Notes under the pieces: model-generated
Database searches by the model: none
Told to the model about the DNA's origin: nothing
Seen by the model: the letters and a program-made list of their open reading frames with translations, nothing else
Position numbers and translations under genes: made by a program
Part shown: piece by piece, positions 1 through 64,000 of the stretch
Layout: each line of letters begins with the position of its first letter
How positions within the stretch are numbered: position 1 is the first letter of the stretch
Assembly (NCBI RefSeq): GCF_014860165.1
Contig: NZ_JACZKG010000017.1
Location: 28,159-92,158 of the forward strand
DNA length: 64,000 nucleotides
Source: Devosia sp.
Lineage (GTDB): Bacteria > Pseudomonadota > Alphaproteobacteria > Rhizobiales > Devosiaceae
Direction of reading: 5' to 3'

Positions 1-1
1 T

Positions 2-625
2 GCCGAAATCCCGCTTATCGTCTGCATCACTGAAGGCGTGCCGGTCCTCGACATGGTGCGGGTCAAGGCGAAGCTGGAAAAATCCAAGTCGCGGCTTATT
101 GGTCCCAACTGCCCCGGCGTGCTGACGCCTGAAGAGTGCAAGATCGGCATCATGCCGGGCTCGATCTTCTCCAAGGGCTCGGTGGGCATTGTTTCGCGCT
201 CGGGCACGCTTACCTATGAAGCTGTGTTCCAGACCACCAATGAAGGCCTCGGCCAGACCACCGCTGTCGGTATCGGCGGCGACCCGGTCAAGGGCACCGA
301 ATTCATCGACATGCTCGAAATGTTCCTCGCCGACGAAGCCACCAAGTCGATCATCATGATCGGCGAAATCGGCGGTTCGGCCGAGGAAGATGCAGCGCAG
401 TTCCTGATCGACGAAGCCAAGCGCGGCCGCAAGAAGCCGATGGCCGGCTTCATCGCGGGTCTGACGGCGCCCAAGGGCCGCACGATGGGCCATGCTGGTG
501 CCGTAATTTCGGGCGGTAAGGGCGGCGCCGAAGACAAGATCGCGGCGATGGAGGCAGCGGGCATCCGCGTGTCGAAGTCGCCGGCCCGGATTGGTCGGAC
601 GCTGGCGGAAGTGCTGAAGGGTTGA
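2..625 (+). CDS. sucD: Succinyl-CoA synthetase alpha subunit, 5'-truncated by window edge
   Basis: This is the C-terminal 207 residues of the ADP/GDP-forming succinyl-CoA ligase alpha subunit, which makes succinate and a nucleoside triphosphate from succinyl-CoA in the TCA cycle. The frame is open to the left edge, so the track start at 38 is internal. Visible family signatures are [27 protein letters not shown] and [24 protein letters not shown] carries the phosphorylated catalytic histidine. The normal C-terminus is present. It lies upstream of sucA in the usual alphaproteobacterial suc order, and sucC is expected off-window. Identity is secure; only the N-terminal third is missing. Confidence 0.97.
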
Positions 626-650
626 GGGTCAACTCCGTCTGACACCCACC

Positions 651-719
651 GTCATCACCCAGCTTGTCCGGGTGATCCATGGTGCGGTGCACCTGGATTG
701 CCGGGACAAGCCCGGCAAT
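651..719. repeat. Palindromic intergenic repeat downstream of sucD
   Basis: Three back-to-back inverted repeats are visible. ATCACCC pairs with GGGTGAT (654-660/670-676). GGTGC pairs with GCACC (681-685/689-693). ATTGCCGGG pairs perfectly with CCCGGCAAT (697-705/711-719). This looks like a REP/mosaic-type element of the kind scattered through alphaproteobacterial intergenic DNA. It may act as a 3' processing or partial termination signal between sucD and sucA. Confidence 0.6.
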
Positions 720-798
720 GACGATGTAACGGCAAAGTGCGCGGGCAACGGCGCCCGTGATTGCCAGAGTACGACCAATGTCGGTCGCGCTTCGGACA

Positions 799-911
799 CA
801 GAACGGTGTTACCCCGTTCTGGCCGGTAGCGGTTAGTATGATAATTGAGCCGCGACCCTGCTCAGGGGTCGCACCACTTAACAGGATACTAAGGATAAGC
901 GGTCAGTATCC
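799..911 (+). promoter_or_regulatory. Structured leader with three hairpins upstream of sucA
   Basis: Three perfect stems follow each other. CAGAACGG/CCGTTCTG lies at 799-806/814-821 with a 7-nt loop. GCGACCC/GGGTCGC lies at 852-858/866-872. GGATACT/AGTATCC lies at 905-911 on its right arm and 884-890 on its left, with AAGGA in the loop. They fill the gap between the sucD repeat and sucA. This could be a regulatory leader or a promoter region with chance pairing. No known riboswitch class is recognised. Confidence 0.4.
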
Positions 912-994
912 GACACGAAATCAGGGACCGCATGGACCGGTATGGCCGGTTCGTTGAGAAGGATGGCGGGGCGTGGGCCTCGCATGAAAAAGCG

Positions 995-3900
995 ATGACA
1001 CGACAGGAAAAGAACGACACGTTCTTGCTGACTTCGTTCCTCTATGGTGGGAACGCCGACTACATCGAACAACTCTATTCCCGCTACAAGACCGATCCAC
1101 AGAGTGTCGACGACACCTGGAAGAGCTTCTTCTCCAAGCTCGACGACGCCGAAGGCGTCGCCCAGCAGAATGCCGAGGGCCCGAGCTGGGGCCGCAAGGA
1201 CTGGCCGCAGAGCGCCAATGGCGAACTGGTCAGTGCCCTGGACGGCAATTGGGGCGACATCGCCGTCAAGACCGAAAAGGCCGTGGCCAAGAAGGCCGAG
1301 GCGATGGGCGTCGCCAGGTCCTCCGTTGCCGACGTGCTGCAGGCCACGCGCGACTCGATCCGCGCCATCATGATGATCCGTGCCTATCGCATGCGCGGGC
1401 ACCTGCATGCCGATCTCGACCCGCTGAAGATGAAGGCCGATGAGCCGGCGCCAGAGCTCGACCCCAAGAGCTATGGCTTCACCGAAGCCGATTATGGCCG
1501 CAAGATCTTCATCGACAACTATCTGGGCCTGGAATACGCGACCATTCCCGAGATGCTGACGATCCTCCGACGTACCTATTGCGGTACGCTGGGCATCGAG
1601 TTCATGCATATCTCCGATCCCGAAGCCAAGCAGTGGATCCAGGAGCGCATCGAAGGTCCGGACAAGGAAATCACCTTCACCAAAGAAGGCAAGAAGGCGA
1701 TCCTGTCCAAGCTGATCGAGGCGGAAGGCTTCGAGAAGTTCATCGACGTCAAATATACCGGCACCAAGCGCTTTGGCCTGGATGGCGGCGAATCCACCAT
1801 TCCGGCGCTCGAGCAGATCATCAAGCGCGGTGGCGCCCTGGGCATCAAGGACATCGTGCTGGGCATGGCCCATCGCGGGCGCCTCAACGTGCTGACGCAG
1901 GTGATGGCCAAGCCGCACCGCGCGCTGTTCCACGAATTCAAGGGCGGTGCTTTCTACCCTGATGACGTCGAGGGTTCGGGCGATGTGAAGTATCACCTGG
2001 GTGCGTCCAGCGACCGCGAGTTCGACGGCAACAAGGTGCACCTGTCGCTCACGGCCAACCCCTCCCACCTCGAAATCGTCGATCCGGTGGTGCTGGGCAA
2101 GTCGCGCGCCAAGCAGGACCAGCACATTGCGCCCGATGGCAAGCTGGTCAACATTGCCACCGACGGCAAGCCCGACCGCTCGATGGTGCTGCCGCTGCTG
2201 ATCCATGGCGATGCCGCCTTTGCCGGGCAGGGCGTGATCGCCGAATGCCTAGGCCTTTCCGGCCTCAAGGGTCACCGCACGGGTGGCTCGATCCACTTCG
2301 TGATCAACAACCAGATCGGTTTCACCACGAGCCCGATGTATTCGCGCTCGTCTCCCTATCCGACCGACGTCGCCAAGATGATCGAGGCACCGGTCTTCCA
2401 CGTGAACGGGGACGATCCGGAGGCCGTGGTGTTCGCGGCCAAGGTCGCGGTCGAATATCGCCAGAAGTTCGGCAAGCCTGTCGTCATCGACATGTTCTGC
2501 TATCGCCGCTTCGGCCACAATGAAGGCGACGAGCCCAGCTTCACCCAGCCGCTGATGTATTCCAAGATCCGGTCGCACAAGTCGACGCTGGAGATCTATG
2601 CGGACAAGCTGGTCGCCCAGGGTCATCTGACGGTCGCCGAAATCGACAAGATGAAGGCCGACTGGCGCGCCAGGCTCGAAAGCGAGTTCGAGGCGGGGCA
2701 GGACTATCGCCCCAACAAGGCCGACTGGCTCGATGGCGCCTGGAAGGACTTCAAGCCGGCCGAGCAGGAAGGTCCGCGTCGCGGCGAAACCGGCGTCGAA
2801 ATCGAACGGCTGGCCAAGATCGGCACAGCGCTGACGCGCATCCCTGAAGATTTCAACGTCCACAAGACGGTCAAGCGCTTCATGGACAACCGCCTGGCCG
2901 CGATTGAATCGGGCGAGGGTATCGATTGGGCAACCGCCGAGGCTTTGGCCTTCGGTACGCTGGTGACCGACGGTCATCCGGTGCGCCTTTCGGGCCAGGA
3001 TGTCGAGCGTGGCACGTTCAGCCAGCGCCACTCGGTGCTGAACGACCAGCAGGTCGACAACAAGACCTATACCCCGCTCAACAATCTCGATCCGGAACAG
3101 AGCCGCTACGAGGTCATCAACTCGATGCTCTCGGAAGAGGCGGTGCTCGGTTTCGAATATGGCTATTCGCTGGCCGAGCCGAAGGCGCTGACCATCTGGG
3201 AAGCCCAGTTCGGTGACTTCGTGAATGGCGCGCAGGTGGTGATCGACCAGTTCATCAGCTCGGGCGAACGGAAGTGGTTCCGCATGAGTGGCCTGGTGAT
3301 GCTGTTGCCGCATGGCTATGAGGGGCAGGGGCCGGAGCATTCCTCCGCACGTCCCGAGCGCTTCCTGCAGCTCTGCGCCGAAGACAATATGCAGGTTGCC
3401 AACTGCACCACGCCGGCCAACTACTTCCACGCCCTGCGCCGCCAGGTGACCCGCGACTTCCGCAAGCCTTTGATCCTGATGACGCCCAAGAGCCTGCTGC
3501 GGCACAAGCGTGCCGTCTCGGGCCTCGTGGAAATGGGTCCGGATTCGTGCTTCCATCGCCTGTTGTGGGACGATGCCGAGGCTCCGGGCGCGCCAAAGAC
3601 CACGATCAAGCTGGCCGCCGACGACAAGATCCGTCGCGTCGTGCTGTGCACAGGCAAGGTCTATTACGACCTGCTCGAAGATCGCGAGAAGAAGGGCATC
3701 GACGATGTGTACCTGCTGCGCATCGAGCAGCTCTATCCGTTCCCGGCCAAGGCGCTGCTGGACGAATTGAGCCGCTTCAAGAATGCCGAGATCATCTGGT
3801 GCCAGGAAGAGCCCAAGAATATGGGTGCCTGGGCCTTCATTCAGCCTTATGTTGAATGGGTATTCGACCAGATGGGCCGGACCGGGCAGCGCGTACGCTA

Positions 3901-3997
3901 TATCGGCCGCCCGGCATCTGCCTCCACGGCGACGGGTCTGATGCGGACCCACCTGGCCCAATTGCAAGCCTTCCTCGACGAAGCCTTCGCCAACTAA
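995..3997 (+). CDS. sucA: 2-oxoglutarate dehydrogenase E1 component
   Basis: Thiamine-diphosphate-dependent E1 of the 2-oxoglutarate dehydrogenase complex decarboxylates 2-oxoglutarate and succinylates the E2 lipoyl group. The N-terminal E2-binding segment ([19 protein letters not shown]) is followed by the TPP-fold core ([39 protein letters not shown]) and the C-terminal transketolase-like half ([16 protein letters not shown]). From the ATG at 995 the protein is 1000 aa, the usual family length, and begins [10 protein letters not shown]. An in-frame ATG at 932 with a better Shine-Dalgarno match (CAGGGA) would add 21 atypical residues, so the start is not settled. Its stop is 11 nt before sucB. 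Confidence 0.97.
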
Positions 3998-4008
3998 AGG
4001 ACAAGACA

Positions 4009-5304
4009 ATGTCGACTGAAATCCGCGTCCCGACGCTGGGCGAAAGTGTCACCGAAGCCACTATCGGCCAGTGGTTCAAGAAGGTGGGCGACACTGTCGC
4101 CGCCGATGAACCCATCGTTGAACTCGAGACCGACAAGGTGACCATCGAAGTACCCGCGCCTGCCGCCGGCGTGCTCGAGGCCATCGCTGCCGAAGCCGGC
4201 ACCACTGTCGATGTGGGCGCCTTGCTGGGCGCCATCGGTGGCTCGGGTGCTGGTGCCGCCACCGCGGCGCCCGCTGCCGCTCCGGCTCCGGCCAAGACCG
4301 AAGTGCCCGCCGCCAATGCTGCCGGCCCCGAGCCGATCAAGCCGGCAGGTACGGGCATGCCGCCGGCTCCTTCGGCGCAGAAGCTGATCAACGAGAGCGG
4401 CGTCAACGGCTCGGATATCGATGGTTCGGGCAAGCGTGGCCAGGTGCTCAAGGAAGACGTGCTCGCCGCGCTCGCCAAGCCAGTGGCCGTGGCCGAGGCA
4501 CCGGCCGTGGCCCAGGCCGCGCCGGCTTCGGCTCCCGCTGCCAAGCCGGCTGAAGCCCCCAAGACGCCCGCCGCGCCGCGCGCCCCGGTTTCGGCCGACG
4601 ATGCCAGCCGCGAAGAGCGGGTCAAGATGACCCGCCTGCGCCAGACCATTGCCCGCCGCCTCAAGGATGCGCAGAACACCGCGGCGATGCTGACCACCTT
4701 CAACGAGGTGGACATGCAGCCGGTGATGGACCTGCGGACCCAGTACAAGGAGCTGTTCGAGAAGAAGCATGGCGTCAAGCTGGGCTTCATGGGCTTCTTC
4801 ACCAAGGCCGTGGTGCATGCGCTCAAGGAAATCCCGTCGGTCAATGCCGAGATCGATGGCGACGACCTGATCTACAAGCAGTATGCCCATATCGGCGTGG
4901 CCGTGGGCACCGACAGGGGCCTGGTGGTCCCGGTGGTGCGCGACGCCGACCAGATGAGCATTGCCGATATCGAGAAGTCGATCAACGCGCTGGGCAAGAA
5001 GGCGCGCGACGGACAGCTGTCGATGGCCGACATGCAGGGCGGCACCTTCACCATCTCCAATGGTGGTGTCTATGGTTCGCTGATGTCGACGCCGATCCTC
5101 AATGCGCCGCAGTCTGGCATTCTTGGCATGCACAAGATCCAGGAGCGGCCGGTCGTGGTCGGCGGGCAGATCGTCATCCGCCCGATGATGTATCTGGCGC
5201 TGAGCTATGATCACCGCATTGTCGATGGCAAGGAAGCCGTGACCTTCCTCGTCCGCGTCAAGGAAAGCCTCGAAGCACCGGAACGCCTGGTTCTGGACCT
5301 CTAG
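4009..5304 (+). CDS. sucB: Dihydrolipoamide succinyltransferase, E2 of 2-oxoglutarate dehydrogenase
   Basis: E2 core of the 2-oxoglutarate dehydrogenase complex transfers the succinyl group from lipoamide to CoA. An N-terminal lipoyl domain (residues 1-80) has the lipoylated lysine in ETDKVT. Next come an Ala/Pro-rich linker, a peripheral subunit-binding domain (about 120-155), a second Ala/Pro linker and a C-terminal acyltransferase domain (from about 200). The catalytic motif is SYDHRIVDG near the end. The length is 431 aa, normal for the family. The track start at 3856 lies inside sucA; the ATG at 4009 is preceded by AAGGA and gives the canonical [14 protein letters not shown] start. Confidence 0.98.
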
Positions 5305-5327
5305 GGTCCAACGCTCTAGTTTGCAGA

Positions 5328-5355
5328 GGGTCGGGGCTATGCTCCGGCCCTTTTT
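5328..5355 (+). terminator. Rho-independent terminator after sucB
   Basis: GGGTCGG (5328-5334) pairs with CCGGCCC (5344-5350), allowing one G-U pair. The loop is short and a run of T follows. It ends the sucAB transcript before the SDR gene, so lpd probably needs its own promoter or readthrough. Confidence 0.7.
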
Positions 5356-5374
5356 GCTTTTGGGGGGCAGGGTG

Positions 5375-6133
5375 ATGGACAAGGGCGTGGTGATCGTTAC
5401 CGGTGGGTCGCGGGGGATTGGCGCGGCGACGGCAAGGCTTGCCGCGGCGCGCGGCTATGCCGTGGTGGTCAACTACTCCGCCAGCGCCGATGCGGCGCAG
5501 GCAGTCTGTGCCGACATCCACGCACGGGGTGGCAAAGCTGCCGCGGTGCGCGGCGATGTTTCGCTGGAAGCCGATATCGACCACATCTTTGCCGCGGCGG
5601 ACCGGCTGGGGAGGCTGGCGGGCCTGGTCAACAATGCCGGCGTCATTGACCGCGTCGCGCGGGTCGATGAATTCGACACGGCCCGGCTGACCCGCATGTT
5701 CGCCGTCAATACGATGGGGACCATTCTCTGCAGTGGCCGCGCGGTGCGGCGTATGTCGAGCCGGTATGGCGGCAAGGGTGGCGCCATCGTCAATATCACC
5801 TCGGCAGCGGCCAAGCTGGGGGCGCCGGGAACCTATGTCGACTATGCGGCGGCCAAGGGCGCGGTGGACAGTTTTACGGTCGGGCTGGCGCTGGAAGTGG
5901 CCGCCGAGGGCATTCGCGTCAATGGCGTGCGCCCCGGGATCATCGATACCGAACTCCACGCCGCGGGCGGCGATCCGGACCGGGCGGCGCGCATGGCCGC
6001 CAGCCTGCCGATGCCACGGGTGGGAACGGCGGAGGAGGTGGCGCGGGCGATCCTGTGGCTGCTGTCGGACGAGGCGAGCTACACGACCGGCACGGTGATC
6101 GACGTCACCGGCGGGCGGGGAATCCGACCCTAG
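5375..6133 (+). CDS. SDR family NAD(P)-dependent oxidoreductase
   Basis: Classical short-chain dehydrogenase of 252 aa. The cofactor site TGGSRGIG is at the N-terminus. NNAG occurs near residue 87, the catalytic Ser lies in the NITSAAAK region, and the YxxxK pair is in YAAAKG. The C-terminal TTGTVIDVTGGRG matches 3-oxoacyl-ACP-reductase-like SDRs. The ATG at 5375 follows GGGGGGCAGGG; the track start at 5321 would run through the sucB terminator. The substrate cannot be read from sequence. It sits between sucB and lpd but has no obvious TCA role. Confidence 0.88.
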   Translation: MDKGVVIVTGGSRGIGAATARLAAARGYAVVVNYSASADAAQAVCADIHARGGKAAAVRGDVSLEADIDHIFAAADRLGRLAGLVNNAGVIDRVARVDEFDTARLTRMFAVNTMGTILCSGRAVRRMSSRYGGKGGAIVNITSAAAKLGAPGTYVDYAAAKGAVDSFTVGLALEVAAEGIRVNGVRPGIIDTELHAAGGDPDRAARMAASLPMPRVGTAEEVARAILWLLSDEASYTTGTVIDVTGGRGIRP

Positions 6134-6238
6134 AATTTGCCGCATTGGGGTGTGAAGAGCGGGCATTGGCGGGTGTTCACCTGCTCGTTACGCCGCGCGG
6201 CGGTCAATGCTAACAGTCTGTTAACGTCATTGGTCCAG

Positions 6239-6727
6239 ATGCGGTGGGGTGCCAATAGAATTTTCGGAGTAGCAGGCCTTTTGCGACCACTGATTTTCCC
6301 GGCCGTCATCTGGCTTCTTGCCCTTGCCCCCACCGCCGCACAGGATGCTGCCGACGCCGAACTGATCGGCGAGTTGATGGCGTTCCATGGCTCGCAGGCC
6401 ATCGTTTCGGCGATGACCACGCATTGCTACGAAACCACCGGGCTCGACCCGGCCTATCAGAGCGCCAATGACAACTGGTATCTGCGCAATATCGGCTTCC
6501 TCGACCTGGCCGACCGGGTGATCGTTCGGTTGGGCGGGGGCGCCGAAGGGCAGCAGGAAGCGGCCGAAACCTATGGCGGCAGCCAGATCATGAGCGCCTA
6601 TAACCAGGCCGAGGACAAGGACGCGTTCTGCCGGGCCTTTCTCGAGCAGGTCGATGGCGGCGCGCTCGACATCGACAAGCAGTTGCCCGATGCGCTGGCC
6701 AAGGCGCAGGCCATCGCCGCGCAATAA
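6239..6727 (+). CDS. Small exported protein of unknown function
   Basis: Predicted 162-aa protein with a hydrophobic N-terminal segment (LLRPLIFPAVIWLLALAPTAAQ) followed by an AQ-D cleavage-like site, so it is probably periplasmic. The mature part is about 120 residues with Cys in THCYETTG and DAFCRAF, which could form a disulfide. I recognise no family. The start could be the ATG at 6239 or a TTG at 6281 preceded by CGGAG, which would leave a compact signal peptide. The track start at 6137 is unlikely. It is co-directional with its neighbours but 100 nt from the SDR, so it is probably separately transcribed. Confidence 0.7.
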   Translation: MRWGANRIFGVAGLLRPLIFPAVIWLLALAPTAAQDAADAELIGELMAFHGSQAIVSAMTTHCYETTGLDPAYQSANDNWYLRNIGFLDLADRVIVRLGGGAEGQQEAAETYGGSQIMSAYNQAEDKDAFCRAFLEQVDGGALDIDKQLPDALAKAQAIAAQ

Positions 6728-6801
6728 CACCCCCTGCCCATGGGTTGGCTGATCCTCTTGGCCAGCTATTGTAGCCGCAGCACGACCGGCGGGGGCAAAT
6801 C

Positions 6802-7287
6802 ATGCTGCGAATGACTGTTTTGGCCGGGCTGCTGCTGGCCGGAAGCGCGCAAGCCGCCGAATGCACCATCAGCAATGCCCGGTACGAGCACGACCAGGCA
6901 GCATGGCACCTGAGCTTCAAGCCAGTGCCAAAATTTTCGGCTCCAAACCAGACAGCGGCGTTCATCATCGAGCTGCCCAACTCCGCCGTGACGCTGGAGG
7001 GTGCGGTGCACCGACCCAACGGCTTTGGCTCCCCGCTCTGGTCGATCAGCGGCCCCTGCTCGGAAACCAGCACGGAGAGCTGCACCTTCGTCGAGGGCAA
7101 TCCGGCCGCCTATGGCAATTATGGCGGCAAGGTTGGCTGGTTCGACGATGCGCCCGGCGCGACGGCGCCCGACCAGTTCATCCTGCCGCAGCTCGCGATG
7201 AGCCTCTGGTATTCGATGTATCGCGAGAATGAGTTCGTCGCGGACAACAATGAGGGCGACGTGTTCACGCTCACCGGCTGCGACTGA
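6802..7287 (+). CDS. Secreted cysteine-containing protein of unknown function
   Basis: A 161-aa protein with a clear signal peptide (MLRMTVLAGLLLAGSAQA, cleavage after AQA). The mature domain is about 143 residues with four Cys (AECTIS, GPCSE, ESCTFV, LTGCD), suggesting two disulfides. It has a beta-rich, Gly/Asn/Pro-rich look and a low positive charge. A GGGGG run 8 nt before the ATG supports the start. No enzymatic motif is visible and I do not recognise the family. The gene stands alone between the previous exported protein and the LysE exporter. Confidence 0.75.
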   Translation: MLRMTVLAGLLLAGSAQAAECTISNARYEHDQAAWHLSFKPVPKFSAPNQTAAFIIELPNSAVTLEGAVHRPNGFGSPLWSISGPCSETSTESCTFVEGNPAAYGNYGGKVGWFDDAPGATAPDQFILPQLAMSLWYSMYRENEFVADNNEGDVFTLTGCD

Positions 7288-7354
7288 CGGGAATCTTCGT
7301 TTCCCTCCACCACGGACTTCGATAAACAGAGGTTCCGATCTCTCGCGTGTGGTG

Positions 7355-7993
7355 ATGCGCATGAACTTTCCCTGGCTCGAATTTGCCGCGCTGATGCTCG
7401 CCTTCGGCATCAATGCCGTCATCCCCGGCGCCGATTTCGCCATGGTGCTGCGCCAGTCCATCGCGCATGGTCGCCGCGCGGCCCTGTTCACCTCGGCCGG
7501 CATTGCCACCTCGATCCTGGTCCATGGCAGCTATACGCTGCTGGGCATCGGCGTCATCGTCGGGCAGTCGCTGCTGGTGTTCAACATCATCAAGTGGGTC
7601 GGCGCCGCCTATCTGGTCTGGCTGGCCATTTCGGCGCTGCGCAGCCCGGCGCCCAAGCCGCCCGAAGAGGGGCGCCTCGCCTCGGTCCGGCCCGGCGATT
7701 TCGCGGCATTCGCGCTGGGTTTCCTCACCAACCTGCTCAACCCCAAGGCGGTGCTGTTTTTCCTCGCGCTCTTCACCACCCTGGTCTCGGCCCATACCGG
7801 TGGCGACATCAAGGTGATCTATGTGCTGAGCATGAGCATCATGCTTTTTGCCTGGTTCGCTTTGGTCTCGGTTTTCTTTACGACAGCCTCGGTACGACAG
7901 GGCTTTTTCCGCTTTGGCCGATGGTTTAATCGGGTCACCGGCATTACATTCATCCTGCTGGCGGTGCGTGTCGCACTCGCCCAGCAGCACTAG
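7355..7993 (+). CDS. LysE/RhtB family amino-acid exporter
   Basis: Inner-membrane exporter of the LysE/RhtB family, usually for amino acids or derivatives such as homoserine lactone. The 212 residues show about six hydrophobic segments. The family signatures are an early NAVIPGADFAMVLRQ segment (the GPD-like motif) and FLTNLLNPKAVLFFLALF in the middle. The ATG pair at 7355/7361 fits family length; the track start at 7229 overlaps the preceding gene. No adjacent LysR-type regulator is present, so the substrate is open. Confidence 0.87.
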   Translation: MRMNFPWLEFAALMLAFGINAVIPGADFAMVLRQSIAHGRRAALFTSAGIATSILVHGSYTLLGIGVIVGQSLLVFNIIKWVGAAYLVWLAISALRSPAPKPPEEGRLASVRPGDFAAFALGFLTNLLNPKAVLFFLALFTTLVSAHTGGDIKVIYVLSMSIMLFAWFALVSVFFTTASVRQGFFRFGRWFNRVTGITFILLAVRVALAQQH

Positions 7994-8011
7994 ACAGTTT
8001 TGGGGCTCCCT

Positions 8012-9421
8012 ATGGCAGACGTTTTCGATCTCATCATCATTGGCTCGGGTCCGGGCGGCTATGTCGCGGCGATCCGCGCGGCGCAGCTGGGGATGAAGGT
8101 CGCGGTCGTGGAGAAGTGGGCGACGCTGGGCGGCACATGCCTGAATATCGGCTGCATTCCCTCCAAGGCCTTGCTGCATGCCTCTGAGCTGTTCGAGGAG
8201 GCCGGGCATGGCTTCAAGGCGCTGGGCATCGATATTCCCGCGCCGGTGCTGAACCTGCCCATGATGATGAACCACAAGACCGAAACGGTCGCGGCCAATG
8301 TCGGGGGCGTCGACTATCTGTTCAAGAAGAACAAGATCACCACCCTGCGCGGCATCGGTACCATCGTGTCGCCCGGCAAGGTGCTGGTGACGCCGCAATC
8401 GGGCGATGCCACCGAAGTCGAGACCAAGAATATCGTCATCGCCACCGGCTCGGTATCTGCCGGTCTGCCGGGCATCGAGATCGACGAGAAGCGCATCGTG
8501 ACCTCGACGGGCGCGCTTGGTCTGGACAAGGTGCCGGGCAAGCTCCTGGTCATCGGCGCCGGCGTGATCGGGCTGGAGCTCGGTTCGGTGTGGGCGCGGC
8601 TGGGCGCGCAGGTGACCGTGGTCGAATATCTCGACCGCATCCTGCCCGGCATGGACAGCGAAGTGGCCCGCCAGTTCCAGCGCATGCTGCAGAAGCAGGG
8701 CATGGAATTCAAGCTGTCGAGCAAGGTCGCCGGCATCGACAAGCAGGACGACGGCTCGCTCAAGGTACGGGTCGAGCCGGCCAAGGGCGGCGACATGGAA
8801 ATTCTCGATGCCGATGTGGCGCTGGTCGCCATCGGCCGCAAGCCGTTCACCGAGGGGCTGGGGCTGGACATTGTCGGCGTGGCGCTGGACGAGCGCGGCC
8901 GGGTGCGCGTCGACGCGCATTACAAGACGTCGGTCGACGGCATCTATGCCATTGGCGACGTGATTGCCGGCCCGATGCTGGCGCACAAGGCCGAGGACGA
9001 GGGCATTGCGGTGGCCGAGATCCTCAACGGCCAGGCCGGGCACGTGAACTATGCGGCTATCCCGGCGGTGGTTTACACCAATCCGGAAATCGCTTCGGTC
9101 GGCAAGACCGAGGATGAGCTCAAGGCCGAAGGCATCGACTACAAGATCGGCAAATTCCCCTTCACCGCCAATGGGCGCGCCAAGGCGATGCTGGCGACGC
9201 AGGGTTTCGTCAAGATTCTGGCCGATGTCGAGACGGACCGGGTCCTGGGCGCCCATATCGTGGGCAAGAATGCCGGCGAGATGATCCACGAGCTGGTGGT
9301 GCTGATGGAGTTCTCGGGCTCGGCAGAGGATCTGGCGCGCTCGACCCATGCCCACCCGACGCTGTCGGAAGCGGTGCGCGAAGCGGCATTGTCGCTGGGG
9401 GATGGCGCGATCCATATCTGA
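8012..9421 (+). CDS. lpd: Dihydrolipoyl dehydrogenase (E3)
   Basis: FAD-dependent E3 reoxidises dihydrolipoamide on 2-oxoacid dehydrogenase complexes and passes electrons to NAD+. The FAD-binding GSGPGGY is at the N-terminus, the redox disulfide is in [14 protein letters not shown], and the NAD site is [12 protein letters not shown]. An FAD-contacting AIGDVIAG and the C-terminal [10 protein letters not shown] active-site histidine follow. Length is 469 aa, typical. The ATG at 8012 gives [13 protein letters not shown] and follows TGGGG. It lies four genes from sucB but on the same strand, consistent with service to the OGDH complex encoded just upstream. Confidence 0.97.
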
Positions 9422-9446
9422 GGGCTTTTCTGCTCAAGGCCATAAA

Positions 9447-9480
9447 GGGCTCCGGCGCCGCGCCGGGGCCCTTTTGTTTT
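9447..9480 (+). terminator. Rho-independent terminator after lpd
   Basis: GGGCTCCGGCG pairs with CGCCGGGGCCC across a 3-nt loop with one G-U pair, followed by TTTTGTTTT. This is a strong intrinsic terminator 25 nt after the lpd stop. Confidence 0.85.
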
Positions 9481-9726
9481 GGGCATGCCGAAGCGGCCGG
9501 CTCACCCCACCACTGTTCACGCCACTCGGGCGAACCCCGAGCGGCCATGTCACCCAAAATCGCTCCACTGGAGCGATCTTGCCTGCGGCCGGATCGAAGC
9601 CGGCAGGCCGCTCATGCGTGTGGTTAGGAGGGGGTACTCCGATGCCTGTGGCGGTCGTGGTCGGCTAGGTGCAGAGCCCTCGGGTCAAGCCCTGATTGAC
9701 GGCCGGTGGGCTGGACGAATAGTCAT

Positions 9727-9757
9727 CATACAACATCCTGAGTTTTGTATGTTGACT
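9727..9757 (+). promoter_or_regulatory. Candidate operator/promoter for the TRAP-kdu operon
   Basis: CATACAA (9727-9733) and TTGTATG (9745-9751) form a perfect 7-bp inverted repeat with an 11-nt spacer. It is followed directly by TTGACT (9752-9757), a plausible -35 box. The rest of the 9481-9914 gap shows only GC-rich pairing and no gene. The FadR-type GntR encoded in the operon (12954) is the natural candidate ligand-responsive repressor. Assignment is inference. Confidence 0.45.
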
Positions 9758-9914
9758 TACCAGTCCCTCTTCCATACCAGTTTCAACACCAAGCCTGCTC
9801 GGAGTCCAGAGGGCGCGTGCGGACTTGAGCGAGGGGTGAAACCCGTCGCGTGCAACGGCATCGGCAAACGGCGCGGAGGACGGGCCGGACCGGTGCCACT
9901 TTGGGAGGACATCC

Positions 9915-10895
9915 ATGTTTCATCTGCCTAAACTGGCAGCGACGGCGCTCGTTGTTGCATCCCTGATGGTTTCGACCGCCAGCGCCCAGACGGTGCTGCG
10001 CTCATCCGATACCCATCCGGACGGCTATCCGACCGTCGAGGCGGTCAAGTATTTCGGTGAACTGCTGAGCGAAAAAACCGGCGGGCGCTACTCGGTCGAA
10101 GTGTTCCACTCGGCCCAGCTGGGTCAGGAAGCTGACACGATCGAACAGACCCAGTTCGGCGTGATCGATCTCAATCGCATCTCCATCGGCGCCTTCGGCA
10201 CCCAGGTGCCGGAAGCGACGGTAACGCAGCTGCCATATATCTTCCGCTCGGCAGATCACTTCCACGCCGTGCTGGACGGTCCGATCGGCGAGGAAATCCT
10301 GGCTGCCTTCGACGCCGTCGATGTGGTGGCCCTCGCCTATTACGACGGCGGCGCCCGCTCGTTTTACAACAGCGAAAAGCCGATCGCCTCGATCGAGGAT
10401 ATGGCAGGCATGAAGATGCGCGTCATGCAGTCGGACATTTTCGTCGACATGGTCGCGGCCTTGGGCGGCAATGCCACGCCGATGCCTTATGGCGAAGTCT
10501 ATTCGGGTATCCAGACCGGCGTCATCGACGGTGCCGAGAACAACTATCCGAGCTACGACACGGCCGGCCATGCCGAAGTCGCCAAGTATTACTCGCTCGA
10601 CGAGCACCTGATGGTGCCGGAAGTGCTTGTCATCTCCAAGATCGTCTGGGACGGGCTGACCCCTGAAGATCAGGCCCTGTTCCGCGAAGCGGCCAAGGAG
10701 TCGGTGGCCAAGCAGCGTGAGCTGTGGGCCGCCAAGGAAGTTGAATCCAAGGCCAAGGTGGAAGCCCTGGGCGCCCAGATCAATACGGTCGACAAGGCCC
10801 CCTTCATCGAAGCCATGAAGCCGGTTTACGAAAAGTACGTCACCGATCCCAAGCTGCAGGACCTGGTGGCGCGCATTCAGGCGACTGAAGGCTAG
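9915..10895 (+). CDS. dctP: TRAP transporter substrate-binding protein (DctP family)
   Basis: Periplasmic solute receptor of a tripartite ATP-independent transporter, 326 aa. A signal peptide ends at STASAQ. The fold signatures are [13 protein letters not shown]-like ligand-site residues, [28 protein letters not shown] and [13 protein letters not shown], with the conserved Arg in MKMRVM that contacts the ligand carboxylate. GGGAGGA precedes the ATG. The permeases and uronate genes downstream suggest a uronate or unsaturated uronate ligand; that is inferred from context only. Confidence 0.93.
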
Positions 10896-10945
10896 CCTGA
10901 CCGATCCTAGGCGTGGCTCAATTCTGGCCACCCACACCGAACGGC

Positions 10946-11077
10946 ACCTCCCCCTTTGATGGGGGAGGTTGGGAGGGGGTGACGGGAGCCCCGATACTGG
11001 GGCCAGCATACCCCCACCCTAGCTGCGCTAGCCCCTTTCAGGGCCAAGCTTCGCTACCCTCCCCACAAGGGGGAGGG
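10946..11077. repeat. Palindromic repeats between dctP and the small permease gene
   Basis: Two strong hairpins occupy the 237-nt gap. ACCTCCCCC/GGGGGAGGT lies at 10946-10954/10961-10969, and ACCCTCCCC/GGGGAGGGT at the far end spans 11056-11077. A GC-rich segment with AGCCCC and GGGGCC arms lies between them. This is a common position for stems that protect the abundant receptor mRNA from 3' decay. The repeats are otherwise of the REP type seen elsewhere in the window. Confidence 0.6.
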
Positions 11078-11132
11078 TGATCGACGAAGAAGCTGGGGAA
11101 GGTGGAGCAGAGCTCACCATGAGGTCTAAACA

Positions 11133-11660
11133 ATGAAATCCTGGCTATTGCCAATCAGTCGCGGCTTGGGGCGACTTTCAAGCGCCATCCTGTGGCTGGC
11201 CGGCATTGGCCTGATCGCCATGACTGTCATCGTCGCCTATCAGGTGTTCATGCGCTTCGTGATCAACGCGTCGCCGTCGTGGACGGAAGCTGGCGCGATC
11301 ATGCTGGTCACCTGGTTCGTGTTTCTGGGCGCCGCTGTCGGCGTGCGCGAAAACTTCCATATGGGTTTTGACGTGCTGCTTTATGTGTTGCCCGGCGGCG
11401 CCAAGCCCTGGCTGCGCGGCATCAGCGACGTCGCCATCTTCGCCTTTGCCTTCGGCATGCTGTGGTATGGCGGGGAACTGGCGATACGCTACTGGTCGAC
11501 CCGCATTCCGGTGCTCGGACTGCCAACCTCCTTCACCTATTTCCCAATCGTGGTTTCGGGCTTTCTGATGTGCCTGTTTGCGGCTGAGCGCTTCCTGCTG
11601 CGTCTCGCCGGCGAGCCGGTCGATGACGTCGCGGCCGACCCTGCTATCACCGAGGCCTGA
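11133..11660 (+). CDS. dctQ: TRAP transporter small permease (DctQ family)
   Basis: Small membrane subunit of the TRAP transporter, 175 aa with four transmembrane segments. The family hallmark is AYQVFMRFVINASPSWTEAGAIMLVTWFVFLGAAVGVRENFHMGF, containing the R-x-F-x(n)-W-x-E motif. It pairs with the large permease 5 nt downstream and couples substrate delivery by DctP to sodium-driven import. The ATG gives MKSWLLPISRG. Its gap from dctP is unusually long because of inserted palindromic repeats. Confidence 0.92.
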   Translation: MKSWLLPISRGLGRLSSAILWLAGIGLIAMTVIVAYQVFMRFVINASPSWTEAGAIMLVTWFVFLGAAVGVRENFHMGFDVLLYVLPGGAKPWLRGISDVAIFAFAFGMLWYGGELAIRYWSTRIPVLGLPTSFTYFPIVVSGFLMCLFAAERFLLRLAGEPVDDVAADPAITEA

Positions 11661-11665
11661 CGCAT

Positions 11666-12949
11666 ATGGAATACTGGATTCTCTTCGGCGTCTTCACGGT
11701 ACTGATGGTGATCGGTACGCCGATCGCCTATTGCCTGGGCATTGCCAGCTTCGCCACCATCATCTATCTCGGCCGCCCGGCCATCGTGGTGTTCCAACAG
11801 CTCAATTCCGGCGTCTCGGCGTTCAGCCTGCTGGCCATTCCATTCTTCATCTTTGCCGGAGACCTGATGATGCGTGGCGGCATAGCCGAGCGCATCATTG
11901 CTTTCGCCGGCTCGCTGATCGGACATGTGCGTGGCGGCCTGGGGCAGGTCAATATTGCGGCGTCGACGCTGTTCGGTGGTATTTCCGGCTCGGCCGTGGC
12001 TGAGGCGGCCGCCGTCGGCGGGATCATGATCCCGCAGATGAAGGCGCGGGGCTATGGTACGGACTACGCGGTCAACGTCACCTCGATGGCGGCGCTGATC
12101 GCCCTGCTGCTGCCGCCCAGCCACAACATGATCATCTATTCGCTCTCTGGCGGCGGCAATATCTCCATTGCCGACCTGTTCACTGCAGGCATCATTCCGG
12201 GCCTGCTGCTGGCGCTGGCGCTGAGCGTCACCGCCTATATCGTGGCGGTCAAGCGCGGCTACCCGACCGAGCCCTTTCCCGGCTTCAGGAAGGCCGGTTA
12301 TTTCCTCGTCGTTGCCATTCCCGGACTGATGCTGATCGCCATCATCTTCGGCGGGGTTCGTTCGGGCATTTTTACCGCCACGGAAAGTTCGTGCATCGCG
12401 GTATTCTACGCGTTCTTCGTGACGCTGCTGGTCTATCGCTCGCTGAGCTGGAGTGAGTTCGTGCATTCGGTGCTGGGGGCGGTGCGGACGACGTCGATGG
12501 TGCTGTTCATCATCGGCGCGGCGGCGTCGTTTGGCTGGCTGATGGCCTATCTCAAGGTGGCGATCATTCTCACCGACGGAATCGCGGCGATCTCGAGCGA
12601 TCCGCTGGTGGTGCTGCTGCTGATCAACGTTCTGCTGCTGGTGCTCGGTACCTTCATGGATATGGGGCCGCTCATCATCATCACCACGCCCATCTTCCTG
12701 CCGATCGCCAAGTCCTTTGGCATCGACCCCGTGCATTTCGGGGTGATCATGATCCTCAACCTGGGCATCGGGCTCAACACGCCGCCGCTGGGGCCGGTGC
12801 AGTTCGTTGCCGCGGCCGTGGGCAAGATATCGGTCTGGGATGCGATGAAGAGCATCTGGCCATTCTATCTGGCCGGGATCGTCGTGCTGGGGCTCGTTAC
12901 CTACATTCCGGCGCTGTCGCTCTGGCTGCCGGCGCTGTTCCGGGGATAG
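11666..12949 (+). CDS. dctM: TRAP transporter large permease (DctM family)
   Basis: Membrane translocation subunit of the TRAP transporter, 427 aa with about 11-12 transmembrane segments. Family motifs include GTPIAYCLGIAS, FAGDLMMRGGIAERII, GGISGSAVAEAAAVGGIMIPQM and LLPPSHNMIIYSL, with GTFMDMGPLIIITTPIFLP and NTPPLGPVQF near the C-terminus. The start codon is 5 nt after the small permease stop, indicating one transcript. Substrate is inferred from the kduI-kduD-kdgF genes that follow. Confidence 0.95.
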   Translation: MEYWILFGVFTVLMVIGTPIAYCLGIASFATIIYLGRPAIVVFQQLNSGVSAFSLLAIPFFIFAGDLMMRGGIAERIIAFAGSLIGHVRGGLGQVNIAASTLFGGISGSAVAEAAAVGGIMIPQMKARGYGTDYAVNVTSMAALIALLLPPSHNMIIYSLSGGGNISIADLFTAGIIPGLLLALALSVTAYIVAVKRGYPTEPFPGFRKAGYFLVVAIPGLMLIAIIFGGVRSGIFTATESSCIAVFYAFFVTLLVYRSLSWSEFVHSVLGAVRTTSMVLFIIGAAASFGWLMAYLKVAIILTDGIAAISSDPLVVLLLINVLLLVLGTFMDMGPLIIITTPIFLPIAKSFGIDPVHFGVIMILNLGIGLNTPPLGPVQFVAAAVGKISVWDAMKSIWPFYLAGIVVLGLVTYIPALSLWLPALFRG

Positions 12950-12953
12950 GGTG

Positions 12954-13703
12954 ATGAGTCTCAGCGACGAGATGACAATTCCCGGGCGCAAGCCGAAGCT
13001 GGCTGACCTCGTGATCGGGACGCTGCGCAAGCGCATCAGCGCCGGCGAATACCGCGCAGGCACCAAGCTGCCGACCGAGAGCCAGATGACCACGATATTC
13101 GGCGTCAGCCGCACCGTGGTGCGGGAGGCGATCGCGGCCTTGTCGGCCGATGGACTGGTGCAGCCGCGGCAGGGGGCCGGGGTGTTCGTCGTCGGCAATG
13201 CGGCGAGCCCATTCACGGCAATCGGCGCGGACACGTCCAACAAGATTTCGGTCGCCATCAATGTGCTCGAAGTGCGCATGGGGATCGAGATCGAGTCGGC
13301 GGGGCTGGCGGCGCTGCGTCGCAGCGCCAGCCAGGAGGCGGCGATCCAGGAGGCGTGGAACGAGTTCGAGCGGCTGATGAAGCTCGGGACGCCCACGGGC
13401 AAGACCGATTTCGCCTTTCATCGCGCCATCGCGGCGGCGACGAACAATCCATTCTACATCGAGGTGCTGGACGGGCTGGGCAGCCGGACCATTCCCTGTG
13501 ACGTGGCTTCGCCATGGGGCACGGAAAGCGTGCTGACATTCGAATATCAGGCGGGGCTGCAACGGGAGCACCTGGCCATTCTCAAGGCCATTTCGGCGCA
13601 GGATGCCGGGGCGGCGCGCGAGGCGATGCGCCAGCATCTGTCGCTGAGCCAGGAGCGCTATCGCCAGCGGCTGCGTGAACAATCGACGGCAAAACAGGAC
13701 TGA
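12954..13703 (+). CDS. FadR-type GntR transcriptional regulator
   Basis: A 249-aa regulator with an N-terminal winged helix (KLPTESQMTTIFGVSRTVVREAIAAL, residues about 40-65) and a C-terminal all-helical FCD ligand-binding domain. His and Asp residues in TDFAFHRAIA and REHLAILKAI are of the kind that coordinate metal in FCD domains. It starts 4 nt after the large permease gene; the ATG at 12954 overlaps a GTG at 12951. Being inside the operon, it likely senses a uronate catabolic intermediate and represses its own operon. Confidence 0.9.
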   Translation: MSLSDEMTIPGRKPKLADLVIGTLRKRISAGEYRAGTKLPTESQMTTIFGVSRTVVREAIAALSADGLVQPRQGAGVFVVGNAASPFTAIGADTSNKISVAINVLEVRMGIEIESAGLAALRRSASQEAAIQEAWNEFERLMKLGTPTGKTDFAFHRAIAAATNNPFYIEVLDGLGSRTIPCDVASPWGTESVLTFEYQAGLQREHLAILKAISAQDAGAAREAMRQHLSLSQERYRQRLREQSTAKQD

Positions 13704-13705
13704 GC

Positions 13706-14536
13706 ATGAGTACCGATTTCGACATCCGCTTCGCCATTGACCCGGTCAGCGCCGCCACCATGAATACCGAGGAGCTGCGCGACCATTTCCTGGTCAACGA
13801 CCTGTTCGTTCCTGGCGCTGTCAACTGGACCTATACCCACTACGACCGCATGGCGGTGGGCAGCGCGGCGCCAGACGCCAAGCCACTGGTGCTGGAGACC
13901 ATCAAGCCGACCGGCACGGAGAACTTTCTCGACCGGCGTGAGCTGATCGCCGCCAATATCGGCGAGGCGGGAACAATCACGGTTGATGGTACCGATTATG
14001 CAGTGGGCGCGCGCGACATGCTTTATGTGGGCATGGGCGCCCAGGATGTGCGGTTTGCCGGCCAGGGCGCCAAGTTCTACCTGCTCAGCGCCCCGGCCCA
14101 TGCCAGCCATCCCACGACCCTGATCAGGCAGAGCGACGCCAAGCGGCTGGATCTCGGGAGCCAGGAGACGGCGAACGAGCGCAGCATCTTCCAGTTCGTC
14201 AATGCCGACAGCGTCAAGACCTGCCAATTGGTGGTGGGGCTGACCAGCTTCGCGCCCGGCTCGGTGTGGAACACCATGCCGGCGCATGTGCATGACCGGC
14301 GCATGGAGGCCTATCTCTATTTCGACCTCAAGCCGGATGCCTTCGTGGTGCATCTGATGGGCGAGCCGGACGAGACGCGGCACCTGATCGTGCGCAATGA
14401 GGAGGCGGTGATCTCGCCGCCCTGGTCGATCCATTCGGGCGCGGGGACGGGGGCCTATACCTTCATCTGGGCGATGGCCGGCGACAATGTCGACTATACC
14501 GATGTCGACAAGATCGGCATGGACGAATTGCTGTGA
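13706..14536 (+). CDS. kduI: 5-dehydro-4-deoxy-D-glucuronate isomerase
   Basis: Cytoplasmic zinc isomerase that converts 5-keto-4-deoxyuronate to 2,5-diketo-3-deoxygluconate in the pectin/unsaturated uronate pathway. Length is 276 aa, the normal size. The cupin-type metal site is visible as MPAHVHDRRMEAYLYF (two His and Glu) plus a distal His in PWSIHSG. The N-terminal RFAIDPVSAATMNTEELR segment is typical. It is followed by kduD in GTGA overlap, so translation is coupled. Confidence 0.96.
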   Translation: MSTDFDIRFAIDPVSAATMNTEELRDHFLVNDLFVPGAVNWTYTHYDRMAVGSAAPDAKPLVLETIKPTGTENFLDRRELIAANIGEAGTITVDGTDYAVGARDMLYVGMGAQDVRFAGQGAKFYLLSAPAHASHPTTLIRQSDAKRLDLGSQETANERSIFQFVNADSVKTCQLVVGLTSFAPGSVWNTMPAHVHDRRMEAYLYFDLKPDAFVVHLMGEPDETRHLIVRNEEAVISPPWSIHSGAGTGAYTFIWAMAGDNVDYTDVDKIGMDELL

Positions 14537-15297
14537 GCGATCTCAGCGCATTCAGCCTCGCCGGCAAGACCATCATGGTCACGGGCGCCAATACCGGGAT
14601 CGGGCAGGGCATCGCGCTATCGGTGGCCCGGGCCGGCGGCAGGGTGATCGGGGTCGGGCGCTCCAGCATGGAGGAGACGGAAGGCCTGGTCCGCGGCGCC
14701 GGGGCAGCCTTTGTCGGCATGGGCGCCGATCTCTCGTCGGTGCCGGCGGCGCAGGACATGTTCGAGGCGGCGTGGATCGCCCATGGGCCGATCGACGGGC
14801 TGGTCAACAATGCCGGCATCATCAAGCGGGTGGACGCGGTGGACTTCACCGAAGCCGACTGGGACCAGGTGATGGACATCAATCTCAAGACGATGTTCTT
14901 CCTGTGCCAGGCGCTGGGGCGGAAGGCGATCGAGGCTGGACGGGCCGCCAGGATCGTCAATATCGCGTCGATGCTGAGCTTTCAGGGCGGTATTCGCGTC
15001 GCCAGCTATACGGCCTCGAAAAGCGGTGTGCTGGGTATTACGCGGCTGCTGGCCAATGAGTGGGCGGCCAAGGGCATCAACGTGAACTCGATCGCGCCAG
15101 GCTATATCGAGACCAACAATACCGAGGCTTTGCGGGCCGATCCCGACCGTTCGGCATCCATTCTCGGACGCATTCCGGCGGGACGCTGGGGCGTACCGTC
15201 CGACATTGGCGACGCGGCGGTGTTCCTGCTGTCGGGCGCTTCCAACTATATGCATGGCGCCGTCATCCCGGTGGATGGCGGGTGGCTGGCGAGGTAA
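14533..15297 (+). CDS. kduD: 2-dehydro-3-deoxy-D-gluconate 5-dehydrogenase
   Basis: SDR enzyme reducing 2,5-diketo-3-deoxygluconate to KDG, the step after KduI. The 254 residues contain the cofactor motif TGANTGIGQG, NNAGIIKR (characteristic of KduD), catalytic Ser in NIASMLSFQGG, and YTASKSG. The C-terminal GAVIPVDGGWLAR is typical. The GTG start overlaps the kduI stop (GTGA). Identity as KduD rather than a generic SDR rests on the N-A-G-I-I-K-R and SMLSFQGGI signatures together with operon context. Confidence 0.94.
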   Translation: MSDLSAFSLAGKTIMVTGANTGIGQGIALSVARAGGRVIGVGRSSMEETEGLVRGAGAAFVGMGADLSSVPAAQDMFEAAWIAHGPIDGLVNNAGIIKRVDAVDFTEADWDQVMDINLKTMFFLCQALGRKAIEAGRAARIVNIASMLSFQGGIRVASYTASKSGVLGITRLLANEWAAKGINVNSIAPGYIETNNTEALRADPDRSASILGRIPAGRWGVPSDIGDAAVFLLSGASNYMHGAVIPVDGGWLAR

Positions 15298-15303
15298 ATC
15301 AGA

Positions 15304-15639
15304 GTGACTGAACAGAAACTGTTCGCGCAGGCGGATGAGGGCGAGACGGTGGTGCTCGCGCCGGGCAATACGCGGCGCGTGCTGATCCATACGCCCGAGC
15401 TGATGCAGGTGGAATTCGGCTTCGACAAGGGCGCGGTCGGGGCGCTGCATAGTCATCCGCATGTGCAGGTGAGCTATGTGGCCGAGGGGACCTTCGAGGT
15501 GACGATCGACGGCAAGACGGCAGTCGTTGGCACGGGGGGCAGCTTCATCGTGCCATCTGGGCTGGTGCATGGTGTGGTGGCGCTGGAGAAGGGGCGACTG
15601 GTTGATGTGTTTACGCCGCTGCGGGCGGACTTCTTGTAG
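15304..15639 (+). CDS. kdgF: KdgF-like cupin, unsaturated uronate to 5-keto-4-deoxyuronate
   Basis: Small single-domain cupin of 111 aa. KdgF proteins accelerate ring opening of 4,5-unsaturated galacturonate to the linear keto form used by KduI. The metal site is visible as HSHPHVQVSYV with a later His in GLVHGV, and the C-terminal FTPLRADFL tail is nearly identical in pattern to that of characterised KdgF. The GTG start at 15304 lies 7 nt after kduD. Position with kduI and kduD makes the assignment strong without database support. Confidence 0.88.
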   Translation: MTEQKLFAQADEGETVVLAPGNTRRVLIHTPELMQVEFGFDKGAVGALHSHPHVQVSYVAEGTFEVTIDGKTAVVGTGGSFIVPSGLVHGVVALEKGRLVDVFTPLRADFL

Positions 15640-15661
15640 GGTGAGGTCTCCTCACACGCCG

Positions 15662-15767
15662 CGGTGTCATTCCGGCGAAGGCCGGAATCCATGCGGCGAG
15701 CGCGCCACACGCTGGATGTCGCTGAGGACCACGGACGTGGATTCCGGCCTTCGCCGGAATGACACCG
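15662..15767. repeat. Perfect 30-bp inverted repeat
   Basis: Arms at 15662-15691 and 15738-15767 are exact reverse complements, separated by 46 nt. Each arm also contains its own palindrome (TCCGGC-gaag-GCCGGA). It lies between convergent genes (kdgF and the M15-like gene), where a bidirectional terminator would fit. The arrangement is like a paired REP/BIME element. Confidence 0.8.
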
Positions 15768-15786
15768 TGGTTGGGTTGGCTAGAGA

Positions 15787-16407
15787 TCACCCGATCTCCT
15801 CCAGCATCGCTGCATAGGCCTCGTCATGCCTTCCGGCCCAGTTGGGTTTGCCCGGCCCGGTGAATCGGCCCCGTCTCGGCGGGATGAAGCTGTAGATCTT
15901 GCGCTCCGATTCTTGGCGCCATTGCAGGTTGAAGGCGGCGAGCCTGGGGAAGAATTCCATGTCGGAATAGGGGAGGTGGTCATGCACCCACCAGGCCATG
16001 GCTTCCCAATCGCCGGTGCGCTCGTAATAGGGCACGAAGCGGTTGACGACCACGCAGGCGGTGGCGCCCATGCGGCCGCTGGCGTCGCGGCGGTCCCAGA
16101 TGTGGCCGGCATAGTTGGTTTCGTTGCGGCCGCAATTGAGCTTGTTGATATTGCCGAAATGGTTGACCTCGGGCGAGCGATAGGCGGAGCGGATGGAGAT
16201 CTTGCCGAAACGGGCCTGCAGCGGTTCGAGCAGGGTTTCGCAGAGCACTCTGCCGGCGGCGATGGCGAGGTCCGGATCATCGGGGATGTTCTGGAAACCG
16301 TGGATCACGGCGATCTCGGAATAGAGAAAATCGCGCAGGAAGAAGTTCTCGCTGAGCCTGACACGGCCGAGATCTTCGAGGCCTTTGACGGATTTGGGCT
16401 GGCGCAT
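15787..16407 (-). CDS. Peptidase M15-like protein of uncertain activity
   Basis: A 206-aa cytosolic-looking protein with an LSENFFLRDFLYSE start and ISIRSAYRSPEVN segment. These resemble the peptidase M15 (D-Ala-D-Ala carboxypeptidase-like) fold. The usual zinc-binding H-x(6)-D is not clean: GHIWDRRDAS follows after a longer insert, and WVHDHL provides the later His/Asp. It may be a divergent or inactive M15 relative. The ATG at 16407 is chosen over the TTG at 16431. It is divergent from the TRIC gene. Function unknown. Confidence 0.72.
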   Translation of the reverse strand: MRQPKSVKGLEDLGRVRLSENFFLRDFLYSEIAVIHGFQNIPDDPDLAIAAGRVLCETLLEPLQARFGKISIRSAYRSPEVNHFGNINKLNCGRNETNYAGHIWDRRDASGRMGATACVVVNRFVPYYERTGDWEAMAWWVHDHLPYSDMEFFPRLAAFNLQWRQESERKIYSFIPPRRGRFTGPGKPNWAGRHDEAYAAMLEEIG

Positions 16408-16481
16408 GGCGGCTCTCACTGGACGCGGCAATCTCTTGCGGTAACGTGGCGCCGCACAACCCGGTTTCGACAGGACGCCTG

Positions 16482-17093
16482 ATGCTCGAGGTCATTTTCT
16501 ACATCGCCATTACCGCCGAGGCGATGACCGCGGCACTGGCCGCCGGGCGGCGCAAGATGGACTGGTTCGGCGTGTGCCTGCTGGCCTGCGTCACCGCCCT
16601 GGGCGGGGGAACCATCCGGGACATCTTTCTCGACCACTATCCGCTGTACTGGGTCAGGAACCCCTATGTGCTGCTGCTGGTCTGCGGGGCGGCGCTGCTG
16701 ACCATCGCCATGGCCCGGGTGGTGGATCGGCTTCGCTGGCCGTTCCTGCTGCTGGATGGGCTGGGGCTGGTGGTCTTCACCATCATTGGCTGCAACATCG
16801 CCATGGAAATGGGGTCCCATCCGCTGATCGTGCTGATTGCTGGCATGGTGACCGGCATTTTCGGCGGCATCCTGCGCGACGTGCTGTGCAATGACGTGCC
16901 GCTGGTGTTCCGGGGCGAGCTCTATGCCACCGTCTCGATCGTGACCGGGGCGATCTACTATTTCGGCCTTGCCGCCAATATCTACCCCGATGTGGTGATC
17001 ATCGCGGCCATTGCCGTGGGTTTCCCGCTGCGCGTGCTGGCCATCGTCAAGAAGTGGGAAATGCCCAAATTCGTCTATGACAAGGAGCTGTGA
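16482..17093 (+). CDS. UPF0126/TRIC-type cation channel family membrane protein
   Basis: A 203-aa inner-membrane protein with about seven transmembrane segments and two internal repeats. Each repeat carries a glycine-rich signature: TALGGGTIRDIFL in the first half and GIFGGILRDVLCN in the second. This is the YicG/UPF0126 family, related in fold to eukaryotic TRIC potassium channels. AGGAC precedes the ATG at 16482. Its stop overlaps the next ATG (TGATG), so it is translationally coupled to the DUF4326 gene. Confidence 0.88.
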   Translation: MLEVIFYIAITAEAMTAALAAGRRKMDWFGVCLLACVTALGGGTIRDIFLDHYPLYWVRNPYVLLLVCGAALLTIAMARVVDRLRWPFLLLDGLGLVVFTIIGCNIAMEMGSHPLIVLIAGMVTGIFGGILRDVLCNDVPLVFRGELYATVSIVTGAIYYFGLAANIYPDVVIIAAIAVGFPLRVLAIVKKWEMPKFVYDKEL

Positions 17094-17440
17094 TGAAACC
17101 AGTGCGCATCGTGCTGTCGCGTCGCGCGGGGTTTGACCTGCAGGCCGTTTCACAGGCGCTGAACGGACTGCCGGCGCAATCGGTGGCGCGTCCCGGGCCG
17201 TGGGGCAATCCTTTCACCATTGCCGAGGTGATGGAGGAGGCTGGGCTCGACAAAGAAGCCGCCCAGGCCGAGGCGGTGGCGCGCTACGGGCGCTGGATCG
17301 CGGGCGAACTCAAGGGGCCAAAGCCGCCGCCGGCCCGCGAGAGAATCCGGACCGAGCTGGCGGGCAGGAACCTTGCCTGCTGGTGCCGCGAAGGCTCGCC
17401 CTGTCATGTCGATGCGCTGCTCAGGTTGGCCAACGAATAG
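17093..17440 (+). CDS. DUF4326 domain-containing protein
   Basis: A 115-aa protein matching the DUF4326 pattern: an N-terminal VRIVLSRRAGFDLQ, a GPWGNPF motif near residue 37, and the C-terminal LACWCREGSPCHVDAL with three Cys and a His. The last motif looks metal- or nucleotide-binding. The family is uncharacterised and often found in phage and bacteria. The start overlaps the previous stop. Confidence 0.8.
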   Translation: MKPVRIVLSRRAGFDLQAVSQALNGLPAQSVARPGPWGNPFTIAEVMEEAGLDKEAAQAEAVARYGRWIAGELKGPKPPPARERIRTELAGRNLACWCREGSPCHVDALLRLANE

Positions 17441-17477
17441 GACTTTCGCGCCGTGCCACGATGTGGCAAGGCACTAC

Positions 17478-17494
17478 CATACAAGAAGACGGAG
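17478..17494 (+). promoter_or_regulatory. uxuA leader: CATACAA half-site and Shine-Dalgarno
   Basis: CATACAA at 17478-17484 matches the half-site of the inverted repeat before the TRAP-kdu operon. GGAG at 17491-17494 sits 7 nt before the TTG at 17502 and fixes the uxuA start. The shared 7-mer could be chance; it is listed because both operons act in uronate catabolism. Confidence 0.35.
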
Positions 17495-17501
17495 CCTGAT
17501 T

Positions 17502-18713
17502 TTGCGACAGACTTGGCGGTGGTTCGGTCCCAAGGACCTGTGCAGCATCGACGACATTACCCAGGTGGGTGCGATGGGGGTCGTCAGCGCCCTGCATCAT
17601 GTGCCCAATGGTGCTGTGTGGACGCCTGAGGAAATCGCCAAACGGCATGCCGAAATCGGCACACGCAAGGACGGGACGCCATCGGGCCTGACCTGGGACG
17701 TGGTGGAAAGCCTGCCGGTCTCCGAGGATATCAAGAAGCAGAAGAATGCCTGGCGCGAGCATATCGAGACCTACAAGATCTCGATGCGGAACCTCGCCGA
17801 CAGCGGCATCGAGGTCATCTGCTACAATTTCATGCCGGTGCTGGACTGGACGCGCACCGACCTGCGCTGGGCAGTGCCCAATGGCGGTTCGTGCATGCGG
17901 TTCGACATCAACGACTTCGCCGCATTCGACATCCATGTCCTGCAGCGCCGGGGCGCCGCGGCCGACTACACCAATGCCATTGCCGACGAGGCGGAGCGGC
18001 GCTTTGCCGGCATGGACGATGCCGAACGCAAGCAGCTGGCGCGCAATGTCACCATGGGCCTGCCAGGCTCGACGGAGTCGATGACGCTAGAGGATGTCCA
18101 AGCGCATCTGGACGAATATGGCGCCATCACCCGCGAGCGGCTGCGCGCCAATTTCGTCGATTTCCTCGATGCGGTGGTCCCCACCGCCGAAGACCTGGGC
18201 CTGCGGTTGTGCTGCCATCCCGATGATCCGCCGTTCGCGCTGCTCGGCCTGCCCAGGGTGATGTCGACCGCGGCCGACTACCAGTACATCCTGGATGCCG
18301 TGAACAGCCCGGCCAATGGCATGACCTTCTGCACCGGCTCGCTGGGGGCGCGGCCGGACAACGACCTGCCCACCATGTTCGAACAGTTCGCCGACAAGGT
18401 GCATTTCCTGCACCTGCGCAACGTCAAGCGCGACAATGACGATGTCATGGGCTCGTTCTACGAGGCCGAGCACCTGGCCGGGGATACCGACATGGTCGCC
18501 GTCATTGCGGCGGTGGTGCGTGAGGAGCGTCGACGCAAGGCGGCCGGGCGCAAGGACCATGTCATTCCCATGCGTCCGGACCACGGCCAGGACATCCTGG
18601 ACGATCTGGGACGGCGTTCGCAGCCGGGTTATCCCACTATCGGCAGGATGAAGGGACTGGCGGAACTGCGAGGGGTCGTGACGGCGCTGGAGCATGCCGA
18701 GTTCGGGCTCTAG
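17502..18713 (+). CDS. uxuA: Mannonate dehydratase
   Basis: UxuA dehydrates D-mannonate to 2-keto-3-deoxygluconate in the glucuronate branch, meeting the KduI/KduD products at KDG. The TTG at 17502, with GGAG 7 nt upstream, gives the canonical start RQTWRWFGPKDLCSIDDI. The track start at 17373 lies inside the preceding gene. The length of 403 aa is normal. Signatures include VSALHHVPNGAVW, VICYNFMPVLDWTRTD, LCCHPDDPPFALLGLPR and IPMRPDHGQDILDD, with His and Cys metal ligands. uxuB, uxaC, kdgK and kdgA are not in this window. Confidence 0.96.
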   Translation: MRQTWRWFGPKDLCSIDDITQVGAMGVVSALHHVPNGAVWTPEEIAKRHAEIGTRKDGTPSGLTWDVVESLPVSEDIKKQKNAWREHIETYKISMRNLADSGIEVICYNFMPVLDWTRTDLRWAVPNGGSCMRFDINDFAAFDIHVLQRRGAAADYTNAIADEAERRFAGMDDAERKQLARNVTMGLPGSTESMTLEDVQAHLDEYGAITRERLRANFVDFLDAVVPTAEDLGLRLCCHPDDPPFALLGLPRVMSTAADYQYILDAVNSPANGMTFCTGSLGARPDNDLPTMFEQFADKVHFLHLRNVKRDNDDVMGSFYEAEHLAGDTDMVAVIAAVVREERRRKAAGRKDHVIPMRPDHGQDILDDLGRRSQPGYPTIGRMKGLAELRGVVTALEHAEFGL

Positions 18714-18808
18714 AGGCGCCCGAATACCTTCACGTTCCGAACAATAGTTTACCACTTGTCAAAATGTTGGGCCCAAAGTCGTGGTGAGTTATTGCGCGAG
18801 GCGCTCCC

Positions 18809-20704
18809 TTGGCCTTCCTGACCTTTCTGCAGCGGGTGATGAACTGGTTCGTCCCCGAGCACCTGAGCGGGGACCTGCATACGCGCAAGCGTGTGCAGAT
18901 GTTCATCATCAGCCATGTGTTCGGACCGATCATCGCCACGCCGATCCCGCTGTTCCTGTGGTTCAATGATCCGCGGCCCTGGCCGCAGGTGCCGATCCTG
19001 GCGGCGTCCATCTACGGCTTCTGGCCATTCCTGGCGCTGGTGAAGCTGTTTCCGCGCGCCTATACGCCGCTGGCCATGGCCTCGGTGCTCAATCTCACCT
19101 TCTGCATCCTGTGGGGCACCTATAACTATGGGGGAGCAAGTTCCCCGTTCCTCGTCTGGCTGGTGCTGACGCCGCTGCTGGCCTTCATGTATATGGGCTC
19201 GACCTGGACAGCGCGCATCTTCGTGCTTGGCCAGATCACCCTGGGCATTGCCGGACTTTACGGCGCCTATCTCTATACCGACTTCCCCGTGCATATCCCA
19301 GTGGAGAACATGGTCGTGGCGGGGGTGCTGTCGGCGCTGGGCTCGAACATCTACGTGTTCATGATGGCGGCCTATTATTCCAGCGTGGTGGATAGCCAGT
19401 CCGAGCTGATCAAGGAAATCGACCGCCACCAATCCACGCTCAAGGCCCTGACCCGCGCCAAGGACGATGCCGAGCGTGCCAACGGCGCCAAGTCGGAATT
19501 CCTGGCCAAGATGAGCCACGAGCTGCGCACGCCGCTCAATGCGGTGCTTGGCTATTCCGAACTGCTGCTCGAAGACGCCGAACTCGACGGGCGGGGCGAA
19601 CAGATCGCCGACCTGCAGAAGATCAGTGCCGCCGGCAAGCATCTGCTGGCCATGGTCAACGACATTCTCGACATCTCCAAGATCGAGGCGGGCAAGATGG
19701 TCCTGCATGTGGAGAATGTCGACCTCGACAAGCTGATCGACGAGATCGAGGCGACGGCCCGTCCGCTGGCGGCCAAGAATGCCAACAGCTTCATGGTCGA
19801 GCGCGGCCCCGATCTCGGCGTCATGCGGGCCGATATTACCAAGCTGCGCCAGGCGATCTTCAACCTTCTCTCCAATGCCGCCAAGTTCACGCAGAACGGG
19901 CAGATAACCCTGAGCGTCAAGCGGAACGGGGACTGGATGGAAATTGCCGTTGCCGATACGGGCATCGGTATCTCCCAGGAACAACAGAAGGTGCTGTTCT
20001 CCAATTTCACCCAGGCCAGTTCCAAGATTGCTGCGGTCTATGGTGGCACTGGGCTGGGCCTGTCGCTGAGCCAGAATCTGTGCCGGTTGATGGGCGGGCG
20101 GATCGAGATCGAAAGCGAATCTGGAAAGGGCAGTCTGTTCACCATTCGGCTGCCAGCGCAGGTGGAACAAGCCGCTGCCGAGCCCATCATATCGGCGCTG
20201 CCACTGCCGCTGCGCCACAAGCAGGCCGGGTTTCCTGCCGATGGCGAGGCCGAAGCGGACGAGGCCGCGGCCGGGCGCGCCGGATCGAGCCGAGATGCCA
20301 CCATCCCCGACCAGCGGCCACGCCTGCTCGTGGTCGATGACGACCGCAGCTTCCTCGAACTGGCCGAACGCCTCTTCGCGCGGGAAGGCTACACGCCGAT
20401 CTGTACCGACGCGCCGCAATCGGCGCTGCAGATTGCCCGGACAGTCAAGCCAGCGGCGATCTTCCTTGACATACTAATGCCAGGATTTGATGGCTGGGAT
20501 GTGCTGGCGGCGCTCAAAGCAGATCCGGTCACCGCAGACATCCCGGTCTTCATGATCTCAATCCTCAGCGAACGCTCAAAGGCGCTGGCGGCCGGGGCGG
20601 ACGGGATCGTGATGAAGCCGTTTGACGGCAGCAAGGTCAAGGCAGCTCTTGCGGGGCTCAAGGCCACGCGTGGTCAGCTGCGCGCCAAGGCCGTCAACGG
20701 ATAG
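18809..20704 (+). CDS. Six-TM hybrid sensor histidine kinase
   Basis: A 631-aa hybrid kinase. Residues 25-200 form six predicted transmembrane helices with almost no periplasmic loop, so the sensor probably reads a membrane-soluble or small diffusible signal. HisKA follows (SHELRTPLN, His near 237), then HATPase (N, G1, F and G2 boxes: NLLSNAAKF, ADTGIGI, GGTGLGLSLS). A C-terminal receiver (about 500-625) has acceptor Asp in FLDILMPGFDG near 553 and Lys in VMKPFD. The start is TTG 18809, with ATG 18839 possible. It is followed 14 nt later by a single-domain receiver. CqsS-type sensors have this architecture, but so do other alphaproteobacterial kinases. Confidence 0.9.
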   Translation: MAFLTFLQRVMNWFVPEHLSGDLHTRKRVQMFIISHVFGPIIATPIPLFLWFNDPRPWPQVPILAASIYGFWPFLALVKLFPRAYTPLAMASVLNLTFCILWGTYNYGGASSPFLVWLVLTPLLAFMYMGSTWTARIFVLGQITLGIAGLYGAYLYTDFPVHIPVENMVVAGVLSALGSNIYVFMMAAYYSSVVDSQSELIKEIDRHQSTLKALTRAKDDAERANGAKSEFLAKMSHELRTPLNAVLGYSELLLEDAELDGRGEQIADLQKISAAGKHLLAMVNDILDISKIEAGKMVLHVENVDLDKLIDEIEATARPLAAKNANSFMVERGPDLGVMRADITKLRQAIFNLLSNAAKFTQNGQITLSVKRNGDWMEIAVADTGIGISQEQQKVLFSNFTQASSKIAAVYGGTGLGLSLSQNLCRLMGGRIEIESESGKGSLFTIRLPAQVEQAAAEPIISALPLPLRHKQAGFPADGEAEADEAAAGRAGSSRDATIPDQRPRLLVVDDDRSFLELAERLFAREGYTPICTDAPQSALQIARTVKPAAIFLDILMPGFDGWDVLAALKADPVTADIPVFMISILSERSKALAAGADGIVMKPFDGSKVKAALAGLKATRGQLRAKAVNG

Positions 20705-20718
20705 GACGGAGTTTCGAG

Positions 20719-21114
20719 ATGGCACTGGTTTTGATCGTCGAGGACAATCCGATCAATCGCGACGTGCTTGGCCGGCGGCTGGAACGACGTGGCTTCTCCA
20801 TCCGCTTCGCCGAGGACGGACCGAGCGGCATCGCGGCTGCCAAGGCCCTGATGCCCGACGTGATCCTGATGGATATCGGCCTGGGCGAAATGGATGGCTG
20901 CGAAGCGACGCGCCGCATCCATGCCGATCCGGAAATGGCGGCCATGCCGATCATCGCGCTCACCGCCAGCGCGTTTGAAAGCGATCGGGCCAAGGCCCTG
21001 GCCGCCGGCTGCATCGACTTCGAGACCAAGCCGGTGGACCTGCCGCGCCTGCTGGGCAAGATGCAGGCCGTGCTGGGGCCCAAGACCCCGGCAGCGGCCA
21101 TGAGTTTCGGATAG
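20719..21114 (+). CDS. Single-domain response regulator (CheY-like)
   Basis: A 131-aa receiver with no output domain. Acidic pocket VEDNPIN, acceptor Asp in DVILMDIGLGEMDG (about residue 53), Thr/Ser switch in ALTASAFESD and Lys in FETKPVD are all intact. DivK-like in layout. It starts 14 nt after the hybrid kinase and is probably its partner, either as phosphate sink or as a diffusible messenger to another protein. The C-terminal tail KTPAAAMSFG is short and featureless. Confidence 0.92.
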   Translation: MALVLIVEDNPINRDVLGRRLERRGFSIRFAEDGPSGIAAAKALMPDVILMDIGLGEMDGCEATRRIHADPEMAAMPIIALTASAFESDRAKALAAGCIDFETKPVDLPRLLGKMQAVLGPKTPAAAMSFG

Positions 21115-21130
21115 GCTTCGCCCGCTCTGC

Positions 21131-21144
21131 GCCCCCTGAGGGGC
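21131..21144. terminator. Small hairpin between convergent genes
   Basis: GCCCC-ctga-GGGGC at 21131-21144 lies in the 56-nt gap between the receiver gene and the convergent PLP-enzyme gene. It has no T-run, so it is a weak candidate for bidirectional termination. Confidence 0.35.
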
Positions 21145-21170
21145 AACGGCTGCGGCGGGGCGCCGTGCAG

Positions 21171-22526
21171 TCAGGCGATGGCGCCCGCCACATGGGCCCG
21201 GCTCGCATCGGCCTGCCCCTCGTGACCCAGGCGATATTCAAGATCGGCCTCGCGCATGGCCTTGGCCAGGATGGCAACGACCTGATCGATGTCGTCGCTG
21301 GTATGGGAGGCCATAACCTGGAAGCGGAATCGGGCGCCGCCCTGCGGAACAGCGGGGTATTCAACTAGATTGGCGATGCCGCCCATGGCCATGAGGTGAC
21401 GGCTGGCAAACCGGCCGACGCCTTCGAGACCCAGCCGGACCGGGACGATGGGCGAGGGATCGCCCAGGGTCTCGAGGCCGGCGCGCGTCATCTCGGCGCG
21501 CAGGTGGAGGATGTTATCCATCAGCTTGCGGCGCAGCAGACGACCCTCTTCGGAGCGCACGATATCGAGGGCACAGAGCACGGTTGCGGCCTGCACCGGC
21601 GAGAGGGCGTTGGAGAAGGTGTGGGTGGCGCTGTAATATTTCAGATATTCGGCGGTGGCCCTGTCCCTGACGGCGATGAAGCCGCCATTGGAGGCGAAGG
21701 TCTTGGAGAAGCTGCCGATAATGATATCGGCCGCATCAAGGGCGTTCTGCAGGCCAAGGTGGCCGAGACCGTCTTCGCCCATGGAGCCCAGATCGTGGGC
21801 GCAGTCGACCAGCAGCGTGGCGTTGTAGGTGTCGCAGAGCGCGCGCATGGCCAGCAGGTCAGGCGTATCGGAATGCATCGAGAACAGGCTCTCGGTGATC
21901 ACCAGGATACCGTTGTCCTTGTCGCTGGCGCGGATGCGCTCGAGCTTGCGGGACATCGCCTCTAGGTTGAGGTGGCCGTGATAGTGGATATTGGGTGTGG
22001 CGGCCTTGGCGCCTTCCTGCAGGCAGGAATGGGCCAGGATATCCATGACGACATGATCGTTGGCGCGGACGAAGCCCTGCACCGAGCCGTAACCGGCGGC
22101 CCATCCGGTGGGATAGAGCACGATTTCCCGGCCGCCCAGGAACTGGGAGAGCCCCTGTTCGAGCAACAGGGAATTGGTGGTGTTGCCGAGCAGCGCTGCC
22201 GAGCCGGCGCTGTGGACGCCATATTCGTCGATGGCCTTGTGGGCCGCCGCCTTGATGGCGGGATGAGAGGACAGGCTCAGATAATCCTGGCTGGCGAAGT
22301 TGATGCCGGCGAAGGTGGCGCCGGTATCGCTCATGGCTTCGCAGCGGGCCTGTGGCGCGGTGGAGGTGGAGCGGGCATAGGGCCAGAGGTCGTGCTCGCG
22401 ACGCAGGTTCTGCCATTCGTAAAATCCGGCGACGCGACCGATCAGATCGGAACCGTGGGGGGAGCGGAAGTCACGCAGGCTGCCGGTCAGCGCACTCTCG
22501 GGAACCGAGTTGGTCTTGGTGGTCAT
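21171..22526 (-). CDS. Alpha-oxoamine synthase-like PLP enzyme (AONS/KBL/CqsA superfamily)
   Basis: A 451-aa fold-type I PLP enzyme. Motifs are NFASQDYLSLSSHP, YPTGWAAGYGSVQ, DILAHSCLQEGAK, ITESLFSMHSDTPDL, LLVDCAHDLGSMGEDG and GSFSKTFASNGGF, with the PLP lysine in SFSKTF. Members join an acyl thioester and an amino acid: BioF, Kbl, HemA, serine palmitoyltransferase or the autoinducer synthase CqsA/LqsA. The DCAHDLG form (usually DEAHS-G) and the lack of bio/hem/tdh neighbours argue against a housekeeping role. The ATG at 22526 follows GGAGAG; the track start at 22637 is too long. Position next to a CqsS-like kinase suggests signal synthesis (inference). Confidence 0.85.
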   Translation of the reverse strand: MTTKTNSVPESALTGSLRDFRSPHGSDLIGRVAGFYEWQNLRREHDLWPYARSTSTAPQARCEAMSDTGATFAGINFASQDYLSLSSHPAIKAAAHKAIDEYGVHSAGSAALLGNTTNSLLLEQGLSQFLGGREIVLYPTGWAAGYGSVQGFVRANDHVVMDILAHSCLQEGAKAATPNIHYHGHLNLEAMSRKLERIRASDKDNGILVITESLFSMHSDTPDLLAMRALCDTYNATLLVDCAHDLGSMGEDGLGHLGLQNALDAADIIIGSFSKTFASNGGFIAVRDRATAEYLKYYSATHTFSNALSPVQAATVLCALDIVRSEEGRLLRRKLMDNILHLRAEMTRAGLETLGDPSPIVPVRLGLEGVGRFASRHLMAMGGIANLVEYPAVPQGGARFRFQVMASHTSDDIDQVVAILAKAMREADLEYRLGHEGQADASRAHVAGAIA

Positions 22527-22617
22527 GCACACTCTCCGGAAAGGACCCTGCCGCTCTCTCAGCGGGGCAAAGCTAATGTTGGCGCTCAAGTCGACTAACG
22601 ACCGCAGTTTATTATGG

Positions 22618-22659
22618 TTAGCCTTACCAGAGTACAATTCGAAGTTAAGGAAAGGCTAA
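22618..22659. promoter_or_regulatory. Inverted repeat in divergent promoter region
   Basis: TTAGCCTT (22618-22625) and AAGGCTAA (22652-22659) form an 8-bp inverted repeat in the 205-nt AT-richer gap between the PLP-enzyme and GGDEF-EAL genes. The overlapping TTAA-N7-CTAA is one base from a CtrA box. A shared operator for the divergent pair is possible; evidence is weak. Confidence 0.3.
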
Positions 22660-22731
22660 TTGTAGAAGTTTGTACCCCGTTGCGAAGCTGACTCATACGC
22701 AAAATTAAGCGCTGGACGACATCCTGCGTCC

Positions 22732-25131
22732 ATGAGCGCCATTCCGGGTTCGGGCCTGATTTCCCTGATAAACGGCTTTGTCGACCGCGCCATCGGTGCG
22801 GACGGCCTGACGCCGCGTGTCCGCGACAAGCTGCTGCGCCAGCAATTGGGTTCCGCGGCGCGGATGGCGCCGGCCATGCTGGCAGCCTCGCTGGTGGTTT
22901 CGACGGTGTTCCTGGCCCTGACCTGGCAGACGTCGCGCTTCTGGCCGATCCTCGCCGCAGTCTGCGCCATCATCATGATCGGAGCGCACGGCACCTATCT
23001 CGCATTTGCCAGGACGCCGAACCGGACAGAGGGGCCGCCTCGGGCTTCCGTCATTCGCACTATCGCCTATGCCGCGTTGCTGGGCAGTCTTTGGGGATTT
23101 GTGTTGTACCTGCTGCCGGTGGACCAGAGCCCCACCATGCGCGGTGCGGTGACTATCGGCGTCGGCGGGCTGGTTTGCGTCTCGACGATGGCGCTGGTCC
23201 ACTATCCGCAGGCCCTGGCGGCGTTTTTCATTCCACTCATCGTGGGGGCCCTGAGCACCGTGCTTAGCCTGGGCAGCCTGCCTGACATCTGGGTGCTTGG
23301 CACGCTGCTGATGGGCTTCACGCTCATCATGGTGGTGGTTACGCTCAACCATGCGGCTGCCTTTGCCAGCTATCGCGCCTCCGAAACGCTGGTCAGGGAA
23401 AAGAGCGAAATCATTGGCCTGCTGCTACGTGAGTTCGAGCAAAGCACCTCGGACTGGATCTGGGGATTTGATGCCGACGGCGCCATCAATCGCATGTCGG
23501 CCGGATTCACCATGGCAACCGGGGTGGCCGAGGAGGCATTGCGGGGTGCCGATTTCGTGCATTTCCTGCGCTGCATCACCCCACCTGATGACCCCCTAAT
23601 GTTGCATGTCGAAAGGGACGTGCAGAAGCGGCAGACCTTTCAGGACATCGAATTGCGGGTGATCGCTGACGGAAGGGAATGCTGGTGGGCCCTGACGGGC
23701 AAGCCGGCTTTCGACGAAGCGGGCAATTACCTGGGCTATGTCGGCACCGGCTCGGACGTGACCGAGCGCAAGGTCGCCGAGCGACGCATTACCATGCTGG
23801 CGCATCATGACCCGCTGACCGGCCTGCTCAACCGCACCAAGTTCACCGAACAACTGGGCAGTTGCGTCGCACGGCTGGAACGGCACGGAGCACCGTTCTC
23901 AGTGATGTTCCTCGACCTTGACCAGTTCAAGGCGGTCAATGACAGCCGGGGTCATCTGGCCGGCGACAAGGTGCTGGTGCAGATCGCCCGCCGCATCCAG
24001 GGGCTGGTGCGCGAAACCGACCTGGCCGCCCGGCTGGGTGGCGACGAATTCGCGATTATCCTGCCCAATGACAGCCATGCCGAGGGCCTTGGCCGGTTGG
24101 CGACGCGGCTGATTGAGGAGATCAAGCGCCCCATCGCTATCGAGGGCGACCAGGTAAGCGTCGGGGTGAGCATCGGGATCGCCATGGCCCCTGCCAACGG
24201 CAGGCTGGCCGATGAGATCCTGCGCAATGCCGATCTGGCGCTCTATCGCGCCAAGGCGGCCGGACGCTCGGTGTTTCGCTTCTTCGAAAGCCAGATGGAT
24301 TCGGAAGCTCAGGATCGGCGGCTGCTTGAGGGGGAGCTGCGCGAGGCGATTCAAAACGACGAACTGGTGCTGTTCTACCAGCCGCAGGTGTCGGCCGACG
24401 ACGCCACACCCACGGGCTTTGAAGCGCTGATCCGCTGGAATCACCCGGTTCGCGGCCTCATATTGCCGGCCGAGTTCATTCCGATCGCCGAGCATTCCAA
24501 CCTTATCGTCGATATCGGCGACTGGACGATCGTGGAGGCGTGCCGCGCGGCAGCCAGCTGGCCGGAGCAGCTGACGGTGGCGGTCAATCTATCGGCCAAG
24601 CATTTCCGCCGCTCGGACATCGCCATGGTGGTGAAACGTGCGCTGGCGGTGTCGGGGCTCGCCGCCCCGCGACTCGAAATCGAGATCACCGAAGGGCTGC
24701 TGATGGAGGATCCGGACGCGATAATCGGCAGGCTCGTGGAGATTCGGGACCTGGGCGTCACCATCGCCATGGACGACTTCGGCACTGGCTATTCGAGCCT
24801 CAGTCACCTGCTGAAGTTCCCCTTCGACAAGATCAAGATTGATCGCTCTTTCGTCGACGCCTCTGGTGACGACGAGGTGGCGCGCGACTTCCTCAAGGCG
24901 ATTGCATCGCTGGGCAAGACGCTCAAGCTGACGATCACCGCCGAGGGTGTCGAGACCAGGGCACAGGCTCAGTTCCTTGCCGGGATCGCCTGCCACCAGT
25001 TGCAGGGTTTCTATTTCTCGCAGCCGCTCGATCATGTCGCTTTGGCGGATTACCTGCTGACCCATGTCCCGCCGCTGGCCCCCGCCGTCAAGGCCGAGGC
25101 GGAAGCCAGGCTGTCGGCGCTGGCCGGGTAG
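22732..25131 (+). CDS. Membrane PAS-GGDEF-EAL c-di-GMP enzyme
   Basis: A 799-aa inner-membrane protein with six hydrophobic segments in residues 40-215, a PAS domain (about 235-355), GGDEF (about 360-525) and EAL (about 540-790). The cyclase active site is intact (RLGGDEFAI), with the product-inhibition RxxD (RETD) exactly five residues upstream. The phosphodiesterase half has FEALIRW, EITEGLL, MDDFGTGYSSL and KIKIDRSFV, also apparently intact. It could both make and degrade c-di-GMP under control of the PAS or membrane signal. It is divergent from the alpha-oxoamine-synthase-like gene. Confidence 0.94.
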   Translation: MSAIPGSGLISLINGFVDRAIGADGLTPRVRDKLLRQQLGSAARMAPAMLAASLVVSTVFLALTWQTSRFWPILAAVCAIIMIGAHGTYLAFARTPNRTEGPPRASVIRTIAYAALLGSLWGFVLYLLPVDQSPTMRGAVTIGVGGLVCVSTMALVHYPQALAAFFIPLIVGALSTVLSLGSLPDIWVLGTLLMGFTLIMVVVTLNHAAAFASYRASETLVREKSEIIGLLLREFEQSTSDWIWGFDADGAINRMSAGFTMATGVAEEALRGADFVHFLRCITPPDDPLMLHVERDVQKRQTFQDIELRVIADGRECWWALTGKPAFDEAGNYLGYVGTGSDVTERKVAERRITMLAHHDPLTGLLNRTKFTEQLGSCVARLERHGAPFSVMFLDLDQFKAVNDSRGHLAGDKVLVQIARRIQGLVRETDLAARLGGDEFAIILPNDSHAEGLGRLATRLIEEIKRPIAIEGDQVSVGVSIGIAMAPANGRLADEILRNADLALYRAKAAGRSVFRFFESQMDSEAQDRRLLEGELREAIQNDELVLFYQPQVSADDATPTGFEALIRWNHPVRGLILPAEFIPIAEHSNLIVDIGDWTIVEACRAAASWPEQLTVAVNLSAKHFRRSDIAMVVKRALAVSGLAAPRLEIEITEGLLMEDPDAIIGRLVEIRDLGVTIAMDDFGTGYSSLSHLLKFPFDKIKIDRSFVDASGDDEVARDFLKAIASLGKTLKLTITAEGVETRAQAQFLAGIACHQLQGFYFSQPLDHVALADYLLTHVPPLAPAVKAEAEARLSALAG

Positions 25132-25137
25132 GGGCCG

Positions 25138-26280
25138 TCAGTCTTCCAGCAGATACGCGCCTGCGCGGGTGGGCAGCACCTCGGTGCCGACAATCTTGGC
25201 GATGCTGGCGCCCCGAACGACGTATTTGCCCATGACCCGCGAGAGCACGAAGCCGTCGGTTCCCGCCAGGATCGGCCGACGGGCCATATAGGCCTCGGAC
25301 CCATCCATCGCGATGAGATCGGCAATGGGCTGGCCTTTCTGCACCCGGGCGCCGAGTTCGACGCGGTAGGCCAGGAGCCCAGGCGCGTCGACCCGCAGCA
25401 CTTCGGTCGCCTCGAACGGCGTTGGACCGGGTGCGGAGGCCGGACGCGCGCCGGGATCGGCCGCGATGAGGCCCCGAGCGGCAAAGAAGCCGAAGAGCCC
25501 GGCCGCGTCCTCCTCGCCGATGGCGTCGAAGCTGTCGGCGCGGCCGCGATATTCGAGTGTGGCGGTCTCGGCGCCTGACGGAATGGGATGGTCGGGATGG
25601 GCCAGGCGCGCCTTGCGATAGAGGGTGGGCAGCACCTCGTCGAAGGAACCGCCGCCACTGTCCTCGGCGGTGAGTGTTGCCGCGACGCCCATCCAGTCGG
25701 CGAGGTCCTGCAGGCCCGGCATCAGCTCGGGCGAGGTGAAGATGTGCTTGAGGCTGTCGTCGTCGCAGTGGAGATCAAGCACGATGTCCGCGGCGGCTGC
25801 CGATCTGAGCACGAGCAGGCGCAACTGCTGGATCGCCGTGCGCGGCTGCTGCATGTCGATCCAGGCGGCGACGGCGGCGCGGATGATGGCGATGTTGGCT
25901 CTGCCATCGCCGGTCAGCTTGCCGGCGATGGAGTCCGCCACCTGCGGGTAGAGATCGGGCCAGCGGCGGTTGTAGTTGATGCCTGTTTCGATGTCGTAGC
26001 GGCCGATGTGATGGCGCAACGTGTAATTGCCCAGGCCCAGCGGGTTCACCGAGGGGAAGATGGTGAAATGCGCTCGCAACTGGCCGGCGGCATCAGCATC
26101 GCGCAATCGCGGCAGCAGGTGATGCAGCGCCATGGTGCCGGGCTGCTCGTCGGCATGCAGCGCTGCCTGCAGGTGGATGCGCGTTTCGGCATCGTCCGGG
26201 CCGATAGTGTACCAATAGAGCTTGGTCGTGGTGCCGGGCGTATCGCCGATGAGGTTGGTGTGGTGCAGTTGGAAGGTCAT
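25138..26280 (-). CDS. Succinylglutamate desuccinylase/aspartoacylase-superfamily deacylase
   Basis: Zinc-dependent amidohydrolase of the M14-like aspartoacylase/succinylglutamate desuccinylase superfamily, 380 aa. Metal ligands appear as LHADEQPG (His and Glu) and DLHCDD (second His), with NRRWPD-type substrate Arg residues (NYNRRW). The C-terminal beta domain contains GARVQKGQPIADL. It probably hydrolyses an N-acyl amino acid or acylated amine taken up by the ABC transporter of the same operon. The ATG at 26280 is used; the track ORF runs into the upstream gene. The exact substrate is unknown. Confidence 0.88.
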   Translation of the reverse strand: MTFQLHHTNLIGDTPGTTTKLYWYTIGPDDAETRIHLQAALHADEQPGTMALHHLLPRLRDADAAGQLRAHFTIFPSVNPLGLGNYTLRHHIGRYDIETGINYNRRWPDLYPQVADSIAGKLTGDGRANIAIIRAAVAAWIDMQQPRTAIQQLRLLVLRSAAAADIVLDLHCDDDSLKHIFTSPELMPGLQDLADWMGVAATLTAEDSGGGSFDEVLPTLYRKARLAHPDHPIPSGAETATLEYRGRADSFDAIGEEDAAGLFGFFAARGLIAADPGARPASAPGPTPFEATEVLRVDAPGLLAYRVELGARVQKGQPIADLIAMDGSEAYMARRPILAGTDGFVLSRVMGKYVVRGASIAKIVGTEVLPTRAGAYLLED

Positions 26281-26287
26281 GGGTTCC

Positions 26288-26575
26288 TCAGGCAAGGCTC
26301 GCCAGTTTGTCGGCCATGGTCTGGGCCTTGTCGTTGCGGGTCGAGAACGACATGGTGCAGAAGATGCGTTCGACGCCCATGTCGTGCAGGCGGGCGCAGC
26401 AGGCCTCGATGCAGGCCGTGACGGCGGCCATTTCGCCTTCGATATTGGTGCCGTTGGCATGCATGTGATGGCTGAGCCCCGAGGCGTCGATGATGTCCCG
26501 TACTTCCCTTATATAACCGGATACGGACGGGCCGACGCCCATGGGGACGATGCACAGATCGGCGATGATCTTCAT
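26288..26575 (-). CDS. MTH1187/YkoF-type thiamine-binding family protein
   Basis: A 95-aa ferredoxin-like protein of the MTH1187 (COG0011) family, some members of which bind thiamine. It shows MKIIADLCIVPMGVGPSVSGYI, the conserved GTNIEGEM motif at residues 43-50, and a C-terminal ERIFCTMSFSTRND. It lies between a permease gene and the deacylase gene (8 nt and 7 nt gaps), so it is co-transcribed. Its role there is unclear: ligand chaperone, sensor of transported substrate, or HMP/thiamine binding. The ATG at 26575 gives the family-standard N-terminus. Confidence 0.87.
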   Translation of the reverse strand: MKIIADLCIVPMGVGPSVSGYIREVRDIIDASGLSHHMHANGTNIEGEMAAVTACIEACCARLHDMGVERIFCTMSFSTRNDKAQTMADKLASLA

Positions 26576-26583
26576 GGTGTTCC

Positions 26584-27318
26584 TCAGCGCAGCCATTTGG
26601 GGGCGAAGCGCATGCCCGGCGCGGCTGGCATGTGACGCATCAGGCGTCGATAGACCAGACCGAACAGGAAGAAAACCACCAGCGAGACGGCGAGGAACCA
26701 CAGCGCCGCGACCGAGAAATGCAGGAAGGCATTGTAGTCGCGCTCGAACAGGTCCTTGGCCGTGATCATCAGGTCCCGCTGGTTGCCGATGACGGGCAGG
26801 GCGAAATAGACGATGGCCGTGGCGTGGAACAGGAACACGACCTCATTGGTATAGGCGGGCCAGGCCAGGCGGATGAGATTGGGCCAGACCACGTGGCGGA
26901 ACTGCTGCGCCCTGGACATGCCGTAGGCACGGGCGGCCTCCACCTCGCCGCGCGGCACGGCACGCAGCGCGCCATAGAAGATTTCGGCGGTGTAGGCGCC
27001 GGTGTTGAGGGTCAGCACCAGCGGGCCGATGAACAGCGGGTGCAGCACGAACCAGGAAATGCCCCATGGCTTCCACACGGCGACGTTGAACGACAAAGCC
27101 AGCGAATAGAGCATGAAGAACTGGATGAAGAGCGGCGACCCGCGGAAGGCGTAGATATAGCCGCGGCTGAGCCTTGATATCAGCGGATTGGGCGATGCCT
27201 TGCCCAGCGCCAGGGCCACTGCGAAGACGAAGCCGAGCGGAATGGAGGCGGCGGCGAAATAGACGTTGAACACGGCCGCGGGCGCGAAGAGGGCGATTTC
27301 CTGGAGCAGGCGATCCAT
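26584..27318 (-). CDS. Polar amino-acid-type ABC transporter permease
   Basis: HisM/ArtM-like inner-membrane permease, 244 aa with about five transmembrane segments. The signature is YIYAFRGSPLFIQFFMLYSL near the N-terminus and the EAA loop VEAARAYGMSRAQQFRHVVWPN, which docks the ATPase. The ATG at 27318 overlaps the stop of the upstream permease gene (ATGA), so the two subunits are translationally coupled. The pair is expected to form a heterodimer. Confidence 0.94.
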   Translation of the reverse strand: MDRLLQEIALFAPAAVFNVYFAAASIPLGFVFAVALALGKASPNPLISRLSRGYIYAFRGSPLFIQFFMLYSLALSFNVAVWKPWGISWFVLHPLFIGPLVLTLNTGAYTAEIFYGALRAVPRGEVEAARAYGMSRAQQFRHVVWPNLIRLAWPAYTNEVVFLFHATAIVYFALPVIGNQRDLMITAKDLFERDYNAFLHFSVAALWFLAVSLVVFFLFGLVYRRLMRHMPAAPGMRFAPKWLR

Positions 27319-28130
27319 CAGTGGCGCACCTCGCTCAGGATGCCACGGCCGGCGCGGCGCATGATGGCCTCGAAGACCCGCTCGGACAGCAGTGTCACGA
27401 GGATGTAGAAGACAAACAGGACCAGATAGTAGCGCCAGCGCCAATCGTCATGCACGAGACCCACCGTGGGCAGGAAATTGGGGGCGCCAAGCCGGTCGGC
27501 CCACAGCACGATATCGGCGATCTGCAGCAGCGAGAGCAGCGATGTCGCCTTGATGATCAGCATCCAGACATTGGAGAGGCCGGGCAGGGCATAGACCCAC
27601 ATCTGGCGGATATGGATGCGCCACAGGAGCTGGCTCGCCGACATGCCATAGGCGCGGGCGGCCTCCAATTGCCCCTTGGGCACCGAGCGCAGCGCGCCGT
27701 GGATGACATTGGTGGCGAAAGCGCCATAGACCAGGCCCAGCGAGACCGAGGCGAGGACGAGGTATTCGGGCGTGCCGAGGAACCAGTTGGCTTCCTTGCA
27801 GGGCGGCCAGGCAGCCGACTGCGCAGCGAGCATCTCTGGCGTGCAGACCTGGCCGGCGATGAACCACTCGACCGCCTGCTCGAAGGCCAGCGGGAAGAAC
27901 AGGAAGAACAGCACATCGGGCACGCCGCGCACGATCGAGGAATAGACCGTGCCGATCAGGCGCAGCGGCAGGAACCGCGAATTCTTGAGGGTGGCGCCGA
28001 GCAGGCCGAAAATGACGGCCAGGGTGCCGCCAAAGACGGCGGCAAAGATGGTGAACTGGAAGCTCGCATACCAGGTGAGATGCTTGCCATTGGTGATGTA
28101 GCTCAGCCAGAAGGCCAGGTCTTCGCTCAT
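27318..28130 (-). CDS. Polar amino-acid-type ABC transporter permease
   Basis: HisQ-like permease, 270 aa. The IVRGVPDVLFFLFFP segment and the EAA loop LEAARAYGMSASQLLWRIHIRQ identify it. There is a roughly 35-residue insertion (VCTPEMLAAQSAAWPPCKEANWFLG) with two Cys between transmembrane segments, facing the periplasm by topology. It follows the receptor gene after a repeat-filled gap and overlaps the second permease gene by 1 nt. Confidence 0.94.
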   Translation of the reverse strand: MSEDLAFWLSYITNGKHLTWYASFQFTIFAAVFGGTLAVIFGLLGATLKNSRFLPLRLIGTVYSSIVRGVPDVLFFLFFPLAFEQAVEWFIAGQVCTPEMLAAQSAAWPPCKEANWFLGTPEYLVLASVSLGLVYGAFATNVIHGALRSVPKGQLEAARAYGMSASQLLWRIHIRQMWVYALPGLSNVWMLIIKATSLLSLLQIADIVLWADRLGAPNFLPTVGLVHDDWRWRYYLVLFVFYILVTLLSERVFEAIMRRAGRGILSEVRH

Positions 28131-28150
28131 GGAGTCCAGCCGCTGGATAT

Positions 28151-28287
28151 CCTTCTCCCCTTACGGGAGAAGGTGCCCCGAAGGGGCGGATGAGGGGGTG
28201 GGGTAGAACCGTCCGATTGCATATGCAGTGCCGATCCCCTCACCCGTCTTGCGCTAGGCGCGATCTCCCCGCTCCCGCCAGGGGAGA
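28151..28287. repeat. Palindromic repeats between receptor and permease genes
   Basis: Perfect stems CCTTCTCCC/GGGAGAAGG (28151-28159/28165-28173) and GCCCC-gaa-GGGGC follow each other. TCTCCCC/GGGGAGA (28264-28270/28281-28287) lies at the far end of the same 185-nt gap. Such REP clusters between a receptor gene and its permeases often set differential expression by stabilising the upstream mRNA. No gene is visible in the gap. Confidence 0.65.
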
Positions 28288-28315
28288 GGGGAGACCGAGC
28301 GTGTGAAGGCTTGGC

Positions 28316-29068
28316 TTACTCAGCGAAATACGGCCCGCGGCCTTCGAACCACTGCGCGATCAGCTTGTCGACGGTGCCGTCCTTCTTGAGAGCCGTCAGG
28401 GCGTCATCGAACTTGGTCTTGAGTTCGGCTTCGTCCTTGCGCAGGCCCGCGCCGACGCCATTGCCGATCATCACGTCTTCGCCGACGAATTCGAGGGCGC
28501 CGCTGGACGCGGCGACCACGGGCTCGAGATAGGCGCCATCGGCCAGGATGGTGTCGAGGTTGCCGCCTGCCAGGTCGGCCATGGCCTGGTCGGCAGTGCC
28601 GAAGGAGACCACGGTGTTGGTCGCGCCGAGATTTTCCTCGGCATAGGCGGCCTGGATGGTGCCGCCCTGAACGCCGACCCGCTTGCCTTCGAGGGCCGAC
28701 GGGTCAATGCCGGCGCCGGCAGCGGCGACGAACTTGGACGGATCGGGCGGGAAGTAGTTCTGGGTGAAGTCGATGGTTTCGAGACGCTCGTCGGTGATCG
28801 ACATGCCGGCCATGATCACGTCGTAGTTGCCCGCGAGCAGGTTGGGGATGATCGAGTCCCAGTCATTGGTGATCACTTCGCAGGTAAGGCCGGCCTGGGC
28901 GCAGATGGCGGCCGCCAGGTCGATCTCGAAGCCAGCGGGCTCGCCCGCATCGTTGAGGAAGTTCCAGGGCGCATAGGCGCCTTCGGTAGCGATGCGCACG
29001 GTTTCCTGTGCCTGGGTCGCGGCGCCGAGGGCCAGGGTGGCCACTGCCGCGAGGATGAGCTTCTTCAT
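28316..29068 (-). CDS. Transporter substrate-binding protein, polar amino-acid family
   Basis: Family 3 periplasmic receptor, 250 aa. The signal peptide is MKKLILAAVATLALGAATQA. The mature protein has the family start VRIATEGAYAPWNFLNDAGEPAGFEIDLAAAIC, then MAGMSITDERLETIDFT and GVQGGTIQAAYAEENL. These positions bind the alpha-amino and alpha-carboxyl groups of a basic or polar amino acid or an opine-like compound. The deacylase at the operon end suggests the ligand may be N-acylated. Confidence 0.94.
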   Translation of the reverse strand: MKKLILAAVATLALGAATQAQETVRIATEGAYAPWNFLNDAGEPAGFEIDLAAAICAQAGLTCEVITNDWDSIIPNLLAGNYDVIMAGMSITDERLETIDFTQNYFPPDPSKFVAAAGAGIDPSALEGKRVGVQGGTIQAAYAEENLGATNTVVSFGTADQAMADLAGGNLDTILADGAYLEPVVAASSGALEFVGEDVMIGNGVGAGLRKDEAELKTKFDDALTALKKDGTVDKLIAQWFEGRGPYFAE

Positions 29069-29134
29069 CTGTTTCTCCGTTCGTTGTTCTTGTCGTTGCG
29101 CCCGTTTCCCGGGACTTGATCCAGCGTCGCCCGC

Positions 29135-29932
29135 CTATTGGTGGCTGGCGGCGTTTAGGAATTGCTTGAGGCGGGCCGATTTGGTGGCGCCGAAAACCTG
29201 CTCGGGCGGGCCTTCTTCCTCGATCATGCCCTGATGCAGGAAGATGACGCGGTCGCTGACCGAGCGGGCGAAATCCATGTCATGGGTCACCAGCACCATG
29301 GTCCGGCCCTCGTCGGCGAGAATCTTGATGACGCGCAGCACCTCCACCTCGAGTTCCGGGTCTAGCGCCGAGGTGGGTTCGTCAAACAGCATGACGCGCG
29401 GATTGATGCAGAGGGCGCGGGCAATGGCCGCGCGCTGCTGCTGGCCACCCGACAGCTGGGCGGGATAGGCGTCGGCCTTTTCGCGGATGCCGACCTTGGC
29501 CAGCATGGCGAGCGCCTCCTGCTGCACCTCGCCGCGGTCGCGCTTCTGCACGATGAGCGGCGCCTCCATGACGTTTTCGAGAATGGTCAGGTGGGCCCAC
29601 AGGTTGAAGCTCTGGAACACCATGCCCAGTTCGGAGCGGATGCGGCGGATCTGGTTTTCGTCGCCGATCTGGCGGTGGGGCGCGGTGCCGCGCAGCTTGA
29701 TCTCCTCGCCGTCGATGGCGACGGTGCCGCTATCGGGCACTTCGAGCATGTTGATGCAGCGCAGCAGGGTGGACTTGCCCGAGCCCGAAGACCCGATCAG
29801 CGACACCACCTCGCCTTCGCTGGCGGAGAAGGAAATGCCCTTGAGCACTTCCAGCTGGCCGAAAGATTTGTGCAAGTCGCGGATTGCCACGACAGGCCAC
29901 TTTTCCGCGCTGGCGGCAGCAGCTTGCGCCAT
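29135..29932 (-). CDS. Amino-acid ABC transporter ATP-binding protein
   Basis: HisP/GlnQ-type ATPase, 265 aa. Walker A is GSSGSGKST, followed by the Q-loop MVFQSFNLW, the signature [15 protein letters not shown], Walker [13 protein letters not shown] and the H-loop VTHDMDF. It is the first gene of the six-gene minus-strand operon. The start is ATG 29932 with AGGG 5 nt upstream; a GTG at 29938 is the alternative. Promoter elements should lie in the 209-nt gap shared with the divergent YdcF gene. Confidence 0.95.
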
Positions 29933-30141
29933 ATTCACCCTTTGCCCGCCGAGGCGGGCGCCTTCCTGATCGGGGACTGCCCTTTTTTGAGGCTGGCAAT
30001 CCTTACCGCCGTCAAGAAAAGCAAAAGCTGGGGAGATAGCAAGCGGAAAGAAACTCCGAGTGGCTTGCGTTCCCAGCTTCTGTGGTGCGCCAGCCGTAAT
30101 TGGCTGCGCTATGGTGCGCAGTGCAAAAGGGTGTCAAGTCG

Positions 30142-30942
30142 ATGTTCTTCATAGTCTCCAAGGTCTTCTGGGTGCTGGTGCAGCCGGTCAGCCTGACGTT
30201 CCTGCTGTGCCTGTTCGGTTGGGTTCTGGTCGCTTTCGGTCGCAGGCGGCTCGGGCTCTTGGCGGGCGCACTGGCGCTCCTGATCCTTGGGGTGAGCGCC
30301 TTCACAACGGCAGGGGTCATGGCGATCCGGCCGCTTGAGGAGCGTTTCGCGCGACCGGCCACCATGCCCCGGGACGTGTCCACGATCATCATGCTGGGTG
30401 GGGCGACATCCGGCCGTGTCAGCACCAGGCGGCAGGTCGCCGAGTTAACCGAGGCGGGCGATCGGCTGACCGAGACGCTGCGTCTGGCGCAGCTTTACCC
30501 ACAGGCACGTATCGTGCTGAGCGGCGGTTCTGGCCTGATGGTCGACGATGGCGAGTCCGAGGCCTTGACGGCACGGCGGTTCTTCATCGGTCTGGGGGTC
30601 GAGCCCTCGCGGCTGGTGCTGGAGGGGGAGTCGCGCAACACCGACGAGAATGCCGAAAATACGCTAGCCATGCTGGGCGAGGTGACGGGCAATGTGATGC
30701 TGGTGACATCGGCATTCCACATGCCCCGGTCCGTCGGCATCTTCCGCACGTCCGGCCTTGAGGTTATCGCCTGGCCTACCGACTATCGGAGCACGGGCGC
30801 GGAATCCTTCGGCCTTGACGTGGTCAATCCGGCGGTGAACGTGGTGACGACCAGCGTGGCGATGAAGGAGTGGATCGGGCTGGCGGTCTACCACTGGACC
30901 GGGCGGATCGACGAGCTGCTGCCCGCTCAGCTCTCGAACTGA
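30142..30942 (+). CDS. YdcF/ElyC-family (DUF218) membrane protein
   Basis: A 266-aa protein with two N-terminal transmembrane helices and a DUF218 domain (about 85-245). Motifs are IIMLGGATSGRVS, ARIVLSGGSGLMVDDGESEA, ESRNTDENAENT and MLVTSAFHMPRSVGIF. ElyC/SanA-type proteins act in envelope polysaccharide or lipid-carrier metabolism, but the reaction is not known. The ATG at 30142 follows AAGGG. The 3' end overlaps the convergent kinase gene by 16 nt. Confidence 0.9.
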   Translation: MFFIVSKVFWVLVQPVSLTFLLCLFGWVLVAFGRRRLGLLAGALALLILGVSAFTTAGVMAIRPLEERFARPATMPRDVSTIIMLGGATSGRVSTRRQVAELTEAGDRLTETLRLAQLYPQARIVLSGGSGLMVDDGESEALTARRFFIGLGVEPSRLVLEGESRNTDENAENTLAMLGEVTGNVMLVTSAFHMPRSVGIFRTSGLEVIAWPTDYRSTGAESFGLDVVNPAVNVVTTSVAMKEWIGLAVYHWTGRIDELLPAQLSN

Positions 30943-31904
30943 TCAGCAGGCACGTTCAGCCGGTAGCGGACGCCATCGGCCTCGACGCGGAAATCGGCGG
31001 TACCACCGACCGAGAGCGGCACGATGCGCTCGAGGACCAGCGTGCCGAAGTGCGGCTCGTGCTGGACGGGGGCGACGTCAATGCCCGTCTCCTGCCATTC
31101 GATGACGAGGTGTGGGGGTTGATCGGGCGGGTGAACCACGCGCGCGTCGATCCAGACTTGCCCGGGCTGCCCATCGGCCAGCGCGCCATGGCGGATCGCG
31201 TTGGCGCCCAGTTCATGAATGGCGAGGCCGATATGCAGCGACGCATTGGGACCCAGCAGGGGATTTTGACCGGTGACACGAACGTGGGGAAGGATGGCGT
31301 GGCCGACCCGCGTGAGCTGCGAGGTTATCAGCGACTGCAGATAGGTACCGCGCCAATTGCTCTCGGTCACCAGATCCTGCGTGCTGGACAGCGCGTGGAG
31401 CCGGCCGCGGAACCGGTCCAGAAAGTCCTTGATGCTGCCGCTGTGGTGCGCGGTCTGCATGGCAACGGACTGCACGATGGCCAACAGGTTCTTGGAGCGA
31501 TGGCTGACCTCGCGCAACAGCGTTGCCACGGCAATTTCCCGCGCGCGCTCCTCGGTCCGGTCGGTGACGACTGTGGTGACACCCAGTTCGTCCGACACCA
31601 TCCTTGCCTCGAAATAGTGGCGGCGAAGACCTTCGCCAATTTCGAACTCGATGATTTGGTCGTCGGTGGTAGTGCGTGCCCGATCAAAGGCTTCCGCGAA
31701 GGCAAAGGCGGTTTCGGCAGGCAGGAAATCAGCCTCGGTGCCGCCGATCACCGCCTGCCCGGACCATGCCGCAGGCAGGTTCTCCGCCATGTCGAAACGG
31801 TGGTCCGGCCCCTGGTGCAAGATGCAAATTCCCTGCGCGCGCAAGCCTGCGGACAAGGCGCCCAACCTCATCTGCGTCTGCGGATCAAGCGGGGAGGGGG
31901 GCAT
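30927..31904 (-). CDS. HWE/HisKA_2-type sensor histidine kinase with PAS-like domain
   Basis: Soluble 325-aa kinase. A PAS-like sensor occupies residues 1-120, followed by the HWE/HisKA_2 phosphoacceptor (LLREVSHRSKNLLAIVQSVAMQTA) and an ATPase domain with HELGANAIRHGALAD. This kinase class feeds PhyR in the alphaproteobacterial general stress response, and phyR is next but one upstream. No EcfG promoter was found directly upstream; a terminator separates it from the DUF1328 gene. It may be co-regulated or simply a linked input. Confidence 0.88.
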   Translation of the reverse strand: MPPSPLDPQTQMRLGALSAGLRAQGICILHQGPDHRFDMAENLPAAWSGQAVIGGTEADFLPAETAFAFAEAFDRARTTTDDQIIEFEIGEGLRRHYFEARMVSDELGVTTVVTDRTEERAREIAVATLLREVSHRSKNLLAIVQSVAMQTAHHSGSIKDFLDRFRGRLHALSSTQDLVTESNWRGTYLQSLITSQLTRVGHAILPHVRVTGQNPLLGPNASLHIGLAIHELGANAIRHGALADGQPGQVWIDARVVHPPDQPPHLVIEWQETGIDVAPVQHEPHFGTLVLERIVPLSVGGTADFRVEADGVRYRLNVPADQFES

Positions 31905-31930
31905 AAGGGAAAGCCTTGGAAGCTGCCGGG

Positions 31931-31962
31931 AAACAAAACGGCCCCGCTGTGGAGCGAGGCCG
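31931..31962 (-). terminator. Rho-independent terminator after DUF1328 gene
   Basis: Read on the minus strand, CGGCCTCGCT pairs with AGCGGGGCCG around a 4-nt loop with one G-U pair, followed by TTTTGTTT. It ends the DUF1328 transcript just before the kinase gene start at 31904. Confidence 0.75.
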
Positions 31963-31995
31963 CATCAAATGGCTGGCCGGGCTGCACCGAGAGGG

Positions 31996-32160
31996 TCAGG
32001 CACGCCGGAAGAAGCCGATGACCAGCGAGATGACCAAGAAGGCCAGGAACAGGAAGAACAGAATCTGGGCGATGCCGGCCGAGGCGCCAGCGATGCCGCT
32101 GAAGCCGAGAACGCCCGCGATAAGCGCGATAACGAGGAAGACGAGTGCGTAGTAGAGCAT
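31996..32160 (-). CDS. DUF1328 small membrane protein (YtjA-like)
   Basis: A 54-aa, almost entirely hydrophobic protein with two transmembrane helices: [25 protein letters not shown] and an [21 protein letters not shown] segment ending FRRA. This matches DUF1328/YtjA. It is absent from the supplied ORF track because of its length. AGGAG precedes the ATG. A perfect EcfG promoter (GGAAC-N16-CGTT) lies upstream at 32193-32217, so it is a likely general stress regulon member. Function is unknown; envelope stress roles are suspected for the family. Confidence 0.92.
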
Positions 32161-32192
32161 GTCACTCTCCTAATCGAAGTTATTGGTCTTAC

Positions 32193-32217
32193 AACGGTTC
32201 TCGCGTTGGGGGGTTCC
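32193..32217 (-). promoter_or_regulatory. EcfG-type promoter of DUF1328 gene
   Basis: On the minus strand, GGAAC (32217-32213) and CGTT (32196-32193) are separated by exactly 16 nt. The predicted transcript starts about 25 nt upstream of the DUF1328 start codon. Confidence 0.8.
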
Positions 32218-32228
32218 TGATGGGCAAC

Positions 32229-32254
32229 AAAAAAGGCCGGGTGTTCCCGGCCTT
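32229..32254 (-). terminator. Rho-independent terminator after phyR
   Basis: On the minus strand, AAGGCCGGG-aacac-CCGGCC is followed by TTTTTTG. It lies 20 nt after the phyR stop. Confidence 0.85.
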
Positions 32255-32274
32255 GTTGGTCGAGCGGAGAGCCG

Positions 32275-33069
32275 TCAGGCCGCAGCACGCGAGCCTTCGT
32301 CAAAGAACAGCGCCTGGCTGATCAGCGCCTTCACCATGTCGGGATTGAACGGCTTGGTGACGAGGAAGGTCGGCTCTGGCCGTTCGCCGGTCAAAAGGCG
32401 TTCCGGGAAGGCGGTGATGAAGATCACCGGCACGGAATGGCTGTTGAGGATATCGTTGACCGCGTCGATACCCGAACTGCCATCGGCGAGCTGGATATCG
32501 GCCAGGATCATGCGCGGCTGGGTCTGGGCAAACAGGTTGACCGCTTCCTTATGCGTGCGCGCGACGCTCACCACCTTGTGGCCGAGGCTCTCGACGAGCT
32601 GCTCGATATCCATGGCGATCAAGGGCTCATCCTCGATGATCATGATTTCGGTGGCGACCTGGCGGGAAATTTCGATCGAGGCTTCCTCGAGCAGCGAGTT
32701 GAACTCGGCCTCGGAGACGGAGAGAATTTCGGCAGCCTGTCCATGGGTGAAGCCTTCCACGGCGACCAGCAGGAAAGCCTGTCGTGGACGTGGCGCCAGG
32801 TTGGCAAGGTTGGTGGCCGCGCGCTTCTCCCACGCAAAGGTGGAGGTGGGGTGGGGCACGTTCACCGCCGATGTCGAGAACAGCGCCGAAAACAGCTTGT
32901 AGAGCGCTATGCGATCGTTGGACGCCTCGGGGAACAGCGAGATATCGGCGATGAGAGCTTCAAGGGTCGCCGCAACATAGGCATCGCCTGAGGTTTGCGA
33001 CCCGGTTACAGCACGGGAAAACCGCCGCAGATACGGCAGGTGCGGAGCAATCCGCGTGGACAAAGTCAT
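32275..33069 (-). CDS. phyR: General stress response regulator PhyR
   Basis: Response regulator with the inverted PhyR architecture, 264 aa. An N-terminal sigma-factor-like domain (about 1-130, RAATNLANLAPRPRQAFLLVAVEGF) mimics EcfG. A C-terminal receiver (about 140-260) has IEDEPLIAMDIE, acceptor Asp in MILADIQLADG, and Lys in VTKPFN. When phosphorylated, PhyR binds NepR and frees EcfG. It is divergent from nepR-ecfG, the standard arrangement, and carries a perfect EcfG promoter, giving positive feedback. The ATG gives MTLSTRIAPHLPYLRRF, typical for the family. Confidence 0.97.
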   Translation of the reverse strand: MTLSTRIAPHLPYLRRFSRAVTGSQTSGDAYVAATLEALIADISLFPEASNDRIALYKLFSALFSTSAVNVPHPTSTFAWEKRAATNLANLAPRPRQAFLLVAVEGFTHGQAAEILSVSEAEFNSLLEEASIEISRQVATEIMIIEDEPLIAMDIEQLVESLGHKVVSVARTHKEAVNLFAQTQPRMILADIQLADGSSGIDAVNDILNSHSVPVIFITAFPERLLTGERPEPTFLVTKPFNPDMVKALISQALFFDEGSRAAA

Positions 33070-33120
33070 TAAGTGAACTCCCAGTGACGCTTACGGCTCG
33101 TGGTTGACACGAAACCAGAA

Positions 33121-33146
33121 AACGTGACTTCCCCGAACAAAGTTCC
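33121..33146 (-). promoter_or_regulatory. EcfG-type promoter of phyR
   Basis: GGAAC (minus strand 33146-33142), 17-nt spacer, CGTT (33124-33121). The expected transcript start is about 40 nt upstream of the phyR ATG. Confidence 0.88.
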
Positions 33147-33155
33147 GAGCCGCCC

Positions 33156-33180
33156 GGAACTTTTTTTGCCATGATGCATT
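33156..33180 (+). promoter_or_regulatory. EcfG-like promoter of nepR-ecfG
   Basis: GGAAC at 33156-33160, then 16 nt and CATT (one mismatch from CGTT). Its -35 box forms an inverted repeat with the divergent phyR -35 (GTTCCG...CGGAAC). A start near 33188 fits the nepR ORF at 33231. Confidence 0.6.
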
Positions 33181-33230
33181 GTTGGCCAAACGCGGGCAAT
33201 TTCAACCATATCTGACGGTCTAGACACGGC

Positions 33231-33452
33231 ATGATGAAGGAAAAACTGGTGACCCAGCAACGTATGCGGACGCAGGCGGGGCGGGCAGAAGATGGGCTGG
33301 GTCCCAATACGGACATCGGTGCACGGCTGCGCGCCCTCTATGGAGCAGTGCAGGAAGAGGGGGTTCCTGACCAACTGCTCGATCTGCTCGAACGGCTCGA
33401 TAGTGCCGAACAGGCGCAGCGGACTAAGAATGCTGCTCGTGACGGAGAATAG
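33231..33452 (+). CDS. nepR: Anti-sigma factor NepR
   Basis: Small anti-sigma factor, 73 aa, that sequesters EcfG until PhyR-P displaces it. The NepR core is recognisable as IGARLRALYGAVQEEGVPDQLLDLLERLD, with the two helices that clamp the sigma factor. It overlaps the start region of ecfG. The ATG at 33231 has a weak ribosome site, while the in-frame GTG at 33249 follows AAGGA and may be the true start (67 aa). Confidence 0.93.
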   Translation: MMKEKLVTQQRMRTQAGRAEDGLGPNTDIGARLRALYGAVQEEGVPDQLLDLLERLDSAEQAQRTKNAARDGE

Positions 33453-33456
33453 CGCG

Positions 33457-34011
33457 GTGGCCGCTGAACCGACTTCATTCAAGCGCGAAATGCTGGCAAC
33501 CTTGCCGAGCCTGCGCGCCTTTGCCGTGTCGCTGACAGGCAAGCACGACAAGGCGGATGATCTCGTGCAGGATACAGTGATGAAGGCCTGGGCAAAACAG
33601 TCCAGCTTCGAGATGGGCACCAATATCAAGGCCTGGCTCTTCACCATCCTGCGCAACGAGTTCTACAGCCAGATGCGCAAGCGCGGCCGCGAGGTGCAGG
33701 ACAGCGACGGTGCCTTTACCGAGCGCCTTTCGGTCCATCCGGCCCAGTATGGCTCGATGGACATGCAGGATTTCAAGAAGGCCCTGGCGCAGTTGCCGGA
33801 TGACCAGCGCGAAGCGGTGATCCTGATCGGCGCTTCCGGCTTTTCTTATGAGGAAGCCGCGGAGATCTGCGATTGCGCGGTTGGCACGATGAAGAGCCGG
33901 GTGAGCCGTGCGCGAACGCGGCTGCAGGACATCCTCAAGATAACAGGCGAAGCCGATTACGGCCCGGACGCGGTCTCGGCCCAGGTCACCACCAGCAATC
34001 ATTCGTTCTAG
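33457..34011 (+). CDS. ecfG: ECF sigma factor EcfG
   Basis: ECF15-type general stress sigma factor, 184 aa from the chosen GTG. Region 2 shows SLRAFAVSLTGKHDKADDLVQDTVMKAWA and region 4 shows LPDDQREAVILIGASGFSYEEAAEICDCAVGTMKSRVSRARTRL. It recognises GGAAC-N16/17-CGTT promoters, several of which lie in this region. GGAG sits before GTG 33457, which is 4 nt after the nepR stop; ATG 33430 inside nepR is the alternative. The last 4 nt overlap the convergent pseudo-receiver gene. Confidence 0.95.
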   Translation: MAAEPTSFKREMLATLPSLRAFAVSLTGKHDKADDLVQDTVMKAWAKQSSFEMGTNIKAWLFTILRNEFYSQMRKRGREVQDSDGAFTERLSVHPAQYGSMDMQDFKKALAQLPDDQREAVILIGASGFSYEEAAEICDCAVGTMKSRVSRARTRLQDILKITGEADYGPDAVSAQVTTSNHSF

Positions 34012-34376
34012 CGGCGAGCGGCCAGCGCCTGTCGAACGGCGCTGGCCATCGCATCCTCCGGTATCGGCTTGGGGAGGACAGTGAGGTCCGGAAAAGCACC
34101 GGGTCCATGACCCACGGTCACGTCGGCTGTGGTGAGGACAGTGGGTACGCTGGCCTTCCGGAGCTGGTCCACCAGTTGCAGTGCTGCGGCATCGCGACTG
34201 CGAATCTCGACGACGGCAATGCCGATCTCGGGCCAATAGGTCTGCAGGGTCTGCGCCTCCGCAGCCGTGCCGGCAAACAGTGTTTTGCCGACGCCGAGCG
34301 CTTCGAGCATGCGCTGGATATCGAGCGCGATCAGGAATTCTTCCTCGACCACGAGGGCCGTCTGGCCGTTGAGCAT
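34008..34376 (-). CDS. Degenerate single-domain receiver (Asp to Glu)
   Basis: A 122-aa stand-alone receiver fold. It has the N-terminal ALVVEEEFLIALDIQRML and the C-terminal VLPKPIPED lysine, but the phosphoacceptor strand reads GIAVVEIRSRDA, with Glu where Asp is expected. Glu at that position often mimics the phosphorylated state or abolishes signalling. It converges on ecfG with a 4-nt overlap. Likely part of the stress-response circuit, perhaps a constitutive partner or competitor of PhyR-class kinases. Confidence 0.85.
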   Translation of the reverse strand: MLNGQTALVVEEEFLIALDIQRMLEALGVGKTLFAGTAAEAQTLQTYWPEIGIAVVEIRSRDAAALQLVDQLRKASVPTVLTTADVTVGHGPGAFPDLTVLPKPIPEDAMASAVRQALAARR

Positions 34377-34449
34377 GTCTGGTTCCGTCCTCTGGAACTT
34401 TTCAGTGAGCCAGCGCGCGCGCAGCTGTCATTTAAGTTTGACATGTCCG

Positions 34450-34475
34450 GGAACGGCAGGCGGCTCCGTCGCGTT
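34450..34475 (+). promoter_or_regulatory. EcfG-type promoter of the Crp/Fnr-like gene
   Basis: GGAAC (34450-34454), 17-nt spacer, CGTT (34472-34475). Transcription would start near 34482, after the track's ATG at 34478. If this promoter is used, translation must begin downstream. Confidence 0.8.
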
Positions 34476-34477
34476 GG

Positions 34478-35266
34478 ATGCAGACATCCATCCAGCGTCA
34501 ATGGTGCCGTTTGAGTCTCGTTCTCCCCAGTTCCGGACGCAGGGTGCCCTGCGAGCAGTGTCCGCTCCGTGCCCTGCCCAGCTTTCGAGAATTCGAGGCG
34601 CAGGAGTTGAGTTTCGTTTCCTCGTTCAAGACCGGCGAACTGGTCGCGGAGGCGGGCACGACGCTGCTGTCGGAGGGGAGCCATAGCGCTCATCTTTATA
34701 CCGTGCTCTCAGGCTGGGCCTTCCGGTACAAGACGCTGCCGGACGGGCGCCGGCAGATCCTCAACTATATGTTGCCCGGGGACCTTGTGGGCCTGCAGGG
34801 ATCGGTCATCGGCGAGATGCAGCATTCGGTGGAGGCCCTGTCGCCCCTCGTGCTATGCGTGTTTCAACGCAATCGGCTCAGTGAATTATTCCGCAATCAT
34901 CCGGGGCTCGGCTTCGACATCACCTGGCTTGCCGCGCAGGAAGAACGCATGCTCGACGATCACCTGCTGAGCCTGGGCCGGCGTACCGCCATCGAACGGG
35001 CGGCGTACCTGATCGCGTTCCTCTATCAAAGGGCTGCCTCGGTTGGCTTGGCCGGATCGCGCAGCCTTTATGTGCCTATCACCCAGATGCATGTTGCCGA
35101 TACGCTGGGGCTTTCCATCGTTCACACCAACAAGACACTGCGCAAGCTGGCCGACCAGGCGCTGATCCGCTGGCTCGACCGGTCCTGCGAAATTCTCGAC
35201 GTGCCCGGGTTGATGGCGGTGGCCGGCTGGGACGGGCTGCCCGCGCGCCGACGGCCCCTCATATGA
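34478..35266 (+). CDS. Crp/Fnr family transcriptional regulator
   Basis: FNR/FixK-like regulator, up to 262 aa. An N-terminal PCEQCPLRALPSF motif leads into a cyclic-nucleotide-type sensor domain (LYTVLSGWAFRYKTLPDGRRQILNYMLPGDLVGLQ), then a C-terminal winged helix with LPITQMHVADTLGLSIVHTNKTLRKL-like sequence (read here as VPITQMH...). It lacks the full FNR four-Cys cluster, having only the CxxC pair. The EcfG promoter overlaps the longest start, so the real one is probably TTG 34511 or GTG 34544, close to the family N-terminus. It suggests a stress-activated second-tier regulator. Confidence 0.9.
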   Translation: MQTSIQRQWCRLSLVLPSSGRRVPCEQCPLRALPSFREFEAQELSFVSSFKTGELVAEAGTTLLSEGSHSAHLYTVLSGWAFRYKTLPDGRRQILNYMLPGDLVGLQGSVIGEMQHSVEALSPLVLCVFQRNRLSELFRNHPGLGFDITWLAAQEERMLDDHLLSLGRRTAIERAAYLIAFLYQRAASVGLAGSRSLYVPITQMHVADTLGLSIVHTNKTLRKLADQALIRWLDRSCEILDVPGLMAVAGWDGLPARRRPLI

Positions 35267-35351
35267 TCCGCCCAGCAGCCTCAAATCCGCCATCGCCCTG
35301 GGTCATGGGGGTGCGGCAATCGATCTGCCCCGCGCCGCTGGTATTATCCGA

Positions 35352-36776
35352 ATGAATATGGTGGGCATTGCGAGCGGATTGGGCAACCAGGAGCAGGGAA
35401 CGGTAGTGAAGCGTCACCTTGGCCAGCGACTGGTCGTTTTTGTGTCGCTGGCACTGGTGATGCTGGCGGCCGTGGCCGCCCTGGTGCTGGTGCGGGGCAT
35501 CGACCGGCAGATCAGCGACGTGATTCACACGCATGAGGTGCGCAACCATGCGCGGGAGCTCACTATCGCGCTCAGCGAGGCCGAGAGTGCACAGCGGGGC
35601 TACCTGCTGACGCAGGATCAGAGCTATCTCGAACCCTATCAGGGCGCCGCGGCGGCGATCGAGATGCGGCTGCTGTCGCTGACCGCTCTCACCAGCGGCG
35701 ACGCCGAACAGGCGGCGCGGGTGCGCAGCATTTCCAGCGAGATTGTCACCAAGACGGCTGAAATGGCTCGGACGGTCGCCTTGGTGCAGGAGCAGCGCGG
35801 CGCCGAGGCTCGGGTCCTCATCGAGACGGGGATGGGCGAGCGGCTGATGGACAATCTGCGGCTGGCACTGGAGCAGTTCATTGGTGAAGAGAACCAGAAG
35901 CTGTTCGACCGCAACCGGGAGATCGACCAGTCGCGACGCCTGCTGGTTGGCGCCATCATCACCGCATTGGCCGGCGCGGTGCTGCTGGCCTATATGCTGA
36001 TTTCCCGGACGCAGCGGCAAGTCAGCGCCCTGGCGGAGAGCAAGGATCGCCTGTTGACCGAAAACGAGGTCCTCGAAGCCCATGTGCTGGATCGGACCCA
36101 TGCCCTGCAGGAGGCGCGCGAGCATGCCGAGCGGGAGCGGCAGCGGGTGGAGGCGCTGTTGCAGGACGCCAATCACCGCATCGGCAATTCGCTGGCAACC
36201 GTATCGTCACTGCTCGGCCTGCAACTGCTGCGCAGCAAATCGGACGAGGTGCGCGCGGCGCTGGAAGCGGCACGGTCGCGCGTGCATGCCATCGCCTCGG
36301 CACATCGCCGGTTGCGCCTGGGCGGCGATTTCGAAACCGCCAGCGCCGACGAGTTCCTCGACGCCGTGCTGGAAGATATCGCGGCCACGGCCGGCGACTC
36401 GAAAAACATCCGGCTAGCGGGGGATTTCGACCCCATCGTCGTTGGTGCACGCGATGCAACGACGCTGGGAATTCTCGTGGGAGAACTGGTGACCAATGCG
36501 GTCAAGCATGCCTTTCCGGGCGGACGTAACGGCACGATCACCGTGACGCTCAAGCGCGACGAGGCCGGCGTGCCCACGCTGCGGGTGCTGGACGATGGCG
36601 TGGGCATATCAGGCGAACACCTGCCCGGCGAGGGCGGGCTGGGATCGGTCATCGTCAGGCAATTGGCAACCCAGTTTGGTGGCGAACCGCATTATGAACG
36701 GCGGTCGGGCGGCGGCCTGAGCGTCAGCGTGTCGCTGCCCGGCATTGAGGGCGCACGCTCGCCCGAAGGGCACTGA
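35352..36776 (+). CDS. CHASE3-containing HWE/HisKA_2-type histidine kinase
   Basis: Membrane kinase of 474 aa. The first TM helix (about 25-48) and second (about 197-217) bracket a periplasmic CHASE3 domain (ESAQRGYLLTQDQSYLEPY). A coiled-coil linker leads to the HisKA_2 box LLQDANHRIGNSLATVSSLLGLQ and an ATPase domain with GELVTNAVKHAF and DDGVGI. The layout is that of PhyK-like stress sensors. It is followed 15 nt later by the lipid kinase gene and the GAF kinase gene on the same strand. No EcfG promoter was seen directly upstream. Confidence 0.9.
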   Translation: MNMVGIASGLGNQEQGTVVKRHLGQRLVVFVSLALVMLAAVAALVLVRGIDRQISDVIHTHEVRNHARELTIALSEAESAQRGYLLTQDQSYLEPYQGAAAAIEMRLLSLTALTSGDAEQAARVRSISSEIVTKTAEMARTVALVQEQRGAEARVLIETGMGERLMDNLRLALEQFIGEENQKLFDRNREIDQSRRLLVGAIITALAGAVLLAYMLISRTQRQVSALAESKDRLLTENEVLEAHVLDRTHALQEAREHAERERQRVEALLQDANHRIGNSLATVSSLLGLQLLRSKSDEVRAALEAARSRVHAIASAHRRLRLGGDFETASADEFLDAVLEDIAATAGDSKNIRLAGDFDPIVVGARDATTLGILVGELVTNAVKHAFPGGRNGTITVTLKRDEAGVPTLRVLDDGVGISGEHLPGEGGLGSVIVRQLATQFGGEPHYERRSGGGLSVSVSLPGIEGARSPEGH

Positions 36777-36791
36777 CCAGGAGACCGCTTC

Positions 36792-37754
36792 TTGCGCATT
36801 ATTGCCGTTCTCAACCGCGATGGCGGGACGCTGCGGACCATGGATCTGGAGGCGTTCTGTGCCACTGCCATAGCGATCTTTGCCCGGCACGGACATGAAC
36901 TCGACTGCCGGATCGTCCCGGGTCACGAGGTGAATGCAGCGATCCGCAAGGCAGCGACCACCAGCGGGGTCGATGCCGTCCTGGCAGGGGGCGGCGATGG
37001 CACCATTTCGACCGCTGCGGGGATTGCCTACGAAACCGGCATACCGCTGGCTGTGCTGCCGGTGGGGACGATGAACCTGTTTGCGCGGGCCCTCAAGGTG
37101 CCGCTGGTGCTCGACGAAGCCCTCGAGGCCATCGCGGCCGGCGAGATCGGCGCGGTGGACATTGCGACGGCCAACGGACGTCCCTTCGTGCATCAGTTCG
37201 GCGTGGGCGTCCATGCTCGCCTGGTACGCATTCGTGAGCATATGACCTATGGCAGTCGTGTCGGCAAGATGCTGGCAAGCCTGAGGGCAATTGGCGCCGC
37301 GGCGATCAATCCGCCACAGTTCGACGCCGAATTCCACACTGGCACGGGTATTGAGACCAGGCGGGTGTCGGGGATTGCGGTGTCCAACAATCCGCTCGGC
37401 GAAGGGCAGATCCATGCCGAACGGCTCGATGGGGGTATGCTGGGGGTCTATGTCGCAGCGTCGCTCTCGACATCGGCCCTGCTGAAGCTGGTGGCCGATG
37501 TGTTCATGGGGACCTGGCGGGCCAGTCCGGCCGTTACCGAGAAGGAGGTCACCGAGGTGACCCTGCGCTTTCCCAGGCGCAAACGTGGAGCGCATGCCGT
37601 GATCGACGGCGAACTGATCAAGCTGGATCGCTCGGTGACACTCAAGATCCATCCGGGGGCGCTCAAGGTGCTGAGGCCGAAGCCTGCACTTCTGCCGCAG
37701 GGGCACATAGAAAATCTGGAACCAACCCGTTCCCGCGGCGTTGCGAGTGATTAG
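36792..37754 (+). CDS. Diacylglycerol kinase family (DagK/YegS-like) lipid kinase
   Basis: A 320-aa lipid kinase. The DAGK catalytic signature AGGGDGTISTAAGIAYETGIPLAVLPVGTMNLFARAL (residues about 60-100) contains the nucleotide-binding GGGDGT and the conserved GTxN. The C-terminal half carries the acidic/lysine residues of the family (HAVIDGELIKLD). The substrate is a diacylglycerol, ceramide or phosphatidylglycerol-like lipid. The TTG at 36792 follows CAGGAG and gives RIIAVLNRDGG. Lying between two stress-kinase genes, it could modify membrane lipids under stress. Confidence 0.9.
   Translation: MRIIAVLNRDGGTLRTMDLEAFCATAIAIFARHGHELDCRIVPGHEVNAAIRKAATTSGVDAVLAGGGDGTISTAAGIAYETGIPLAVLPVGTMNLFARALKVPLVLDEALEAIAAGEIGAVDIATANGRPFVHQFGVGVHARLVRIREHMTYGSRVGKMLASLRAIGAAAINPPQFDAEFHTGTGIETRRVSGIAVSNNPLGEGQIHAERLDGGMLGVYVAASLSTSALLKLVADVFMGTWRASPAVTEKEVTEVTLRFPRRKRGAHAVIDGELIKLDRSVTLKIHPGALKVLRPKPALLPQGHIENLEPTRSRGVASD
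37718..37742 (+). promoter_or_regulatory. EcfG-type promoter of the GAF-PAS kinase gene
   Basis: GGAAC (37718-37722), 16-nt spacer, CGTT (37739-37742). It is embedded in the 3' end of the lipid kinase gene. The predicted start near 37750 excludes the track's TTG at 37741 and supports GTG 37807. Confidence 0.8.
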
Positions 37755-37806
37755 CCGGGGAGCTTTGGCTGTTGCAGGTTATATTGGGTTAGCGTCAGGA
37801 CGGAAC

Positions 37807-39330
37807 GTGAAAGACAAAGGGGCCCACCTTCCGGACGAGGTTCGGCGGGTCGTGGATGATCCAGTGCGCTTGCACGCGCTGGCGGCGCTGGACGTGCTCG
37901 ATAGCAGTCCCGACGCCGATTTCGAGCGGTTGAGCCGGACCGCTGCCTTTACATTCAAGGCCGACATTGCGCTGGTGACGCTCATCGACAAGGAGCGGCA
38001 GTGGTTTCGTGCGTGCTTCGGCATCGACAATATGACCGAGGCGCTGACCGAAACCTCGTTTTGCGCGCATGCCATCGCCCTGCCGCATGATGAGGACACG
38101 CTGGTGGTGCTCGACGCCACCAGGGACGACCGTTTCAAGCACAATCCGCTGGTGACCGGATGGCCGGGGATTCGCTTCTATGCCGGCGCGGCGATTGTCG
38201 TGGGCGGCCAGAAGGTGGGCTCGCTCTGTGTCATCGGCACGCAGCCGCGGTCGGCGCTGGAACCGGGGCTGGTCGAGCAGCTGGTCAACCTGGCCGGCCT
38301 GACATCGACCCTGTTCTCCCTCAAGGACGAAGCGCGGGTGCGGGCGCGCACTGCGGCCGCCCTGGTCAGGGAGGAATGGCGCCACGCGCTGACCCTGGAG
38401 GCCGGCAAGGTCGGGAGCTGGGTCTGGGACGTGCGGACGGGCGAAGTCGCCTGCAATGACATGTTCCGGCGGATGTATGGACTGGCCGAGGGCGAGACCA
38501 TACGCGCCCAGGATGTGCTTGATGCAACCCACCCCCTGGACCGGCAGATGGTCGAATCGGGCATCGAGGCCAGCTTCCGCGGTGGAATGGACTATAGCGC
38601 CGAAGCGCGCATCGCGGCGACGGGCCGCTGGCTCACCATGCGGGGCCGGGTCTATCAGCGCGATGCCGAGGGCAAGCCGCTGGTGATGATGGGCGTCAGC
38701 ATCGACATTACCGAGAGCAAGCAGAGCGCCGATCACACGCGTCTGCTGCTGCGCGAGCTCAATCATCGGGTGAAGAATACGCTGGCCATGATCCAGTCGG
38801 TGGCGCGGCAGACCATTCGCCAGAACCCCGATCCCAAGGACTTCATCGAGGCCTTTTCGGGTCGCCTCCGCACGATTTCGGATGCGCATGTGCTGCTGGC
38901 AGATCGCGACTGGTCCGGGGTGCAACTGTATGAAGTGATCGCTTCCCAGCTTGGACCCAGCTTCCGCGCCGACCCCGACCGGGCTGAGGTGCGCGGGGAG
39001 GATGTGACGCTGCCGGCCGATCACGCCCTGGGGCTGGGGCTGATCCTGCATGAGTTGACGACCAATGCGCACCACCATGGCGCCTGGTCGAGCGAAGCGG
39101 GCACGGTCAGCATAGACTGGGAAATCAAGCGGAGGCCGACGCGCGGACTGTCACTGACCTGGCGGGAAAGCGGCGGGCCGAAAGTATCGAGGCCCGCCGA
39201 ATTTGGCCTGGGCGCGCGGCTGATCGAGCGGAGCCTGGCAAAGGTGCTGGACAGCGAGGTGGCGCTCAACTTCGAGCCCGACGGGGTGGTCGCCCATGTC
39301 TGGATGCCGCTGCCGGCAGAGGACGCCTAG
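37807..39330 (+). CDS. GAF-PAS HWE-type sensor histidine kinase
   Basis: Soluble 507-aa kinase. A GAF domain spans residues 20-170 (FKADIALVTLIDKERQWFRACFG, TSFCAHAI), then a PAS domain (about 190-320), the HWE box LLLRELNHRVKNTLAMIQSVARQT and an ATPase domain with LILHELTTNAHHHGAWS. The GTG at 37807 with AGGA upstream is preferred over TTG 37741, which overlaps the EcfG -10 box. The EcfG promoter makes it part of the stress regulon, so it may tune PhyR phosphorylation by feedback. Confidence 0.91.
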   Translation: MKDKGAHLPDEVRRVVDDPVRLHALAALDVLDSSPDADFERLSRTAAFTFKADIALVTLIDKERQWFRACFGIDNMTEALTETSFCAHAIALPHDEDTLVVLDATRDDRFKHNPLVTGWPGIRFYAGAAIVVGGQKVGSLCVIGTQPRSALEPGLVEQLVNLAGLTSTLFSLKDEARVRARTAAALVREEWRHALTLEAGKVGSWVWDVRTGEVACNDMFRRMYGLAEGETIRAQDVLDATHPLDRQMVESGIEASFRGGMDYSAEARIAATGRWLTMRGRVYQRDAEGKPLVMMGVSIDITESKQSADHTRLLLRELNHRVKNTLAMIQSVARQTIRQNPDPKDFIEAFSGRLRTISDAHVLLADRDWSGVQLYEVIASQLGPSFRADPDRAEVRGEDVTLPADHALGLGLILHELTTNAHHHGAWSSEAGTVSIDWEIKRRPTRGLSLTWRESGGPKVSRPAEFGLGARLIERSLAKVLDSEVALNFEPDGVVAHVWMPLPAEDA

Positions 39331-39336
39331 CCGGGG

Positions 39337-39774
39337 CTAGTCGTCCTTGGTGTCACCGGTCTTTCGCACCAGCAGATAAGCGGCGAGAGCCGCGGCCGGC
39401 AGGGCGAGAGCCCGGCCGAGCGGCGATTTCAGCACGGCCGGCAAAGCCGTCAGGGCCGCGGTGGTGACAAAGGCGCTGGTCTCGGTGGACCGGCGCTTGG
39501 CGGCCACTTTGCGGCGATGGCGGCCTTCGGAAATGCGCGAGCCGAGATAGACGGCCAGTGCAAGCACCAGGAACAGTGCAGCGCAGATCAGCGCAGCATA
39601 GATGGCGCCATAGAGTTCGGCCAGGGCAAGGAAGCCGGCGACCACGAGAAAGACGACACCGACCAGCCCCATGCCAATCATCACCGCATTGAGGATGATG
39701 GTGTTGCGGAGCCGTTCGGTGATCGCTTCGACCTCGATGCCGAGCAGGGCGGCAAGCGGAACGAGCAGATGCAT
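39337..39774 (-). CDS. Phage-holin-like (DUF1469-type) membrane protein
   Basis: A 145-aa protein with two strong transmembrane helices near the middle (NAVMIGMGLVGVVFLVVAGFLAL and GAIYAALICAALFLVLALAVYL) and a basic segment (EGRHRRKVAAKRR). A further hydrophobic stretch (ALALPAAALAAYLLV) lies near the C-terminus. The pattern resembles the DUF1469/holin_3_6 superfamily. It begins 2 nt after the DUF883 stop, so the two are co-transcribed from an EcfG promoter. Probably a stress-induced envelope protein. Confidence 0.8.
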   Translation of the reverse strand: MHLLVPLAALLGIEVEAITERLRNTIILNAVMIGMGLVGVVFLVVAGFLALAELYGAIYAALICAALFLVLALAVYLGSRISEGRHRRKVAAKRRSTETSAFVTTAALTALPAVLKSPLGRALALPAAALAAYLLVRKTGDTKDD

Positions 39775-39776
39775 GA

Positions 39777-40163
39777 CTAGTGCCGGGACAGCAGCGCGAG
39801 AATGAAGCCGATACCCACTGCGCTCGCCACTGCGGTGAGGGGCTTTTCGCGGATCGTGTCCTTGAGCTGCTTTTCGAGCGCGCTGGCCTGGTCCTGCACG
39901 TCTTCCACCACATGCTCGGCCTGGCGCTGCAGGTGATGGGCCTCGCTCTTGGCGACGGCCTTGACCTCGTTGACCTTGTCATTGCTCAGGCGCGCCAGCG
40001 TGGCGGCGATCGCCTTGAGGTCGTTCTGCAGCTGGGAAATCTGGTCCTCGAGCTGGGCTTCACGGACCTTGGCGCTGGCGCGGCTGGCCCGTGCTGCGGG
40101 GGAACTGCCGGCAGCGCGTGTGGAAGTGGTGCGGCCGGGTGCAAGGTCGGGTGTGTCAGCCAT
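39777..40163 (-). CDS. DUF883 (YqjD/ElaB-like) membrane-anchored protein
   Basis: A 128-aa protein with a disordered Pro/Ser/Arg/Ala-rich N-terminus, a central helical coiled-coil (KVREAQLEDQISQLQNDLKAIAATLARL) and a C-terminal hydrophobic anchor (PLTAVASAVGIGFILALLSRH). The family includes ribosome- or membrane-associated stress proteins such as ElaB/YqjD. AGGAG before the ATG at 40163 fixes the start; the track's 40310 start is too long. A perfect EcfG promoter lies 28 nt upstream. Confidence 0.9.
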   Translation of the reverse strand: MADTPDLAPGRTTSTRAAGSSPAARASRASAKVREAQLEDQISQLQNDLKAIAATLARLSNDKVNEVKAVAKSEAHHLQRQAEHVVEDVQDQASALEKQLKDTIREKPLTAVASAVGIGFILALLSRH

Positions 40164-40190
40164 TTGACGCTCCTGTGATGGTTGATGCTC

Positions 40191-40216
40191 AACGTACGGA
40201 AAAGTCTGAGGTTCCC
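40191..40216 (-). promoter_or_regulatory. EcfG-type promoter of DUF883-holin operon
   Basis: On the minus strand GGAAC (40216-40212) and CGTT (40194-40191) are 17 nt apart, just upstream of the DUF883 gene. Confidence 0.85.
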
Positions 40217-40234
40217 GCAACCAGTAAAGAAGAC

Positions 40235-40265
40235 ACCCCGATGCACGATGAGTGCATCGGGGTGA
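40235..40265 (-). terminator. Strong hairpin after DUF3309 gene
   Basis: CACCCCGATGCAC pairs perfectly over 13 bp with GTGCATCGGGGTG around a 5-nt loop. On the minus strand it is followed by TCTTCTTT, so it likely ends the small-gene transcript and isolates the next EcfG promoter. Confidence 0.7.
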
Positions 40266-40363
40266 CAGGGGGCGGGTGAAAGGGGGGCAGCTTTCGACCC
40301 GCGGGCGCATCTCACTGAGTGAGAACCAGAGAACTGGCCGCGCCTTTTATGGTTACTGGATGG

Positions 40364-40522
40364 CTAGATCCGTCCCATCAGGACGAGGATGAGGACGACG
40401 ATCAGCACGACACCCAGGATGCCGGAGGGAAAGTAGCCGAAGCCACGCGAATAGCCCCAATTGGGCAGTGCGCCAATCAGCAGCAGGATGAGGATGATGA
40501 CGAGGATGGTTCCCAGACCCAT
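40364..40522 (-). CDS. DUF3309 small membrane protein
   Basis: A 52-aa protein starting MGLGTILVIILILLLIGALP, then a WGYSRGFGYFPSG loop and a second helix ending LVLMGRI. This matches DUF3309. It is missing from the ORF track because of its length. It lies 45 nt after the preceding 54-aa gene and is probably on the same EcfG-driven transcript. The function of the family is unknown. Confidence 0.9.
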   Translation of the reverse strand: MGLGTILVIILILLLIGALPNWGYSRGFGYFPSGILGVVLIVVLILVLMGRI

Positions 40523-40567
40523 GGTCGGTCTCCTTGGTTATTGTTCTTGTGACGCTTTGGTGCCGGC

Positions 40568-40732
40568 CTAGAGGATTGCCAACATCAGGGCGGCGGCGGC
40601 GATCAAGATGAACAGCGCAGGTGCCAGGGCTTTGAAGACGTCGGCATAGTGGGTTTGCCCATCATAGCCTTCGGTCCACACCATCGAGGTGCGTCCGGCG
40701 TTCTCAAGTGCCTTGATTTCCATGTGGGTCAT
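40568..40732 (-). CDS. Small single-TM protein, putative stress regulon member
   Basis: A 54-aa protein with a soluble N-terminal half (MTHMEIKALENAGRTSMVWTEGYDGQTHYADVF) and a C-terminal hydrophobic segment (FILIAAAALMLAIL). GGCGGAGG lies 5 nt before the ATG at 40732, and a perfect EcfG promoter lies at 40779-40804. Those two signals, rather than homology, support a real gene. I do not recognise the family. The downstream DUF3309 gene is likely co-transcribed. Confidence 0.72.
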   Translation of the reverse strand: MTHMEIKALENAGRTSMVWTEGYDGQTHYADVFKALAPALFILIAAAALMLAIL

Positions 40733-40778
40733 GCCGGCCTCCGCCTCAAGCAATGCGCATCATCGCGCCTGCCCAATG

Positions 40779-40804
40779 AACGGGGCGGCATCGGCTTTGG
40801 TTCC
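40779..40804 (-). promoter_or_regulatory. EcfG-type promoter of 54-aa gene and DUF3309 gene
   Basis: GGAAC (minus strand 40804-40800), 17-nt spacer, CGTT (40782-40779). It lies between this small operon and the end of the transglutaminase operon. Confidence 0.8.
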
Positions 40805-40831
40805 GTGGCGACAATTGAAACAATTGAAACG

Positions 40832-41710
40832 CTATTCGACCCGCAGCACGTCCACCGATTGCCTGGTCTCATGCGAGCCATGGGTCTTGAGCACGCCGAC
40901 AATGGGCGAGATATCTGCATAGTCACGGCCATGACCGATGGAGATATGATCGGGGCCGGCAATCATGGCGTTGGTGGGGTCGAATTCGACCCAGCCGATA
41001 TGCTGACCGCACCAGGCGCGGACCCAGGCATGCATGGCGTCGGCACCCTCGAGCCTGGGCTTGCCCTTTGGCGGATTGGTGCGCAGGAAGCCCGAGACAT
41101 AGCCGGCCGGAATGCCGAGGCCGCGCAGGCCCGATATCATGATATGGGCGAAGTCCTGGCAGACGCCCTTGCGCAAGGCGAAGGCCTCGGCGGGGTTGGT
41201 TTGGACGTCTGTTGCCTTGGGGTCGTAGATGAAGTCGCGGTGAATGGCCATGCACAGGCCGTTGGCCGCAGCCATGACTGAGGGGGCATCGGCCGTGACC
41301 CGCTCGGCATATTCGGTGATGGCGGGGACCAGTTGCACCCGCGGCGAGGCGGCCAGGAAATGCTGGGGGCTGTCCGACGCGACCGACCAGTAGCGCGCGA
41401 TTTCCTGCCGCAGGCCCTGGCGCGACGGGGAGAGATCGGCCGGCGGGTGCAGGTCTTCCACCTGCACCCGGGCGGTCAGGCGAATGGCGAGGTGATCGTG
41501 TGGGGTGAGGTAGGTGAGCGTCGTCACCGAGTTGCCGAAGAAATCGGTGAAGGTGCTCTCGCGCTGGGGACGCGGCTCGAACGACAGCCCCGCAGCGATG
41601 ACGCGCTGGACGCCGGTAATGGTGGTCGGGGCCACACGGATGAGGTGGCGGCCGCCATGGACGGTGGCGTCATAGTCGTAATGCAGTTCCAGCCGAATAT
41701 CGTAGAGCAT
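40832..41710 (-). CDS. Transglutaminase-like family protein
   Basis: A 292-aa cytoplasmic protein with an N-terminal beta-rich domain (YDIRLELHYDYDATVHGGRHLIRVAPTT) and a transglutaminase-like core. The triad is intact: Cys in RKGVCQDFAHIM, His in DAMHAWVRAW, and Asp in VEFDPTN. Bacterial members are predicted peptidases or amide-bond enzymes. It is the last gene of a three-gene minus-strand operon with a circularly permuted ATP-grasp/Alpha-E gene, a neighbourhood proposed to synthesise and cut a peptide-like compound. Confidence 0.93.
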   Translation of the reverse strand: MLYDIRLELHYDYDATVHGGRHLIRVAPTTITGVQRVIAAGLSFEPRPQRESTFTDFFGNSVTTLTYLTPHDHLAIRLTARVQVEDLHPPADLSPSRQGLRQEIARYWSVASDSPQHFLAASPRVQLVPAITEYAERVTADAPSVMAAANGLCMAIHRDFIYDPKATDVQTNPAEAFALRKGVCQDFAHIMISGLRGLGIPAGYVSGFLRTNPPKGKPRLEGADAMHAWVRAWCGQHIGWVEFDPTNAMIAGPDHISIGHGRDYADISPIVGVLKTHGSHETRQSVDVLRVE

Positions 41711-41749
41711 TACCGAAATCTCAGGGCTGTTGCCGACACCGCGGGTTTC

Positions 41750-44161
41750 CTAAACAAAATAGGCCGCGGCGACGAGACCGGCCAGGATGCCGATATCGGC
41801 CGCCAGCTTGTCGAGACGGGCCGGTGTCATGTCGGCCGGGTTTGCGACGCGCAGCTCGGTCTCGATCTGCAAGGCCGCCTTGGCCGAGGCCGACAGCTGG
41901 CCGTCTTCGACGCCACCTGGCAGCATTTCGATCTGGGCGCGCAATTCGATGAGCTGGAAAATGACCGAGCGCGGATTGAGCGGGTCGAGGGCCAGCAGGT
42001 CGACCGCGCTCTGCGTACCGGCGCTCACCGAATAGCGCCGGCGGTGGGACATGACGCTGTCGGCGATCTCGAGCAGCATTTCGAGCGAGCCGTCGGGCGC
42101 ATTCCTGTCGGTGAGATGGCTGACGATGCGGGCAATCTGGATGGCGCGTTCGAGGCGGCGGCCCAGTTCGAGGAAGCGCCAGCCGGCGAAGCGATACATG
42201 TTTTCATGCACAAGGCCGGAAAAGCCCGCCAGCTTGCGCAGCAGCACCGTCATGGCGCGGGTGGCGTCGTCGCCCGGCTTGATGCGGGTGGCGAAGCGCT
42301 GGGCCGTCTTTTGCAGATCGTTGAGCGCCAGCCAACCATCGGGGGAGAAGCGGTCGCGGATCTGGCCGGCACTGTGGACGGCGCTGTCGATGGAGGCGAG
42401 CAGGCCCTGGGGCATGGCCTCGGCAGCATCGACATCGATACTGTCGAGGAAGGTGGCGCAGTGGGTCAGGATCGGCAGATCGGCCTTGCTGAGCTCGGCG
42501 AGGCGCGCATTGTAGGCGCGCAGGATACGCACGGTGGCTTCGCAGCGCTCGGCATAGCGGCCCAGCCAGATGAGGTTGTCGGCGGCCCGGCTGGGCAGGC
42601 TGCCGGGCGAGTTGCGTACGAGCTTCTGGCCATCCTGCGGCAGCAGCGACACGCGCTCGACCGGCTTGGACGACAGCACCCAGACGTCGGCCGCCTGGCC
42701 GCCGCGCTGCATGGCGATGGCCGAAGCATCGAGCGTCGAGCCAACGCGGGCGAAGCCGCCGGGCATGATGGTCCAGCCGTCGGCCGTGCGGGCGGCATAG
42801 ACGCGCAGGGTGATCGGGCGGGGCTGCAGCCGGCCATCGGCATAAACGGGCGCGGTCGAGAGCTGCACCGGCTCCTGCCCGACATAGTCGGCGCCATTGG
42901 CGCGGATGCGCTCGATCAGGGCGGCTTTCTGCTCTGGCGGGATGGTGGAGCCGAGGGCCGTGCCGCGCAGGTCGTCAAACGGCAGGGTGGTGGCGAAGGC
43001 CGGCCCGATCAGCAGATTGTCGAAATTGTCGATGACATGCCGCTGCTCCTTGGGCTGGCCGCACCACCAGGTGGCGATTTCGGGCAGCAGCAGGTCCTGG
43101 CCGAGCAGTTTCTTGGACAAGCGGGGCATGAAGGCGGCCAGTGCCCGGGTTTCGAGCAGGCCGGTGCCGAGCGCATTGATCATCGAGATCGAGCCGTTGC
43201 GCAGGGCTTCCACCATGCCGGGCGTGCCGATGCGGCTATCGTAGCGCAGTTCGAGCGGATCGACGAAGCTGGCATCGACGCGGCGCCAGAGCACGCTCAC
43301 CGGCTTGGGGCCGGCGACGGTGCGCACCATCACCTTGCCATCCTCGACGATCAGGTCCTCGCCTTCGAGCAGCATCAGGCCGAGATAGCGGGCGATATAG
43401 GCGTGTTCGAAATAGGTCTCGTTGAGCTGACCCGGCGTGAGAATGCCGACGCGGCCGCCGTCGCGCCGGGCATCGGCGAACAGGGTGTCGCGGAAGCTGC
43501 GGAAGAAGCCGGCCAGGCGGTGGACGTTCATTTCCGCATAGATGTCGGAGAGCGCGCGGGTGGTGGCGACACGGTTTTCCAGCGCGAAGCCCGCGCCGGA
43601 CGGCGCCTGGGCCCGGTCGCCCAGCACCCACCAGGCCCCATCGGGGCCGCGGCCAAGCTCGAAGGCGCAGAAATGCAGGTGATGGCCGCTGACGGGCTTG
43701 ACGCCCACCATCGGGCGGAGAAATTCGCCATTGCGCGCGACCAGCTCGGGTGGCAGCAGGCCCTGCTGCACCAGGCGGTTGTCGCCATAGACGTCGGCGA
43801 CGACGGTTTCGAGCAGTTCGGCGCGTTGGATGAGGCCGGCGCTGATGCGCGACCAGTCGGCCTCGCCGATCAGCAGCGGCACATGGGCTAGCGGCCAATC
43901 ACGCTCCTTGCCCTCGGCGCCGTCATACTTGCGGTAGAACACCCCGGCATCGCGCAGATATTGATCGGCACGCTCGAAGCGGGCGGCCAGCTCGACAGGC
44001 CCCAGCCGGTCGAAGGCAGACATGAGCTCTGCCCAGCCGGGACGGATGTTACCATCAGGGTCGATCATTTCGTCGGGGACGCCCGGCTGCAGGCGGTAAT
44101 CAGCGATGATGCTGGGTCCCGCCGGTGGTTTGTCCCGAGTCTTTTGATTCCGCGAGGTCAT
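41750..44161 (-). CDS. Circularly permuted ATP-grasp and Alpha-E domain fusion protein
   Basis: An 803-aa two-domain protein. Residues about 50-480 are a circularly permuted ATP-grasp ligase (DAGVFYRKYDG, GVKPVSGHHLHFCAFELGRGPDG, GILTPGQLNETYFEHAYIAR, ALRNGSISMINALGTGL). Residues about 500-800 are the helical Alpha-E domain (LPSRAADNLIWLGRYAERCEATVRILRAYN). In many genomes these are two separate genes; here they are fused. The ATP-grasp part is predicted to form peptide bonds using ATP. The partner transglutaminases flank it on both sides. Confidence 0.93.
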   Translation of the reverse strand: MTSRNQKTRDKPPAGPSIIADYRLQPGVPDEMIDPDGNIRPGWAELMSAFDRLGPVELAARFERADQYLRDAGVFYRKYDGAEGKERDWPLAHVPLLIGEADWSRISAGLIQRAELLETVVADVYGDNRLVQQGLLPPELVARNGEFLRPMVGVKPVSGHHLHFCAFELGRGPDGAWWVLGDRAQAPSGAGFALENRVATTRALSDIYAEMNVHRLAGFFRSFRDTLFADARRDGGRVGILTPGQLNETYFEHAYIARYLGLMLLEGEDLIVEDGKVMVRTVAGPKPVSVLWRRVDASFVDPLELRYDSRIGTPGMVEALRNGSISMINALGTGLLETRALAAFMPRLSKKLLGQDLLLPEIATWWCGQPKEQRHVIDNFDNLLIGPAFATTLPFDDLRGTALGSTIPPEQKAALIERIRANGADYVGQEPVQLSTAPVYADGRLQPRPITLRVYAARTADGWTIMPGGFARVGSTLDASAIAMQRGGQAADVWVLSSKPVERVSLLPQDGQKLVRNSPGSLPSRAADNLIWLGRYAERCEATVRILRAYNARLAELSKADLPILTHCATFLDSIDVDAAEAMPQGLLASIDSAVHSAGQIRDRFSPDGWLALNDLQKTAQRFATRIKPGDDATRAMTVLLRKLAGFSGLVHENMYRFAGWRFLELGRRLERAIQIARIVSHLTDRNAPDGSLEMLLEIADSVMSHRRRYSVSAGTQSAVDLLALDPLNPRSVIFQLIELRAQIEMLPGGVEDGQLSASAKAALQIETELRVANPADMTPARLDKLAADIGILAGLVAAAYFV

Positions 44162-44164
44162 CGG

Positions 44165-47100
44165 CTACCAGAAGCGCGGCGGGCGGCGCAGGTCAAGCGT
44201 CAGCGGGAATTCGTCCGCAGGCTTTTCCGGGCGCAGGGCATAGCCGCCGGCCGTGTAATGCTGCGGCAGGAAGCGAGCGAGACGCCGGGCTTCGGCCTCG
44301 TTGCCATTGACCGGGAAGGTGTCATAGCTGCGGCCGCCGGGATGGGCGACATGATAGACGCAGCCCCCAACCGGGCGCTGGGTCCAGGTGTCGTAGATGT
44401 CAAAGACCAGCGGCGTATTGACTGGCAGGACAGGGTGCAGGCCCGATGCGGGTTGCCAGGCCTTGTAGCGGACGCCGGCAACGGCCGTGCCCGCCTGGTC
44501 GGTGGTGCGCAGGGGCACGGGGCGCTGGTTGCAGGTGACGGCATAGCGCTCGGGATTGATGCCTTCGAGCTTGACCTGCAGGCGCTCGACCGAAGAGTCG
44601 ACAAAGCGGACCGTGCCGCCGATGGCGCCCTGTTCGCCCATGACATGCCAGGGTTCAAGCGCCTGGCGCAGTTCGAGGTGGACGCCCTCGTATTCGACCT
44701 CGCCGCAGAAGGGGAAGCGGAATTCGAGCTGGGCGGCGAACCAGGCCGGATCGAGCTTGAAGCCGTGGCGATCGAGGTCGGCAAGGACATCGAGGAAGTC
44801 CTGCCAGACATAATGGGGCAGCATGAAGCGGTCATGCAACGTGGTGCCCCAGCGGGCAAAGCTGCCATCGGCAGGGTTAGTCCAGTAACGGGCAATGAGG
44901 GCGCGGATCAGTACCTGCTGGGCCAGCGACATGCGGGCATTGGGCGGCATCTCGAAGCCGCGGAATTCGACGAGGCCAAGCCGGCCGGTGGGGCCATCGG
45001 GCGAATAGAGCTTGTCGATGCAGATTTCCGAGCGGTGAGTATTTCCGGTGACGTCGACCAGGAGGTTGCGGAACAGGCGGTCGACTAGCCAGGGCAGCGG
45101 CGGTGGTTCGCCCGAAGCGGGATGGGGCACCTGCGCCATGGCGATTTCGAGTTCGTAGAGGCTGTCGTGGCGCGCCTCGTCGAAGCGCGGCGCCTGGCTG
45201 GTGGGGCCAATGAACAGGCCCGAGAACAGGTAGCTCATCGCCGGGTGGCGCTGCCAATGCAGCACCAGCGACTTGAGCAGGTCGGGCCGGCGCAGGAAGG
45301 GGCTGTCGCCTGGCGTGGCGCCGCCGACCACCACATGGTTGCCGCCGCCCGTGCCGGTATGGCGGCCGTCGATCATGAACTTGTCGGCGCCCAGGCGGGA
45401 GAGGCGGGCCTCCTCATAGATGGCCGTGGTGGTGGCGACGCAATCGTCCCAGCTGGAAGCGGGGTGGATATTGACCTCGATGACGCCAGGATCGGGGGCC
45501 ACGCGGATGACGTTGAGGCGCGGATCGTGCGGCGGGCCATAGCCCTCCAGATGCACCGGCTGGCCGATCTCTTTGGCGGCCGCTTCGGTGGCGGCGACGA
45601 GTTCGAGGTAATCCTCCAGCTTCTCGACGGGCGGCAGGAAGACGCAGAGCCTGTGGTCACGGATTTCGGCGGTGACGGCCGTGCGTACCTGGCCCTCGAT
45701 CTCGCTGATGACCTGCTCGGTAATGTCCTGTTGCTCGGTCGCGGCGGTGAAGTCGGTGGTGGCCTGGGCACGTGGATCGGCTTCGAGGCCGGTCTTCTGG
45801 CGGGCGAGGATTTCGACCGGGTCGGGCAGGGGGCCGCGCGGGGCGCCGGGGTCCTGGGCCACGACATGGGGGTATTCGGTGGCCTTGAGGTGCTTGAGCG
45901 AACTCAGCGGCAGGCGATAGCCGGCCGGGCTGTCGCCGGGGGCCAGGAACAGCTTGCCGCGGCGGGTCTTCCACTTTTCGGTGAGCCAGGGGCTCGACGC
46001 CGCAGCGTTCCAGCGCTGCACCGGGAGCACATAGCCGGTGGGATTGGTCAGGCCGCGCTCGAACACCTTGGCGATACGCGAGCGGGCTTCGGGATCGGCC
46101 AGTTCGGAATTGGCCGGATCGACATTGGCGGGAAGGTTGGCCTCCTTGAGCAGCCATTCGCCCGGGTCTTCATAGGCTTCGGCGATGGTTTCGCCGGTGA
46201 GGCCAAGCTTGTGCGAGAAAACCTCAAGAAATCTGCGGGCATGCTCGTGGGTTGCCGAGGTCTTGACGCCTTCACGGGCGATCAGCTTCTCGTCGCTCCA
46301 GACCGGCTTGCCGTCGAGGCGCCAATAAAGCGAGAAGGTCCAGCGTGGCAGGGTTTCACCGGGATACCACTTGCCCTGGCCATAATGCAGCATGCCATTG
46401 GGCGCAAAACGCTCGCGCAGGCGGCGGATCAGGTCATCGGCCAAAGCGCGTTTGGTTGGGCCGACGGCGCCGGTATTCCACTCGTCGGCCTCGAAATCAT
46501 CAATGGAAACAAAGGTCGGCTCGCCGCCCATGGTGAGGCGAACATCGTTGCCCACCAGGACCTTGTCGACCTGCTTGCCCAAGGCGTTGAGTTCGTCCCA
46601 GCTCTGGTCGGAGAAGGGCTTGGTGATGCGCGGATGCTCGGCGACGCGGGTGACGCGCATGTCGAAGGCGAAATCGACCTCGGCATAGGAGGCAAAGCCC
46701 GAGATCGGCGCGGCATTGCGGTAATGGGGCGTCGCCGCCAGCGGCACGTGGCTTTCGCCAGTGAGGAGGCCCGAGGTGGGGTCGAGGCCGACCCAGCCGG
46801 CGCCGGGGAGATAGACTTCGCACCAGGCGTGCAGGTCGGTGAAATCATGATCGGTGCCGGCAGGGCCGTCCAGCGACACCAAATCTGGTTTAAGCTGAAT
46901 GAGATAGCCGGAGACGAAGCGCGCGGCAAAGCCGAGATTGCGCAGGGTCTGGACCAGCAGCCAGCTGGAATCGCGGCAGCTGCCCTTGGCATTGCCCAGG
47001 GTTTCCTCGGGCGTCCAGACGCCGGTTTCCATGCGCACGATATAGGCGATGTGCTGCTGGATGGAGGCGTTGATGGCGGTGACGAAATTCACCGTATTCA

Positions 47101-47515
47101 TCGGCGTCTTGTCGATGCCGTCGAGGAATTTCTGCAGCAGCGGCCCAACGGGCTCGGGCTGCATGTAGATGGAGAGATCGGCGCGGATGTCTTCGGGATA
47201 TTGGAACGGCCAGGTCTCGGCGCTCTCCTCGACGAAGAAGTCGAAGGGATTATAGACCGTCATGTCGGCGACGAGATCGACCTCGATCTTGAGTTCGGTC
47301 ACTGGCTCGGGAAAGACGAAGCGCGTCAGGAAATTGCCATATGGGTCCTGCTGCACATTGACGAAGTGCAGCGACGGCGAAACCTTGAGCGAATAGCTCA
47401 GCACCTTGGTCTTGGAATGCGGCGCCGGTTGCAGCCGGATGATCTGGGGCTGGAGGACAACCGGACGATCATACTTGTAGTGCGTCAGGTGATAGACGGC
47501 GGCTTTGATCGACAT
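44165..47515 (-). CDS. Transglutaminase-DUF2126 fusion protein
   Basis: A large 1116-aa protein. The N-terminal 300 residues form a transglutaminase domain with Cys in [12 protein letters not shown], His in [11 protein letters not shown] and Asp in GLDPTSG. The rest is DUF2126, recognisable by [37 protein letters not shown] and [17 protein letters not shown], which resembles a glutamine-synthetase/COOH-NH2 ligase fold. It is the first gene of the operon and starts [19 protein letters not shown], the family norm. It ends 3 nt before the ATP-grasp gene. Predicted to be an amidoligase with a built-in peptidase. Confidence 0.94.
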
Positions 47516-47659
47516 GCGTTCAGGTCGCTCGCTTCAGGCCACGAATTTGACTTCCCGATGAAGAGCTTAACGGGGATTGGCCGCCGGGGCTAGGCGAATG
47601 GTGCGAGGTTAGTCTGCCCATTCGTTATCCAATCACGTTGTGGGAGGATGAGAGCCCCC

Positions 47660-49243
47660 TCACACCATCGCGTCGATGGTCTGACGCTGGCGGAGCATTT
47701 CGAGGAAGATGCGGTAGTCCTTGTCGAAATGCAGTCTTGCGGCCGGGTCGGGGGCGCGTTCGCGGCCGCCCTGCTGCATGGCGATGCAGGCGGCGTCGAG
47801 GCTGGGATAGAGGCCGGCGGCGGTGGCGGCGACCATGGCCATGCCCAGAAGGGTCGCGTCGCGGGCCGAAGATTCCACCACCGTGCAGCCGGTGGCGTCG
47901 GCATAGAGTTCCATCAGCACGGCATTCTTGGTGTGCCCGCCGGTGACGTGCAGGGTGTCGATGGCGTAGCCGCGCGTGTTGAGGGTTTCGAGGATGTGGC
48001 GGACACCCAGGGCGATAGAAACCGCGGTGCGCCAGTAGAGCCGGCAGAGCGAGTCGAAATCGCTGTCGAGCGTCAGCCCCGAGATGACGCCGAGGGCGAA
48101 GGGATCGCCCAGTGGCGAGCGATTGCCGTGGAAATCGGGAAGGACATGCAGGCGCTCGGCGAGTGCCAGGCCCTCGCGTTGGCGCAGTTCGGCGATGCGA
48201 TGGGCGATGCGATGGTGCATTTCCGGCGACGGATCGCCGCCGGCGCCATGCCAGCGGATGATGTGATCGAGCAGGGCCCCAGTGGCGGACTGGCCGCCTT
48301 CGTTGAGCCAGACGCCGGGCAGGACGGCGCCGAAATAGGGACCCCAGACGCCTGAGGTCGGCCGGTCTTCGGCGGAGAGCGCCATGACGCAACTGGAGGT
48401 GCCTGCGATGAGGGCCAGATGCCGGTCGATGGTGCCGACATCATGGGTGAAGGCCCCGAGCACACCCAGCGCCCCCGCATGGGCGTCGATGAGGCCGGCG
48501 CCGACGCGGCAGGCAGTGGTCAGTCCAAGTTGCGAAGCCGCAAGTTCGGTCAACGGGCCAAGGTCACTGCCCACGGGGCTCGCATGGGCCGGCAGGCCGG
48601 CCTTGTCGAACAGGTCCGCAAGGCCGACGCTGGCGAGGAAATCGGGCTGCCAGCCGGCCTCGGTATGGGCGAGGTAGGTCCACTTGCAGGTGAGGGTCGA
48701 CTGGCTGCGGGCGAGGGAGCCAGTGGCCTTCCAGGAGAGGAAGTCGGCCAGGTCGAACATCATGCCCGCTCTTTCCCAGCTTCGCGACATATGGCGCTTG
48801 AGCCACATCAGCTTGGGCACTTCCATTTCCGGGGACATGACGCCGCCGGCATAGGCGAGGACCAGGTGGCCGGTGGCGGTGCATTCCTCGGCCTCGGCCA
48901 GCGCACGATGGTCGAGCCAGACCACGGTGTCCCAATTGTCTTCGCCATTGGTCGAAACGGTGACTGGACCGCCGGCGGCGTCGCGCACGACGAGCGAGCA
49001 GGTGGCGTCGAAACCGAGGCCGACAACGTGGGATGGATCGGCCCCGGCGGTGGCCATCGCCTCGCGGACCGCGGCGCAGACGGCGTGCCAGATCTGCTCG
49101 CTGTCATGCTCGGCGTGATTGGCGTCGGTGCGGTTCATGACAATGGCATGTTCGGCCCGCCCGACCAGCGCGCCCTGCGCCGTCAGCACGCCCGCCCGGG
49201 CACTCCCCGTGCCCACATCCACAGCCACCAGGAGGCCTTGCAT
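47660..49243 (-). CDS. FGGY-family carbohydrate kinase, ribulokinase type
   Basis: A 527-aa FGGY sugar kinase. The N-terminal phosphate loop is VAVDVGTGSARAGV. The ribulokinase subgroup signature TCSLV is present in GFDATCSLVVRD, and the C-terminal ATP-site Gly motif is VTGGHTKNAVL. It probably phosphorylates D-ribulose or L-ribulose. As the last gene of the polyol operon it would act on the ketose made by the dehydrogenase next door. The ATG at 49243 is used; the track start at 49300 adds an unlikely Arg-rich extension. Confidence 0.9.
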   Translation of the reverse strand: MQGLLVAVDVGTGSARAGVLTAQGALVGRAEHAIVMNRTDANHAEHDSEQIWHAVCAAVREAMATAGADPSHVVGLGFDATCSLVVRDAAGGPVTVSTNGEDNWDTVVWLDHRALAEAEECTATGHLVLAYAGGVMSPEMEVPKLMWLKRHMSRSWERAGMMFDLADFLSWKATGSLARSQSTLTCKWTYLAHTEAGWQPDFLASVGLADLFDKAGLPAHASPVGSDLGPLTELAASQLGLTTACRVGAGLIDAHAGALGVLGAFTHDVGTIDRHLALIAGTSSCVMALSAEDRPTSGVWGPYFGAVLPGVWLNEGGQSATGALLDHIIRWHGAGGDPSPEMHHRIAHRIAELRQREGLALAERLHVLPDFHGNRSPLGDPFALGVISGLTLDSDFDSLCRLYWRTAVSIALGVRHILETLNTRGYAIDTLHVTGGHTKNAVLMELYADATGCTVVESSARDATLLGMAMVAATAAGLYPSLDAACIAMQQGGRERAPDPAARLHFDKDYRIFLEMLRQRQTIDAMV

Positions 49244-49338
49244 AATGATCGAGCGCCTTCTTCTCGGTTCGGGCGCGAAAGTAGCCGAAGGGAGGGACAT
49301 GGGCTAGGGGGAGGCCCGGCGCAATGTCTGCAGGTGGC

Positions 49339-49366
49339 CTTCCCTCCCCTCGTGAGGGGAGGGAGG
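49339..49366 (-). terminator. Hairpin between mtlK-like and kinase genes
   Basis: TCCCTCCCCT pairs perfectly with AGGGGAGGGA around CGTG (49341-49350/49355-49364), extended by further pairs. There is no long T-run on the minus strand. It may attenuate the kinase gene or stabilise the upstream mRNA. Confidence 0.5.
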
Positions 49367-49396
49367 CGCAGACTATGAGCGCTAGGGGGTCGCTAG

Positions 49397-50872
49397 CTAG
49401 AGCTGATCTGCCAGGTAGCGTTCCAGCGTCGCCTTGGTGCCGATGTCCCAGAGCGTGGTGAGCGCGTGGGTGAAGGCGGCGGTGAAGGTTGGGTGGCTTG
49501 CGAGGTCGCCGTAGATGTCGATCATGGCGAGCCAGGCTTTGGGATCGGCCTTGGCCAGATGGGCCTGGGCGGTCAGGCGGTCCCAGCTTGGGTCGTTGGG
49601 TTCGATGACGGCGCCGGAGTCGGTTTCGCCGTAGCAATAGCGGCACCAGAGGGCACTCACGAGTGACAATCCGCTAACGGACTGTTGACGTTGAACGCGG
49701 TCCAGAGCCGACGGAATGATGAATTTCGGCTGCCGGTTGGAACCGTCGAGGGCCAGCCGCCTGATGGTGTCGCCGATTTTGGGATTGGCAAATCGCCGTT
49801 CGCAGAGCGCGAAATAGTCGTTGAGGTCAGTATCGGGCACTGGCGGCACCACGGGAATAATTTCGTCCCGCTCGACCTTGGCGAGGAAGGCCGAGACCAG
49901 GGGATGCTGCATGGCTTCGTGGACGAAATGGATGTCCATCAGGCCCGCCGGATAGGCGATGGTGGCGTGGCCGCCATTGAGGATGCGGATCTTCATGTGC
50001 TCGTAGGGGGCGACGTCCTCGACGAACTGGACGCCGACCTTTTCCAGCGCCGGGCGGCCGGCGGGAAAGTTGTCCTCGAGTACCCACTGCCGAAAACTCT
50101 CGCAGAAGACGGGCCAGTTGTCCTCGATACCGAAGTCTTCGGCGAGGAGGGCGACCTCGCGCGGGGAGGTGGCGGGGGTGATCCGGTCGACCATGCCATT
50201 GGGGAAGGCGACGTTGTGACTGACCCACTCGGCCAGCGCCGGATCGACCAGATGGGCGAGACCGACCACCGCATTTTCGGTGACGTGGCCATTGCCGGGA
50301 ATGTTGTCGCAGCTCATGACGGTGAAAGGCACAATACCGGCGGCGCGGCGGCGCATGAGGCCGGCGAGGATGAGGCCGAAGGCGGTCTTGGGGTCGGCCA
50401 TGTTGGCGGCGTCGAAGGCGATATCGGGGTGGTTGGGATCAAACTTCTGGCTGGCCGGGTCGATATAGTAGCCGCCCTCGGTAATGGTCAGCGAGACGAT
50501 GCGGATGGCGGGATCGGCGAGGCGGGCGATGACGGCGGCGCTGTCGCCGGGGCGGATATAGTCGATCATGGCGCCGGTGATGCGGGCGCTGCTGGCATCG
50601 GCTTCCTGCTCGACGACGGTCGTCAACCAATCCTGCGCCATCAGCTTTTGCCGCATGGCCTCGTCGGTCGTGCGGACGCCGGCACCGACCAGCGCCCAAT
50701 CGTGGTCGGCGCCCGTGGCGAACAGATCGTCGAGATAGACGGCCTGATGGGCGCGGTGAAAATTGCCGACGCCGAAATGCACGATGCCAGGCGTGAGGTC
50801 GCTTCGGTCATAGGCGGGGATGGACGCCGTCGATATGGCGGGGAGAGCCTGGGCCGAGAGCTTGGTGGTCAT
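49397..50872 (-). CDS. mtlK: Mannitol dehydrogenase family protein (polyol 2-dehydrogenase)
   Basis: NAD-dependent long-chain polyol dehydrogenase of 491 aa, which oxidises mannitol, arabitol or sorbitol to a 2-ketose. The N-terminal Rossmann motif is VHFGVGNFHRAHQAVYLDDL. The catalytic KxxxxNxxH is KIRILNGGH, followed by ATIAYPAGLM. The start is 10 nt after the ABC ATPase gene. It belongs to the Smo/Mtl-type operon. The substrate may be a pentitol, given the ribulokinase-type kinase. Confidence 0.94.
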   Translation of the reverse strand: MTTKLSAQALPAISTASIPAYDRSDLTPGIVHFGVGNFHRAHQAVYLDDLFATGADHDWALVGAGVRTTDEAMRQKLMAQDWLTTVVEQEADASSARITGAMIDYIRPGDSAAVIARLADPAIRIVSLTITEGGYYIDPASQKFDPNHPDIAFDAANMADPKTAFGLILAGLMRRRAAGIVPFTVMSCDNIPGNGHVTENAVVGLAHLVDPALAEWVSHNVAFPNGMVDRITPATSPREVALLAEDFGIEDNWPVFCESFRQWVLEDNFPAGRPALEKVGVQFVEDVAPYEHMKIRILNGGHATIAYPAGLMDIHFVHEAMQHPLVSAFLAKVERDEIIPVVPPVPDTDLNDYFALCERRFANPKIGDTIRRLALDGSNRQPKFIIPSALDRVQRQQSVSGLSLVSALWCRYCYGETDSGAVIEPNDPSWDRLTAQAHLAKADPKAWLAMIDIYGDLASHPTFTAAFTHALTTLWDIGTKATLERYLADQL

Positions 50873-50882
50873 GGGGTATTCC

Positions 50883-51887
<1,005 letters not shown>

Positions 51888-51900
51888 TTTTCGATAGTCC

Positions 51901-52731
51901 TTACTTTACAGCGCCGAAGGTGAGGCCGCGGACGAGTTGTTTCTGACTGAACCAGCCCATGAGCAGGATCGGCGCGATGGCGAGCAGGGAGGCGGCCGAG
52001 AGTTTGGCCAGGAACAGGCCCTGCGGACTCGAGAATGACGAGATGAAGGCGGTCAGCGTGCCGGCGCGGCCCGAGGTCAGGGTGATGGTCCAGAAGGCTT
52101 CGTTCCAGGCGAGGATGACATTGAGCAAAAGGGTCGAGGCGATGCCGGGAACGGCCATGGGGACGAGGACGTGGACGATCTCGTTCCACAGTTCGGCACC
52201 GTCCATGCGAGCGGCTTCGAGGATGTCGACCGGGATTTCCTTGAAGTAGGTGTAGAGCATCCAGATGATGATCGGCAGGTTGATCAGCGTCATGATCAGC
52301 GTCAGGCCATGCACGGTGTCGAGCAGGCGCAGGTCGCGGAAGATCAGGTAGATCGGGATCAGCACGCCGACGGCGGGCATCATCTTGGTGGAGAGCATCC
52401 ACATCAGGATGTCCTTGGTCTTCTTGGATGGCGCGAAAGCCATGGACCAGGCGGCCGGGATGCCGATGATCAGCCCGAGCAGGGTGGAGCCGACCGAGAC
52501 CAGGATCGAATTGATGGCGTGCTTGAAATAGTCCGACCGATCCTGCACGGCGGAGAAGTTTTCCAGCGTGAAGTTCTGCGGGAAGAAGGTGGGCGTGTTG
52601 GAGATGGCCTCGGCCTCGGTCTTGAAGGCGGTCAGCAGCACCCAGAGGATGGGCGAGAAGAGGATGAGAGCGACGGCCCAGGCGGCGATGGTGAAGCCGA
52701 CTTTGGTACCAGTGGAAACGTTGCGTGCCAT
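51901..52731 (-). CDS. smoG: Polyol ABC transporter permease (SmoG-like)
   Basis: CUT1 MalG-type permease of 276 aa with six transmembrane helices. The EAA loop is [28 protein letters not shown]. The conserved C-terminal [45 protein letters not shown] is typical of the mannitol/sorbitol transporters of rhizobia. It starts 12 nt after the stop of the other permease gene and precedes the ATPase gene by 13 nt. Confidence 0.93.
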
Positions 52732-52743
52732 TTGGTCCGCTCC

Positions 52744-53616
52744 CTACGCGTCTAGGTTCTTGCCGACAGCGCGCATCAGGAAGAATGCGACGATGTTGGC
52801 GATGACGACGGCAACGACGCCACCGGCGGAGCCGGCGCCGATGTCATTGCTGAGGATGCCGGTGCGGAAGACGAGGAAGGCGATATTGGTCGAGGCATAG
52901 CCGGGGCCGCCGCCTGTCGTGACGCGGATTTCCGCGAAGATGCCGAGGAGGAAGATGGTTTGGATCAGGATCACGATGGTGATCGAGCGGGCCATGTGCG
53001 GCAGGATGATATAGTAGAAGCGGTTGATGGCATTGGCGCCGTCCATCTCGGCCGCCTCGCGCTGCTCTTCGGAGAGCGACTGCAAGGCGGTCAGCAGGAT
53101 CAGGGTCGCAAAAGGCAGCCACTGCCAGGCGACGATGACGATGACCGAGAAGAGCGGATACTGGTTGAACCAGTCGACCGGCTCGAGGCCGAAGAATTTC
53201 CACAGATGCCCCAGCATGCCATAGCCGGGATGCATGAAGCCGTTTTTCCAGATCAGCGCCGCCACGGGCGGCATGACGAAGAAAGGCGAGATGACGATGA
53301 TGCGGAGGATCCCCTGGCCCCAGATGGGCTGATCGAGCAGCAGCGCCAGGAAGGTGCCGCCGATGACGGTGATGAGCAGCACGCCGCCGACCAGGATCAG
53401 CGTGTTGACCAGCGACTGGGTGAAGCTGGGATCGCCGATGACGTAGAGGTAGTTTCCCCAGCCGGCAAAGCCGGTCATCATCGGGTTGATCAGGCTGTAG
53501 TTCTGGAAGCTGAACCAGAGCGTCATGGCCAGCGGCACGATCATCCAGATCAGCAGCACGATCACTGATGGCGCCATCATGATGCGGGCGAGGGTGCGGG
53601 TTTGTGCGGTGGCCAT
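52744..53616 (-). CDS. smoF: Polyol ABC transporter permease (SmoF-like)
   Basis: CUT1 MalF-type permease, 290 aa with six transmembrane helices. The EAA loop is QREAAEMDGANAINRFYYIILPHMARS. The ATG at 53616 gives MATAQTRTLARIMM and is preferred over the track start at 53730, which lies in the hairpin region. It is followed by the MalG-type permease gene. Confidence 0.93.
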   Translation of the reverse strand: MATAQTRTLARIMMAPSVIVLLIWMIVPLAMTLWFSFQNYSLINPMMTGFAGWGNYLYVIGDPSFTQSLVNTLILVGGVLLITVIGGTFLALLLDQPIWGQGILRIIVISPFFVMPPVAALIWKNGFMHPGYGMLGHLWKFFGLEPVDWFNQYPLFSVIVIVAWQWLPFATLILLTALQSLSEEQREAAEMDGANAINRFYYIILPHMARSITIVILIQTIFLLGIFAEIRVTTGGGPGYASTNIAFLVFRTGILSNDIGAGSAGGVVAVVIANIVAFFLMRAVGKNLDA

Positions 53617-53737
53617 CGTGACTCCGGGCTTTTTGCGACGTTGCTTCTCTCGGTGCCCCCACGTCGTGGAAGGCAGCATGGCTGCCGAGGGAAGACCAGA
53701 CGGGGTACTGGCGCATCCCGTCCGCTGCACGAGAGAA

Positions 53738-53773
53738 CCGCCCGGTCGCCAGAGGGGACCTTTGACCGGGCGG
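53738..53773 (-). promoter_or_regulatory. mRNA stem-loop between receptor and permease genes
   Basis: CCGCCCGGTC (53738-53747) and GACCGGGCGG (53764-53773) form a perfect 10-bp stem with a 16-nt loop, 20 nt after the receptor stop. It is typical of stems that lower downstream expression relative to the periplasmic receptor. Confidence 0.65.
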
Positions 53774-53792
53774 GGTCGTCGTCGGGGGGAGA

Positions 53793-55103
53793 CTACTTGA
53801 TGTAGCCGGCGCGGGTCATGTCGCGCAGGGTGGCGTCCTGGGCCTGGGCCAGGGCGTCGTCAGCCGACATCTGGCCGGCAAGCGCCGCCGAGAAGAGCTG
53901 GCCGACATTGGTGGCGATACCGGCAAATTCCGGGATAGCCACGAACTGCACGCCGACATAGGGAACCGGCTTGACTGACGGCTGGGACGGATCGGCAGCA
54001 TAGATCGAGCCCATGGTCATTTCGGCGAAGGGCGCGGCAGCCTGGTAGTCCGGATTCTCGTAGAGCGAGATACGGGTGCCGGGGGGAACATTGGCCCAGC
54101 CTTCCTTCTCGGCAACGAGAGCCAGATAGTCCTTGCTGGTCGCCCAGTTGATGAACTGCTCGGCAGCCTCGGCATTCTGCGAGGAGTTCGGGATGGCCAG
54201 CGACCAGGCCCAGAGCCAATTGCCACGCTTGCCGAGGCCGGTATCGGGCGCCAGGGCAAAGCCGACCTTGTCGGCCACGGTGGAGTCGGCAGGGTTGGTC
54301 ACGAAGGATGCCGCCACCGTGGCGTCGATCCACATGCCGCACTTGCCCTGCTGGAACAGCGTCAGGTTTTCGTTGAAGCCGTTGGACGAGGCACCGGTCG
54401 GACCGGCATCGGCCATCAGCGACAGGTAGGTGTCGAGGGTCGACTTCCATTCGGGCGTATTGAACTGGGGCTGCCAGTTCTCATCGAACCAGCGGGCACC
54501 GAAGGAGTTGGACATGGCGGTCAGGAAGGCCATGTTCTCACCCCAGCCGGCCTTGCCGCGCAGGCAGATGCCGTTGATGTCAGCGTCGCGATCGGTCATG
54601 GCGCGGGCGGCCTCGCCGATGAATTCCCAGGTCGGGGCTTCCGGCATGGTGAGGCCGGCTTTTTCCATCAGGTCCGTGCGGTACATGATGAAGGAGCTCT
54701 CGCCATAGAAGGGGGCGGCATAGAGCTTGCCTTCATAGGACAGGCCGTCACGGATGGGCGGCAGCAGGTCGTCCACGTCGTATTCGGCATCGGCAGCCAG
54801 GCCATCGAGCGGCTTCAGCCAGCCCTGCTTGGCCCAGATCGGCGCTTCGTAGGTGCCGATCGTCATCACGTCATACTGGCCACCATTGGTGGCAATGTCG
54901 GTGGTGACGTTCTGGCGCAGCGTGTTTTCTTCCAGCACCACCCAGTTGAGTTCGATGCCGGTTTCTTCGGTGAAGGCCGAGGACAGGCCCTGCATGCGGA
55001 TCATGTCGCCATTGTTGACGGTGGCGATGGTGAGCGTCTGCGCCGAGGCGGATGCCGCCAGCGCAAGGGTAAACGCGCCCACGAGAATGGGTGTCAGTTT
55101 CAT
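53793..55103 (-). CDS. smoE: Polyol ABC transporter substrate-binding protein (SmoE-like)
   Basis: CUT1 periplasmic receptor, 436 aa. The signal peptide is MKLTPILVGAFTLALAASASAQ, then TLTIATVNNGDMIRMQGLSSAFTEETGI, the family-typical start of mannitol/sorbitol-binding proteins. WAWSLAIPNSSQNAEAAEQFINW is a conserved receptor segment. The ATG at 55103 is preceded by GGAGG, and the track start at 55166 is not needed. As first gene it is probably controlled by the palindromes between it and the SorC gene. Confidence 0.94.
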   Translation of the reverse strand: MKLTPILVGAFTLALAASASAQTLTIATVNNGDMIRMQGLSSAFTEETGIELNWVVLEENTLRQNVTTDIATNGGQYDVMTIGTYEAPIWAKQGWLKPLDGLAADAEYDVDDLLPPIRDGLSYEGKLYAAPFYGESSFIMYRTDLMEKAGLTMPEAPTWEFIGEAARAMTDRDADINGICLRGKAGWGENMAFLTAMSNSFGARWFDENWQPQFNTPEWKSTLDTYLSLMADAGPTGASSNGFNENLTLFQQGKCGMWIDATVAASFVTNPADSTVADKVGFALAPDTGLGKRGNWLWAWSLAIPNSSQNAEAAEQFINWATSKDYLALVAEKEGWANVPPGTRISLYENPDYQAAAPFAEMTMGSIYAADPSQPSVKPVPYVGVQFVAIPEFAGIATNVGQLFSAALAGQMSADDALAQAQDATLRDMTRAGYIK

Positions 55104-55216
55104 ATATTCCTCCCAGTAACCGAAACGGGCATTTGTTCCGGCAATGGGCAAATACTCACAACTCATGCGGCAGAGTCAAGCGTGCTATGCGCCCGTCGCC
55201 GGGCGTATGTTTCACG

Positions 55217-55263
55217 GAAATCGATTTCGGTGCGGTATTTATGTAATCAATTCAGATGATTAC
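55217..55263 (-). promoter_or_regulatory. Two palindromic operators upstream of smoE
   Basis: GAAATCGATTTC (55217-55228) is a perfect 12-bp palindrome. GTAATCA-N7-TGATTAC (55243-55263) is a perfect 7-bp inverted repeat that reaches the stop codon of the SorC-type gene. Both are well placed to control the polyol operon. The SorC regulator encoded upstream is the likely binder of at least one. Confidence 0.6.
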
Positions 55264-56219
55264 GGATTCTGCAGCAGGCCTTCAGCGGTGCGCTCGTCGG
55301 TAATGAGCCCGTTGACGATGCGACGGCTGAGGATGGCCCGGATGCCGGGCAATTTCTTCTTGCCCATGGCAATTGCTACAACCAGCGAGGTTTCCCGCGA
55401 GGGAATCGGCGCCGACGCCACCCGGTCATTGGTCAGGCCCTCGATCATCTTTCCGTCGGCATCGAAGCTCCAGCCGCAGATTTCGCCGACGGCGCCGGCT
55501 TTCTGCAGGGCCTTGAGTTCGGCGTCGCTGATGAAGCCGTCGAGATAGAGCGGCGCTTCGGGGCCGATATCGCCGACGCCGACGAAGGTCACGTCCGCCT
55601 GCGCGGTGAGCGCCAGGGTTTCCCGGATCATGGGCTGGGCATGGAGCAACTCACGTTCGCGCGCCGAGGAGGCGATGACCGGCAGCGGCATGGGGAAGCT
55701 GCGGGCCTTGACCGTATCGGCCATGTTGAAGATGACGTTGTAGTAGGCGGCGGAGCCATCGGGAGCGATATTGCCGGTCAGCGACACGACCTTGTGATGC
55801 GGGCAGGCCATGGGCGTGAGCTGTTCCACGGCTGCCTTGAGCGTGCGCCCCGTACCGATGGCCATGACGATGGGATCAGCCCGCTTGAGCCAGCGTTCAA
55901 TCTCCGCTGCGGCGGCCTCGGCGACGCCAATAGTGGTCGATTCGCTGGATGGATCGGAGGGCACGACCTCGATGAGGTCCAGACCGAAGCGGGTGCGCAG
56001 CCGGGCCGCAAGGTCCATGCAGCGGCCAATGGGGTGATCGAGTCGGACCTTGATGAGGCCCTCGCTGACCGAAAGCGAGACCAGGCGCTGCGCCGACTGG
56101 CGCGAAATGCCAAGCTTGGTGGCGATTTCTTCCTGGGTATTGCCGGCGACATAGTAGAGCCAGCCGGCGCGGGCCGCGTCGTCCAACCTGTTCATCGAGC
56201 TGTCAATTCTCTGCGCCAT
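55260..56219 (-). CDS. SorC/DeoR-type sugar-binding transcriptional regulator
   Basis: A 319-aa regulator. The N-terminal HTH (YYVAGNTQEEIATKLGISRQSAQRLVSLSVSEGLI, residues about 20-55) precedes a SorC sugar-phosphate-binding domain with AIGTGRTLKAAVE and TFVGVGDIGPEAPLY. It is the usual companion of rhizobial smo/mtl polyol operons and senses a phosphorylated or free polyol. It lies 156 nt upstream of smoE on the same strand. Confidence 0.92.
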   Translation of the reverse strand: MAQRIDSSMNRLDDAARAGWLYYVAGNTQEEIATKLGISRQSAQRLVSLSVSEGLIKVRLDHPIGRCMDLAARLRTRFGLDLIEVVPSDPSSESTTIGVAEAAAAEIERWLKRADPIVMAIGTGRTLKAAVEQLTPMACPHHKVVSLTGNIAPDGSAAYYNVIFNMADTVKARSFPMPLPVIASSARERELLHAQPMIRETLALTAQADVTFVGVGDIGPEAPLYLDGFISDAELKALQKAGAVGEICGWSFDADGKMIEGLTNDRVASAPIPSRETSLVVAIAMGKKKLPGIRAILSRRIVNGLITDERTAEGLLQNP

Positions 56220-56311
56220 GGTCCGTCCCGCGAATTGCGCGGATTATTCTGCCATGCACGGCCGGGTCGCAAGGCGTTTCTCCGAGGCAGGCGGGATGAG
56301 CCCCCCGAGAC

Positions 56312-57085
56312 TCAAACCTGTGGGGGCGGATTCCTGGCGAGCTGGCTCAGGGCAACGCGGATGTCGCGCTCGGTGTCCTTGAGGTGGACGCGCATCGCCT
56401 CGGCTGCGGCACGGCCATTGCCGGCCTTGATGCAGTCGACGATGCGCTGATGCGCTTCGATGGTGTCGTGCAGGGTGTGGCCGCGCTGCTCGTGGCCGCG
56501 GCGGCTGATGAAGAAGCCCTCGCGCAGGGGCTGGGCCATGGCCTCGAACAGGAAGCCCAGGACGCGGTTGCCGCTGGCCAAGGCCACCGCCTCGTGGAAG
56601 CCGACATCGTGGGTGTGAAAGCCCATCTCCTGCTCGTGGGTCATGGCCTGGCCGCGGATGCCGACCGTGTCGCGCATGCCCTGCAGCTCGCTTTCGATGG
56701 CGGCAATGCCGGCACGCGTGGCGCGCTTGGCCGCCAGGGTGGCCGACTGCACTTCCAGGGAGAGGCGCACCTCGATGAGGTCGAACAGGCCCTTGGAATC
56801 ATATCGGATGAGCGAGGTGAGAAAATCGGCGAAGGCGGCGCCATCGGGTTCGCGCACCACGGCCTTGCGGCCGCGCGCAATGGCCAGGAGGCCGCGCCCC
56901 TCGAGCAGCTTGACCGCCTCGCGGATGGTGAGCCGGCTGACATCATAGCGGGCAGCCAGATCCGCCTCGCTGGGCAGGGTGGAGCCGGGGGACAGTTCGC
57001 TCAGGATCAGATGCGCCAACGCATCTGCCACGGCCTGGGCAGCGGTGGGGTGATCCGGGCGAAAACGCTCATCGGATGTCGTCAC
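56312..57085 (-). CDS. FadR-type GntR transcriptional regulator
   Basis: A 257-aa repressor-type regulator. The winged helix is LPSEADLAARYDVSRLTIREAVKLLEGRGLLAIARGRKAVV (residues about 35-75), followed by an FCD domain with His/Asp/Glu metal-site candidates (HTHDVGFHEAVALAS, IEAHQRIVDCI). GTG 57085 follows GGAGG; the track start at 57148 reads through the operator. It is divergent from the chvE operon, and the same GGTATCTGAT word occurs before both genes. Probably controls sugar or uronate uptake by ChvE-GguAB. Confidence 0.9.
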   Translation of the reverse strand: MTTSDERFRPDHPTAAQAVADALAHLILSELSPGSTLPSEADLAARYDVSRLTIREAVKLLEGRGLLAIARGRKAVVREPDGAAFADFLTSLIRYDSKGLFDLIEVRLSLEVQSATLAAKRATRAGIAAIESELQGMRDTVGIRGQAMTHEQEMGFHTHDVGFHEAVALASGNRVLGFLFEAMAQPLREGFFISRRGHEQRGHTLHDTIEAHQRIVDCIKAGNGRAAAEAMRVHLKDTERDIRVALSQLARNPPPQV

Positions 57086-57094
57086 AAGTCCTCC

Positions 57095-57111
57095 AAGGTA
57101 TCTGATACCTT
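57095..57111. promoter_or_regulatory. Palindromic operator upstream of GntR gene
   Basis: AAGGTATCTGATACCTT is a perfect 8-bp inverted repeat around one T. It lies 10 nt upstream of the GntR start codon, suggesting autoregulation. Confidence 0.75.
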
Positions 57112-57265
57112 TGTCGTGCCGGCGACGCTTTTCGGTCTTTTTGGGCACGTACCTAAACAGGCGACTGCATCATAACGGCGGGATTGGTGCGCCGCAATCA
57201 CCGCAAAACATGGGTTACCGTTAATATTCAACTATCGAAAAAATTCGGAGCGTGCGGGAATCCGC

Positions 57266-57294
57266 CTTTACACTGGTATCTGATTATCCTAGTT
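57266..57294 (+). promoter_or_regulatory. Putative chvE promoter with embedded GntR operator
   Basis: TTTACA, 17-nt spacer, TAGTTT gives a plausible promoter. The spacer contains CTGGTATCTGATTATCC, sharing the 10-mer GGTATCTGAT with the palindrome before the GntR gene. A repressor bound here would block RNA polymerase directly. Boundaries are approximate. Confidence 0.5.
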
Positions 57295-57353
57295 TCCGGC
57301 CCGTGGGCTTGGGAGGGCCCGGGCGGTAACCGCCGCCACGCAGGAGGACCTTC

Positions 57354-57482
57354 ATGCACGATCTACTGGCAGCACGCCCACGGGTGTCGGCTCGGTTTTT
57401 CGGTCGCTCGCGATTCCCATCTCGATGTGACGCATGCATCGTCCATGGCCTCTCCCCTGACGACCATCCAAAAAGCTTCTGA
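57354..57482 (+). CDS. Possible leader peptide ORF before chvE
   Basis: A 42-codon ORF beginning MHDLLAARPRVSARFFGRSR, with an ideal AGGAGG 6 nt before its ATG and a stop 27 nt before the chvE GTG. It is Arg-rich, His/Cys-containing and not in the ORF track. The ribosome site is better than that of chvE itself. It may be a translated leader affecting chvE expression, or a chance ORF under a strong Shine-Dalgarno match. No homology is claimed. Confidence 0.45.
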   Translation: MHDLLAARPRVSARFFGRSRFPSRCDACIVHGLSPDDHPKSF

Positions 57483-57509
57483 ACTCGAAATACAAAAGGG
57501 AGTCGAGAC

Positions 57510-58586
57510 GTGAAGATTATCAAGACGCTTGCCACCGTGCTGGCAGTCGGCGCCATGGCGCTGACCTCCGCTACCGCGGTCTTCGCACAGGACAAGGGCC
57601 AGATCGGCATCGCCATGCCGACGCAGTCCTCGCTGCGCTGGATCTCTGATGGCAACGAGCTCAAGGCAGCTCTCGAAGCCAAGGGCTACACCGTCGACCT
57701 GCAGTTCGCGGAAGACGACATCCCGAACCAGCTCGCCCAGATCGAAAACATGGTCACCAAGGGCGTCAAGGCCCTGGTGGTTGCTTCGATCGACGGCACC
57801 ACGCTCAGCGCCGTGCTGCAGCAGGCCGCCGATGCCGGCATCAAGGTTGTCGCCTATGACCGCCTGATCCGTGAATCGGGCAATGTCGACTACTACACCA
57901 CCTTCGACAACTTCCAGGTGGGTGTGCTGCAGGCCAACTCGCTCGTGAAGGGCCTCAACGAACGCTTCCCCGACGGCAAGCCGTGGAACGTGGAACTGTT
58001 CGGCGGTTCGCCGGACGACAACAACGCCTTCTTCTTCTATGATGGCGCCATGTCCGTCCTGCAGCCGATGATCGATGCCGGCGATATCGTGGTGAAGTCC
58101 GGCCAGCAGGGCATGGAAACCGTCGGTACCCTGCGTTGGGACGGCGCCGTTGCCCAGGCTCGCATGGACAACATCCTGTCGGCCAACTACTCGGACGGCT
58201 CCACCGTCCAGGGCGTTCTGGCTCCCTATGACGGCCTGTCGCGCGGCATCATCTCGTCGCTCCGCGGCGTTGGCTATGGTTCGGCCGATCTGCCCTGGCC
58301 CGTGATCACCGGCCAGGATGCGGAAGCTCCGTCCGTCAAGGCAATCATTGCCGGCGAGCAGTACTCGACCGTCTACAAGGACACCCGCGAACTGGCCAAG
58401 GTCACCGCGGACCTGGTTGACACCGTCGTTTCCGGCGCAATGCCAGAAGGCCTCGACACCACCACCTATGACAATGGTGTCAAGGTTGTGCCGTCGATCC
58501 TGCTGACCCCGCATGACGTCGACCTGGCCAACTACCAGGCTCTGGTCGTTGACTCGGGCTACATCAAGCCGGAAGACCTGCAGTAA
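57510..58586 (+). CDS. chvE: ChvE-type multiple sugar-binding periplasmic protein
   Basis: Periplasmic receptor of 358 aa for aldose sugars such as galactose, glucose, arabinose, xylose or fucose, and sugar acids in some species. Signal peptide ends at TAVFAQ. The mature sequence closely follows Chv[93 protein letters not shown] and [11 protein letters not shown]. The start is GTG. It heads the chvE-gguA-gguB operon. In Agrobacterium ChvE also helps VirA sense sugars; no vir genes are seen here. Confidence 0.95.
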
Positions 58587-58606
58587 GCGTCGGCTTTAAG
58601 CCAATG

Positions 58607-58634
58607 GGGCTCCGCGGCAACGCGGGGCCCTTTC
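58607..58634 (+). terminator. Hairpin after chvE (attenuator or mRNA stabiliser)
   Basis: GGGCTCCGC pairs with GCGGGGCCC around a 6-nt loop with one G-U pair, followed by TTTCC. It sits between the receptor gene and gguA, so partial termination that favours chvE expression is likely. Confidence 0.65.
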
Positions 58635-58693
58635 CTGTCACCGGGCCTAGGCGCTAGAATGCGACGCCCGGCGTGCATACGAGAAAGCACTCA

Positions 58694-60226
58694 ATGACCA
58701 AGACCATTCTGGAGATGCGCAGCATCACCAAGACCTTCCCTGGCGTGAAGGCGCTGTCGGATGTGAACCTGGACGTCCGGGAGGCAGAGATCCACGCCAT
58801 CGTGGGCGAGAACGGCGCCGGCAAATCCACGCTGATGAAGGTGCTAAGCGGGGTATATCCCTCCGGCAGCTATGACGGCCAGATCATCTACAAGGGCGAA
58901 GAGCAGCATTTCAAGTCGATCCGCGACAGCGAGCACAAGGGCATTGTCATCATCCACCAGGAGCTGGCGCTGGTGCCGCTGCTGTCGATCGCCGAGAATA
59001 TCTTCCTGGGCAACGAGCAGGCCAGGGCCGGCGTGATCGACTGGGACGAGACCCGCGACGGCGCGGGCAAGCTGCTGGGCATGGTCGGGCTCAACGAAGA
59101 TCCCAATACGCTGGTGACCAATATCGGCGTGGGCAAGCAGCAGCTGGTGGAAATCGCCAAGGCGCTCAGCAAGGAAGTCAAGCTCCTCATCCTGGATGAG
59201 CCGACCGCATCGCTGTCCGAAAAGGACAGCGCGGCGCTGCTCGACCTGCTGATGGAATTCCGCAAGCAGGGCATTACCTCGATCCTGATCAGCCACAAGC
59301 TCAACGAAGTGAGCAAGGTCGCCGACCGGATCACCGTGATCCGCGACGGGCGCAGCATCGAGACGCTCAACAAGGAAGATATCACCGAAGACCGCATCAT
59401 CACGCTGATGGTGGGCCGCTCGCTGGAAGACCGCTATCCGGCTCGCGTGCCCCAGATTGGCGACGTGGTGTTCGAGGTCAAGGACTGGTCGGTCTATCAC
59501 CAGCTGCATCGCGAGCGGCAGGTGATCAAGAATATCGGCATCAATATCCGCAAGGGCGAAGTCGTCGGCATTGCCGGGCTGATGGGCTCGGGCCGCACCG
59601 AATTCGCGATGAGCCTGTTCGGCAAATCCTACGGCCAGCGCATCTCCGGCGAAGTGTATCTGCATGGCAAGAAGATCGACACGTCCACGGTCGAGAAGGC
59701 CGTGGCGCACGGCATCGCCTATGCCACCGAGGACCGCAAGACCTATGGCCTCAACCTGATCGACCACATCAAGCACAATACCACGATCGCCAACCTGACC
59801 GGCATTTCGCGGGTCGGCGTGATCGACGACATGGCCGAGATGGACGTCGCCAACGAGTATCGCAAGAAGACCAATATCCGCTCGTCGAGCGTCTATCAGG
59901 TCACCGGCAATCTCTCGGGCGGCAATCAGCAGAAGGTGGTGCTCAGCAAGTGGCTGTTCGCCAATCCGGAAGTGCTGATCCTGGACGAGCCGACGCGCGG
60001 CATCGATGTCGGCGCCAAGTATGAAATCTACACCATCATCAACAATCTGGCGGCGCAGGGCAAAGCGATCCTGGTCATCTCCTCGGAGATGCCGGAGCTG
60101 CTTGGCATCACCGACCGCGTCTATGTAATGAACGAAGGCCGCATCGTTGGCGAAATGCCGACCAGCGAAGCCAGCCAGGAAAAGATCATGCGCTCGATCG
60201 TACGCGCTGAAGGGAAGGCATCATGA
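58694..60226 (+). CDS. gguA: Multiple sugar ABC transporter ATP-binding protein
   Basis: CUT2-family ATPase of 510 aa with two nucleotide-binding domains. The N-terminal half has Walker [10 protein letters not shown] and [11 protein letters not shown]. The C-terminal half has a degenerate Walker A ([10 protein letters not shown]) and signature [15 protein letters not shown] with [12 protein letters not shown]. This asymmetric layout is normal for the XylG/GguA family. ATG 58694 gives [21 protein letters not shown]. It overlaps gguB in ATGA. Confidence 0.95.
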
Positions 60227-61506
60227 CCACCGAAACCGCCCAGCCGGGCATCACAGCGACCGGCGAACAGGCCAAGGTCCAGGAACTGACGGTATGGGGC
60301 GCGCTCCAGGCCAATCTGCGCGATTACGGCCTGCTGCTGGCGCTGATCCTGATCATGCTGTTCTTCCAGTATTTTACCGCCGGCGTGCTGTTCAAGCCGG
60401 TGAACCTGACCAACATCATCCTGCAGAACAGCTACATCATCGTGATGGCGCTGGGCATGTTGCTGGTGATTGTGGCGGGCCATATCGACCTCAGCGTCGG
60501 CTCGATTTCGGGCTTTGTGGGCGCCCTGGCGGCCATGCTGATGGTCGGCTGGCGGTTCCCGCCCGAACTGGCATTCCTTGCCAATCCGTTCGTGGCCGGT
60601 GCGATCTGCCTGGTCGTGGGGGCGGCTATCGGCGCGTTGCAGGGCTATCTGATCGCCTATCACAAGATTCCCAGCTTCATCGTGACGCTGGCCGGCATGC
60701 TGATCTTCAAGGGCCTTTCGCTGGCCATCCTCGCCGGCAAGTCGGTCGGTCCGTTCCCGGCCGAATTCCAGCTGCTGTCGGCCGGTTTCATCCCCGATAT
60801 CATCGGGCCGACCACGCTGGTGGCTGCCAGCGAGGGCGTGCAGCCTGTCGTGCTCCACACCACGACCATGGTCATCGCCATCGTGGCTATCGTCGCCATG
60901 GTGTTCTTTGCCATCCGCGGCCGGTCCCGTCGCCTGGCGCGGGGCTATGAGAGCGAGCCGTTTGGCTTGTTCATCGTCAAGAACCTGGTGATTGCGGCGC
61001 TGGTGCTGTTCTTCGCGTATATGCTGGCCTCCTATCGTGGCCTGCCGAACGTGCTGGTCGTGATGGGCCTGCTGATCGCGCTCTTCGTGTTCATCACCAA
61101 GCGCATGACCTTTGGCCGCCGCATCTATGCACTGGGCGGCAATCTCAAGGCGGCGGCGCTGTCCGGCATCAAGACCGAACGGCTGACCTTCTACGTGTTC
61201 GCCATCATGGGTGCGCTGGCAGCTCTCGCCGGCATGATCTATGCGGCCCGCCTCAACTCGGCGACGCCCAAGGCCGGCCAGGGCCTCGAGCTCGACGTGA
61301 TCGCGGCCGTGTTCATCGGCGGCGCCTCGGCGCTGGGCGGTGTCGGCCAGGTGGCCGGCGCGGTCATCGGCGCCTTCATCATGGGCGTGATGAACAACGG
61401 CATGTCGATCATGGGCGTCAATATCGATTGGCAGCAGATGATCAAGGGCGTGGTGCTGCTGGCAGCCGTGTTCTTCGATTTGTACAACAAGAACCGCTCG
61501 GCGTAA
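60223..61506 (+). CDS. gguB: Multiple sugar ABC transporter permease
   Basis: CUT2 (XylH/GguB) permease, 427 aa with about ten to eleven transmembrane helices. Signatures are [57 protein letters not shown], and C-terminal [34 protein letters not shown]. The start overlaps gguA by 4 nt. With ChvE and GguA it forms one high-affinity sugar importer. Confidence 0.95.
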
Positions 61507-61530
61507 GCCGGTCGGGGAATGGAAGTGACA

Positions 61531-61564
61531 AGGCCGTCGGGGTGACCCGGCGGCCTTTTTGTTT
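61531..61564 (+). terminator. Rho-independent terminator after gguB
   Basis: AGGCCGTCGGG pairs with CCCGGCGGCCT around GTGA with one G-U pair, followed by TTTTTGTTT. It closes the chvE-gguAB operon 25 nt after the gguB stop. Confidence 0.88.
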
Positions 61565-61724
61565 GGGGCAGTTATGGGGGATTGCGGCCTGTCGGCTTTT
61601 GGGCAGACGAGCCGGAAAGCCGACAGAAGTTGTCGCAGAAGCCCCCCAAAATGGACTGCTGTTGCGACCGAGTTTTGCGCCAAAATTCCTTGAGAAGTCA
61701 GCGCCAGCGGTTTTGTCGCGAAGC

Positions 61725-62996
61725 TCAGGATTCTTGCGTCGGCTGATCCGCTGTCGCCAACAGTGATGCTCGTTCCGACCGCCTTGCGATAACATTGGTG
61801 CCGATCGCGACAGTTATCATTGCACCGGCGAGCAGGAAGGTGAGTTGCATGCCGATGGCGATCGCCGCAGGCGCGGCATGGGCGATATCTTGCGTCCCGA
61901 CGCCCAAGGCGAAGACTGCCCCCATGACGGACGCGCCCCCGATCAACCCAATGTTTCGCGACAGGCCGAGTAGCCCAGAGACCGTGCCGCGCCGGTCCGT
62001 TGGGACATCTGCCAGCGCGGCGGTGTTGTTGGCGGCCTGGAACAGCTGGTAGCCCGGAGTCAGAACGATGATGGAGAGCACATAGCCGACCACTCCGATC
62101 GTGTTTGGCAGGAACGCCAGAAGGAAGGCACCGGCCGCCATGAGGGCGAGCCCAATCGCCAGCACCCGGTTGCTTCCCCAGGCATCAACCAGTCGCCCGG
62201 AGGGGATGCCGCTGAAGATGGAGATCACCGGACCAATCGCCATGAGGAACCCCACCAGCGTTTCCTTCAGGCCAAGCCCGAGGCCGAGATAAAACGGGCC
62301 AACCACGAGCGTCGTCATCATGACAGTAGCGACTAGCAGGTTGACGAGAAGATTGGGTAGAAGGGCCAGGTTTAGGACGGACCGCAGACTTGCCGATGAT
62401 GTCTTCCCCTTGCCGGCGTCGTTCGGCAGCATGGCGAACGCCAGAAAGAACGCGATGGCCGCCAGCGGGAGTTGCACCCAGAAGATGCCACGCCATCCCG
62501 TTGCCGGGACTAGTACCCCCCCAAGCGTAGGGCCGAGCGCCGTGCCCAGCGCCGAGACCGTGCCGAGCAGGCCCATGGCTCTCCCCACGCTCGCCTCGCC
62601 CGCCGTCTGACGCATCAGCGCCATGGAAAGCGTCATGAGGAAGGCCGCTCCGATGCCCTGAAGTGCGCGCGCACAGATCAGCGACCACAGGTTCTGCGCG
62701 AGGCCGCAAACGAGCGAGCCAACGAAAAAAAGACCAAGGCCTGCGAGCAACATGGGCTTTGTACCATGATTGTCGCCGAGCCGACCGGCGATGACGACCG
62801 CCACCGTCAAGGCCGCAAGATAGGAGACGACGACTGCCTGTACCTCGGCAAAAGGCGCCGAAAACGCCTCGGCCAGCGCCGGCAGTGCGATATTGGCGAT
62901 GCTGGTGCCGAGCGAGGCAAGCAACATAGCCAGAGCCAGCGTGATCGTAATCCCCGATTGTTTTCTGTCTTTTGTGCGCGTTTCAGCGTGTTCCAT
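61725..62996 (-). CDS. MFS transporter (drug/metabolite exporter type)
   Basis: Major facilitator of 423 aa with about 12 transmembrane helices. The loop 2-3 motif GRLGDNHGTKPMLLAG and the motif-C-like GTVSALGTALGPTLGGVLVPATGWRGIFWVQLPLA are those of proton-driven exporters (DHA-type). It is divergent from a MerR regulator across a SoxR-box-like palindrome, so it is probably an inducible efflux pump for a redox-active or toxic compound. ATG 62996 is used; the track start at 63047 runs into the operator. Confidence 0.92.
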   Translation of the reverse strand: MEHAETRTKDRKQSGITITLALAMLLASLGTSIANIALPALAEAFSAPFAEVQAVVVSYLAALTVAVVIAGRLGDNHGTKPMLLAGLGLFFVGSLVCGLAQNLWSLICARALQGIGAAFLMTLSMALMRQTAGEASVGRAMGLLGTVSALGTALGPTLGGVLVPATGWRGIFWVQLPLAAIAFFLAFAMLPNDAGKGKTSSASLRSVLNLALLPNLLVNLLVATVMMTTLVVGPFYLGLGLGLKETLVGFLMAIGPVISIFSGIPSGRLVDAWGSNRVLAIGLALMAAGAFLLAFLPNTIGVVGYVLSIIVLTPGYQLFQAANNTAALADVPTDRRGTVSGLLGLSRNIGLIGGASVMGAVFALGVGTQDIAHAAPAAIAIGMQLTFLLAGAMITVAIGTNVIARRSERASLLATADQPTQES

Positions 62997-63041
62997 CGCC
63001 TGTTCCTCTTGCCTGAATATCGGTTCCAGAGCAGGCTGCCA

Positions 63042-63059
63042 CTTCAAGCCGACTTGAGG
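63042..63059. promoter_or_regulatory. SoxR-box-like operator between MFS and merR genes
   Basis: CTTCAAGCCGACTTGAGG is an imperfect 18-bp palindrome that differs from the E. coli soxS operator CCTCAAGTTAACTTGAGG mainly in the centre. On the minus strand TTGACC lies at one edge with about 19 nt to a CAGCCT-like -10, the long spacing typical of MerR-activated promoters. Confidence 0.7.
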
Positions 63060-63065
63060 TCAAGC

Positions 63066-63494
63066 ATGAAATTTCTGGATATCGGAGAGGTATCGGCACA
63101 GAGCGGATTCAGGCCTTCGGCATTGCGCTACTACGAGGAAGCGGGGCTGATTTCCTCAGTTTCACGGCACGGTCTGCGCAGACAGTTTCCGCCCGAAGTT
63201 CTGTTGCAGCTCAAACTGATCGCGATGGGCAAGTTGGCGGGGTTCTCCCTTGAAGAGATCGCCGGGATGTTTGGGAGGAACGGTACTCCGGACTTGCCCC
63301 GCGCCGGGCTTCATCAGAAGGCCAACGAGATGGACCGGCAAATCCGCGAATTAACGGCACTGCGCGACACGCTCCGGCACGTCGCCGAGTGCCCTGCGCC
63401 ATCGCATATAGAGTGCCCCACCTTCAAGCGGCTCCTGGAGGTCGCGGGACAGCGGAGCGCCGTAAGGAAGAATATAACCGGCAAGCAAAGATAG
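63066..63494 (+). CDS. MerR family transcriptional regulator
   Basis: A 142-aa MerR-type activator. The N-terminal winged helix (LDIGEVSAQSGFRPSALRYYEEAGLISSVSRHGLRRQF, residues 4-41) is followed by a dimerisation helix. The C-terminus ECPAPSHIECPTFKRLL has two Cys eight residues apart. SoxR has a four-Cys 2Fe-2S cluster, so this is not SoxR, although the operator looks SoxR-like. The Cys pair may sense thiols, metals or oxidants. ATG 63066 begins 7 nt after the palindrome. Confidence 0.9.
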   Translation: MKFLDIGEVSAQSGFRPSALRYYEEAGLISSVSRHGLRRQFPPEVLLQLKLIAMGKLAGFSLEEIAGMFGRNGTPDLPRAGLHQKANEMDRQIRELTALRDTLRHVAECPAPSHIECPTFKRLLEVAGQRSAVRKNITGKQR

Positions 63495-63887
63495 GCTTCA
63501 GGGGCCTCCCTTCGTCAGATGAGACTTTCACAAAACTCCCGATTGAAGCGACGCCTCCGCGTTTGTTTCCTGCGACACCTATGTCCACAGGCAGCAGCAC
63601 CTGCAAGTGGCCGCTTTTAGGTCCATCACGGTATCCCATGATCGTCCGGGATGGGGTAGCAACCCGCCACTATCTCGTCGCTCCCCCATCGCACTTTGCA
63701 AATACTTATCCCCGCCTCCAAAACCTCCCTTATCCTCCATCCATTCCCGCCGCTCACGCGGTGCCGACGAAGTACCGGGCGGGGAGATGGGTGGATCGGG
63801 GTCGCCTGGTCCAGGCAGGGGAAACCCGGCAGCTGCGCTTGCGACACAGCGTACCTGGACCGAACCTGCCCAAAACCCCAGTCGTGT
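63495..63887. other. Intergenic stretch without a supported gene
   Basis: Track ORFs here (63389, 63607 and the minus-strand 63626 ORF) are Pro/Ser/Arg-rich, lack ribosome sites and family motifs, and overlap each other in several frames. I see no gene, tRNA or mobile-element sign in it. Confidence 0.5.
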
Positions 63888-63952
63888 GAAGCGGCTTTCG
63901 CCTCTTCAATAATCAAACAGGCGGCGCAAGCCGTCGGGGCGAAAGCCGCTTC
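63888..63952. repeat. Perfect 15-bp inverted repeat near right edge
   Basis: GAAGCGGCTTTCGCC (63888-63902) and GGCGAAAGCCGCTTC (63938-63952) are exact reverse complements with a 35-nt spacer. It may be a terminator-like REP element or the flank of a feature beyond the window. No gene is convincing between 63495 and 64000. Confidence 0.65.
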
Positions 63953-64000
63953 ATGCCGTGTAACCGCGACGCTTCCGGGCCGGGCGGCAATGTCCGCTCG

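Follow-up and report, generated by a model that had tools for sequence, protein, structure and literature searches.

The gene that lies between ecfG and a Crp/Fnr-type regulator gene in the general stress response (GSR) locus of Devosia sp. is, as judged by comparative sequence analysis, a pseudo-receiver derived from a response regulator of that same locus. This identification follows from a glutamate conserved at the acceptor position, the pattern of residues in the phosphorylation pocket, selection on the protein and the presence of Asp-bearing genes at the syntenic position elsewhere. The locus is part of the 64,000-nucleotide stretch of DNA analyzed here (the window), and contains the following features:

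30927..31904, minus strand: HWE histidine kinase, candidate target of the receiver (Pfam HWE_HK 3.9e-22)
32275..33069, minus strand: phyR, anti-anti-sigma response regulator with a canonical Asp receiver (Pfam PhyR domains; NCBIfam PhyR above cut-off)
33121-33146, minus strand: EcfG-type promoter of phyR (motif match upstream of phyR)
33231..33452, plus strand: nepR, anti-sigma factor (Pfam NepR 3.7e-14)
33436..34011, plus strand: ecfG, GSR sigma factor, convergent with the receiver gene (Pfam Sigma70_r2 and r4)
34008..34376, minus strand: single-domain pseudo-receiver, 122 aa, with Glu57 at the acceptor position (ORF, synteny, AlphaFold and dN/dS)
34206..34208, minus strand: codon of Glu57, at the canonical phosphoacceptor Asp position (residue 57 of the ORF starting at 34376)
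35352..36776, plus strand: CHASE3-HisKA_2/HWE histidine kinase, PhyK-like, candidate target of the receiver (Pfam CHASE3, HisKA_2 and HATPase)
37741..39330, plus strand: GAF-PAS-HWE histidine kinase, candidate target of the receiver (Pfam HWE_HK 6.8e-26)

The receiver protein and its acceptor residue

The receiver ORF starts with ATG, and residues 54-63 read AVVEIRSRDA: Glu57 ends strand beta-3 in place of the canonical Asp, and the KP motif is retained as K103-P104. These features agree with the original prediction, as does the 4-nt overlap with ecfG. The sigma factor gene ends at 34011 and the receiver gene at 34008, and the CTAG that they share holds both stop codons. That a pseudo-receiver adjoins the PhyR, NepR and EcfG genes is likewise borne out by the Pfam-identified neighbors, the receiver fold and Glu57.

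AlphaFold modeled the protein with a mean pLDDT of 91.3 as a receiver-type alternation of strands and helices in which helix alpha-4 is weak or missing. Both the ORF and the model contain a single receiver domain, with no output domain in the 122 residues. When we searched with this model in Foldseek, the top matches were PhyR REC domains. A family profile compared with structure chains also matched REC chains, with 2lpm (which we take to be Sma0114) first, followed by PhyR and SdrG. Within its own genome, the closest paralogue of the receiver is PhyR. At E<=0.1 the Pfam Response_reg profile (PF00072) had no match to the receiver, and among 71 homologues it matched 34 at E<=0.01. Standard annotation can therefore overlook the Devosia receiver; surveys of aspartate-less receivers use this profile as a criterion, which does not concern what such proteins do. 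NCBIfam returned sub-threshold matches alone, to response regulators and PhyR. A chance ORF at 34008-34376 was ruled out by fold, synteny and dN/dS.

To compare the receiver across Devosiaceae, we fetched the loci of the 113 genomes, out of 136 in the family, in which PhyR was found. The slot between ecfG and the Crp/Fnr-type gene yielded 75 syntenic homologues in the family, with Glu at the acceptor position in 62, Asp in 9, Asn in 2 (L082 and L115) and Gln in 2 (L086 and L094). Glu is conserved family-wide, then, rather than Asp being kept by most homologues, and a strain-level Asp-to-Glu change was rejected. In an alignment of 71 sequences, the acceptor column (E60 D7 N2 Q2; entropy 0.82 bit) is among the most conserved positions.

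The rest of the pocket is retained in part. Glu11, Leu24, Lys103 and Pro104 are invariant in the 71 receivers, and position 83 is Ser or Thr in every one. The second acidic position, which binds the metal ion directly in true receivers, corresponds to position 12 and is acidic in just 34 of 71. An aromatic residue at K-3, which would support Y-T coupling, is mostly absent. Glu57 acting as a structural filler of the pocket, in a salt bridge with Lys103, would fit. On the surface, helix alpha-1 has a mean entropy of 1.5 bit, compared with 2.3-2.7 for alpha-2, alpha-3 and alpha-5; it reads LIALDIQRMLEALG in the receiver, and alpha-1 of the window PhyR reads LIAMDIEQLVESLG.

A tree of 89 receivers required at least 11 changes at the acceptor, though it was built from few columns and leaves many forks open. 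We infer that Glu is ancestral in Devosiaceae and that several lineages reverted to Asp; in these Asp-bearing lineages, phosphorylation of the receiver may matter. One Devosiaceae receiver on a long branch (L099) is possibly transitional: its acceptor is Glu, the remainder of its pocket is canonical, and it has a FATGUY-like PFIFVTGY motif.

Beyond Devosiaceae, receivers with Asp occupy this slot in further families of the order (in f23, f12 and some f40). Those of f23 read VLEDEFLIAMD, VDLMLGG, PFVFASGY and KPY, near the FATGUY signature PFXFATG[G/Y]. Searched against the genome of the window, the f23 receiver has the window receiver as its best match, ahead of PhyR. Synteny and this best match identify the window receiver and the Asp-bearing, FATGUY-like f23 receivers as orthologues. 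We rejected a second receiver gene of this kind in the genome, since the best matches of the f23 orthologue were the window receiver and then PhyR, and no other single-domain PFXFATG[G/Y] protein was found in the genome at the sensitivity used. Outside Devosiaceae, the syntenic receivers of L158 and L153 have Gly with a K-to-R change in the KP motif (f10 genome) and Asn (f40 genome); from their sequences, these are independent losses of the acceptor.

Among close pairs, dN/dS of the receiver was 0.04-0.30, about 0.2, and omega was well below 1 in all 18 pairs. These values indicate that the receiver is selected as a protein, although it evolves much faster than ecfG (<0.065) and the Crp/Fnr-type gene (0.03-0.13).

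The divergent FNR-like gene and the intergenic element

Upstream of the receiver gene, the window contains three further features:

34426..34443, no strand assigned: conserved 18-bp element TGTCATTTAAGTTTGACA, candidate operator of the FNR-like regulator (conservation across 86 loci)
34450..34475, plus strand: EcfG-type promoter GGAAC-N17-CGTT facing the FNR-like gene (motif match)
34511..35266, plus strand: FNR-like Crp/Fnr regulator, 251 aa, TTG start, divergent from the receiver gene (Pfam cNMP_binding and HTH_Crp_2)

The regulator appears FNR-like, and an FNR-type signal is putative: it matches NCBIfam FnrL at 6e-28, below cut-off, and Cys14, Cys17 and Cys116 are invariant in 89 of 89 sequences, with Cys226 present in 85 of them. 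FNR holds its Fe-S cluster by four Cys ligands; by inspection, the regulator has no counterpart of Cys29 of E. coli FNR. Its recognition helix is unusual, reading LSIVHTNKTLRKL.

The receiver and Crp/Fnr genes occur together in 72 Devosiaceae loci and are both missing from 27; three loci have the receiver only (L083, L064 and L052) and three the Crp/Fnr gene only (L077, L084 and L085). The 76 genomes that have the FNR-like gene have it once, and with a single exception it lies at the GSR locus. We looked for a relocated copy where the locus lacks the gene and rejected this explanation: the single copy is always at the locus, bar one distant 44% match. Because the gene is single-copy and sits at the locus whenever present, its absence represents loss rather than relocation. 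On the tree, presence of the receiver changes about 14 times and presence of the Crp/Fnr gene 16 times. In the starred independent pairs (n=7) the two traits were never opposite, and the sign test was not significant (median p 0.125). The co-occurrence owes partly to shared ancestry; from the gene content of these loci, the receiver appears usually to be inherited or lost together with its divergent FNR-like gene.

Between the two genes lies the element TGTCATTTAANNNNGACA, which is present with at most one mismatch in 81 of 86 loci and at most three in all 86, across several families; a few of these 86 loci are repeats of one genome. Among 4300 shuffles, two mismatches were reached once. The genome contains one exact copy, and its next best match has two mismatches. 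The element follows the crp gene, not the receiver: in the loci with the Crp/Fnr gene only, it has one mismatch (L084 and L085) or three (L077), and in the receiver-only loci it is decayed, with four mismatches (L083 and L064) or three (L052). For this reason, three loci against three, we read the element as the probable operator of the FNR-like regulator. Several homologues have an upstream in-frame 'MSxLND' extension that corresponds to the same 18 bp. We rejected it as coding: its DNA forms a near-palindrome that is conserved at the level of single bases, and in the window the extension is out of frame.

The EcfG-type promoter GGAA[C/T]-N15-18-CGTT faces the Crp/Fnr gene in 49 of the 86 loci and the receiver in none of the 86. 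Given the position of the match in the window, the FNR-like gene probably starts at TTG 34511, not at the upstream ATG 34478. Our search for a conserved promoter toward the receiver gave a weak CATnAG signal alone, about 29 nt from the center of the element, which is a hint. Over the whole window there are 7 EcfG-type promoter matches where 1.4 are expected, others being at 37718-37742 and 40191-40215; these matches can be read as a local EcfG regulon around the GSR locus. In one Devosia genome (G011, locus L111), phyR is seemingly split into two frames, perhaps by a frameshift or through faulty assembly, and both the receiver and the FNR-like gene are absent.

How the receiver may work

The window encodes three kinases of HWE or HisKA_2 type, and the whole genome has seven HWE_HK matches. 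The CHASE3 kinase matches NCBIfam PhyK at 7.7e-23, below cut-off. In the model we favor, to which we assign a probability of roughly 0.4, the receiver would tune HWE/HisKA2 kinases in a FixT-like, phosphorylation-independent manner set by its abundance. EcfG would induce the FNR-like gene, whose product would act at the 18-bp element both on its own gene and on the receiver gene and would set the level of the receiver. Carrying no phosphate, the receiver would dock on the HWE/HisKA2 kinases of the GSR through its PhyR-like alpha-1, docking being an assumption of the model; the neighboring CHASE3 kinase would be the simplest target. It would then dampen kinase output toward PhyR, as FixT does with FixL, although this inhibitory direction is assumed and uncertain. 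The EcfG-driven FNR-like gene would close a feedback loop, and an FNR-type signal (oxygen, NO or redox) would gate the receiver.

Close to this model is the earlier suggestion of a decoy or modulator of HWE kinases, which is plausible because alpha-1, a highly conserved surface element, resembles that of PhyR. PhyR binds NepR through its sigma-like domain. The receiver has no such domain fused to it, making NepR binding unlikely, and we rejected this role.

Several alternatives have to be weighed against kinase tuning. If Glu57 were a true phosphomimic, the receiver would be locked 'on', like a permanent DivK~P or SdrG~P, and could be an allosteric activator of a GSR kinase, a phosphotransferase or another partner. 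Where receivers lack the aspartate, Glu replaces it most often and can act as a mimic of phospho-Asp (PMC4395418; PMC12632262), and the invariance of Lys103, Ser/Thr83 and Glu11 is compatible with such a state. However, SdrG is a homologous GSR receiver, and the same D-to-E change leaves it inactive: SdrG D56E cannot replace SdrG (PMC5898713). Lineages with Gln or Asn at the acceptor persist, the second metal ligand is gone in half of the family, and most members have no aromatic residue at K-3. The failure of SdrG D56E to complement and the Gln and Asn lineages weaken the constitutive phosphomimetic effector of the original prediction, and we consider it unlikely. Alternatively, the partner could be the FNR-like regulator itself, bound and modulated in place of the kinases. 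The two genes diverge from one element and are inherited and lost jointly, but each also occurs without the other in three loci, and nothing beyond the element and co-regulation is needed to account for the link. The conservation of alpha-1 points instead to kinase docking, and we give the regulator a low probability as partner.

The receiver gene could also be a decaying relic, no longer capable of phosphotransfer and on its way to being lost. Compared with ecfG and crp its dN/dS is several-fold greater, its presence changes repeatedly on the tree, and D, E, N, Q and G all occur at the acceptor. Decay nevertheless seems improbable in view of an omega well below 1 in every pair, four invariant columns, the retention of Glu over large synonymous distance and the finding that, among the matches listed, the best per Devosia genome are open frames. 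The same codon-level purifying selection on the protein counts against regulation of ecfG by antisense RNA or by collision of convergent overlapping transcripts, in which the protein would be of little importance. Receiver and ecfG are convergent in 92 of 92 loci, but the gap between them ranges from -55 to +117 nt: orientation alone is conserved, and the length of the overlap is not. Because of this variation the antisense control proposed earlier fails; we rejected it as the main role of the receiver and regard it as very improbable.

Relation to known receivers

Aspartate-less receivers keep the first acidic residue and the Lys, lose the second acidic residue and most commonly have Glu as the replacement (PMC4395418); a 2025 review calls the switching and function of bacterial pseudo-receivers unknown (PMC12632262). 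The window protein resembles them in its REC fold, its acceptor Glu and its retained first acidic residue and Lys, and the second acidic residue is often lost in Devosiaceae receivers. Unlike in these groups, however, the replacement is fixed in most of one family, at one syntenic GSR locus and in a single-domain protein with orthologues elsewhere in the order that bear Asp.

The FATGUY single-domain regulators include SdrG, MrrA, Mext_0407 and Sma0114, three of which are known to function in the GSR of alphaproteobacteria; SdrG and MrrA serve it as phosphorylation hubs and partner promiscuously with HWE/HisKA2 kinases (PMC5964349, PMC5898713). The window receiver is likewise single-domain and related in sequence, and its f23 orthologues have both Asp and PFVFASGY. 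In contrast, the window receiver itself lacks a phosphorylatable Asp and reads VPTVLTTAD in place of PFXFATG[G/Y]. With these two defining features missing, we class it as a pseudo-receiver of FATGUY-type descent and leave it outside the FATGUY group.

FixT consists of one receiver domain; it inhibits the autophosphorylation of FixL and does so without acting as a competing phospho-receiver (PMC7078487). The window protein is also a single-domain receiver and probably not a phospho-receiver, with a Crp/Fnr-type gene nearby, as FixK is in the FixT circuit. FixT is a feedback inhibitor of its kinase; the same action is a candidate for the window receiver. The likeness is one of architecture: FixT belongs to the FixLJ oxygen system, FixL is an unrelated kinase, and the window protein lacks a cysteine motif. 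The receiver domain of PhyR provides both the closest solved structures and the closest paralogue in the genome, but the window receiver has neither the sigma-like NepR-binding domain nor the Asp of PhyR, and the true phyR is the gene at 32275-33069.

In the open literature, we found nothing on the GSR of Devosia and no description of a receiver paired with an FNR-like gene. Glu is a familiar replacement among aspartate-less receivers. To judge from the open literature, the novelty lies in the family-wide fixation of Glu at a GSR locus, in the Asp orthologues in the same place, and in the FNR-like partner gene and its private element. The original prediction mentions neither this partner gene nor the element.

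Together, these loci form a natural series: Asp in other families, Glu in most Devosiaceae, then Asn, Gln, Asp again and outright losses, all at one locus within the best-studied stress circuit of the alphaproteobacteria. The role left to an unphosphorylatable receiver is therefore directly testable by orthologue swaps. If true, the FNR-like link would also connect redox sensing with the GSR, in which the Devosia receiver looks like a built-in, phosphate-independent brake or tuner.
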